In this document: positions 1 to 35,489 of the stretch, piece after piece
Numbering within the stretch: position 1 is the first letter of the stretch
Layout of the letters: each line of letters opens with the position of its first letter
DNA from: a virus
DNA: 35,489 nt
Strand: one strand, 5' to 3'
Virus record (IMG/VR): IMGVR_UViG_3300007734_000623
Span: 1-35,489 of that record
The notes under the pieces: model-generated
Databases searched by the model: none
The model's input: the letters and a program-made list of their open reading frames with translations, nothing else
Told to the model about the DNA's origin: nothing
Position numbers and translations under genes: made by a program

Positions 1-45
1 GCTGACGCTGCACTCATTGCACATTGGGGGCGTAAACATGGCTAG
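1..45 (+). CDS. RuvC-like resolvase, C-terminal fragment (duplicate of 35363-35407)
   Basis: The first 14 codons read ADAALIAHWGRKHG and stop at TAG (43-45). They are the same as the end of the RuvC-like gene at 34937-35407. This is the join copy of that gene, cut by the window edge, not a separate gene. It overlaps the ATG of the next gene at 38. Confidence 0.9.
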   Translation, partial: ADAALIAHWGRKHG

Positions 46-127
46 CCCATTCATCATTGATGGCCCAACTTGCATCAGCTTTAGCGGTGGCAGGACCAGC
101 GCATACATGCTTTGGCGGGTGCTGCAA
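1..127. repeat. Terminal direct repeat, left copy (circular-join overlap)
   Basis: The first 127 bases are identical to 35363-35489. An exact overlap of 127 nt with a gene continuing across it is what an assembler leaves on a circular, or circularly permuted, genome when the final k-mer is 127. It is therefore more likely an assembly overlap than a biological terminal repeat, although a short true terminal redundancy cannot be excluded from sequence alone. Confidence 0.95.
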
Positions 128-868
128 GAGCACGGCGGGAAACTGCCAGATGAGGCCATTGTGTGCTTTGCCAACACTGGCAAAGAGGATGAGGCTACCT
201 TAAGGTTTGTCCAGGCCTGCTCTGACAACTGGGGCGTTGAGATCCATTGGGTTGAGTATCGCGATGCAGACCCTGCCTTTGTGCGCGTTGACTTTGAAAC
301 CGCCAGCAGGAATGGTGAACCATTCGAGGCGCTCATTCGTAAGCGTCAGTATTTGCCCAACCCGGTAACAAGATTTTGCACGTCAGAGTTAAAGATTCGC
401 ACCATTCACAAGTACTTGAAGTCAATTGGCTGGGATGACCATAACGAAACCATGGACTGGGTTGGCATGAGAGCTGACGAGCAAAGACGTGCCGCGAAGA
501 TTGCCGACAAGTCAAGGATTCCACTGGTGACTGCTGGCGTGACAAAAGAGACTGTTGGCGAATTCTGGCGCAATCACTCTTTCGACCTTATGCTGCCAAA
601 CAACAATGGCGTGACCATGCATGGGAACTGTGATCTTTGCTTTTTAAAGGGTGGCGCACAGGTGCTATCTCTAATTGCAGAAAAGCCAGAACGTGGTATC
701 TGGTGGGCCAAAATGGAGGCGTTGGCGTTGGCGTTGGCGTCCAAGCCAAGCGGTGCGGTGTTTCGTTCCGACCGCCCGTCTTATTCCGCAATGATGCAAT
801 TCGCATCAGAACAAATTGATATGTTTGACCCCAATGAAGAAGCCATTGCGTGCTTTTGTGGAGACTGA
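38..868 (+). CDS. PAPS-reductase-like (PP-loop) family protein
   Basis: This 276-aa protein has an N-terminal PP-loop, SGGRTS, at residues 16-21, the pyrophosphate-binding signature of the adenine nucleotide alpha-hydrolase fold used by PAPS reductases, DndC and tRNA thiolation enzymes. Cysteines at C114 (TRFCTSELK), C198/C201 (CDLC) and C272/C274 could hold an Fe-S cluster, as in APS reductases and DndC. I chose the ATG at 38 because a GGGGG run lies about 7 nt upstream; an ATG at 17 is possible but lies within the preceding gene. It overlaps the end of the RuvC gene by 8 nt across the genome join and sits in the early/replication block. Such proteins are frequent in phages but their role is unsettled: sulfur assimilation, nucleic-acid thiolation or nucleotide modification. 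No DndB, D or E partner is visible. Confidence 0.85.
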   Translation: MASPFIIDGPTCISFSGGRTSAYMLWRVLQEHGGKLPDEAIVCFANTGKEDEATLRFVQACSDNWGVEIHWVEYRDADPAFVRVDFETASRNGEPFEALIRKRQYLPNPVTRFCTSELKIRTIHKYLKSIGWDDHNETMDWVGMRADEQRRAAKIADKSRIPLVTAGVTKETVGEFWRNHSFDLMLPNNNGVTMHGNCDLCFLKGGAQVLSLIAEKPERGIWWAKMEALALALASKPSGAVFRSDRPSYSAMMQFASEQIDMFDPNEEAIACFCGD

Positions 869-869
869 T

Positions 870-1091
870 ATGGATGACCTCGAACGCAAAGCCATGAGGG
901 ATCAGATCGTCTGGCTCACCCAGGAACTCGAGAAGGCCCGGCGCGCCAACCAGGACAAGACGCTGTTGCTGTCGCGAATGCTCAGTCCCGAGGACCTGGG
1001 ACACGCAGTCAGCAACGAGGTGCGGCAGCTCATCTACACAATTTTCATCGCCGAACAGGATGCAGAAAGAGAATCATGGAGCAAAAGATAA
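870..1091 (+). CDS. Small coiled-coil hypothetical protein
   Basis: A 73-aa protein, charged and predicted helical by eye (residues about 5-40 are rich in E, K, R, L and Q). The ATG at 870 is preceded by GGAG at a good distance and follows the upstream stop by 1 nt; an in-frame ATG at 816 would overlap the previous gene deeply and has no ribosome site. It overlaps the next gene by 16 nt, so it is translated as part of the same operon. No known domain is recognised. Confidence 0.7.
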   Translation: MDDLERKAMRDQIVWLTQELEKARRANQDKTLLLSRMLSPEDLGHAVSNEVRQLIYTIFIAEQDAERESWSKR

Positions 1092-2191
1092 TCTTAAGAC
1101 CGTCAGCAGCGTCACGCTGGATCGCTTGCCCGGCCAGCGTGCGCCTGTCCCAAGGCATCGAGCAAGAACCTGCTGGGGAGGCTGCGCAGATTGGCACGGC
1201 CATCCATGCCCTGGCCGAGGGGTGTTTTAAGACAGGCTCAAACCCCCATGACTATGTCGGCAAGGTAGTGGAAGACATCACCATAACGGCTACAAATGCT
1301 GACTATGCCCAGCTCCACCTCGATGAGATCAAGCGCGTGCATGAGGAACTAGGGCACGTCAAGGTCGAGCAGTACGTCACGGTATTTGACAACAATCTGG
1401 TCAAACTAGGCGGTACTGCTGACGTTGTTGGCATTGGTGCCGGGAAACTCATTGTGTCGGACTTAAAGACCGGCAAGGGCTGGGTGGATGCTGACTCTGA
1501 CCAGTTGAAGATCTACGCCTTGGGGGCCATCAGATCGGCCACAAAAAACGGCATACCGCCACCCCAAAGCATTGAGCTGCGCATTGTGCAGCCCCATCAC
1601 GGTGACGTGCGCAGCCACTCCATGACGTATGAGGAACTCTGGAACTGGTATCAAAACACCTTGCGCCCGGCAGTGCAGGCAAGTACTGACCCTGACTCTC
1701 AACCCCAGCCCAGTGACAAGGCCTGCCAGTACTGCCTGGCCAAGGTTGTCTGCCCGGCTCAGCAGCAAGGCTTTGCCGTCATGGCAGCCCAGCCTGACCT
1801 GACAAAACTGGACAAGGAACAGATCCAGGCCGTCATGCTGACCCTCTCAGTTGAGCAGATCGCTGACCTCTTGGAGCGCGCGCCAGTGGTTGAGAAATTC
1901 ATTGACGCAGTGCGTGAGCACGCAGTGCAACGCATCAGGAAAGGTGAGTCAATTCATGGCTGGCAGATGGTTCCAAAGCGCGCAACGCGCAAATGGACCG
2001 ATGAGGCTGCTGCCTTGCAAGCGCTCACTGACGCTGGTATCGACAAGTCCAAACTGGTCTTAACAGAGATGGTGACGCCTGCCGTGGCTGAAAAGCTCCT
2101 GGGCAAGGACAAGAAGGCCATGGTCGATGAACTCACCACAAAAGAATCATCGGGTTTAACTCTAGGCCGTGCCGTTGAGTTTGCCCAATAA
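1076..2191 (+). CDS. DUF2800-type RecB/Cas4-like nuclease
   Basis: A 371-aa PD-(D/E)XK nuclease of the type annotated as DUF2800 in phages. Visible motifs: H44 in GTAIH, D116 in GGTADV, the core D129-x-K131 in SDLKTGKG, and the QxxxY motif at Q143 (DQLKIYALGA). One cysteine near the N-terminus (C18, WIACPAS) and three late ones (C217, C220, C226; CQYC then C) match the four-Cys Fe-S arrangement of Cas4/AddB-type nucleases. It probably acts as an exonuclease in recombination or end processing together with the adjacent SSB-like protein and RuvC. It starts inside the 3' end of the preceding gene. The family call comes from motifs; the substrate is inferred. Confidence 0.85.
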   Translation: MEQKIILRPSAASRWIACPASVRLSQGIEQEPAGEAAQIGTAIHALAEGCFKTGSNPHDYVGKVVEDITITATNADYAQLHLDEIKRVHEELGHVKVEQYVTVFDNNLVKLGGTADVVGIGAGKLIVSDLKTGKGWVDADSDQLKIYALGAIRSATKNGIPPPQSIELRIVQPHHGDVRSHSMTYEELWNWYQNTLRPAVQASTDPDSQPQPSDKACQYCLAKVVCPAQQQGFAVMAAQPDLTKLDKEQIQAVMLTLSVEQIADLLERAPVVEKFIDAVREHAVQRIRKGESIHGWQMVPKRATRKWTDEAAALQALTDAGIDKSKLVLTEMVTPAVAEKLLGKDKKAMVDELTTKESSGLTLGRAVEFAQ

Positions 2192-2248
2192 TCCCATTCC
2201 CCCCAACCGTGTCAATAGACACATAAACCTTGAAAGCGAGAAAGCAAA

Positions 2249-2836
2249 ATGCTAAATCTATCCTCTGGTGGCGGCTCAGGCTCCTACATTCGTTTTTCCC
2301 CCCAGGCCAATGCTTGGACAAATGCCGATGGAGAAATCCAATTGGGCAAAGTTGTCTTTGACATTGACAACGTCCAAACAGGCTGGCTCGAACTGGGAGT
2401 CGGCGTGCGTGACTGGCAGCCTGATGTAGCCCTGGGCAAGAAAGGTCCGCAGCCCAGCGCAAACCACAAGCGCGGTTTCAACGTGAAGTTTTATTCCAAG
2501 GCATTGGGTACTGTGGAGTGGTCCAGCAATGGTGTTGGCCCCAACATGGGTCTTGAGGCCTTGTACAAGCAATGTGCTGAACAGCGTACTGGTACAAACC
2601 TAGACAAGCTCCCGGTGATCGAGTACACAGGCTCGCGCATGGAGAAGATCGGTAAGGGCACAACCCGCATCCCGGCATTCACCGTGACGGGTTGGATTGC
2701 CCGGCCAGCAGGCATGGATGCAGAGGCTGCTGCGCCAGTTGACGAGTTTGATCCATTCCCAGCACCGGCACCCGCACCCGCAAAGGCTGCGCACGCTGCA
2801 CCTGTACCTGTTTTGTCAGACGAGGATCTGTTTTAA
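2249..2836 (+). CDS. Probable ssDNA-binding protein
   Basis: A 195-aa protein with a beta-rich body (residues about 1-155), a low-complexity Ala/Pro linker (about 165-188) and an acidic tail ending DEDLF. A flexible linker followed by an acidic tail with terminal Phe is the hallmark of SSB proteins (E. coli SSB, T7 gp2.5), where the tail recruits replication partners. Its position between a RecB-like nuclease and the primase-helicase supports the role. I do not recognise a named OB-fold family, so the function is inference. The ribosome site is weak (GCGAGAAAG). The gene ends 17 nt before a strong intrinsic terminator. Confidence 0.65.
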   Translation: MLNLSSGGGSGSYIRFSPQANAWTNADGEIQLGKVVFDIDNVQTGWLELGVGVRDWQPDVALGKKGPQPSANHKRGFNVKFYSKALGTVEWSSNGVGPNMGLEALYKQCAEQRTGTNLDKLPVIEYTGSRMEKIGKGTTRIPAFTVTGWIARPAGMDAEAAAPVDEFDPFPAPAPAPAKAAHAAPVPVLSDEDLF

Positions 2837-2853
2837 GACGTAACGAAACAAGG

Positions 2854-2881
2854 GCCGGGGCTTTGTCCCCGGCTTTTTTTT
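2854..2881 (+). terminator. Rho-independent terminator after the SSB-like gene
   Basis: A 7-bp perfect GC stem (GCCGGGG at 2854-2860, CCCCGGC at 2867-2873) with a 6-nt loop is followed directly by eight Ts (2874-2881). It separates the recombination genes from the primase-helicase, so expression of the latter needs readthrough, antitermination or a promoter downstream. Confidence 0.92.
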
Positions 2882-2886
2882 CCCTC

Positions 2887-3000
2887 ATGGAATCAAAAGA
2901 AGAATTCTGGCAACTGCTGGTGCTGCTCTTAGCCCGGCGGGTGTACGAATTAGAAGAACGGCTCAAGAAATTGGAGAAGAAATGCAAGCCGAACAAATAG
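2887..3000 (+). CDS. Possible 37-aa helical peptide
   Basis: An ATG at 2887 opens 37 codons: a hydrophobic stretch (WQLLVLLLARR) followed by a charged, heptad-like tail (LEERLKKLEKK). It overlaps the start of the primase-helicase by 19 nt and contains that gene's GGAG ribosome site. It starts only 5 nt after the T-tract of the terminator and has no ribosome site of its own, so it may serve only as translational coupling, or not be translated. Confidence 0.35.
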   Translation: MESKEEFWQLLVLLLARRVYELEERLKKLEKKCKPNK

Positions 3001-5063
3001 CAAAGGCGCTTGGCAACGCGAAAAGAGTTGGCAAAGGATGGTTGGCAAGTTGCCCACTGCCAACGCATGGACAAGGTCATGGAGACAAGAACCCGAGTCT
3101 TTCCATCAGTGATGGAGATGACGGCAAACCCCTCTTTAAGTGTCACTCTGGTTGCGATCAGCATGAACTGTTTGCGGCCATCAGGGATTACGGGCTGCTG
3201 CCAGACATTGAGATTCGTGACCCATTGGCATCAATCAAACCCCTGCCTGCGCTCCAGGCACCCGTCCTTGAGCATGAGTGGGTTTATGTGGACGAGTATG
3301 GTGACCCATTGTTTGTCAAGCAGAGATTCAAGACCAGCACGGCCAAGGGTAAGGATTACCGCCAGGCTAGGATCAACAAAGACGGGTCAAAGTCTTATTC
3401 GCTGGGAGATTGCAGGATCGTGCCATACAGGCTCCCCGAGCTGCTGAATGCAAAGACAGCGGGACGCGCCATCTACCTGGTGGAAGGTGAGAAGGCAGCC
3501 GATGCCCTGGTGGAGATCGGCGCAATAGCCACGAGTGCTCATTCAGGGTCTGGCAGTTGGCCAGCAGAGATCACCCAATACTTTGCCGGGGCCACTGTGG
3601 TCATGCTGCCAGACAACGACCTGGCGGGTTGGAAGTATGCGCGGCTCGTGGCAGCGGCACTGATTCCAGTGGTGAAGTCTTTGAGGATTGCCGACCTGCC
3701 ACTTGAGAGACCCACAGATGACGCCTGGGAGTGGGTCCACGAGTACGGTGGAACCCGACAAGAGCTGGCCGAACTCGCCAAGCAAGCCCAACCCATCACC
3801 TCGCAAGAGGATGTAACGATACCGGCAAGATTTACGGTGGCACCGCAAAGCTCAGTTGCAGAACCATTTGCCGAATCTGCCGAACAGGTTGCAGAACCCA
3901 AAACCCAGGAACCTTACAAACCCTTCAAGATTGAGTCTTGGCAATCAGTCAAGGATGAACCCGTTAACTGGTTGGTCGAAGGCGTGATCCCTGAAAAGTC
4001 ATTTGTGGCCCTGTATGGGCCGCCAGCGTCATTCAAGTCATTTATTGCCATGGACATTGCCGAGTGCATCGCATCAGGCCGTGACTGGTTGGGAAACAAG
4101 ATCAACGGCACTGGGCCAGTCTTGTACATCGCCGGGGAAGGTCACGGCGGTATCGGGGCCAGGATTGCCGCGATCAAGCAGCACCACAACACGCCAGATG
4201 ACGCCCCAATCTATGTGATCAGGTCCCAGATCAACCTCAGATCAAGTGTTGATGACTTCTTGGCGCTCATTGTGGCCATTGATGAGCTGGTCAAGGAGCT
4301 GGGTGTTGACCTGCGCATGATCATCATTGATACCCTGGCCAGAGCGTTTGGCGGTGGAAATGAGAACTCGAGTGATGATATGGGTGCCTTTATCCAGGCC
4401 ACGGGAAAGATTCAAAATAGGTACAGATGTAGCTTGATGCTGCTGCACCACGCTGGCAAGGACACGACAAAAGGACTGCGCGGTCACTCCAGTCTGCTGG
4501 GTGCCGTGGACACGCAAATGGAGATCATGCGGTTCCCCGAAACCAGCAAAGGCGTGATCCTCATGTCCAAGCAAAAGGACGGTGAGGACGGTCAGAGGTA
4601 CGGGTTTGAGGCCATCACGGTGGACATTGACAGGTCAGATTTGGGTCTGGAGAACGGCTCCAGCCTGGTCATTGAGGCGTCAGAGGTTGGCGACATGAAG
4701 ACCTCAGACGCAGAAAATAAGCCAGAAAAAGGCAAAGCAATTGGCGCAAAACAGAAGATTGCTGAGAAGTCACTAATTGTTGCAATTAAAACCTTTGGCT
4801 CCATTATGGACACTCCAGAGGGGCGCAAAAATGCCATCACTTTGGAGCAGTGGAAGGCCGAATTCACGGCCATGATCGGGTCAGATGTGACCTCAAACCA
4901 GCTCGCAACGTACTGGGGCCGGGCCAAGGATCACGTCATAAAAAGTGGATTTGGGACCATCAGAAACAGCAGTGTTTGGGCAAATCGTAAGGACGTGACC
5001 ACTGGATTTGAGGCAGAGTCGCTGCTGAAAGCCGGGAAACTGGCGGCGTTGGTTGATGAATGA
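2982..5063 (+). CDS. Primase-helicase (zinc, TOPRIM and RepA-like ATPase domains)
   Basis: A 693-aa fused replication protein. Residues 24-58 carry a C24/H29/C54/C58 zinc-site pattern like those of DnaG-type primases. A TOPRIM domain follows with E168 (YLVEGEKAAD) and D211/D213 (LPDNDLAG). The C-terminal half is a RecA-fold, RepA/AAA_25-type hexameric helicase: Walker A around K352 (GPPASFKS), Walker B at D450 (MIIIDTLARA) and a LLHHAGKD motif shortly after. It should lay primers and unwind the fork. A GGAG lies 6 nt before the ATG. No DNA polymerase is encoded anywhere in the genome, so its product must hand over to a host polymerase. Two origin-like regions lie just downstream. Confidence 0.9.
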   Translation: MQAEQIAKALGNAKRVGKGWLASCPLPTHGQGHGDKNPSLSISDGDDGKPLFKCHSGCDQHELFAAIRDYGLLPDIEIRDPLASIKPLPALQAPVLEHEWVYVDEYGDPLFVKQRFKTSTAKGKDYRQARINKDGSKSYSLGDCRIVPYRLPELLNAKTAGRAIYLVEGEKAADALVEIGAIATSAHSGSGSWPAEITQYFAGATVVMLPDNDLAGWKYARLVAAALIPVVKSLRIADLPLERPTDDAWEWVHEYGGTRQELAELAKQAQPITSQEDVTIPARFTVAPQSSVAEPFAESAEQVAEPKTQEPYKPFKIESWQSVKDEPVNWLVEGVIPEKSFVALYGPPASFKSFIAMDIAECIASGRDWLGNKINGTGPVLYIAGEGHGGIGARIAAIKQHHNTPDDAPIYVIRSQINLRSSVDDFLALIVAIDELVKELGVDLRMIIIDTLARAFGGGNENSSDDMGAFIQATGKIQNRYRCSLMLLHHAGKDTTKGLRGHSSLLGAVDTQMEIMRFPETSKGVILMSKQKDGEDGQRYGFEAITVDIDRSDLGLENGSSLVIEASEVGDMKTSDAENKPEKGKAIGAKQKIAEKSLIVAIKTFGSIMDTPEGRKNAITLEQWKAEFTAMIGSDVTSNQLATYWGRAKDHVIKSGFGTIRNSSVWANRKDVTTGFEAESLLKAGKLAALVDE

Positions 5064-5089
5064 GTCATGTGAATGTTGACAATGTCATC

Positions 5090-5198
5090 CACCACAAACA
5101 CCACAAACACCACAGATGTGGTGAGGTTGTGGTGCCACATTCACCACAAACACCACAAACACCCCTATAAGGGGTTGTTTGTGGTGTGGTGTGTGGTG
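5090..5198. repeat. 9-bp CACCACAAA tandem array with hairpins; candidate origin or operator
   Basis: Copies of CACCACAAA lie at 5090-5098 and 5099-5107 (followed by CACCACA at 5108-5114) and again at 5142-5150 and 5151-5159; the reverse complement TTTGTGGTG is at 5178-5186, followed by more GTGGTG units. They form dyads: 5108-5114 with 5117-5123, 5127-5134 with 5142-5149, and a long hairpin 5151-5165 with 5171-5186 (about 15 bp, one bulged T, loop TATAA). The 194-bp stretch 5064-5257 is otherwise noncoding. Iterated short repeats beside a replication gene suggest initiator binding; a transcription control site is the alternative. Confidence 0.75.
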
Positions 5199-5257
5199 TG
5201 GTGTTTTGTTGGTGTAGTGTTTAGCAAATTGATGATTAATGGGTTGGAGGTAAAAGG

Positions 5258-5956
5258 ATGAGCGCAAAACAGGATCAGGTGGGTCAGGGGAAAAGTCGGA
5301 TGCCAGGTCGTGGGGTCAAGCCAGATTTCCCGGCAACCGATTTTGAGATCAGGCAGGCATCATGGTTGGCTGAGATTGATCGCGTTAAGGTGGATCAGGA
5401 TCGGAAATGGGGTACTGACAGATTGTGTACTTTAGTTGATCCATGGTTTCGGGAGAAATTCTGGCAGCAGCAGCAAAGGGTTTGGCAGGCTTGTCAGGCC
5501 AGGGATAGTGAAAGGCTTGAGAAGTCAGCAGCAGGCATGGTCAGGGCTTACCAGGCGCTCGAGGCCTGGGCAGTCCAGCACGCAGTGCCAGTGCGGCCTG
5601 CCGTGGGCGCGGTTGAGCGTGTGGGCAAAGATGGGAAACTGATGGTGGTGGTCGCCACCAAGCAAGATGCGGTGTGGTATCGCGAGAACCGTCCAGACGT
5701 TGAAGGCCAGCACGTTTGGTCCATGGAGGAGATCGAGCTGCTGATTGAGGCTGAGATCAACCAGGCAGTGGTCGAGGCCAAGATCAGGTACGCTAGGTTT
5801 GACCCGGTAGTGGTCAAGGTGGAGAAGTTGGGGGGTGAGACGGGCTTTGATGATTTTGTCAATGACCTTGATCTGTCAGCGCCAACGAAGGCACCTAAAA
5901 TGTTTGACAGCAAAACAGCGGAGAAATTCAAGCATGGACAAAATCGAGCGATTTAA
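5258..5956 (+). CDS. Hypothetical protein before the terminase genes
   Basis: A 232-aa soluble protein, not recognised. The N-terminus is basic (GKSRMPGRGVKP), the middle is rich in Trp, Gln and Arg (WFREKFWQQQQRVWQ), and the C-terminal third is acidic. GGAGG lies 8 nt before the ATG, a strong start. It is the first gene after the repeat region and lies upstream of the small terminase gene, so roles in replication control or packaging are both possible; the sequence does not decide. Confidence 0.75.
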   Translation: MSAKQDQVGQGKSRMPGRGVKPDFPATDFEIRQASWLAEIDRVKVDQDRKWGTDRLCTLVDPWFREKFWQQQQRVWQACQARDSERLEKSAAGMVRAYQALEAWAVQHAVPVRPAVGAVERVGKDGKLMVVVATKQDAVWYRENRPDVEGQHVWSMEEIELLIEAEINQAVVEAKIRYARFDPVVVKVEKLGGETGFDDFVNDLDLSAPTKAPKMFDSKTAEKFKHGQNRAI

Positions 5957-6023
5957 GGCACTTTGTGCCAAATGCTGGGGTTGGGTACTTCAGCGCGTTA
6001 AAAGCGCTGGAAGGGGTGTTTAA
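5934..6023 (+). CDS. Possible 29-aa Cys-containing peptide
   Basis: An ATG at 5934 inside the end of the previous gene opens 29 codons with a CAKCWGW motif and basic ends. It finishes 2 nt before the small terminase ATG, and a GGAG lies about 11 nt upstream of its own ATG. It fills the gap between two genes neatly, which favours a real or coupling peptide, but it is too short for firm support. Confidence 0.35.
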   Translation: MDKIERFKALCAKCWGWVLQRVKSAGRGV

Positions 6024-6025
6024 AG

Positions 6026-6460
6026 ATGCCTGGGAACCCTAAACGCAGGAAGGATGTTGCGTTTCTGAATTCCATGCCAGAGGAAATGATTTTGAGCATG
6101 GTCGAATGCGGCAAATCGATCGCTGATATTTGCGTCAGTTTGGGCATTAGCAAACGCGCTCTTGATCAATGGATTGATGAAAATGACATGGGTGCTATGA
6201 TTACGCGCGCGCGTGCACGTGCCGCTGATCTCATGGCCTGTGACACGATCACCATCGCGGACGGCATGGACGTGCAGAACCCGCAGCGAGACGTGCAGCG
6301 CATCCGCACGCGCCAGTGGCTGGCAGAGCGATGGGATCAGAAGACTTACGGCTTACAAAAGGCGCAGCAGGTAAACATCAACATCGGGTCGATGCGCATG
6401 GACGCGCTGCGCCATGCCGAGGTCATCGAGGCCGAGTTATCCACAGGCGAAGGCAAATAA
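6026..6460 (+). CDS. Terminase small subunit
   Basis: A 144-aa protein with an N-terminal helix-turn-helix (about residues 28-53: SIADICVSLGISKRALDQWI) followed by helices that would oligomerise, matching Sf6/P22-like small terminases in size and arrangement. It recognises phage DNA and hands it to the large subunit 340 bp downstream. A DnaA box (6437-6445) lies within its last codons, so the coding region overlaps the putative origin; the pac site may also lie in or near this gene, as in related headful phages (inference). Confidence 0.8.
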   Translation: MPGNPKRRKDVAFLNSMPEEMILSMVECGKSIADICVSLGISKRALDQWIDENDMGAMITRARARAADLMACDTITIADGMDVQNPQRDVQRIRTRQWLAERWDQKTYGLQKAQQVNINIGSMRMDALRHAEVIEAELSTGEGK

Positions 6461-6522
6461 GTGATAACTTATCCACAGACCAGCAGTGATTGCCTGTGGA
6501 TAACTGTCATTTCTGTGCATAA
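6437..6522. other. Cluster of four DnaA boxes (putative replication origin)
   Basis: TTATCCACA occurs at 6437-6445 and 6469-6477, and its complement TGTGGATAA at 6495-6503: three perfect consensus DnaA boxes. TGTGCATAA at 6514-6522 is a fourth that fits TTWTNCACA. Two boxes face each way; the first two start 32 bp apart. Boxes 2 and 3 form a 10-bp inverted repeat (6469-6478 with 6494-6503). An AT-rich stretch (about 6538-6592) follows and could be the unwinding element. The arrangement resembles a bacterial oriC. Confidence 0.75.
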
Positions 6523-6799
6523 GTGCCAGAGCACGCATTGAATAACTTAACATAATGGACATAGTCGCGATTAGGCTTTTGATAATGATCGGACGATTCC
6601 AGCATCCACGCCGCATTGCACGCAAGCAGTCACTAACCAGCAATTCACAGGCGCGTGCAAGTTGCGCACAGGCTGCTGGCCGCGGTGGACACGGCCGCGG
6701 TGGCCGCGGCGCTGACCCTGGCCAGCCTGGCCGCGCCGGACCCCCCCTTTGCGCTCGCGGCGGGGGCAGGCTGATGCAGCACCTTGAGAAACACCGACC
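6523..6799. other. Intergenic region: AT-rich stretch then GC-rich island
   Basis: The 339 bp between the terminase genes hold the DnaA boxes, an AT-rich segment (6538-6592) and, at 6671-6772, a very GC-rich island with three CCGCGG palindromes and repeated GGCCGCGGTG units. The island differs sharply in composition from its neighbours. It contains a GTG-started 39-codon frame (6655-6774) rich in Ala and Leu, and a 9-codon frame (MQHLEKHRP) whose stop overlaps the large terminase ATG; neither has a convincing ribosome site. No gene is supported here. Confidence 0.6.
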
Positions 6800-8284
6800 A
6801 TGACCCACCCCCCTACCCCGACCCCCATCGCGCCCAGCGTCCCAAAAAAAATTAAAAAAATTGAGACAACGCTCGACCCAAACCAGAACCCGTTTGTCGA
6901 ATTCGTAAGACTCTACAAAAATAACCCTGTAAGGTTTGTGCAAGAAGTGTTGGGCGTCACGCCTGACCCGTGGCAAGCTGAATTTCTGATGCACATTGCC
7001 AAGGGTAACCGCCGCATCTCTGTCAGGTCCGGCCACGGCGTTGGCAAATCGACCGCTGGCGCTTGGGCCATGCTCTGGTATCTACATTTGCGGTTCCCGG
7101 TGAAGATTGTGGTCACGGCCCCCACCAGTAGCCAGTTGTATGACGCCTTGTTTGCTGAACTCAAGCGCTGGATCAAGGCCATGCCGCAGCTCTTACAGGA
7201 TCAGCTCGAGGTCAAGCAGGATCGCATCGAGGTCAAGGATGCCGCCACCGAGGCCTTCATTTCAGCACGCACGTCCAGGGCCGAGCAGCCCGAGGCCCTC
7301 CAGGGCGTGCATAGCGACAACGTGATGCTGGTTGGGGATGAGGCATCGGGCATCCCTGAACAGGTCTTTGAGGCCGCTGGTGGCTCCATGTCTGGACACA
7401 ATGCCGTGACGCTGCTGCTGGGCAACCCGGTGCGGTCCAGTGGGTTTTTCTACGACACCCACAACAGGCTTGCTGATGACTGGGTGACTATGAAGGTAGC
7501 GTGCGCTGACTCACCTCAAGTCAGCGAGGCCTACATTGAGGAGATGAAGGCGCGTTACGGTGAAGAGTCCAATGCTTACCGCATTCGCGTCTTGGGTGAA
7601 TTTCCGCGGTCAGACGATGACACGGTGATCCCCATGGAGCTGCTGGAGATGGCCTCCAACCGGGACGTTGAGGCGAGTCAGCACGCCAAGATGGTGTGGG
7701 GCTTGGACGTTGCCCGATTTGGTTCTGATAAGTCAGCCTTGTGCAAGAGACAGGGCAATGCTGTCACTGAACCCATCAGGACGTGGAAAAACTTGGATTT
7801 GATGCAGCTCACGGGTGCCATTGTGGCTGAGTGGGAAGTCTTGATGCCCAGCGCCAGGCCGCAAGAGATCTTGGTGGACTCGATTGGTTTGGGTGCTGGG
7901 GTTGTGGACCGGTTGCGGGAGTTGGGGTTACCGGCTCGCGGGATCAACGTGGCCGAGAGTCCGGCCATGGGCAATACTTACAGGAATCTGAAAGCTGAAC
8001 TCTGGCACAAGGCCAAGGCCTGGCTTGAGGCGCGGGACTGTCGGATGCCCAAAGATGAGGCGTTGATTGCTGAGTTGGCCACAGTGAGGTATTCGTTCAC
8101 GAGTTCGGGCAAGATCCAGATTGAGGGGAAAGATGAGATCAGGAAACGCGGCCTGCCGTCCCCTGACCGGGCAGATGCGTTTTGTTTGACCTTTGCGTCT
8201 GACGCTGTTGTCGGGATGTACGGGTCTGCTGGGTCTGCCAAGTGGTCGCAGCCTTTGCGCCGCAACCTGCCAAGGGTTGCATAA
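6800..8284 (+). CDS. Terminase large subunit
   Basis: A 494-aa packaging motor. The ATPase half has Walker A around K83 (SGHGVGKST) and Walker B D180-E181 (VMLVGDEASG). The nuclease half (RNase H fold) has the expected acids: D303 (GLDVARFGSD), D360 (ILVDSIG) and D456/D459 (SPDRADAF). It pumps DNA through the portal and cuts it. The ribosome site is weak (TTGAGAAA). The N-terminus is Pro/Thr- then Lys-rich (PPTPTPIAP..KKIKK) and probably disordered. Full length, no defects seen. Confidence 0.95.
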   Translation: MTHPPTPTPIAPSVPKKIKKIETTLDPNQNPFVEFVRLYKNNPVRFVQEVLGVTPDPWQAEFLMHIAKGNRRISVRSGHGVGKSTAGAWAMLWYLHLRFPVKIVVTAPTSSQLYDALFAELKRWIKAMPQLLQDQLEVKQDRIEVKDAATEAFISARTSRAEQPEALQGVHSDNVMLVGDEASGIPEQVFEAAGGSMSGHNAVTLLLGNPVRSSGFFYDTHNRLADDWVTMKVACADSPQVSEAYIEEMKARYGEESNAYRIRVLGEFPRSDDDTVIPMELLEMASNRDVEASQHAKMVWGLDVARFGSDKSALCKRQGNAVTEPIRTWKNLDLMQLTGAIVAEWEVLMPSARPQEILVDSIGLGAGVVDRLRELGLPARGINVAESPAMGNTYRNLKAELWHKAKAWLEARDCRMPKDEALIAELATVRYSFTSSGKIQIEGKDEIRKRGLPSPDRADAFCLTFASDAVVGMYGSAGSAKWSQPLRRNLPRVA

Positions 8285-8308
8285 TTGGGGATCAAAGGAG
8301 TAGCAAGC

Positions 8309-8503
8309 ATGAAGATGACCAAAGCGCAAAAGAAAGTTGGCAAGGTAATGGGCGAGTACAAGTCTGGGACCTTGCATTCGGGTAAGGGCGGCAAGGTTGT
8401 GAAGAACCCCAAGCAGGCCATTGCCATTGCGTTGTCCGAGGCCAAGATGCCTATGCGCGGATCACGCACTGCCACCAACATGAAGTCACGGGGCATGAAA
8501 TGA
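8309..8503 (+). CDS. Small basic protein, DUF6496-like
   Basis: A 64-aa, Lys-rich protein with the pattern VGKVMGEYKSGTLHSG...KNPKQAIAIALSEA, which I recall as the DUF6496 phage/bacterial family of unknown function. I chose the ATG at 8309 because AAAGGAG lies 8 nt upstream; a TTG at 8285 has no such site. It is the first of three overlapping tiny basic proteins after the terminase. DNA binding or a minor head role would fit its charge, but neither is shown. Confidence 0.8.
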   Translation: MKMTKAQKKVGKVMGEYKSGTLHSGKGGKVVKNPKQAIAIALSEAKMPMRGSRTATNMKSRGMK

Positions 8504-8655
8504 AACCCGGCCTCTATGCCAATATTCACGCCAAGCAGGCACGCATTGCGGCTGGCTCCAAAGAGAAGATGCGTAAACCCGGCTCGCCCGGCGCTCCCAC
8601 TGCCAAGGCTTTCAAGCAGGCAGCCAAGACGGCCAAAGTGGCCAAGAAGAAATGA
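8500..8655 (+). CDS. 51-aa basic hypothetical protein
   Basis: An ATG at 8500 overlaps the previous stop (ATGAAATGA context) and opens 51 codons ending in a Lys/Ala-rich tail (QAAKTAKVAKKK). The N-terminus (MKPGLYANIHAKQARIAAGS) resembles small proteins I have seen next to terminase or portal genes in other phages. Its TGA overlaps the next ATG by 4 nt. Very basic; function unknown. Confidence 0.75.
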   Translation: MKPGLYANIHAKQARIAAGSKEKMRKPGSPGAPTAKAFKQAAKTAKVAKKK

Positions 8656-8903
8656 TCAAGCGCGGATCTGAGACGTTCTCAGGCTACAACGCGCCCAAGC
8701 GCACGCCTGGTCACAAGACCAAGAGTCATGCGGTGCTGGCAAAGTCTGGAGATGAGGTCAAGCTCATCAGGTTTGGGCAGCAGGGTGTGACTGGGTCCCC
8801 TGATGGGTCCAAGAGAAACGAGGCCTTCAAGGCCAGGCACGCAAAGAACATTGCCAAGGGCAAGATGAGCGCGGCCTACTGGGCAAACAAAGTGAAATGG
8901 TGA
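8652..8903 (+). CDS. 83-aa conserved basic phage protein
   Basis: It starts with an ATGA overlap on the previous gene. Pattern: FSGYNAPKRTPGHKTKSHAVLAK, IRFGQQGVTGSP and a C-terminal FKARHAKNIAKGKMSAAYWA. This is a recurring small protein in phage structural regions with no assigned function that I know. It is rich in Lys and Gly with no acidic patch, so nucleic-acid contact is plausible. It belongs to the 8309-8903 cluster of basic miniproteins. Confidence 0.8.
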   Translation: MIKRGSETFSGYNAPKRTPGHKTKSHAVLAKSGDEVKLIRFGQQGVTGSPDGSKRNEAFKARHAKNIAKGKMSAAYWANKVKW

Positions 8904-8909
8904 GGACAT

Positions 8910-9422
8910 ATGGCAACTAAAGACTATGAACGCGCAGCCGAGCAGATGATGAAGGCCAACGGCGCCAAGTGCCCGGTGGCTACTCAAGACATCACGGTGA
9001 ACTTGAAGAACCGTGGCAAGGCCATCAATTCGGCAGAGTACGGCCCTGAGAACCCGGCACTGCCAAATAAGCAGTTTTGGATGAAAAAGGCAAACACCTG
9101 GGAAGTGAGCGAGAAAGACGCGAAGACCTGTCTTTGCGGTAACTGCGCCGCATTCAACCAGGAAAAGTCAATGCTTGACTGCATCGCCAAGGGCATTGGG
9201 GATGAGGGTGACCCTTGGGCCATGATCGAGGCCGGTGACCTGGGTTACTGCGAGATTTTTGATTTCAAGTGCGCATCGAGTCGTACTTGTGATGCCTGGG
9301 TTGCTGGTGGTGACCAGGGTGAGACTGATGGCGAAGACAATGGCGAAGAGTACGGTGGCAACGACATGGGTTCTGCCGGCATGGGTTCGCTGATCACGAT
9401 CAATGTTGAGGGTAAGGATTGA
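8910..9422 (+). CDS. Cys-rich, probably metal-binding protein
   Basis: A 170-aa protein with cysteines at C21, then CLCGNC, a single C, GYC, FKC and RTC (residues about 74-129). This spacing would fit a zinc or Fe-S site; it recalls small HiPIP-like proteins but the match is not firm. The C-terminus (about 133-160) is acidic and Gly-rich. GAGGAC precedes the ATG. It sits between basic miniproteins and a glycosyltransferase-like gene before the portal. Function unknown. Confidence 0.7.
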   Translation: MATKDYERAAEQMMKANGAKCPVATQDITVNLKNRGKAINSAEYGPENPALPNKQFWMKKANTWEVSEKDAKTCLCGNCAAFNQEKSMLDCIAKGIGDEGDPWAMIEAGDLGYCEIFDFKCASSRTCDAWVAGGDQGETDGEDNGEEYGGNDMGSAGMGSLITINVEGKD

Positions 9423-10114
9423 TCGCACCCATCGCTGTTGCCACTGTCAAGGGCAAGTGCTTGCGCATGATGATGATGAGCGTGCGCGAGTACGCCAGCG
9501 AAGTGCCCATCTATTTGCGCGGACCTGAGTCAGTCATTGGCGCGCATGATGCCGATCACCAGATCCACGGCCAACCATCTACGTTTGGCGAGTGCTACAA
9601 CGAGGTGATTGATGCCGTCTTTGCTGACGGGTTTGACTCTGTCGTTGTGGCCAATGATGACATTGTCCTGACGCCCACCAGTTACCAAGTGCTGATGGAT
9701 GACGTGGCGCTGCTAAAGAAAGAGGTGCCCAAGCTGGGCTGGGTGGCTGCTAGGTGTGATGCATCCAGGGCCACGCAGAACATCAGGTCCAACCCGTTTG
9801 GTGAGGATCTGTACTACTTCAAGCACCCCTGGGAAGAGCACATTATGCCCATGGAGTGCCCGTCTCCCATCTTTGCCTGGATCTCGCGTGAGGCCTGGGA
9901 AGTGGCCAAGTATCCACCGCTGAATTGGTACTCTGATGACGTGCAATGCACCGATTTGCTGGCCGCCGGGTTTCAGCACTACCTGTCCCGGTCCTATGTC
10001 CACCACGTTGGCAGTCAGACAATTGGCCTTGATGGTGCCAAATTGATTCAGCAGGCAACACCGTGGCTGAGAAAGAACCGACCCGAATATGCCAAGCAAT
10101 GGTTTGACACTTAA
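9419..10114 (+). CDS. GT-A glycosyltransferase-like protein
   Basis: A 231-aa protein with features of a small GT-A fold: an N-terminal beta strand, FGECYNEVIDAVFADGFDSVVVANDDIVL with a DxD-like N79-D80-D81, and a later YSDDVQCTDLLAAGF segment resembling the acceptor-side acidic motif. The start is a TTG overlapping the upstream TGA, with GAGGGTAAGGA just before it; the first ATG lies 50 nt further in. It is followed by an overlapping methyltransferase-like gene. It may decorate virion proteins or host surface sugar; the substrate is unknown. Confidence 0.65.
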   Translation: MIAPIAVATVKGKCLRMMMMSVREYASEVPIYLRGPESVIGAHDADHQIHGQPSTFGECYNEVIDAVFADGFDSVVVANDDIVLTPTSYQVLMDDVALLKKEVPKLGWVAARCDASRATQNIRSNPFGEDLYYFKHPWEEHIMPMECPSPIFAWISREAWEVAKYPPLNWYSDDVQCTDLLAAGFQHYLSRSYVHHVGSQTIGLDGAKLIQQATPWLRKNRPEYAKQWFDT

Positions 10115-10622
10115 CCTGGGTAGTGGCCGTGACCGGCGCACTGAGTGCGTAAACGCTGATATTCGCGCTGACGTTGGCGCTGATTGGATCGTTGACATTT
10201 CCAAATTGTCATATGGTGAGGTGGTTCAGTCGCCAGGTGACCTGGTGACTATTCGGCCAGGGATGTTCTCCAAGATCATTGCCATTGACGTGCTCGAGCA
10301 TATCCCCGACCTGGTTGCGGCCATGACCAATTGCCGGGATCTGCTGGAGATGGGCGGCGAGATGCACATATCAGTACCCTATGACCTGAGTCTGGGTGCC
10401 TGGCAAGACCCCACCCATGTGCGTGCATTCAATGAGAATTCATGGGTTTATTACTGCGCCTGGGCTTGGTATCTTGGTTGGACGGGTTCAAGGTTCAACA
10501 TGGAGCACCTGGAGTTTAGATTTAGCCCAGGCACAGACTTAGAATTGCCGCAAGATCAATTGCTGCGCACACCCAGGGCGGTTGAGTCCATGTATGTGGT
10601 TTTGAAGAAAGTCAAAATATGA
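10089..10622 (+). CDS. Class I SAM-dependent methyltransferase-like protein
   Basis: A 177-aa protein beginning with a Rossmann motif I, LNLGSGRDRR (residues 8-17), an acidic strand-2 position (NADIR), and an IIAIDVLEHIPD motif like those of SAM methyltransferases of the Methyltransf_11 kind. The later HISVPYD and HVRAFNENSW segments fit the substrate-side half. It overlaps the preceding glycosyltransferase by 26 nt and the portal by 4 nt. The pairing suggests joint sugar or protein modification; the target is unknown. Confidence 0.7.
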   Translation: MPSNGLTLNLGSGRDRRTECVNADIRADVGADWIVDISKLSYGEVVQSPGDLVTIRPGMFSKIIAIDVLEHIPDLVAAMTNCRDLLEMGGEMHISVPYDLSLGAWQDPTHVRAFNENSWVYYCAWAWYLGWTGSRFNMEHLEFRFSPGTDLELPQDQLLRTPRAVESMYVVLKKVKI

Positions 10623-12811
10623 TCAACGATCTGGAAATTAGCACCGACATTGTGTCCACCGAGCAGATGGATGACAGCGAGCTGCAAGGAATCATCACGT
10701 CTGACCTTGAGGACGCAATCAGCTACATCGATTCGGACCTGAGTCCCGTTCGCGCCAAGGGCACCGAGTACTACCGTGGCGACCCCTTTGGCAACGAGGA
10801 AGAGGGGCGCTCCCAGGTTGTGGCCATGGAGGTGCGCGACACGGTGAGCGCCATGATGCCAAGCCTCATGCGCGTGTTTTTCAGCACCGAGAATGTTGTT
10901 GAGTACATTCCCCGTGGACCAGAGGACGTGAAGGGTGCGCAGCAGGCAACTGACTATGCAAACCTGATCTTCACGTCTGACAACAACGGGTTTATGACCA
11001 CCTATGCCTTGTTCAAAGACGCATTGGTGCGCAAATGCGGCATCGCCAAATACTGGTGGGAAGAAGAGGAAAAGGTCCGCATCGAGGAGTACTCTGGCCT
11101 GGATGACCAGACCCTGCAAATCTTGTCCCAAGAAAATGCTGAGGTCAAGATTGTTGTGTCTTACCCTGACCCGGCCATCTCCCAGGAAATGATCGACCAG
11201 GTCAACGCGCAGGCAATGGCAGCAGGCCAGCCAGCGCCGCCAGTGCCCATGATCCATGACGTGCAGATCAAGCGCGTGATCAAAGATGGGCGCGTGCGGA
11301 TCATGGCCGTGCCGCCAGAGGAGCTGGTGATTGATCGCCGGGCACGGTCCTTTGAGGATGCTGCCATCATTGCGCACCGCCAGATGCTGACCGTGGCCGA
11401 TCTGATCGCCATGGGGTATGACGAGGATGAGGTGCGCGACAACCTGACCTCCAACGACCTGGATTCAAACGAGGAATTTTTGGCGCGCCAGCCTTTGAAC
11501 AACATCACGGGCAACAACAACACGACCAACCCCATGATGCAGCGCGTTTTGTACGTTGAGGCGTACTCGCGGGTGGACTATGACGGTGACGGTATCCCAG
11601 AGCTACGCAAGATCTGCTGCATGGGTTCTGGCTACAACATTGTGCGCAACCTGCCAGCGTCCCACAATCCATTTGTGGATTTCCCCTGCGATCCAGAACC
11701 CCACACGTCGCCCCTGGAGTCCATGTCGATTTTCGACATCACGCATGATTTGCAAGAGATCAAGTCTGAGATCTTGCGCAACACGCTGGACTCTTTGGCC
11801 CAGTCGATTCACCCCAGGACCGCGATTGTTGAGGGCCAAGTCAACATCGATGACGTGCTCAACAACGAAACGGGTGCCGTAATCAGGATGCGTGCCCCTG
11901 GCATGGTGCAACCATTCAACACCCCCTTTGTGGGCCAGGCCGCATTTCCCATGCTGGACTATGTGGACCAGATCAAGGAAGACCGCACCGGCATGAGCAA
12001 GGCCGCCATGGGTTTGAACGCTGATGCCTTGCAGTCAAGCACCAAGGCAGCGGTGGCGGCCACCATCAGCGCAAGCCAGGGACGCATTGAGCTGACCTCG
12101 CGGATCTTGGCCGAGGGCATGAAAAAGCTCTTCAAGGGCATCTTGTTCTTGATCACCACCCACCAGGACAAGCCCCGCATGGTGCGCCTGCGCAACGAGT
12201 GGGTGCAGATCGACCCGCGCGCCTGGGACAACTCCATGGACGTGTCGATCAACATTGGCCTGGGCCAGGGTGACGTGAACGAGCGCTTGCAGGGTCTGAT
12301 GATGATCTTGCAAAAGCAAGAGCAGGCCTTGAGCACCATGGGTGCCGATAACCCATTTGTGACCATGACTCAGTTTTCGCGCACGCTGCGCAAGATTGTG
12401 GAATTGTCCGGGTTCAAGGATGCCAGCCAGTACTTCAAGGACGTGCCCGAGGGCTATATGCCGCCTCAGAAACCCGAGCGCCCAACACCAGAACAGGTGC
12501 TGGCCCAGGTCCAGGCCGAGTCCATCCAGGCCGATATTCAGAAAAAGGCTGCCGAGCTTGAATTGAAGCGTGATCAGATGATTCGGGATGATGATTATCG
12601 AAGAGATCAACTCGCCCAGGACTTAATGCTCAAGAAGTACGAGCTTGAGTTAAAGTATGGGGTGCAGATTAGCACTGCCGAGATTGAAGCCCGGCAGGCT
12701 ATGGACAGAGAGGCACTGATCCAGCAGTCAGCTCTCATGGCCCAGGCCATGCAGCAGCCGACCCAGGCACCAGTGCCGCCCATCAACCCTAATAGTGGAA
12801 TGGTTCAATGA
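10619..12811 (+). CDS. Portal protein (SU10/P22-like)
   Basis: A 730-aa head-tail connector. The N-terminal part (YYRGDPFGNEEEGRSQVV, DTVSAMMPSLMRVFF) and size fit the SU10/P22-type portal of short-tailed phages; a dodecameric ring at the head vertex is expected. The C-terminus from about residue 620 is a long charged helix (KKAAELELKRDQMIRDD) ending in a Gln/Pro tail, like the barrel seen in P22 portal. ATGA overlap with the previous gene and with the next. Assignment is by pattern and position between terminase and capsid. Confidence 0.88.
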   Translation: MINDLEISTDIVSTEQMDDSELQGIITSDLEDAISYIDSDLSPVRAKGTEYYRGDPFGNEEEGRSQVVAMEVRDTVSAMMPSLMRVFFSTENVVEYIPRGPEDVKGAQQATDYANLIFTSDNNGFMTTYALFKDALVRKCGIAKYWWEEEEKVRIEEYSGLDDQTLQILSQENAEVKIVVSYPDPAISQEMIDQVNAQAMAAGQPAPPVPMIHDVQIKRVIKDGRVRIMAVPPEELVIDRRARSFEDAAIIAHRQMLTVADLIAMGYDEDEVRDNLTSNDLDSNEEFLARQPLNNITGNNNTTNPMMQRVLYVEAYSRVDYDGDGIPELRKICCMGSGYNIVRNLPASHNPFVDFPCDPEPHTSPLESMSIFDITHDLQEIKSEILRNTLDSLAQSIHPRTAIVEGQVNIDDVLNNETGAVIRMRAPGMVQPFNTPFVGQAAFPMLDYVDQIKEDRTGMSKAAMGLNADALQSSTKAAVAATISASQGRIELTSRILAEGMKKLFKGILFLITTHQDKPRMVRLRNEWVQIDPRAWDNSMDVSINIGLGQGDVNERLQGLMMILQKQEQALSTMGADNPFVTMTQFSRTLRKIVELSGFKDASQYFKDVPEGYMPPQKPERPTPEQVLAQVQAESIQADIQKKAAELELKRDQMIRDDDYRRDQLAQDLMLKKYELELKYGVQISTAEIEARQAMDREALIQQSALMAQAMQQPTQAPVPPINPNSGMVQ

Positions 12812-13068
12812 ACGAAGACCAAGTGCGTAAGGGCCGCAAGGCCGAGCAGTTGCTGCAAGACGAGGTCTTTGCGGCTGCGCTGGAAAAGCTCGAAAACGAG
12901 CAGTTGTGGGCATTCAAGGGCAGCAAGCCAGAGGAGGCCGACAAGCGCGAACAGGCTTACGCCATGATCAAGGCCATTGAGTTGTTCAAGACCGAAGTCA
13001 CCAAGATGGTGGACAACGGCAAACTGGCGCAGCGAGCAATTGAACGCGCCCAGAAAGTCACCGTATGA
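12808..13068 (+). CDS. Small helical protein between portal and scaffold
   Basis: An 86-aa, highly charged, helical protein overlapping the portal and scaffold genes by 4 nt each. Its place is conserved in style in SU10/P22-like phages, where small helical proteins follow the portal, but I do not recognise a family. It may assist scaffold or portal incorporation; this is inferred from position only. Confidence 0.7.
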   Translation: MNEDQVRKGRKAEQLLQDEVFAAALEKLENEQLWAFKGSKPEEADKREQAYAMIKAIELFKTEVTKMVDNGKLAQRAIERAQKVTV

Positions 13069-14060
13069 GCACGCAGGCAGCACAAGTAAGCGCCCCTGCG
13101 GGTCCAATGAATTTGGCCGAAGCGGCCAACGCTCTCGAGGGAATACTGCCAGTTGATGGAGAACAGTCGCCCGAAGAGACGCAGTTGCCAGAGTCCGAAG
13201 AGGATGATGGCGCGGCCTTGAGCGAGGAATCATCAGCGGATGCAGACGCTGCTGATGAGGAAACGCAAGAGGAACAGTCCGAAGAAAATGAGGAATCCGA
13301 GGAGCAAGAACAGCCAACCGTCTTCACCGTCAAAGTTGACGGCAAAGAAGTTGAGGTGACGCTGGACGAGCTCCAAAAGGGTTACTCAAGGACCCAGGAC
13401 TACACACGCAAAACGCAACAGATCGCCGAGATCAGGAAACAAGTCGAAGCTGAGACTGAGGCAGTGCGTGCCGAACGTGCGCAATACGCACAGATGTTGG
13501 GAGCGTTACAGGCCCAGCTCCAAAATGCTGAACCTCAAGTCGATTGGGACCGTCTTTACCAGGAAGACCCCATCGAGTGGGTGCGGCAAAAAGAGGTGAT
13601 GCGCGAGAGACAAGAAAAACTCCAAGCGATTCAATTTGAACAGCAACGGGTGGCTCAACTCTCGCAGCAAGAGCAGCAGCAGCATTTTCAAACGCATTTG
13701 CAAGAGCAGCACGCAAAGCTGCTTGAAGTCATTCCCGAGTGGAAAGACCCGGCAAAGGCGAAAGCAGAAAAGCAGATGCTGGTCGAATTCGGTCAAAAGA
13801 CTGGATTCACACCCGAGGAGTTGAAGGCCATTGTGGATCACAGGGCGGTTGTTGCGTTGCGTAAAGCAGCGCTATACGACCAGATGATGACCAAGCGAAA
13901 AGCAATCACCCCCGTGACCAATAACGGTCCACGGCCTGCCAAGCCAGGTGCAGCAGGCCGGGTATCCCAAACAACTGAGGCAACTCGCGCCAAACAGCGT
14001 CTCGCAAAGACTGGCCGTGTCGATGATGCGGCCTCCGCAATCTATCAACTTTTGAGGTAA
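13065..14060 (+). CDS. Scaffolding protein
   Basis: A 331-aa protein: a very acidic, low-complexity N-terminus (about 22-85), a short ordered segment (VFTVKVDGKEVEVTLDELQ), a long Gln/Glu coiled coil (about 115-235) and a basic C-terminus (from about 280). Acidic helical protein directly upstream of the major capsid gene is the usual look of a phage scaffold, which guides shell assembly and leaves before DNA entry. It ends 4 nt before the capsid ATG. No protease motif is seen. Confidence 0.8.
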   Translation: MSTQAAQVSAPAGPMNLAEAANALEGILPVDGEQSPEETQLPESEEDDGAALSEESSADADAADEETQEEQSEENEESEEQEQPTVFTVKVDGKEVEVTLDELQKGYSRTQDYTRKTQQIAEIRKQVEAETEAVRAERAQYAQMLGALQAQLQNAEPQVDWDRLYQEDPIEWVRQKEVMRERQEKLQAIQFEQQRVAQLSQQEQQQHFQTHLQEQHAKLLEVIPEWKDPAKAKAEKQMLVEFGQKTGFTPEELKAIVDHRAVVALRKAALYDQMMTKRKAITPVTNNGPRPAKPGAAGRVSQTTEATRAKQRLAKTGRVDDAASAIYQLLR

Positions 14061-14064
14061 CACC

Positions 14065-15027
14065 ATGACTATCGTCACCAATACCTTCACGAGCTACTCT
14101 GCAAAGGGTATCCGCGAAGACCTGAGCAATGTGATCACCAACATTGCTCCCGAAGAAACTCCATTCCAATCCAACATTGGCCGCGAAACCATCTCTAACA
14201 CTTTGTTTGAGTGGCAGACCGATACCCTGGCAGATGCCGCAGCAAATGCGCAGCTCGAGGGTGATGACGTTGGATCGTTTGATGCTGTCACCGCCACCGT
14301 GCGTTTGACCAACTATGCTCAGATTTCGCGCAAGACCATCATCTTGTCGAACACTGAAGAAGTGGTCAACAAGGCTGGTCGCCGTTCTGAGTTGGCCTAT
14401 CAGATCGCCAAGCGCGGTTCTGAATTGAAGCGCGATCAAGAATACATTTTCTTGAATGGCGGTGTTGCTGTTGCCGGCAACACGACCACTGCTCGCGTGA
14501 CTGCCTCTTTGGGCGCGTTTGTCAAGACCAACACTGACAAGCAGACCAACGGCGTTGATCCCAGCTACACCACGCTGCCCAACAGTGCTCGCACTGACGG
14601 TAACGTGCGCACCTTCACCGAGACGATCCTCAAGAACGTCATCCAGAAGGTGTGGACTGCTGGCGGCACTCCAAAGATCCTAATGTGCGGCCCTGTCAAC
14701 AAGCAGCGCGTCTCTGGTTTCTCTGGCATTGCCTCTTCACGTTTCAACATCGATGGCGGTGCAAAACCTGCCACGTTGATCGGTGCCGTTGACATTTATG
14801 TCAGCGATTTCGGCAACGTGCAAGTCATTGCAAACCGTTTCCAGCGCGAGCGTGATGCATGGGTGATTGACCCCGACTACGCCAAAATGACTGTGCTGCG
14901 TCCTTACCAGCAAGTCGAATTGGCGAAGACTGGTGACGCTGAGAAGCGTATGTTGTTGATCGAGTATGGCTTGAAAGTGTTGGCTGAAAATGCCCACGGC
15001 CTGGCCGCTGACTTGGTCACCTCCTGA
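14065..15027 (+). CDS. Major capsid protein (DUF5309/SU10-type)
   Basis: A 320-aa protein with the look of the DUF5309/SU10 major capsid family: N-terminal GIREDLSNVITNIAPEETPF, an IGRETISNTLFEWQTD strand, AQISRKTIILSNTEEVV and a late WVIDPDYAKMTVLRPY. It should adopt the HK97 fold and build the head. GAGG lies about 8 nt before the ATG. Its codons look highly regular, as expected of an abundant protein. A stable hairpin follows its stop. Confidence 0.88.
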   Translation: MTIVTNTFTSYSAKGIREDLSNVITNIAPEETPFQSNIGRETISNTLFEWQTDTLADAAANAQLEGDDVGSFDAVTATVRLTNYAQISRKTIILSNTEEVVNKAGRRSELAYQIAKRGSELKRDQEYIFLNGGVAVAGNTTTARVTASLGAFVKTNTDKQTNGVDPSYTTLPNSARTDGNVRTFTETILKNVIQKVWTAGGTPKILMCGPVNKQRVSGFSGIASSRFNIDGGAKPATLIGAVDIYVSDFGNVQVIANRFQRERDAWVIDPDYAKMTVLRPYQQVELAKTGDAEKRMLLIEYGLKVLAENAHGLAADLVTS

Positions 15028-15035
15028 TAACTGAC

Positions 15036-15074
15036 TAGGAGACGGGGCCAGGGAAACCTGGCCCCACTTACATG
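15036..15074 (+). promoter_or_regulatory. Shine-Dalgarno bridged to its start codon by a hairpin
   Basis: AGGAG (15037-15041) lies 30 nt before the ATG at 15072. Between them is a perfect 9-bp stem (GGGGCCAGG 15044-15052, CCTGGCCCC 15057-15065) closed by a GAAA tetraloop. Folding it leaves 2 + 6 nt between SD and ATG, an ideal spacing. No other ribosome site exists for the next gene. There is no T-tract, so it is not a standard terminator, though it could also protect the capsid mRNA 3' end. Confidence 0.7.
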
Positions 15075-15386
15075 GACAAAAGAATTCTTGATGTAAGCCC
15101 CGACAAGGGCATCACGCGCACCTGGCATTTCAACCCTGATACCGAAGAAACCACGATCCAGACCTCTCAGGACGTGACGGCAGTGATTGAGGCCAACAAG
15201 CGTGACTTTGCAGCGATTGACAACAAGGCAAACTGGCAAGGCGAGTGGCATCACGTTGCAAGCATCCCAGAGGCCTTGTATTACAAGCTCAAAGCCGAAG
15301 GCAAGCTCGATGATGAGGCTTACATGAAGAAGTGGCTTAACGATCCAGACAATCGATTCTTTCGCGTGAGGCCTGGCCAAGTATGA
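15072..15386 (+). CDS. Conserved phage protein after the capsid gene
   Basis: A 104-aa protein with the pattern GITRTWHFNPDTEETTIQT, a middle WQGEWHHVASIP and a C-terminal WLNDPDNRFFRVRPGQV, which I recall from many phages next to capsid or tail genes, without a known role. Its start depends on the hairpin-bridged ribosome site upstream. It overlaps the next gene by 4 nt. A head or tail accessory role is inferred only from position. Confidence 0.78.
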   Translation: MDKRILDVSPDKGITRTWHFNPDTEETTIQTSQDVTAVIEANKRDFAAIDNKANWQGEWHHVASIPEALYYKLKAEGKLDDEAYMKKWLNDPDNRFFRVRPGQV

Positions 15387-16036
15387 ATTACATTGCCGTT
15401 TGCACGCCAGCGCGTGACCAGGTCCACACCAACTACACATATTGCATGGTCAACATGGTCGCGTATCACACGCTCAACACCACTGACGCCATCAGTCTGA
15501 AACTGTTGCAGGGCACGCTGATACAGAACCAGCGTGCTGACTTGTGCCTGGATGCGCTGCGTGAAGGATGCACGCATATCTTGTTCATTGACTCAGACAT
15601 GACCTTTCCCCAGGACATGATCCAGCGGCTGCTCAAGCATGACGTTGACTTGGTTGCGGCCAACTGCGCCAGACGCCGGATGCCTACAGGTCCAACCGCG
15701 CAAAACTATGATGAGAACGGCAAGCGCAAACCGATCTATTCAATGCCAGAATCCACTGGTCTGGAAGAAGTTGGCAGCGTTGGCACCGGCATCATGCTGA
15801 TCAAGCGCGGCGTCTTTGAGGGTATGTCAGAACCCTGGTTCGATATGCCTTGGCAATATGACACCCGCGGTTACATGGGTGAGGACGTGTTCTTTTGCAA
15901 GAAGGCAAAAGAGCTTGGGTTCAAGGTGTATATTGACCATGACGTGAGCAAAGAGATCGGCCATATTGGCACGTTTGAATTCAGACATGAGCACACCTGG
16001 ATCGTCAAAGAGGAAATGGAAAAAGAGGCAAGCTGA
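15383..16036 (+). CDS. GT2-like glycosyltransferase (GT-A fold)
   Basis: A 217-aa protein with an N-terminal strand (IAVCTPARDQV), an LIQNQRADLCLDAL helix and a clear DxD motif D70-S71-D72 (HILFIDSDMTFP), the metal/nucleotide-sugar site of GT-A enzymes. Later GYMGEDVFFCKKAKELG resembles the ED motif near the acceptor, and a His pair (HIGTFEFRHEH) could complete the metal site. It is embedded between capsid and adaptor genes with 4-nt and 1-nt overlaps, so it is expressed late with the virion. Possible role: glycosylating capsid or tail proteins; not proven. Confidence 0.8.
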   Translation: MNYIAVCTPARDQVHTNYTYCMVNMVAYHTLNTTDAISLKLLQGTLIQNQRADLCLDALREGCTHILFIDSDMTFPQDMIQRLLKHDVDLVAANCARRRMPTGPTAQNYDENGKRKPIYSMPESTGLEEVGSVGTGIMLIKRGVFEGMSEPWFDMPWQYDTRGYMGEDVFFCKKAKELGFKVYIDHDVSKEIGHIGTFEFRHEHTWIVKEEMEKEAS

Positions 16037-16659
16037 TGGCACTGACCACATATACCGAGCTGAAAACATCAGTTGGCGATTGGCTCAACCGCACTGACTT
16101 GACCTCAGTGATCCCTGATTTCATTGCGTTGGCCGAGTCCCAGATTGAGCGCCAACTGCGCACCCGGCAGATGATCGTGAGATCCACGGCATCGATCTCC
16201 ACCGAGTACAGCGCGGTGCCTGATGATTTCCTGGAAACAAAGTCCATCAAGCTCACCGGAACCAACCCGATCACGCCTTTGACATTTGAGACTGTCGATT
16301 CACTTGATGCCTTGAGCGTGCAATACCGATCCAGTGGCGTGCCGATCTTCTTTGGCATTGTTGGCGGCCAGATCCGAGTCCTGCCGATCCCTGATGCTGC
16401 CTACACCGCAGAGCTGGCCTATTACGCCAAGTTGACCAAGTTGTCATCTACCGTGGCAACCAACTGGCTGCTGGCGCAGGCGCCTGACGTTTACTTGTAT
16501 GGCGCATTGCTCCAGGCTGCGCCTTACCTGCTAGATGATGCGAGAATTACGGTGTGGTCATCGTTGTACCAAGCAGGCCTGGATCAGTTGCAGATTGCAG
16601 ATGATCGAGGTTCTACCAGTGGCGGTGCATTGCTGACCCGGGCAAAAACATTTGGGTGA
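16036..16659 (+). CDS. Head-tail adaptor protein (SU10-like)
   Basis: A 207-aa protein: TTYTELKTSVGDWLNR, IPDFIALAESQIERQLR and a beta-rich middle (SSGVPIFFGIVGGQIRVLP) are typical of the adaptor that docks under the portal in SU10/P22-like phages. The C-terminus has the helical AGLDQLQIADDRG segment usual for this group. Its ATG shares one base with the previous TGA. It should form the ring joining portal to tail. Confidence 0.75.
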   Translation: MALTTYTELKTSVGDWLNRTDLTSVIPDFIALAESQIERQLRTRQMIVRSTASISTEYSAVPDDFLETKSIKLTGTNPITPLTFETVDSLDALSVQYRSSGVPIFFGIVGGQIRVLPIPDAAYTAELAYYAKLTKLSSTVATNWLLAQAPDVYLYGALLQAAPYLLDDARITVWSSLYQAGLDQLQIADDRGSTSGGALLTRAKTFG

Positions 16660-16663
16660 TTAG

Positions 16664-16849
16664 ATGGTAACGACAACCAAAGGCGAGATGGACGAGTCAC
16701 TGCTTGAAAAGCGTGAGGGGTCCATTGATACTGATACCGAGACAACGAACTGGGTTGAGTATTGGCATGAGGGTGAGTTGGTGCATCGATCAGTCAACAT
16801 GGTGCTGAAACGTGGCGTCTTTGCTGACGGCATCAGTCAACAAATTTAA
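16664..16849 (+). CDS. 61-aa hypothetical protein
   Basis: A small acidic protein starting 4 nt after the adaptor stop and ending 10 nt before the next gene, in the same direction. It contains WVEYWHEGELVHRSVNMV. No family is recognised; its fit between structural genes with no unused space makes it likely real. Confidence 0.68.
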   Translation: MVTTTKGEMDESLLEKREGSIDTDTETTNWVEYWHEGELVHRSVNMVLKRGVFADGISQQI

Positions 16850-16859
16850 GAGGTAAATC

Positions 16860-17315
16860 ATGGCAAATACTCAGGCAATGTGTACCAGTTTTAAGGGTGA
16901 GCTGCTTGTCGGCCACCACAACTTTGGCACTGGCGTTGTCCGAGCTGCCACCACGGCAGACACTTTCAAGGCTGCTCTGTACCTGGCAAGTGCCACCGTC
17001 AATGCGTCCACCACGGCATACAGCTCAACGGGTGAAGTGACTGGCACCGGGTACACGGCTGGTGGCGTCACAGTGACATTTGGCACGGCTCCCAGCACCT
17101 CTGGAACCACGGCATTCGTTACCCCCAGCGCCAGCATCAGTTACAGCGCGGTGACCCTCTCCACGGCCTTTGATGCAGTCTTGATCTATAACTCGACCCA
17201 GTCAAACAAGGCAGTCAGCGTCCACACTTTCGGCAGCCAGACCGTGACTGCTGGAACCTTCACGCTGACCATGCCGACCAATGATGCAAGCACCGGCCTG
17301 ATCCGGTTGGCTTGA
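16860..17315 (+). CDS. Ser/Thr-rich structural protein (possible decoration or tail protein)
   Basis: A 151-aa beta-type protein rich in Thr, Ser, Ala and Gly, beginning MANTQAMCTSFKGELLVG and ending in a TVTAGTFTLTMP strand. The pattern recurs in phages just after head-tail adaptors. AGAGG lies about 8 nt before the ATG. It lacks enzymatic motifs. A tail or capsid-decorating role is inferred from composition and place. Confidence 0.7.
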   Translation: MANTQAMCTSFKGELLVGHHNFGTGVVRAATTADTFKAALYLASATVNASTTAYSSTGEVTGTGYTAGGVTVTFGTAPSTSGTTAFVTPSASISYSAVTLSTAFDAVLIYNSTQSNKAVSVHTFGSQTVTAGTFTLTMPTNDASTGLIRLA

Positions 17316-17331
17316 TCTAAGGGGCAGCGCC

Positions 17332-18210
17332 ATGGCTGCTTACGGCACAGGCTATTACGGCCTTGGCGTCTATGGCATAGGCAATGTCGTTATCAGCGGC
17401 AACCAGGCAACTGGTGCCGTTGGCAGCGTCCTAGCCAGCAGATCAATTCAAGAAGATGGAACCATTGCCACCGGCAATGTTGGAACTGTCACTCTCACCA
17501 TCACCATTGCCATCACGGGCAATGCAGCCACGGGTGCCGTTGGCACGCTGGCACCAGACTCATCCAAAGCAGTCACAGGCAATGCGGCCACATTGGCCGT
17601 TGGCACTGTTACACCTGCCAGGTCAATTGACCTCAACGGCAACGCTGCCACGGGTGCAGTTGATTCTGTTGGGGTAACCCGGTCCACGGCCACAACTGGC
17701 AACGCTGCCACGGGTTCTGTTGGAACAGTTGTCAATGTTTTGTCAAAAGACGCATCTGGCAACAGTGCAACAGGATCAATTGGGACAATCTTTGTTTCAC
17801 CGATCATCACTGGCAATGCGGCCACGGGTGCCGTTGACTCTGTTGGGACTGCCAGGTCAACAGCAATAACTGGCAACGCTGCCACAGGTGCTGTTGGCAC
17901 CATGGCGGCAGAGGTGATCTCATTCCAGGCCATTACAGGTGTTTTTGGTACTGGCGATGTTGGCAGTGCGTCAAACGTCATCTCAGTTGCGATAATCGGC
18001 AATGAGGCGGTTGGATCTGTTGGGGTAATGGTTGGGTTTGGATGGGGTGCAGTACCTGATACATCTGAAACCTGGACCGCCCAGTCAGATACACCAGAGA
18101 CGTGGTCACCAGTGTCAGACACGGCAGAGACATGGACTCCAGAGTCAGACACCACTGAAACCTGGACCGAGATCGCAGACAATTCAACATCGTGGCAGCA
18201 GGCCGCATAG
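17332..18210 (+). CDS. Tandem-repeat structural protein
   Basis: A 292-aa protein made almost entirely of repeats. Residues about 20-232 hold about eleven units of about 20 aa around TGNAATGAVGTV; the last 50 residues are five 10-aa units of the form DTxETWTPxS. The repeats are visible in DNA too (AACGCTGCCACGGGTG recurs). The first 17 residues are Gly/Tyr-rich. Such regular glycine-alanine beta repeats suggest a stacked fibrous or adhesive fold, perhaps a capsid fibre or tail appendage. An adjacent tail fibre supports this. No homologous family recalled. Confidence 0.7.
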   Translation: MAAYGTGYYGLGVYGIGNVVISGNQATGAVGSVLASRSIQEDGTIATGNVGTVTLTITIAITGNAATGAVGTLAPDSSKAVTGNAATLAVGTVTPARSIDLNGNAATGAVDSVGVTRSTATTGNAATGSVGTVVNVLSKDASGNSATGSIGTIFVSPIITGNAATGAVDSVGTARSTAITGNAATGAVGTMAAEVISFQAITGVFGTGDVGSASNVISVAIIGNEAVGSVGVMVGFGWGAVPDTSETWTAQSDTPETWSPVSDTAETWTPESDTTETWTEIADNSTSWQQAA

Positions 18211-18219
18211 GGGTAAAAA

Positions 18220-18729
18220 ATGGCAAAGACGGGATCATTAACGCAACAGCGCTTGAAAGAAGTGTTGCACTATGATCCTGAGACTGGAATTTTTACTTGG
18301 GCTATTGATAGACCAATGGCTCCCAAGGCACCCAAAGGAAAAGTTGCTGGAAAAGTAAATAGTCATGGATATTTTGTGATTTGCGTAGATGGTGTTAGGC
18401 ATCATGCACATAGGCTTGCATGGATGTATATCCATGGAGATAGGCCAATTGAAATTGACCATCAAAATCATATTCGCACTGACAACAGGCTTGTAAATCT
18501 GAGATCTACTGATAGATCTGGCAACGGAAAAAACATTTCAAAACCAATTAACAATAAATCTGGCGTTGTTGGGGTTTCATGGACCAAAAGATTAGGCAAG
18601 CGATATGACAAATGGGAAGTCAGAGCTTGCGGTAAATTTTTAGGATATTTTGACGATTTTTTTGAGGCTGTTTGCAAGAGAAAATCTGCTGAACGGCAAT
18701 TCAACTTTCACCCCAATCACGGTATTTAA
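18220..18729 (+). CDS. HNH homing endonuclease with AP2-like DNA-binding domain
   Basis: A 169-aa protein: HRLAWMYIHGDRPIEIDHQNHIRTDNR gives the HNH-3 core (H64, D80-H81, N89), and residues about 114-165 (SGVVGVSWTKR...KWEVRACGKFLGYFD) are an AP2-like three-strand DNA-binding unit. This is the usual phage free-standing homing endonuclease. AGGGG lies upstream. The gene is clearly more AT-rich than its neighbours, a sign of recent entry. It splits the tandem-repeat protein from the tail fibre. Confidence 0.9.
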   Translation: MAKTGSLTQQRLKEVLHYDPETGIFTWAIDRPMAPKAPKGKVAGKVNSHGYFVICVDGVRHHAHRLAWMYIHGDRPIEIDHQNHIRTDNRLVNLRSTDRSGNGKNISKPINNKSGVVGVSWTKRLGKRYDKWEVRACGKFLGYFDDFFEAVCKRKSAERQFNFHPNHGI

Positions 18730-18741
18730 TGGAGATTCAAC

Positions 18742-20178
18742 ATGGCTGACTCAACTACAACAAACTTGTTACTTACCAAACCAGAGGTGGGTGCAAGCAC
18801 CGACACCTGGGGCACAAAGATCAATACTGACCTTGACAGTTTGGATGCAGTCTTCACGGCCAATGGCACTGGCACCAGCGTTGGATTGAATGTTGGAGCT
18901 GGCAAGACGCTGGCAGTTGCTGGGACGTTGACGGTGACTGGATCGGCAACTGTTGAGTTTGCTGATGGGTCTGCCGCATCACCATCAATCACCAATGATG
19001 GTGATACCAACACGGGCATCTTATTCCCCGCTGCTGATACTGTTGCCATTGCTACTGGCGGGACTGAGATCGCAAGATTTGACAGCGCAGGTAACTTGGG
19101 ATTGGGTGTTACGCCTAGCACCACAATATTCTCTGGCTCAAAGATGTTGCAAGTTGGGTATGCGGGTAATGTGTTGCAAGGTATTACACTTACAAACTTT
19201 TCAATGGCTTGCGGCGCATTTTTTAACTCAGCAGGCAATTGGCAGAGTACTGGTTCTGGCTTTAGAAACACATTGTATTCTCAGTCTGATGGCGGGCATG
19301 CTTGGTATAACGCCGCTGTAACTACTGCTGGCTCAACCGTCTCCTTCACCCAAGCAATGACGCTTGATGCGTCTGGGAATTTGGGGGTGGGGACTACAAG
19401 TCCTAATTCTGGCGCAAGGTTAACTTTATCGTCTGGAACAACAGATGCTCAAAGCCTTTCTATTGATTCCACGAACACCAGTGGCGGTAGAAACGGTAGC
19501 GTAATCTTTCGTGGAACCTATGGCGTTGGTGGCGGTGGCTTGTTTGATGCCGCAATCATTGCTCGGATAAATATTGACGATGCAAATAATTCATCAAACA
19601 GTCAGGCATTAGCGTTTTATACAAAGTCTGGAACTTCAGCGCCAGCAGAACGTGCCCGTATCGACTCCAGCGGTAACTTGCTGGTGGGTAAGACTTCAAC
19701 TTCTGCAACAGTAGGCGGCGGTGTTGTCTATTTGGGAAGAATGGATGCAGCGCGAGACAACGGAGATGTTGCAACATTCAAACACACTGCGGCAGGAAAC
19801 ACTGTTGGCTCTATTTCAATTACTTCAACTGCAACAACTTATAGCACTTCTTCCGACTATCGCCTTAAAAACATTACGGGGCCATTAATAGGCGCTAAAG
19901 ATTTCATCATGGCGTTGCAACCAAAGCAAGGCACATGGAAAGCTGATGGTTCTAAGTTTGTTGGTTTCTTGGCGCATGAATTCCAAGAGGTTAGCCCATC
20001 ATCTGTAACTGGAAAAAAGGATGCCGTAGATGAAGATGGCAAGCCAATTATGCAGTCAATGCAAGCATCAAGTTCAGAAGTAATTGCCAATATGGTTTCG
20101 TTGCTCCAAGAACAACAAGCCATCATAGTCAGTATGCGTGAAGAACTTGACTCTTTAAAGTCCAAGGTGGGCGCATGA
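18742..20178 (+). CDS. Tail fibre with C-terminal S74 chaperone domain
   Basis: A 478-aa fibre. The N-terminus ([31 protein letters not shown]) is the common phage fibre attachment segment; a Gly/Thr/Ser beta shaft with repeated [12 protein letters not shown]-type units follows; the C-terminus from about 368 is a peptidase S74 intramolecular chaperone with the catalytic dyad S371/K376 (SDYRLK) and a final coiled coil. In this family the chaperone trimerises the fibre and cuts itself off. It should bind the host receptor. The coiled coil ends early (SKVGA); a matching tail-like end is found on the next gene. Confidence 0.88.
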
Positions 20179-20183
20179 TTACT
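20173..20183 (+). repeat. 11-bp direct repeat, left copy (flanks HNH gene)
   Basis: GCATGATTACT at 20173-20183 recurs at 20691-20701, one copy at each end of the second HNH gene. Each copy contains a TGA stop overlapping an ATG that begins Met-Ile-Thr. Confidence 0.85.
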
Positions 20184-20696
20184 CAAGAACGATTGCATGA
20201 AATGTTTGAATACAGGGATGGAAACCTGTATCGCAAAATAAGCCTTGGTAGAACAAAAGCTGGTGACAAGGTTGGTTTTCTAAATGATAAAGGCTATGTG
20301 GCTGTCAATATTGACAATCAATGTATTGGCCTTCACCGCATTATTTGGATGATGCAACACGGTGAAATGCCATCGTTGATTGACCACATTGACGGCAATC
20401 GCCAAAACAACAAAATTTCTAACTTACGATTGGCTGACAGGTTTGGTAACGCACAAAACAAACGTATGCACCGCAACAATACATCTGGCGTAAAAGGTGT
20501 TTCTTGGCATAAACGTGCAGCAAAATGGAAAGCGCAAATTGTTTGCAATGGAAAGCACTACAACTTAGGCTTATACAAATCCCTTGATGATGCAGACGAA
20601 GTGGTTTGTTTGGCAAGGGAAATGCTACATGGCTCTTTTGCAAATCACGGAATTCAATCACTCACCGCCCGTATAACTGCTTTGGAGTCAGCATGA
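20175..20696 (+). CDS. HNH homing endonuclease with AP2-like domain and fibre-like C-terminal tail
   Basis: A 173-aa protein. HNH-3 core: [22 protein letters not shown] with H54, D70-H71 and N75/N79; AP2-like domain at about 103-155 ([20 protein letters not shown]). Its sister at 18220 ends at ...NHGI; this one continues past NHGI with 13 residues, [13 protein letters not shown], which read like the end of a fibre coiled coil. The gene begins with ATGA on the fibre stop. The extra tail suggests insertion at the 3' end of the fibre gene, capturing its last codons. Confidence 0.88.
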
Positions 20697-20701
20697 TTAC
20701 T
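20691..20701 (+). repeat. 11-bp direct repeat, right copy (flanks HNH gene)
   Basis: The second copy of GCATGATTACT; it supplies the start (MIT) of the gene at 20693. The distance between copies is 518 bp, the size of the putative inserted unit. Confidence 0.85.
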
Positions 20702-20980
20702 TGGAACATCAGTCAACTTGACCGACAAACATCAGATGGTTTTGTCACAACCGCACATTGGCAAGCAACTGCAACAGATGGGGATTACTCTGCATCCATT
20801 GTGAACACTTGCTCATGGAGTGATGGTTCTCCAACAGTGCCATATGACTCTCTGACACAAGAAACTGTATTGGGATGGATATGGGCCAATGGTGTGGATA
20901 AAGACGCTGTTGAAGATGCTTTGGCTGCTCAGATTGAGTTGCAAAAGAACCCTGTTAAAGCCACTGGAGTGCCTTGGTAA
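20693..20980 (+). CDS. Conserved phage protein, DUF7936-like
   Basis: A 95-aa protein: WNISQLDRQTSDGFVTTAHW, SDGSPTVPYDSLTQETVLGWIW and a C-terminal IELQKNPVKATGVPW. I recall this pattern from proteins after tail fibres in many phages (DUF7936), role unknown. The ATG at 20693 overlaps the HNH stop; the longer upstream frame merely shadows the HNH gene. A lone DnaA-box match (20893-20901) inside it is probably chance. Confidence 0.8.
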   Translation: MITWNISQLDRQTSDGFVTTAHWQATATDGDYSASIVNTCSWSDGSPTVPYDSLTQETVLGWIWANGVDKDAVEDALAAQIELQKNPVKATGVPW

Positions 20981-21174
20981 TGGACAACGTGGAAAAAGAA
21001 TTCACCATCCACCAGGCCATTTGTGATCAGCGATATAAAGCGATTGAAGAAAAGCTTGAGTCTGGAAAAAACAGAATGCAAAAGATTGAGATCCAGCTCT
21101 ACATCGTGATCGCTGCCATCTTGTTTGGTCCTGGCGTTGCCGCTGACATTGTGAAAAAACTGCTTGGCATCTAA
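20980..21174 (+). CDS. Small membrane protein (XhlA-like shape)
   Basis: A 64-aa protein with a charged helical N-half (FTIHQAICDQRYKAIEEKLE) and a single C-terminal membrane segment (about 40-60, LYIVIAAILFGPGVA). The layout matches haemolysin XhlA and some lysis-associated proteins. Its ATG shares a base with the upstream TAA. It opens the lysis/membrane region; a holin helper is possible, not shown. Confidence 0.68.
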   Translation: MDNVEKEFTIHQAICDQRYKAIEEKLESGKNRMQKIEIQLYIVIAAILFGPGVAADIVKKLLGI

Positions 21175-21177
21175 GAT

Positions 21178-21855
21178 GTGGATCCAATCAGCATCCTACT
21201 TATGGCCTCAAGCGCATTTGGCGCCATCAAGCAAGGCATTGCAACATACAAGGATGTTAAGAACACTGCCGGTGACGTTAAAAAGATCGTTGGTGAAATT
21301 GCTGGGATGTTTGGGCCAAACCCAACCAAAGAGCAAAAAAAGCAAATCGTTGCAGAGCAAAAGCGGGTCCAGGAAGTTGCAGCCTATGACCCGAACCAGG
21401 TCATGGGAGATATTGCAAAGCGCTTGGGTGAATTCATGCGGCATATGCAGCAGATCCAAGACTTCTACAAAGAGGAAGAGCGCAAGTCAAAGGAAGAAGT
21501 TTACGAAGGCGTTGACTCTTTGGCCGAGCGTGCCTTGCAGCGTACCCTTGTGCTCACCCAGTTGAGGCAGATGGAGACTGACTTGCGCGAGCAAATGATC
21601 TATCAGTCGCCGCCAGAGTTGGGAGATCTGTGGACACGGTTCAATGAGATGCGCGAGCAGATTGCAGTTGAGCAAGAGCAAGCCAGGGAAGTGCGTGATC
21701 AGCGTGAGGCGCAGGCAAAATGGCAACGAAGACGGGTAATAAACGACCTCCAGGACAAAGCAATCTACCTGGCCGCCGCCTTGTTGATAATCGTTTACCT
21801 GAGCGTGTTCTGGTCACTCCTCGTGATGGACAGAAAAGTGCGATGGGGTTTCTGA
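21178..21855 (+). CDS. Coiled-coil protein with C-terminal membrane anchor
   Basis: A 225-aa protein with a GTG start just after the previous stop; no good ribosome site, so coupling is likely. A weakly hydrophobic N-terminus (ISILLMASSAFGAI), a long charged helical body (about 45-190) and one membrane segment near the end (about 196-217, YLAAALLIIVYLSVFWSLLV). Its last 136 nt are shared with the next gene in another frame. No family is recognised; a membrane role in lysis or ejection is possible. Confidence 0.7.
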   Translation: MDPISILLMASSAFGAIKQGIATYKDVKNTAGDVKKIVGEIAGMFGPNPTKEQKKQIVAEQKRVQEVAAYDPNQVMGDIAKRLGEFMRHMQQIQDFYKEEERKSKEEVYEGVDSLAERALQRTLVLTQLRQMETDLREQMIYQSPPELGDLWTRFNEMREQIAVEQEQAREVRDQREAQAKWQRRRVINDLQDKAIYLAAALLIIVYLSVFWSLLVMDRKVRWGF

Positions 21856-22037
21856 TTGCGCTCATCGCAATGGTCTTGGTGTTTTGCTTGATGCTGCCAA
21901 TTGTGGGGATCATGTACTTTGATACCTTGTCAACGCAAAAGGAAAGCAAAGCCCAGATTGAGCGAATGGAGAGGCTGCGCAAACAACTTGAGGAAGAACG
22001 CAAGAAGATGGATCAGGCCAACAGGAAGGAAGAGTAA
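21720..22037 (+). CDS. Small membrane protein overlapping the upstream gene
   Basis: A 105-aa frame: a basic, Pro-rich N-part (about 1-41), one membrane segment (about 43-68, MGFLIALIAMVLVFCLMLPI) and a charged helix to the end. The N-part overlaps the previous gene by 136 nt. An internal ATG at 21843 would give 64 aa starting right at the membrane segment and nearly remove the overlap; which start is used is unclear. AGG lies close before 21720. Confidence 0.65.
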   Translation: MATKTGNKRPPGQSNLPGRRLVDNRLPERVLVTPRDGQKSAMGFLIALIAMVLVFCLMLPIVGIMYFDTLSTQKESKAQIERMERLRKQLEEERKKMDQANRKEE

Positions 22038-22238
22038 ATGCGAATGCTGTTTTGTCTGACCATCATGGTGCTGGCTGGGTGCGAGGATCGGTATCGCTAC
22101 GTCTGCCAGAACCCCAACAACTTTGAATTAAAAGAGTGCCAGAAACCTCAGTGTCAATTCACGCAGACGTGCCCCGAGTATCTTGTTGCTCCAGTGCTTG
22201 AAAAGAAGGTGGAACCCGATGTTGTCAAGTCAAAATAA
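22038..22238 (+). CDS. Small Cys-rich lipoprotein
   Basis: A 66-aa protein with a signal peptide and lipobox LAGC, so lipidation is expected at C15 after cleavage by signal peptidase II. The mature part is short and Cys-rich (YVCQNPNNFELKECQKPQC). Similar small lipoproteins sit in lysis regions of other short-tailed phages. It starts directly after the previous stop. Possible roles: outer-membrane lysis factor or superinfection exclusion. Confidence 0.78.
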   Translation: MRMLFCLTIMVLAGCEDRYRYVCQNPNNFELKECQKPQCQFTQTCPEYLVAPVLEKKVEPDVVKSK

Positions 22239-22695
22239 ATATAGCCCCGAAGAGATCGAGGTCAGGATCTGGGGCTTTGTTGTGGTGATGATCACCATCA
22301 TCTTGTTTGGCATTGTGATCGCCTTGTTGTACAGCGTCACGTTTGTCGTTCAGCCCATCAAGTCAATGGCACCAATCGATCAAGCCTACACCAAGATGTT
22401 GAACGACATCGTGCTGCTGATTGTTGGCGGTATCGGCGGCATTGTTGGCAAGCGTGCCGTGGGGGCCGTCAGCAACGCAATAAACCCGTCACCGACACCT
22501 ACGCCTGCCCCGGCTGCACCAGCGCCTTCTAGCCCTGTTTCTGCGCCTCCCAGCGGTGCTTTGCCAGTCTGGATCAATCCACCACTGGATGAAACGTGGA
22601 CGCCTCCACCTCCACCAACCACGCCACCCGAGCACCTGGAACCCGATCACGTCCGCGAGGAGATCGCGGCAGCAAGACGTGAGGCTGGGCAGTGA
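22219..22695 (+). CDS. Two-membrane-segment protein, holin candidate
   Basis: A 158-aa protein starting at ATG 22219 (AAGAAGG and GGA upstream), overlapping the lipoprotein by 20 nt; an ATG at 22183 lies deeper in that gene. Membrane segments at about 18-40 (FVVVMITIILFGIVIALLY) and 62-80 (DIVLLIVGGIGGIVG), then a Pro-rich tail (PTPTPAPAAPAPSSP). It lies just upstream of the spanins and endolysin, where a holin is expected. Two segments fit a class II holin, but the tail is longer than usual. Confidence 0.6.
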   Translation: MLSSQNKYSPEEIEVRIWGFVVVMITIILFGIVIALLYSVTFVVQPIKSMAPIDQAYTKMLNDIVLLIVGGIGGIVGKRAVGAVSNAINPSPTPTPAPAAPAPSSPVSAPPSGALPVWINPPLDETWTPPPPPTTPPEHLEPDHVREEIAAARREAGQ

Positions 22696-23159
22696 ATCCT
22701 TACCTGATCATTGCGGCCATGATTGCTGTTGGCAGTGCATACGTTTATGGCCACCACAGTGGCTATGCTGACCGTGACGCTGAGATGCAGGCTCACATTG
22801 CCAAGCTCAATGAAGAGTCACGCGCCAAAGAGCAAGAGATGGCAGCGTCTCTCAACAACCAAACAGAAACATTGCGAAAGGCCAAGAATGAGATCAACAA
22901 AAAACAGTCTGACATTAATGCTCTTGTTGATGCTGGCCGGTTGCGCCTCCCGGTCCCAGCCGCCCCAAGTTGCGTACAAGCCACCCCAGATGCCGCCCCT
23001 CCCGTCAGAGATCGGGATGAAGCAAGACCCGACCCTTACCGAGAGGCTATTAAAGCTGTTGTCGCCATCGCCATCGAAGGAGACAGAAACACAGTCCAGC
23101 TCAATGCCTGCATCGACACCTACAACAAAGTGAGGGAGCAGATCAATGGTCAACGCTGA
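22692..23159 (+). CDS. Rz-like inner-membrane spanin
   Basis: A 155-aa protein: N-terminal membrane segment (LIIAAMIAVGSAYVYG) and a long periplasmic coiled coil, rich in E, K, N and Q, the form of phage i-spanins. An o-spanin is embedded in another frame inside it, the standard Rz/Rz1 architecture. The pair bridges the periplasm and fuses inner and outer membrane in the last step of Gram-negative lysis. ATGA overlap with the previous gene. Confidence 0.85.
   Translation: MNPYLIIAAMIAVGSAYVYGHHSGYADRDAEMQAHIAKLNEESRAKEQEMAASLNNQTETLRKAKNEINKKQSDINALVDAGRLRLPVPAAPSCVQATPDAAPPVRDRDEARPDPYREAIKAVVAIAIEGDRNTVQLNACIDTYNKVREQINGQR
22888..23133 (+). CDS. Rz1-like o-spanin lipoprotein, embedded in Rz
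   Basis: An 81-aa protein lying wholly within the Rz gene in another frame. ATG at 22888 with AAGG nearby; signal peptide LTLMLLLMLAGC with lipidation expected at C19; then a Pro-rich mature part (PPQVAYKPPQMPPLPSEI). Lipobox plus Pro-rich chain inside an Rz frame is diagnostic of an Rz1. A longer upstream frame has no signal features and is not used. Confidence 0.85.
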   Translation: MRSTKNSLTLMLLLMLAGCASRSQPPQVAYKPPQMPPLPSEIGMKQDPTLTERLLKLLSPSPSKETETQSSSMPASTPTTK

Positions 23160-23742
23160 TCAACTCAAAAGACTGCACATTGGCCCTGAGTGGGTTGATG
23201 CGCTCAATGAAACCTTTGGCCGATTCAACATTTCCACCAAGAGACAGCAGGCCGCATTCATCGGTCAGTGCGGCCATGAATGTGGAAACTTCAAGGTGCT
23301 GCAAGAGAACTTGAATTACCGCGCAGCCACCTTGATGAAGTTGTGGCCCAAGCGGTTCCCAACTCTTGACATTGCCAACCAGTACGCTGGCAACCCAAAG
23401 AAAATCGCCAACATGGTTTATGCCAACCGCATGGGAAACCGTGACGAGGCATCAGGGGACGGTTTTCGTTTTTCGGGCAGAGGTTGCATCCAATTGACCG
23501 GCCATAGCAACTATTTTCACGCTGGCCAGGCCCTGGGCGTTGACTTTGTCATGCAGCCCGAACTGGTGGCCACTCCCAAGTACGCTGCCTTGACGGCAGG
23601 CTGGTTCTGGTCAACGCATGACTGCAACCGCCTGGCCGAGGCGGGGGATTGGGCAGCATTAACGCGCAGGATTAACGGTGGGACAATTGGCTATGAAGAG
23701 CGCATCAAACACACCAATGAGGCTTTGGCAGTCCTGACATGA
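23146..23742 (+). CDS. Endolysin, GH19 chitinase-like muramidase
   Basis: A 198-aa GH19 enzyme that cuts peptidoglycan glycan chains: catalytic E45 in IGQCGHECGNF, the ENLNY motif with E54, and YANRMGNRDEASGDGFRFSGRGCIQLTGHSNY across the cleft. No signal peptide or cell-wall binding domain, so it needs a holin for release. It overlaps the end of Rz by 14 nt, so the whole lysis set is one transcript. Confidence 0.93.
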   Translation: MVNADQLKRLHIGPEWVDALNETFGRFNISTKRQQAAFIGQCGHECGNFKVLQENLNYRAATLMKLWPKRFPTLDIANQYAGNPKKIANMVYANRMGNRDEASGDGFRFSGRGCIQLTGHSNYFHAGQALGVDFVMQPELVATPKYAALTAGWFWSTHDCNRLAEAGDWAALTRRINGGTIGYEERIKHTNEALAVLT

Positions 23743-24392
23743 CAAACCTTTACCAGCAGCTCGAAACCCCGGCACCGCCAGATCTGCCCTCACCGGGTCA
23801 GGTATATGACGAGCGCCTGACTGCGCAAACCCATCGCGGATTGCTGGTGTACTTTCGCAAGCTGACCAATATCTTGTCAACGGTCCTTGGGCCTCGAGGT
23901 GGCAAGTACTTGAACCTGCCTTATGGTGCGTTTCAAGATGGAACCGACCAGACGGCAGCCAATACGACAACTGCCTACGCCATCACATTTGACACGACAG
24001 ACTACTCAAATGGGATCACTCTGTCAAATTCATCACGTCTGAATGTGTCCCAGGGTGGTTTGTACAACGTGCAATTCAGCGTGCAATTCAAAAACACCAC
24101 GAATGACACGCAAGATGTTGAGGTCTGGTTTCGCAAGAATGGCACTGACATTGCCAAGTCAGGATCACGTTTTGGGCTTTCGCCGAGGAAAAGCTCAGGT
24201 GACCCATCGCACATGATCGCGGCCTTGAACTACTTTGTGGACCTGGCCGAGAGCGATTACCTGCAACTCATGTGGCGGCCATCAGACGTTGGTGTGTCCA
24301 TTGAGCAGTACGCTGCCGGGACCAGCCCAACCAGGCCAGCGATCCCCTCAGTGATTGCCACCGTGAGTTTTGTCTCGAATCTTTCCGCATAA
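23739..24392 (+). CDS. C1q/TNF-like structural protein
   Basis: A 217-aa protein. From about residue 65 (FQDGTDQTAANTTTAYAITFD) through LNVSQGGLYNVQFSVQFKN and VEVWFRKNGTDIAKS the strands fit a C1q-like jelly-roll, usual in phage tail or capsid surface proteins. The N-terminal 60 residues (PPDLPSPGQVYDERLTAQ, LTNILSTVLG) form the probable attachment part. ATGA overlap with the endolysin. Confidence 0.72.
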   Translation: MTNLYQQLETPAPPDLPSPGQVYDERLTAQTHRGLLVYFRKLTNILSTVLGPRGGKYLNLPYGAFQDGTDQTAANTTTAYAITFDTTDYSNGITLSNSSRLNVSQGGLYNVQFSVQFKNTTNDTQDVEVWFRKNGTDIAKSGSRFGLSPRKSSGDPSHMIAALNYFVDLAESDYLQLMWRPSDVGVSIEQYAAGTSPTRPAIPSVIATVSFVSNLSA

Positions 24393-24399
24393 TCCCATC

Positions 24400-25881
24400 A
24401 TGGCACTCACCGCACTCAGAATCCCCCCAGGCGTGTACCGAAACGGCACTGAATACCAGTCTGCCGGGCGGTGGTTTGACGCCAACCTGGTTCGCTGGTT
24501 TGAGGGTACTTTGCGGCCCTGGGGTGGATGGCGCAAGAGATCGAGCAGTCAACTGACCGGGTCATGCCGTGGCTTGATCACCTGGCGCGACAACTCAGGG
24601 GATCGCTGGATCGCTGCCGGCACGAATTCCAAGCTGTACGCCATGAATGAGGCTGGCACGCTCAAAGACATTACGCCGACAGGCTTGACTGCCGGTGTTG
24701 CTGATGCCGTCATCAAGACCGGGTACGGGTACTCCACTTATGGAAACTATGCCTATGGCGTAGCAAGGCCTGACACTGGCACTGTGACGCCAGCCACGAC
24801 CTGGAGTTTAGATACATGGGGCGAGTACCTGGTCGCGTGCTCAGATGCTGATGGCAAGCTCTACGAGTGGCAATTGGGCTTTTCAACTCCAACCCTGGCC
24901 GCTGCCATCACCAACGCGCCAACGGGCTGCAATGCCGTGATGACCACGGCAGAGCGCTTTGTATTTGCGCTAGGCGCGGGTGGCAATCCCCGTAAAGTTC
25001 AGTGGTGCGATCAGGAAAACAATACTGTTTGGACCCCGGCAGCCACCAACCAGGCCGGTGACTTTGAGCTTGCAACTGTCGGTTCCCTCAAGGCAGGCAA
25101 GCGCGTGCGAGGCGTCAACCTGCTGTTTACAGATGTTGACGTTCACGTTGGCACCTACATTGGCCTGCCATACGTTTACTCATTTGAGAAGGCCGGTTCT
25201 GGTTGCGGCTTGATCTCCACACAGTCTGTGGCGGCCATCGACACGGCAGCGATCTGGATGAGCAAATCAGGGTTTTGGGTATATGACGGCTATGTCAAGC
25301 CACTGGTTTCTGATGTTGGGGACTACATTTTCCAAAACATCAACTACAACCAAGCAAGCAAGATTTATTGCGTCCACAACAGCAAGTATGGCGAGATCAT
25401 CTGGTTTTACCCGTCAAGTCAGTCAAATGAAAATGACTCATATGTCACCTACAACTACCGCGAGAACCACTGGGCGATTGGTAGTTTGGCTCGCACTGCT
25501 GGCACTGACCGTGGCGTCTACTTGAATCCATTGATGGTTTCAACAGATGGTTATATCTACGAGCACGAGGTTGGGTTTGCTTATGACTCTGTCGCGCCTT
25601 ACGCTGAGTCTGGTCCTGTGGAGATCGGAACTGGTGAGCAGGTGATGCGGGTGCGACAAATCATCCCTGACGAGCAGACTCTGGGTGAGGTTGTTGTGTC
25701 GTTCAAGACGCGAATGTATCCGACCTCAACAGAGACAACTTACGGCCCATATACGGCAAGCCAGCCGACAGACGTGCGGTTTACTGGTCGCCAGGTCAAG
25801 GTCAGGTACACAGGGGCGGTGCTCGATGACTGGAGAGTCGGCATCAACCGTTTGGACGTGATCGCCGCTGGCAAGCGTTGA
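24400..25881 (+). CDS. Beta-propeller-like tail hub/nozzle protein
   Basis: A 493-aa protein starting at ATG 24400; the upstream TTG frame runs into the preceding gene. RIPPGVYRNGTEYQSAGRW at the N-terminus and repeated W-rich blades (ITWRDNSGDRWIAAGTNSKLYA, TWGEYLVACSDADGKLYEW) resemble P22 gp10 and SU10 nozzle proteins, which plug the tail tube and stabilise packaged DNA. Position before the internal virion proteins agrees. Assignment rests on pattern and gene order. Confidence 0.7.
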   Translation: MALTALRIPPGVYRNGTEYQSAGRWFDANLVRWFEGTLRPWGGWRKRSSSQLTGSCRGLITWRDNSGDRWIAAGTNSKLYAMNEAGTLKDITPTGLTAGVADAVIKTGYGYSTYGNYAYGVARPDTGTVTPATTWSLDTWGEYLVACSDADGKLYEWQLGFSTPTLAAAITNAPTGCNAVMTTAERFVFALGAGGNPRKVQWCDQENNTVWTPAATNQAGDFELATVGSLKAGKRVRGVNLLFTDVDVHVGTYIGLPYVYSFEKAGSGCGLISTQSVAAIDTAAIWMSKSGFWVYDGYVKPLVSDVGDYIFQNINYNQASKIYCVHNSKYGEIIWFYPSSQSNENDSYVTYNYRENHWAIGSLARTAGTDRGVYLNPLMVSTDGYIYEHEVGFAYDSVAPYAESGPVEIGTGEQVMRVRQIIPDEQTLGEVVVSFKTRMYPTSTETTYGPYTASQPTDVRFTGRQVKVRYTGAVLDDWRVGINRLDVIAAGKR

Positions 25882-25897
25882 GGCTTAAAATTTGATC

Positions 25898-26299
25898 ATG
25901 AAAGACATAAGGCAAATCCTCACCGAAGACCTGGCCAAGAACTATGGCGGCTTTGCCGTGACGGTTGATGCCTACTTTGATGGCTTGATGAATGCGCCAA
26001 AGACGGGGAACTTTGTTGTGCGTCAGGGTGACACTCTGATCTTGACAAAGAAGATCGAGAAAAACGGTATCGAGTTTCATTGCATCAATGGTGAGCGTGC
26101 AAAAGACCTTGTTGCCAATGTGCAAAAGTACCTTGATGACTTGAAGGAGCATGGGTATGAATATGCCGTCACGTTTTACGACAACCCGCGCATCAATGAA
26201 TTGATTGCACAACTCACTTACCCATCAGAGATCAAGAAGATTGATGATGGATTGTTCAGAACATACGAAGCCACAATGAGGTTCAAATGGGCGCATTAA
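25898..26299 (+). CDS. Hypothetical protein, possibly GNAT-derived internal virion protein
   Basis: A 133-aa protein starting at ATG 25898. The pattern VTVDAYFDGLMNAPKTGNF, GEEFHCING-like strand and YEYAVTFYDNPRINELIAQL vaguely recall small GNAT-fold phage proteins such as T7 gp13. The link is weak, as no acetyl-CoA loop is visible. It overlaps the next gene by 13 nt and lies at the head of the ejection-protein block. Confidence 0.6.
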   Translation: MKDIRQILTEDLAKNYGGFAVTVDAYFDGLMNAPKTGNFVVRQGDTLILTKKIEKNGIEFHCINGERAKDLVANVQKYLDDLKEHGYEYAVTFYDNPRINELIAQLTYPSEIKKIDDGLFRTYEATMRFKWAH

Positions 26300-27639
26300 A
26301 TCAATTAGGCAGTGCCGCAACTAGTTTTATTCAAAATCCTGTTGGCAGTGTCAGCAATGCGCTGGCACAGGCCGATAAAGATTTGAGCTTGTCAAAGAAT
26401 GCGGTACCCATTGCTGCTCTTGGAGCTTTGGCCGCCAGTGGTGGTTTGTCTGGTCTTGGAGTCCCAGGTTTAGGTGCTGCCGGTGCTGGTGCTGCTGGTG
26501 CTGGCGCTGCCGCAACAGGCGCATTTGATATGGGTTTGGGTTTAAACGCTATGACGGGCGGTGCTGGAGTTGTTGGTGCTACTGGCCTTGCTGGTCTGTT
26601 GGGAAGTGCTGGAAGTGCTGCCGGTAACTTCTTAAGCAACCTCACTCCGACTCAGGCATTAACTGGTGCAGCTCTGGCCGCAAAGGCTTTGGGTGGCAGT
26701 AGCAGCACGCCGTCATCTTCAACAAGCTCAACGTCCATCGATCCTGACATTAAGGCTGCATATTTGCAGCAGTTGGCCGATGCCAGAACCGCAGCGGCAG
26801 GTCTTGGAACCCGGCAATTTGAGGGTTTTACACCTGGCTACGCCACGGCAGAACAGCAGCTCACGGCCACCGGCATTGGCGGTGCAGGTCAGCAGACCAC
26901 CAACCGGGCTGCCGAGTTGGCGCTGGCAGAGGCTGGCTACACACCCCAGCAGATTCAGGCCATGACGGGTGCCCAGTACATGAGCGCCTATCAGAACCCT
27001 TTTGAGCAACAAGTTGTGCAGGGTACGCTGGCAGACATTGAGCGCCAGCGCCAGATTGCCCAACAGGCCCAGCAGGCCAGGGCAGTGGGTGCCAGGGCAT
27101 TTGGCGGCTCGCGCCAGGCAGTGGCTGAGTCTTTGGCCAACGAAGACTATTTGCGCCAGGCAGCCAACACTGCGGCCCAGTTGCGCTCTGCCGGGTTCAC
27201 CACGGCTGCCGGGCTTGGCCAGACTGATGCGGCCAGGGCCATGGAGGCGGCTAGGGCCAACATTGCCAACCAGATCGCTGGTGCAGGCATTCGCCAGACT
27301 GCCGTGGGCCAGTTGGGTGCTTTGGGTGCCCAGCAGCAAAACCTTGGAATGACGGGTGCGCAGGCCGTGATGACTGCCGAGCAGCAGCGCCAGCAGTTGG
27401 CCCAGGCGCGGCTTGACGCTGCACGCAACCTGGCTGCCGAGCGCCTTGGCCTGACTGGCAGTGCTTTGGGGCAACAGGTGCCGAATTTGGGTGAATCAAA
27501 AACCACGCCGATTTACCGCAACCCAGTTGTAAGTGGTCTTGGCGGTGCTCTTGGTGGCGCTCAGTTGGGCAGCATCTTGGGTGGCAAGGAATACGCTGGT
27601 TATGGTGCCATCTTGGGCGGTTTGCTGGGCTTGGGTTAA
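26287..27639 (+). CDS. Internal virion (ejection) protein, Gly/Ala-rich
   Basis: A 450-aa protein with an N-terminal Ala/Gly-rich hydrophobic region (about 40-135, many GLGAAGAGAAG runs), a Ser-rich linker, a long Gln/Ala helical body (about 150-390) and a Gly-rich hydrophobic end (about 415-450). Membrane-active ends with a helical core are typical of pilot proteins that leave the head first and form a channel across the host envelope. First of four such proteins. Confidence 0.65.
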   Translation: MGALNQLGSAATSFIQNPVGSVSNALAQADKDLSLSKNAVPIAALGALAASGGLSGLGVPGLGAAGAGAAGAGAAATGAFDMGLGLNAMTGGAGVVGATGLAGLLGSAGSAAGNFLSNLTPTQALTGAALAAKALGGSSSTPSSSTSSTSIDPDIKAAYLQQLADARTAAAGLGTRQFEGFTPGYATAEQQLTATGIGGAGQQTTNRAAELALAEAGYTPQQIQAMTGAQYMSAYQNPFEQQVVQGTLADIERQRQIAQQAQQARAVGARAFGGSRQAVAESLANEDYLRQAANTAAQLRSAGFTTAAGLGQTDAARAMEAARANIANQIAGAGIRQTAVGQLGALGAQQQNLGMTGAQAVMTAEQQRQQLAQARLDAARNLAAERLGLTGSALGQQVPNLGESKTTPIYRNPVVSGLGGALGGAQLGSILGGKEYAGYGAILGGLLGLG

Positions 27640-27651
27640 GGAACAAACATC

Positions 27652-29049
27652 ATGGCAGATTTCAATATGGGCTTGCTGGGTGACATTTTTGGCGGCGGCA
27701 CGTCTGCCCTGAGTGAGTACCTGACGCCTCAACAGCAAGAGTCGATGCAGCGCCAAGCGCTGTTGTCCACGGCTGCGGCCCTGCTCCAAGCAGGTGGCCC
27801 ATCTCCAGTACCCATTTCATTGGGCCAAGCGCTTGGTGCAGGCTTGCAGGCTGGGACGGGCGCATATGGCAAGGCTCAAGAGGGTGCGATTCAACAGCTG
27901 CTGACACGGCAAAAGTTGGATGAGGCCAAACGTGCCCAGGCAGCTCAAGAGGCTTATCAAAAATTCATTCTTGGACAACCAGGCCAGCCTCAGACAATCA
28001 CGCCAGAGCAGGCCATCGCCATGCCTGGGATGCCTGTCGGCCCGACAGTTGAGCGTGCGGCCATGATCGGCCAAGAAATACAACCCAGTGCAATGCAGCC
28101 CGGTGCAATGCCTAGCGGTGCCGCATTGACGCCTCAAATGCGTCAACTGCTGTCTGGTTTGCCTGCTGAAAAAGGCATCCCTGAGATGCTGAAATTCATG
28201 CAACCTCAAGAGGTCATGGGTTCCCCATTTAGAGGCGCTGACGGTAAGTATTACCTGCAAACCAAAACTGGTGGCGTCATCCCGGCACCCGTTGCGCCTG
28301 ACGTTAAACCAACTGGTCAACCGCAAGAGGTCATGGTTAACGGCACGCCGACACTTGTCCAGTACTACGATGATGGCAGCTACAAAGTTGTGACTGGAAT
28401 ATCTCCAAAGGCCGAAGCATCTCCAACTGAGGTCAGATTGTTGCAGGCCGCAAATATGCCGGTCACGATGGAAAACATCATGGCTATTCGCAGATCTGCT
28501 GCAAGCAATGTCAATCTTGATCTTGGTCAAAAGGGCTTTGAAAACAAGATGTCAGCCAAGAAGACATTTATGTCTGAACCGATCTACAAAGACTTCAACG
28601 ACATGAAGTCAGCGTATGGTCAGGTTCTTACATCGCTTGACCAGGGTACGCCAATCGGTGATGTTGCAGGCGCAACCAAGGTGATGAAATTGCTGGACCC
28701 TGGATCTGTTGTCCGCGAGTCTGAATTGGGTATCGCCATGGCAGCGTCTGGCCGCATGGATCGGCTGCAAAACTATTTCACTTTGTGGGCATCTGGCAAT
28801 AAATTAACACCAACACAACGTGCTGACTTTAGACAATTGTCCAATGAGCTATATGCGGCTGCTGGTCAGGCATACAACCAAAAGCGTGGCGAGTACATTG
28901 ACTTTGGCGAGAGCACTGGCGTGACACTTGACAAGGCTCTTGGTGCTCCAGCAAATATCCCATCAATTATGAGAGCGCCTGGCGGTGCTCCTGGTACATC
29001 ACCAACTGGTCAACCACGCCGATCATTGTCGGAAATTTTCACAAGATAA
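27652..29049 (+). CDS. Internal virion (ejection) protein
   Basis: A 465-aa protein: N-terminus with Gly/Leu-rich MGLLGDIFGGG, Gln/Ala helices (QQQESMQRQALLSTAAALLQ), a Pro/Gln/Met-rich middle (about 100-160) and a mostly helical C-terminal half ending in a Pro/Gly tail. No enzymatic motifs seen. Lying between ejection-like genes with 12- and 9-nt gaps, it is probably another internal head protein. Confidence 0.62.
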   Translation: MADFNMGLLGDIFGGGTSALSEYLTPQQQESMQRQALLSTAAALLQAGGPSPVPISLGQALGAGLQAGTGAYGKAQEGAIQQLLTRQKLDEAKRAQAAQEAYQKFILGQPGQPQTITPEQAIAMPGMPVGPTVERAAMIGQEIQPSAMQPGAMPSGAALTPQMRQLLSGLPAEKGIPEMLKFMQPQEVMGSPFRGADGKYYLQTKTGGVIPAPVAPDVKPTGQPQEVMVNGTPTLVQYYDDGSYKVVTGISPKAEASPTEVRLLQAANMPVTMENIMAIRRSAASNVNLDLGQKGFENKMSAKKTFMSEPIYKDFNDMKSAYGQVLTSLDQGTPIGDVAGATKVMKLLDPGSVVRESELGIAMAASGRMDRLQNYFTLWASGNKLTPTQRADFRQLSNELYAAAGQAYNQKRGEYIDFGESTGVTLDKALGAPANIPSIMRAPGGAPGTSPTGQPRRSLSEIFTR

Positions 29050-29058
29050 GGCAAGATC

Positions 29059-31158
29059 ATGGACGGCATAAAACAGCAGATCAATGCAGCCCGTAAAGAG
29101 GGATACCAAGATGACGAGATCATGCAGTATCTGGCCCAGATGCCAGATGTTGCGCCACAAATCCAGGCTGCAATTGAAAACAACTACACGCCCAATGAGG
29201 TGCTGAAGTTTTTGTCTGAGCGCAAATCACCGGCATTTGAGGCTGGCGCAAAAAAATCAGAACTTGAAAAAGGTTTTCTGGCAGCCATGCAAGGCCCAAC
29301 CATGGGCTTTTATGATGAGATTGCTGGGGCAGTCGCAGCCCCATTCAAGGCCATAACTGAAGGCAAGCCACTGTCGCAGGCATACCAAGAGCAGCGAGAT
29401 GTCATTCGCGGTGCTGCTGAGTCTTACACAAAGGCAAACCCATGGAGATCTGTTGGTTTGCAGGCTGCGGCATCCCTGCCAACAATCATGGTTGGAGCGC
29501 CTGCCAAAGTATCTCAGGCCGTCACCAAGGCCGTGACGCCTGTCGTTGAGGCCATGTCTCCAAAGATGGCGCAGCTCTATCAGTACCTCACCCAGCCAGC
29601 AGCTCAAGGCAACATCATGGGCATGGGTCAGCGCATGGCGCAGGCCGGTACAACTGGTGTTGGATATGGGGCCGTTGGTGGTCTTGGAACTTCTGAAGGT
29701 GAAACAGTTGGAGATATTGCAACTGACGTTGCCAAGAGTGCTGCCATCAGTGGAGTTGTTGGCCCATTAACTCAGCCAGTCATGGGAGTACTTGGGGCGG
29801 CTGGAAAGCAGATCGCTGCCAGGGTATCCCCTGCCAAGGCAGAAACATATGCCCAGCAAAAGGTGGCCGAGGCATTGCTGCGCGATACGCCGCCAGATCT
29901 GCTCGCAAGCGCCTTGACCATGTCCCAGGCCCGAATGGGTAAGCTGGGTCCAGAGGCCAGGATTGCTGACGTTGGCGGTGCAAATATGCGCCAACTGATC
30001 GACACTATCGCAACCCTCCCAGGTGAGACAAAACAGGCCTTGGAGCGTGCCATTAGGGAAAGACAGGCTGGGCGTGCTGGGCGTCTTGTTTCGGCTGCTG
30101 ATGAGGCTTTGGGCACTCAAGGATCAATGTTTCAGCAAAGCATTGACAACTTTAGCGAGATGCGCCGCATTGAGTCGCGCCCCTTTTACAACGTGATTGA
30201 CAAAGCTGTTGTCAATGTGGACAACAAGCTGATGGATTTGCTCAAGCGCTCTGAGAATTTGCAGGGCGCTGCTGAGTTGCTGTACCGTACAAAGACGGGT
30301 CAAACCATTGACCTGTCCAAGCTGAAGGTTGGCGAGCAGGTCCCGATGAATGTGCTAGACACATTGAAGCAGTCTTTGTATGACTCTGCCCAGACACTCA
30401 AGCGGTCTGGCGGCACTCAGCAGGCCAATGCATATGATGACGTGCGCCAAGATTTAATCAAATCATTGATCGATAAATCGCCCAAGGTTGGCGGTATGTC
30501 AGCGTATGCCCAGGCCATGGAGAAGTGGGCCGGGCCGTCTCAGATGATGGACGCTGCCGAGCTTGGCCGCAAGGCATTGACTGGCGACATCATCAACTTC
30601 AAGCAAGAGATGCGCAACTTGAGTCAGTCAGAGATTGACGCATTCAAGATCGGTGCTTTGCAGGCATTACGTCAGAAGACCGGGACAGAGGCCGGTCAAA
30701 CGTCTTTGCTCAAGATGTGGAAAGAACCTGCAACCCAGGAAAGACTCAAGGCCGTGTTTGACAACGACTATCGTCAATTCGCGGCAGCGGTTGCAAAAGA
30801 GGCACGTCTCAAAGGCTTGGAGTCTGCTGGCCGTGGATCTCAGACAGCGGCCAGGGCTGCTGGATTGGCAGATCTGGACGTTGCTCCAATGATGCAGGCA
30901 GGCCAGGCCGTGGCTGCTGGAAACGTGCCAGGCATGATCACATCAGCGGGGAATGTATTTGGCCGAGTTGGAACCCCAGAGGCGGTGCGCAACCAGATCG
31001 GCAATATCTTGCTTTCACGTGAGCAGCAAAAACTGCTTGATTTGTCCGACACTATGCGCAAGATGAACGAGGCACGCGCTCGAGCTGCTGGCACTGGTGG
31101 GTACATTGCTGGGCAGACTGGTGGCCTTGCAATCGGCTCAAATCTGGCTGGTCAATGA
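29059..31158 (+). CDS. Large internal virion (ejection) protein
   Basis: A 699-aa protein: an N-terminal helical unit (INAARKEGYQDDEIMQYLAQ) repeated in weaker form (AIENNYTPNEVLKFLSE), a hydrophobic segment (about 195-250) and long Ala/Gln/Lys helices to a Gly-rich end (GTGGYIAGQTGGLAIGS). The N-terminal double unit resembles small helical domains seen in other phage ejection proteins. Probably ejected with DNA into the periplasm; no lytic transglycosylase motif seen. Confidence 0.65.
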   Translation: MDGIKQQINAARKEGYQDDEIMQYLAQMPDVAPQIQAAIENNYTPNEVLKFLSERKSPAFEAGAKKSELEKGFLAAMQGPTMGFYDEIAGAVAAPFKAITEGKPLSQAYQEQRDVIRGAAESYTKANPWRSVGLQAAASLPTIMVGAPAKVSQAVTKAVTPVVEAMSPKMAQLYQYLTQPAAQGNIMGMGQRMAQAGTTGVGYGAVGGLGTSEGETVGDIATDVAKSAAISGVVGPLTQPVMGVLGAAGKQIAARVSPAKAETYAQQKVAEALLRDTPPDLLASALTMSQARMGKLGPEARIADVGGANMRQLIDTIATLPGETKQALERAIRERQAGRAGRLVSAADEALGTQGSMFQQSIDNFSEMRRIESRPFYNVIDKAVVNVDNKLMDLLKRSENLQGAAELLYRTKTGQTIDLSKLKVGEQVPMNVLDTLKQSLYDSAQTLKRSGGTQQANAYDDVRQDLIKSLIDKSPKVGGMSAYAQAMEKWAGPSQMMDAAELGRKALTGDIINFKQEMRNLSQSEIDAFKIGALQALRQKTGTEAGQTSLLKMWKEPATQERLKAVFDNDYRQFAAAVAKEARLKGLESAGRGSQTAARAAGLADLDVAPMMQAGQAVAAGNVPGMITSAGNVFGRVGTPEAVRNQIGNILLSREQQKLLDLSDTMRKMNEARARAAGTGGYIAGQTGGLAIGSNLAGQ

Positions 31159-31172
31159 TTTATTAAGGTGCA

Positions 31173-32741
31173 ATGATGGCAGGCTTATTGGACTATCTTG
31201 AGGCAATTGGTGAGACGGGTGCAACTCTTGGTAGTGGTGCCGCCGCCACCATGGCCGGGATTCCTTACGGCATCTTGCAAAACATAAAGTCAGGGAAATT
31301 TGGCACCAAGGAAGGCGTCAGATTGGCCGACAAGGCCACCGAAGACTTCATCAAGCAGTACACCTACGCACCCCGCGGCCAGATGGCCCAGAACGCGCTG
31401 CAAAGCGTTGCTGGCCTGATGGATACGGCCAAGCTGCCACCAGTATTGCCAGAGGCCGGGCTGCTGGCCGCAATCCCCAAGGCAGCGTATGCCTCCCAGT
31501 TTGAGCGTGCCGGCATGGCCGCAGAGCGTGCCATGGAACCAGTCGCGGCCAACGTAATGGCGCGTGGCGGTTTGCCTGCTCAGTTGTTGCAAGACCTGAC
31601 GCAGGGGACGGTGAGAAATGTGACCAAGCGCCAAGCCACAGTGGTCAACCCTGAGCGTATTGCATACCCAGACATTTACAAAAACCCCAGGGAATTGGTT
31701 CAAGAAGCTGCCAGCCGGGTCGCGCCAGAAGACCCATTGCTCAAACAATTGTTTGGCGTGAACAGGCAAGATTTATTTGACATTGCCCAGCAAGGCACGC
31801 GAGCTGGCAACATCACTGACGTACCCTTCAAGACCGCCAAAAACCCCAAGGGTGCAGCTCATGCGCCTCAAGTGATGAACCCACGCAATGAGCAGCGCCT
31901 GCAAGATATTGTGGCCGAGGCAAGATTGCAGCCTGAGTTGTTCAAGGGCATGGCGTCTTGGTACACCATGGACCCGTTGTATCAGCGCTTTGTGGACATT
32001 TATGGTCCAGACCGCGCCATTGGCGAGTACAACAAATTCAACACATTGACGGGAATGTCCAGCCCCGGCAGCGAGGTGCTGACAGAGTTGAATCGCGGCA
32101 CCGCTGCCAACATGATGGACACACTTGGCCGGTTTGAAGATTTCAGAAAATACGGTGGTGTGTCTGAATTCAAGCGTGGTGCAGATTACCCACCAGAGCT
32201 GGCCGGCGTGATCGGTCATCCATATCACAGCACGGCTCAAGCTGGCCCCATGAGCAAGTATTTGGCGTCTGGTTTGCTTGAGATGGACTCTGCAAAAGTG
32301 CCGAGCTATATCCATGCGTCAGGCGTGCCAGAGACTGGATTCCAGACGCAATGGCCGGTTGGTGACGCCCACTGGTCGCGCCTGGTTGGTTTGCCTGACG
32401 TTCGCGGTGCAACAACCAAAAAGGGCGTGCCAACCATACCCAAGGCCAGCGCGTCAGTGCCTGAGATGGTTGCGCTTGGACCCTGGTTTAACCAGAAAAT
32501 TGCTCAACCCATGGGGCTTGAGGCAGTGCCTACCCAGGCCGTTATCTGGGGCGCAGGTTCTGGAGCAACTGGTGTGACCTCTCCAATCGGTGCGCCCAAG
32601 CTCGAGCTGCTGGCGCAGCAAATCGGGGAAACCGCAACAAGGCTTGGCGTGTCTCCAGAAACCGCAAGAGACATGATCATTCGCGGCCAGGCTTATGCTG
32701 GCGGGTTGACCAAGGGCGGTTTGCTTTCAATCGATGACTGA
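31173..32741 (+). CDS. Internal virion-like protein, last late gene
   Basis: A 522-aa protein. N-terminus hydrophobic Gly/Ala (GATLGSGAAATMAGIPYGIL); residues about 215-450 form a distinct ordered region (MASWYTMDPLYQRFVDIYGPDRAIGEYN, HPYHSTAQAGPM, VGDAHWSRLVGLPD) that recurs at the end of large phage virion proteins; I do not know its activity. AAGG lies before the ATG. Its last 49 nt overlap a minus-strand gene tail to tail. Confidence 0.65.
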   Translation: MMAGLLDYLEAIGETGATLGSGAAATMAGIPYGILQNIKSGKFGTKEGVRLADKATEDFIKQYTYAPRGQMAQNALQSVAGLMDTAKLPPVLPEAGLLAAIPKAAYASQFERAGMAAERAMEPVAANVMARGGLPAQLLQDLTQGTVRNVTKRQATVVNPERIAYPDIYKNPRELVQEAASRVAPEDPLLKQLFGVNRQDLFDIAQQGTRAGNITDVPFKTAKNPKGAAHAPQVMNPRNEQRLQDIVAEARLQPELFKGMASWYTMDPLYQRFVDIYGPDRAIGEYNKFNTLTGMSSPGSEVLTELNRGTAANMMDTLGRFEDFRKYGGVSEFKRGADYPPELAGVIGHPYHSTAQAGPMSKYLASGLLEMDSAKVPSYIHASGVPETGFQTQWPVGDAHWSRLVGLPDVRGATTKKGVPTIPKASASVPEMVALGPWFNQKIAQPMGLEAVPTQAVIWGAGSGATGVTSPIGAPKLELLAQQIGETATRLGVSPETARDMIIRGQAYAGGLTKGGLLSIDD

Positions 32742-32869
32742 TCAACCCAGTCAATGATCTGCTCGATTGCCTCTTGAGCTGATGGGGTTTCGCCACTCGC
32801 GGCCTGGACCTCCTCTGCCTCATCAAGCAATTTGAGCAGGTAGTTTTTCAATTTGTCTTTTTCAATCAC
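32693..32869 (-). CDS. 58-aa acidic protein, last gene of the minus operon
   Basis: A GTG start at 32869 overlaps the upstream stop (GTGA), with GGAG about 8 nt before. Sequence is helical and acidic (LLKLLDEAEEVQAASGE, EAIEQIIDWVDQ). It runs 49 nt into the end of the plus-strand gene at 31173-32741. No family is recognised. It is supported by the coupled start and the clear ribosome site. Confidence 0.6.
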   Translation of the reverse strand: MIEKDKLKNYLLKLLDEAEEVQAASGETPSAQEAIEQIIDWVDQSSIESKPPLVNPPA

Positions 32870-33243
32870 TTCACGTCTCCATAAAATGCCGTTACCAGCG
32901 GATCACGTTTAATCTTCACTCTGCGGCCACGCTGCCGGGCCATCCTGAATGCCTTGTCATCGAGTGACTCTTTGCGCCGCCACTTGCGCACTCTGTCTGT
33001 TGAGCTGACAGGTGGCTGCCTCACGGCATCAACCCCAATCCCGTACCTGTAAACGGCCACAGGGTTGGCGTGGCCATCGAGCTTGACCCACTGCTGAATA
33101 TGGACCAGGTTATCGTCTCTGAGTCTTTTGACGAGCATCCTGGCCGACCTGGGCGTGCAATAGATCGTCTCAGCAATCTCTGTCGTAGTCATGCCAATGT
33201 CAGTGATTGCCTTGATGAGACGTGGCAGCCGGGTTGATTTCAT
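32866..33243 (-). CDS. Winged-helix DNA-binding regulator
   Basis: A 125-aa basic protein with a helix-turn-helix (MTTTEIAETIYCTPRSARMLVKRLRDDN) followed by a wing-like beta segment (LVHIQQWVKLD...PVAVYRYGIG) and a very basic tail (RKWRRKESLDD, RQRGRRVKIKRD). This is the shape of a MarR/ArsR-like winged helix as often found in phage early regions. It may control the late switch or its own operon. Start overlaps the upstream stop (ATGA). Confidence 0.78.
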   Translation of the reverse strand: MKSTRLPRLIKAITDIGMTTTEIAETIYCTPRSARMLVKRLRDDNLVHIQQWVKLDGHANPVAVYRYGIGVDAVRQPPVSSTDRVRKWRRKESLDDKAFRMARQRGRRVKIKRDPLVTAFYGDVK

Positions 33244-33509
33244 TTGGCAGCGGCAATCAATTCAAGCTCAAGGTCCTTGACCCTCTCGCGCAAGAGCTGG
33301 TTCTCATGCTCCATGTCCCGGTACTTGCGCTCCATGCGCTCGCGGGTGAATGTCTCGCCATGGCTGTACCCAATCAGTGTGCCACTGGTTATTGCCTCGC
33401 GGATAAGCTGCTCATACTCATGCCGACCTAGCATGGCCGCTGCAATGCCGCCAGGGAATTTCATCTTGTTGATCGCAAGGTCGATCTGTGTTTGCATGGA
33501 TTCGCTCAT
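33240..33509 (-). CDS. Small coiled-coil protein
   Basis: An 89-aa protein; the ATG at 33509 has GGAGG 9 nt upstream, better than the longer TTG frame. N-part QTQIDLAINKMKFPGGIAA, C-part a charged coiled coil (ERMERKYRDMEHENQLLRER). No family recognised. ATGA overlap with the next regulator gene, so the two are co-translated. Confidence 0.7.
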   Translation of the reverse strand: MSESMQTQIDLAINKMKFPGGIAAAMLGRHEYEQLIREAITSGTLIGYSHGETFTRERMERKYRDMEHENQLLRERVKDLELELIAAAK

Positions 33510-33511
33510 CT

Positions 33512-33697
33512 TCAAACCCTCCAAACCAAACAATCCAATGCCACCACGATCAGGCCAATCAGACTGATCACTCGAATGATTTTCTCAGCGGTGCTGCACT
33601 CATGGACATGAATCTCAATGGCCGCGCCATTCTCGAGCGAGTTGGGGAAGGCCTCTGTGAAGGTCCTGGGGAATTTTCGGGTTGTGTTGTTTTGCAT
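33512..33697 (-). CDS. 61-aa membrane-anchored protein
   Basis: The ATG at 33697 has AAGGAG 9 nt upstream; the longer frame lacks one. Residues about 40-58 form a C-terminal membrane segment (IIRVISLIGLIVVALDCLV) after a cytoplasmic KFPRTFTEAFPN motif of a type I recall from other phage early regions. Possibly a host-envelope or exclusion protein; not shown. Confidence 0.7.
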   Translation of the reverse strand: MQNNTTRKFPRTFTEAFPNSLENGAAIEIHVHECSTAEKIIRVISLIGLIVVALDCLVWRV

Positions 33698-33726
33698 GAT
33701 GGGACTCCTTTTGGTTGGTTGCGTGA

Positions 33727-33879
33727 TCACATGACACCTCTCATTTCCCAGCCTGCCAGGAAATAATTCCAGCGGCCCTGCATGGCGGGATTAGAGTACT
33801 TGTCACCTGTCATGGCGAGATCGGCATCTGTGTAGCCTTTTGAGGCCATCAGTGCGTGGAATACTTGTCGTGCTTTCAT
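33727..33879 (-). CDS. 50-aa hypothetical early protein
   Basis: ATG at 33879 with AAAGGAG 6 nt upstream and ATGA overlap with the previous gene. Contains DLAMTGDKYSNPAMQGRWNYF, an aromatic-rich core I recall in small phage proteins of unknown role. A compact helical fold is likely. Confidence 0.7.
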   Translation of the reverse strand: MKARQVFHALMASKGYTDADLAMTGDKYSNPAMQGRWNYFLAGWEMRGVM

Positions 33880-34067
33880 GTGTTCTCCTTTGGTGGAGTG
33901 GTGGATAACCAATGCGTACCCGCTGATACTTTGTAATCATCACACTGCATAACAAGCGTGATGGTGTTTTCTGAAAAATCAGCACTATCAATTAGACAAG
34001 GCCATGCCACAGGCTCTGGCTTTACTGCCACTGCAGCGTCCAAAATTTGCATTTGTTTTAGGCTCAT
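33876..34067 (-). CDS. 63-aa hypothetical early protein
   Basis: ATG at 34067 with GAGGAG 6 nt upstream; longer frames lack a site. Mixed alpha/beta sequence (VAWPCLIDSADFSENTITLVMQ), no membrane segment, no family recognised. Ends in ATGA overlap with the next gene. Confidence 0.68.
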   Translation of the reverse strand: MSLKQMQILDAAVAVKPEPVAWPCLIDSADFSENTITLVMQCDDYKVSAGTHWLSTTPPKENT

Positions 34068-34102
34068 TTCACACTCCTCAATTTGTTTCTTGCGCCAGCC
34101 AC

Positions 34103-34210
34103 TCACAGCGCGTGGTATCCATACAGAAAAAGCTCCACGGCCACCCGGCACAGGAACCCGATAAATGGCAGCATCACCGCCAGGAAAACACCAAACCTAA
34201 ATGCGCTCAT
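34103..34210 (-). CDS. 35-aa membrane miniprotein
   Basis: An ATGA overlap with the upstream gene and GGAG at a good distance support translation. The short chain is almost one membrane helix (FRFGVFLAVMLPFIGFLC) with an aromatic C-terminus (ELFLYGYHAL). It is too short for family assignment; possibly a host-membrane effector. Confidence 0.55.
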   Translation of the reverse strand: MSAFRFGVFLAVMLPFIGFLCRVAVELFLYGYHAL

Positions 34211-34365
34211 TTACTTTGCTCCTTTTGCTTTTGAATTGACTCACGCAGCTGCTGGCGCAGCCAGTTGATACCGCCAAGACGTTTCCACTCAGCATAGTGC
34301 GCCGGGATCAGCCTGGCGCTGACCGTGACGGCCACACTTGTCATCTCACTCTTGGGTCTGGGCAT
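34207..34365 (-). CDS. 52-aa ribbon-helix-helix-like protein
   Basis: The ATG at 34365 has GAGGA about 8 nt upstream and gives MPRPKSEMTSVAVTVSARL, a strand, then IPAHYAEWKRLGGINWLRQQ, two helices: the layout of an Arc-like ribbon-helix-helix DNA-binding protein. An ATG at 34344 is an alternative. It overlaps both neighbours. A repressor or operon autoregulator is likely but inferred. Confidence 0.65.
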   Translation of the reverse strand: MPRPKSEMTSVAVTVSARLIPAHYAEWKRLGGINWLRQQLRESIQKQKEQSK

Positions 34366-34468
34366 CTTCTTCATCCTCATCAGTTGGGGGTTCATCATCA
34401 GGGTTGTAGTCTTTGCGGCGGGTGAGGATCTGTCCCCACCGCCACTCTTCATAGTCTTCTTGGTGCAT
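34346..34468 (-). CDS. 40-aa acidic protein, first gene of the minus operon
   Basis: ATG at 34468 with a strong AAGGAG 7-8 nt upstream and a promoter about 26 nt upstream of the ATG. Short aromatic head (EDYEEWRWGQILTRRKD) then an acidic tail (DDEPPTDEDEEDAQ). The acidic tail resembles DNA-mimic or RNAP-binding phage miniproteins in style only. Confidence 0.68.
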   Translation of the reverse strand: MHQEDYEEWRWGQILTRRKDYNPDDEPPTDEDEEDAQTQE

Positions 34469-34493
34469 ACATCTCCTTGTTGTTGATATGCGG

Positions 34494-34521
34494 ATCATAC
34501 ACCGATTGACTATCTCATCAA
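34494..34521 (-). promoter_or_regulatory. Sigma70-type promoter of the minus-strand early operon
   Basis: On the minus strand: -35 TTGATG (34521-34516), 16-bp spacer, -10 TATGAT (34499-34494; five of six to consensus). Transcription would begin near 34487, about 20 nt before the first ATG with its ribosome site between. TTGACTAT (34506-34513, plus) and its inverted near-copy (34535-34542) flank the -35 and may be operator half-sites. Confidence 0.6.
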
Positions 34522-34553
34522 ATCCCCTACGCTACAGTCAACTATTCCACCCG

Positions 34554-34660
34554 TACAATCAACCCGGCGGGTTCATCCTCCCGCTGATTGCACCGGGCAC
34601 TCCACCCGATGCGGTTGCCACTTCGGGGGCTGGGCAGCGTTGTCTGGCCCCCATTTTTTC
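34554..34660 (+). ncRNA. Candidate structured leader or small RNA
   Basis: A TACAAT -10-like box (34554-34559) precedes a stretch that can fold in several ways: GCGGG/CCCGC (around 34567-34584), CCGG/CCGG arms, CGGG/CCCG (34593-34608), and ends in the intrinsic terminator at 34625-34659. There is no good -35 and no open frame with a ribosome site. It could be an RNA of about 95 nt or an attenuating leader for the HTH gene downstream. Confidence 0.4.
34625..34659 (+). terminator. Rho-independent terminator upstream of the HTH gene
   Basis: GGGGGC (34625-34630) pairs with GCCCCC (34647-34652); six further pairs, several G-U, extend the stem to 12 bp with a 4-nt loop, followed by A and six Ts (34654-34659). 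It faces the plus strand and lies 45 nt before the ATG of the regulator. Confidence 0.8.
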
Positions 34661-34703
34661 ATGGTCTTGCACAAGTTGTCAATTTGGGGTTAACATCCAA
34701 GAC

Positions 34704-34940
34704 ATGAAAACAACCGACAACCCAATCCGAGACGTGCTGGTCAAGGCCAGTGCCGCAGGCTACACCATGGCAGACGTGTGCAGGGTCGCGCAGATCGACC
34801 AGTCCCAGGTCAGTCGCTGGCTCAGTGGCCGCACCAAGCCCCTCTATGACAGCGTCAAGCGCCTCAATGACGCCACTGATGCCCTGGTCGCGGCCAGGCT
34901 TGAAGTGCTCAACAAGGCCATGGATGAGGCGCTCAAATGA
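34704..34940 (+). CDS. Cro/CI-like HTH regulator
   Basis: A 78-aa protein: MADVCRVAQIDQSQVSRWLSG (about 18-38) is a clear helix-turn-helix of the XRE type, followed by helices (SVKRLNDATDALVAARLEV) that could dimerise. The ATG at 34704 has only a weak ribosome site; the longer upstream frame crosses the terminator and is not used. Divergent from the minus operon, it is placed to control both sides. It overlaps the RuvC gene by 4 nt. Confidence 0.8.
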   Translation: MKTTDNPIRDVLVKASAAGYTMADVCRVAQIDQSQVSRWLSGRTKPLYDSVKRLNDATDALVAARLEVLNKAMDEALK

Positions 34941-35407
34941 GGCACATTGGCATCGACCCAGGTCTATCGGGTGCCATTGCGGTGCTCACAGATGACTCAC
35001 TCCAGATCCACGATATGCCGGTGATGACCGTGGACAGAAATGGCAAAGCCAAGCGGCAGGTCAGCGCAAATGAGCTGGCCGAACTGCTGAACCTGTACGC
35101 AGGCAAAGACTGCCACGTCTACTGCGAGCGCGTCTCAGCCATGGCAGGGCAAGGCGTAACCAGCGTTTTTAGCTTTGGCCGGTCATTCGGGATGATCGAG
35201 GGGATCTTGGCCGCGCTCAAGATGCCCGTCACCTTTGTGGCCCCTGCCACTTGGACCCGCGCCATTGGGCGCAGTCCTGGCAAAGATGCCAGCCGGGCCA
35301 GGGCAATGGAGCTTTTTAAAGGGTGCGAGCACCTGTTTGCTCGCGTCAAGGATGATGGTCGGGCTGACGCTGCACTCATTGCACATTGGGGGCGTAAACA
35401 TGGCTAG
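34937..35407 (+). CDS. RuvC-like Holliday-junction resolvase
   Basis: A 156-aa RNase H-fold endonuclease: D7 in GIDPGLSGA, E64 in VYCERVSAM and the C-terminal acids D140/D144 in KDDGRADAALIAHW. It should resolve branched DNA before packaging and work with the DUF2800 nuclease and SSB-like protein. Length is normal for phage RuvC. Its end crosses the circular join and overlaps the PAPS-reductase-like gene by 8 nt. Confidence 0.9.
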   Translation: MRHIGIDPGLSGAIAVLTDDSLQIHDMPVMTVDRNGKAKRQVSANELAELLNLYAGKDCHVYCERVSAMAGQGVTSVFSFGRSFGMIEGILAALKMPVTFVAPATWTRAIGRSPGKDASRARAMELFKGCEHLFARVKDDGRADAALIAHWGRKHG

Positions 35408-35489
35408 CCCATTCATCATTGATGGCCCAACTTGCATCAGCTTTAGCGGTGGCAGGACCAGCGCATACATGCTTTGGCGGGTGCTGCAA
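35363..35489. repeat. Terminal direct repeat, right copy (circular-join overlap)
   Basis: Identical to bases 1-127. See the left copy for interpretation. Confidence 0.95.
35400..35489 (+). CDS. PAPS-reductase-like protein, N-terminal fragment (duplicate of 38-127)
   Basis: The first 30 codons of the gene at 38-868, including the PP-loop SGGRTS, cut by the window end. It is the join copy and not a second gene. Confidence 0.9.
   Translation, partial: MASPFIIDGPTCISFSGGRTSAYMLWRVLQ

Follow-up and report, generated by a model that had tools for sequence, protein, structure and literature searches.

The replication origins of P1 and of the iteron plasmids, as described in the covered part of PMC4980987, combine iterons for the replicon's own initiator with DnaA boxes and an unwinding element, and several of them also carry IHF sites; P1 possesses two DnaA-box arrays, one of which can serve as a secondary origin (PMC4980987, covered part). 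Among phages, DnaA boxes have been predicted by Ori-Finder in Pseudomonas phage vB_PseuGesM_254 (PMC11512268), which differs from the case presented here in being a software prediction on one genome, given in the covered text without conservation or iteron evidence. Extrachromosomal mycobacterial prophages use RepA- and RNA-based origins according to the covered text of PMC7157519, and DnaA is absent from its main text. A phage that encodes no DNA polymerase depends on the replisome of its host, and the means of attracting it are known for few model phages.

We analysed IMG/VR record IMGVR_UViG_3300007734_000623 over its full 35,489 nucleotides (hereafter the window, meaning this whole stretch of DNA), in which an earlier note had described an oriC-like cluster of DnaA boxes at the end of the small terminase gene terS. 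Our main reading, with a probability of roughly 0.6, is that replication starts through a two-part system of iterons plus DnaA, to which this cluster, 1.2 kb from the iterons, contributes the host-DnaA module. Like P1 oriR, RK2, F, R6K and pSC101 (PMC4980987, covered part), these phages combine iterons, probably for their own initiator, with DnaA boxes; unlike P1 oriR and the iteron plasmids, the window keeps its boxes 1.2 kb away from the iterons, and its probable initiator is the primase-helicase itself. In a sister lineage the boxes lie among the iterons. Bacterial oriC, as covered in the same source, shares the placing of consensus boxes beside an unstable stretch, and relatives of the window share its IHF sites, whereas the window cluster lies in a phage terminase gene cluster, lacks the IHF consensus, and is a candidate start of replication. 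The components are known already; what appears new in these phages, within the literature searched, is the detached layout and the swapping of the initiator domain together with the iterons, since no title or abstract described this phage group or arrangement, with most subscription papers outside the coverage.

DnaA-box cluster at the end of terS

The gene terS, encoding an Sf6-like small terminase, occupies positions 6026–6460 on the plus strand. Box 1 (6437–6445, plus strand) is an exact TTATCCACA within its last codons, and the other boxes follow 3′ of the gene: box 2 (6469–6477, plus) and box 3 (6495–6503, minus) are again exact TTATCCACA, and box 4 (6514–6522, minus) reads TTATGCACA. The cluster is therefore real as it had been described, with three exact boxes and one variant in 86 bp, two per direction, one of them in the terminase coding end. 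A further exact box stands isolated at 20893 (minus). Simulation at three Markov orders, with 150 genomes for each, gave on average 0.73, 0.41 and 0.23 exact TTATNCACA sites per genome, and a stretch of 90 bp never held more than one of them. Sites with at most one mismatch showed no excess over the whole window (19 found against 23.84 expected), so that the unusual feature is the exact cluster, in which several consensus boxes are packed beyond chance.

Relatives were collected by TerL and primase scans of IMG/VR, and all counts of relatives refer to the matches listed. Loci with both terS and terL gave at least 131 regions, at least 85 of them distinct, compared from the end part of terS to the start of terL. 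The 85 distinct regions consist of 26 close ones, the window among them, whose TerL is 95.5% or more identical, together with 59 more distant ones, referred to as the other regions; such locus counts cover related sequences rather than independent events, and the loci overlap in part. Four boxes with the spacing 32/26/19 were found in all 26 close regions among the matches listed, where 32 of 36 box columns are invariant versus 14 of 66 spacer columns, the latter counted up to the AT-rich core with the G/C flanking the boxes left out. Box 1 is invariant at 9/9 positions. The DnaA consensus is degenerate at box positions 3 and 5, and the four columns that vary occupy positions 5, 5, 3 and 5 of their boxes; variation is thus confined to degenerate consensus positions, as it would be in a conserved DnaA-box cluster.

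Across the 85 loci listed, the terS–terL regions (41,424 bases) hold 168 copies of TTATCCACA and the remaining 601,538 bases hold 0, and in 12 records of 31–36 kb the cluster accounts for 37 of 44 TTATNCACA matches. Every one of the 59 other regions among the matches listed has at least one TTRTNCACA box, with place and orientation changed (one box in 1 region, two in 22, three in 24 and four in 12). A paired-box pattern built from boxes 2 and 3 retrieved 51 IMG/VR stretches, 40 of which carry at least one of four window proteins, and 105 stretches from bacterial genomes, with the DnaA C-terminal signature in 6 of the 105 fetched pieces. By comparison of these sequences, many uncultured freshwater phages, forming a large group, retain the box cluster at its place, and a host-dependent element becomes visible through conservation in a large environmental group. 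A hairpin formed by the inverted repeat of boxes 2 and 3 was also considered and found no clear support, one locus (L016) altering both arms alike and another (L011) breaking the pairing.

An LST/IST tail is encoded by 87 of 95 distinct TerS genes among the matches listed, spelled TTATCCACA in 63, TTGTCCACT in 12, TTGTCCACA in 9 and otherwise by three single variants of the same string. CTN or AGY codons are never used in these tails, although TTA makes up 5.2% of the leucine codons in 29 window ORFs. This codon choice points to selection on the DNA. The earlier note had asked for box conservation free of coding constraint, and the boxes proved to be kept beyond coding or chance constraint, those in noncoding sequence included.

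AT-rich core, helical stability and IHF sites

Beside the boxes lies a conserved AT-rich core, AATAACTTAACATAATG (6541–6557), invariant at 14 of 17 positions in the close regions. Among the matches listed, 25 of the 26 close regions contain the motif TRACATAATG, as do 47 of the 59 others, and in those 47 it lies on the plus strand in 43 and on the minus strand in 4. The 60-bp segment 6537–6596 is helically unstable, ranking among the least stable 0.17% of 60-bp segments (0.43% with 40-bp and 0.54% with 100-bp segments near 6537), and may be an unwinding element. The AT-rich neighbour claimed for the boxes is thus real but moderate, with less stable segments at 18.3–21 kb and elsewhere. The part of the genome richest in AT holds two HNH endonuclease ORFs (18220–18729 and 20175–20696), possibly insertions.

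An exact IHF consensus was found in 0 of 26 close regions, window included, an argument against the window having the complete layout of an oriC. Exact matches occur in 30 of the 59 other regions (shuffles: mean 0.57, maximum 3), where the sites differ only in the unspecified middle of the consensus; the 601,538 bases outside the terS–terL regions contain 8.

These features bear on the view that 6437–6600 is a complete oriC-like origin at which host DnaA alone would load the replisome, while the iterons upstream regulate the primase gene or serve otherwise. Four boxes of fixed spacing adjoining an unstable, conserved core speak for it, as does the IHF consensus in 30 of the 59 other regions. 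We nevertheless consider it unlikely, given that the primase C-terminal and iteron types switch jointly, that DnaA boxes lie at the iterons in sister phages, with 26 of 136 loci having boxes there only, and that the skew has no turn. The cumulative GC skew does not turn at 6.4 kb, but it tracks gene direction and is uninformative, and third-position GC skew revealed no two-arm pattern.

Iteron array and primase-helicase

A second candidate origin lies at 5090–5206, where an array of CACCACAAA-type iterons in direct and inverted copies may serve a phage initiator. Within it, an iteron, the hairpin CCCCTATAAGGGG (5162–5174) and an inverted iteron form a palindrome (5150–5187), and the other lineages examined have the same palindrome layout with different repeats. 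The array is situated directly behind the gene of an AAA_25 primase-helicase (2982–5063, plus strand), the probable phage initiator, so that repeats stand beside the putative initiator gene as in iteron-type replicons. The PHROG 'DNA polymerase/primase' matches residues 263–587 of this protein, the stretch holding AAA_25. Between iterons and terS a conserved protein is encoded (5258–5956, plus strand); Foldseek gave no match at E 0.001 or better for its model (mean pLDDT 70.6), nor for that of the 2249–2836 protein (mean pLDDT 70.4).

The C-terminal part of the primase-helicase, residues about 561–693 (4662–5060), is exchanged along with the iterons. Residues 1–260 are 82–97% identical to those of the window in 30 close relatives among the matches listed. 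Residues 626–693 are 81–99% identical to the window's in the 21 loci with CACCACAAA-like iterons, 15–16% in the 8 loci with CCATATTCA iterons and 22% in the 1 locus with CATTTTCGA iterons. C-terminal type and iteron type agree in 30/30 close relatives, as they do for residues 561–625, where the iterons were sorted into types by eye according to their most frequent 9-mers and the 30 are related loci, not 30 independent events. Overall primase similarity does not predict which type a locus has, a pattern that recombination would produce.

Most simply, the iterons would be read by the C-terminal part of the primase, and the joint change of the two makes it probable that an initiator and an origin of its own belong to the phage. 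As an origin candidate, the iteron array at 5.1 kb is at least as good as the box cluster. Such paired swaps of initiator domain and iterons would also offer a natural system for studies of origin specificity. A working resemblance exists to the alpha protein of satellite phage P4, which comprises a primase, a helicase and a C-terminal part reading short repeats, with ori and crr as its sites; the union of domains is similar, and the helicase of the window is of AAA_25 type. We know of no DnaA requirement for P4.

Sister phages and distribution of the boxes

The best TerL match among phage records, MW202879 (69.7% identical), and its relatives have another primase-helicase, with PriCT_2 and AAA_25, for which tblastn against the window primase gave no match at E 1e-5. 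Behind this sister primase gene, loci L305, L316, L320 and L385 have iterons, DnaA boxes, a palindrome and a further DnaA box, and boxes lie among the iterons in all nine sister loci examined (these four and five more). A scan with the sister primase returned at least 80 loci, 71 of those listed having at least 400 bp behind the gene; at least two boxes within 600 bp were found in 70 of the 71, and one box in the remaining locus. The core motif appears in reverse orientation in 29 of the 54 sister-scan loci with a readable post-terS region and is absent from 25, a split that matches two primase subgroups of the scan.

For a census, 136 distinct loci among the matches listed had both places readable, and at least one TTRTNCACA within about 500 bp was counted. 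Boxes follow the primase gene, terS or both in 133 of the 136. All 76 loci with the window-type primase have them only after terS, the first 500 bp after the primase gene being free of boxes in every case (0/76). The 60 loci with the sister-type primase divide into 30 with boxes in both places, 26 with boxes on the iteron side only, 1 with boxes after terS only (L319) and 3 with neither (L308–L310), so that at least one box stands beside the iterons in 56 of the 60. These natural variants, with boxes at the iterons only, after terS only or in both places, make the role of the boxes testable. The cluster was not found in the more distant phages phiM5, MW202711 and C72C1. In 80 TerL relatives gathered with the MW202879 terminase, 4 had at least two boxes within 300 bp and 62 had none, many of these loci stopping short of the primase gene.

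Proposed two-part start of replication

The earlier note suggested that host DnaA may load the host replisome at the cluster. Host DnaA is likely to take part in replicating the phage, because the boxes are conserved and sister phages carry boxes at the iterons behind the primase-helicase gene; this spot alone acting as an oriC-like origin is the part that found no support, given the separate iteron array at 5.1 kb that follows the primase C-terminal type. Boxes recurring at the iterons in one primase family and behind terS in another suggest a start that needs both a phage initiator and host DnaA. In the two-part system, the phage-specific part would be the iteron array with its palindrome (5090–5206), read by the C-terminal part of the primase-helicase. 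Host DnaA bound at 6437–6522 would open or prepare the adjacent AT-rich core, help to recruit the replication machinery, or both; the phage primase-helicase would then take the fork, and a host polymerase would copy the phage DNA, as no phage polymerase was found. From sequence we infer DnaA binding, binding of the iterons by the primase C-terminus, cooperation of the two sites and the position at which the fork starts. A difficulty for the two-part model is that cooperation would have to span 1.2 kb across two genes in the primase type of the window. Also speaking against it are the 30 loci with both modules and the 3 with neither, the scarcity of paired boxes among the relatives gathered with the MW202879 terminase, the missing IHF consensus in the window and the lack of a skew signal.

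The 30 of 136 loci with both modules indicate that the post-terS module is not simply a relocated iteron-side one, and it might be a second origin there, as one P1 DnaA array can be, or have a separate late function. The same 30 loci, and the position of the cluster between terS and terL, would fit DnaA binding in a role outside replication, either regulating transcription on the terL side or being titrated by phage copies to stop host initiation. This we judge improbable: 26 of 136 loci dispense with a module behind terS, their boxes being confined to the iterons, sequence inspection showed no -35/-10 pair around the core, and soaking up DnaA needs no fixed spacing.

Returning to the two-part start, a broader version is tentative and has rather less than even odds in our estimation, namely that a large uncultured phage group has a modular two-part origin in which primase C-terminus and iterons are swapped as a specificity cassette and the DnaA module sits at the iterons, behind terS or at both. 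The lineage of the window would have uncoupled the two, leaving control by the host initiator beside the packaging genes. If so, host DnaA could couple phage replication to packaging or late expression.

TerS and the packaging region

The boxes could instead be packaging-site repeats bound by TerS, comparable to lambda cos, where TerS and IHF sites are present. They do adjoin terS, and a GC-rich stem neighbours them 3′ of terS in the sister loci examined, even where terL is distant. The boxes are, however, unchanged beside TerS proteins whose first 60 residues are 45–53% identical to the window's (21 of 24 close TerS compared). Boxes also lie behind the primase gene in sister phages, and the core motif beside the boxes is missing from 25 of 54 sister post-terS regions, with the GC-rich stem kept in those examined. 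We therefore rejected a TerS recognition site as the main reading, constancy of the boxes despite strongly diverged TerS N-termini being an indirect test, and regard it as very improbable. Among close relatives with TerL 96–100% identical, TerS is either about 55–60% or 82–87% identical to that of the window, its best conserved portion being the last part.

The GC-rich stem with its 3′ flank (6741–6800) has 50 of 60 positions invariant in the close regions and is itself a candidate packaging site. The sister loci examined carry a comparable stem behind terS, among them L305, where terL is 3.9 kb away. Folded as single-stranded DNA, 6640–6830 was no better than shuffles (z -0.30). A canonical G-quadruplex-type motif, the sole one found in the genome, lies on the minus strand at 6804–6826 at the terL start; overlapping matches of this type extend to about 6843, and the C-rich run is largely kept in the aligned close relatives.

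Genome context

The record ends are identical over 127 bp, indicating a closed circular assembly of 35,362 bp. It encodes portal, capsid and adaptor proteins of the SU10 type, together with a DUF2800/Cas4-like exonuclease and a RuvC-like resolvase. In agreement with the claim that no DNA polymerase is encoded, no match to one came from the 48 ORFs, out of 181 listed, that were compared with one or more libraries and that include every ORF of at least 300 aa. The label 'lytic' given to the phage is not secured: this set of ORFs gave no integrase match either, yet ORF 34488–34940 resembles repressors, with an HTH_3 match just above the Pfam cut-off and two repressor PHROGs. A TerL scan of a genome collection yielded no relative, six stretches fitting the pattern and none being confirmed.

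Three viral contigs (L167, L187 and L191), in which the four window proteins tested had no match, contain an array of seven TTATCCACA boxes, several of them 11 bp apart, and a second group of three boxes 6.6–6.7 kb away. One record, IMGVR_UViG_3300011116_000225 (69,407 bp; L003 and L096), holds two different primase/terminase regions of the group.
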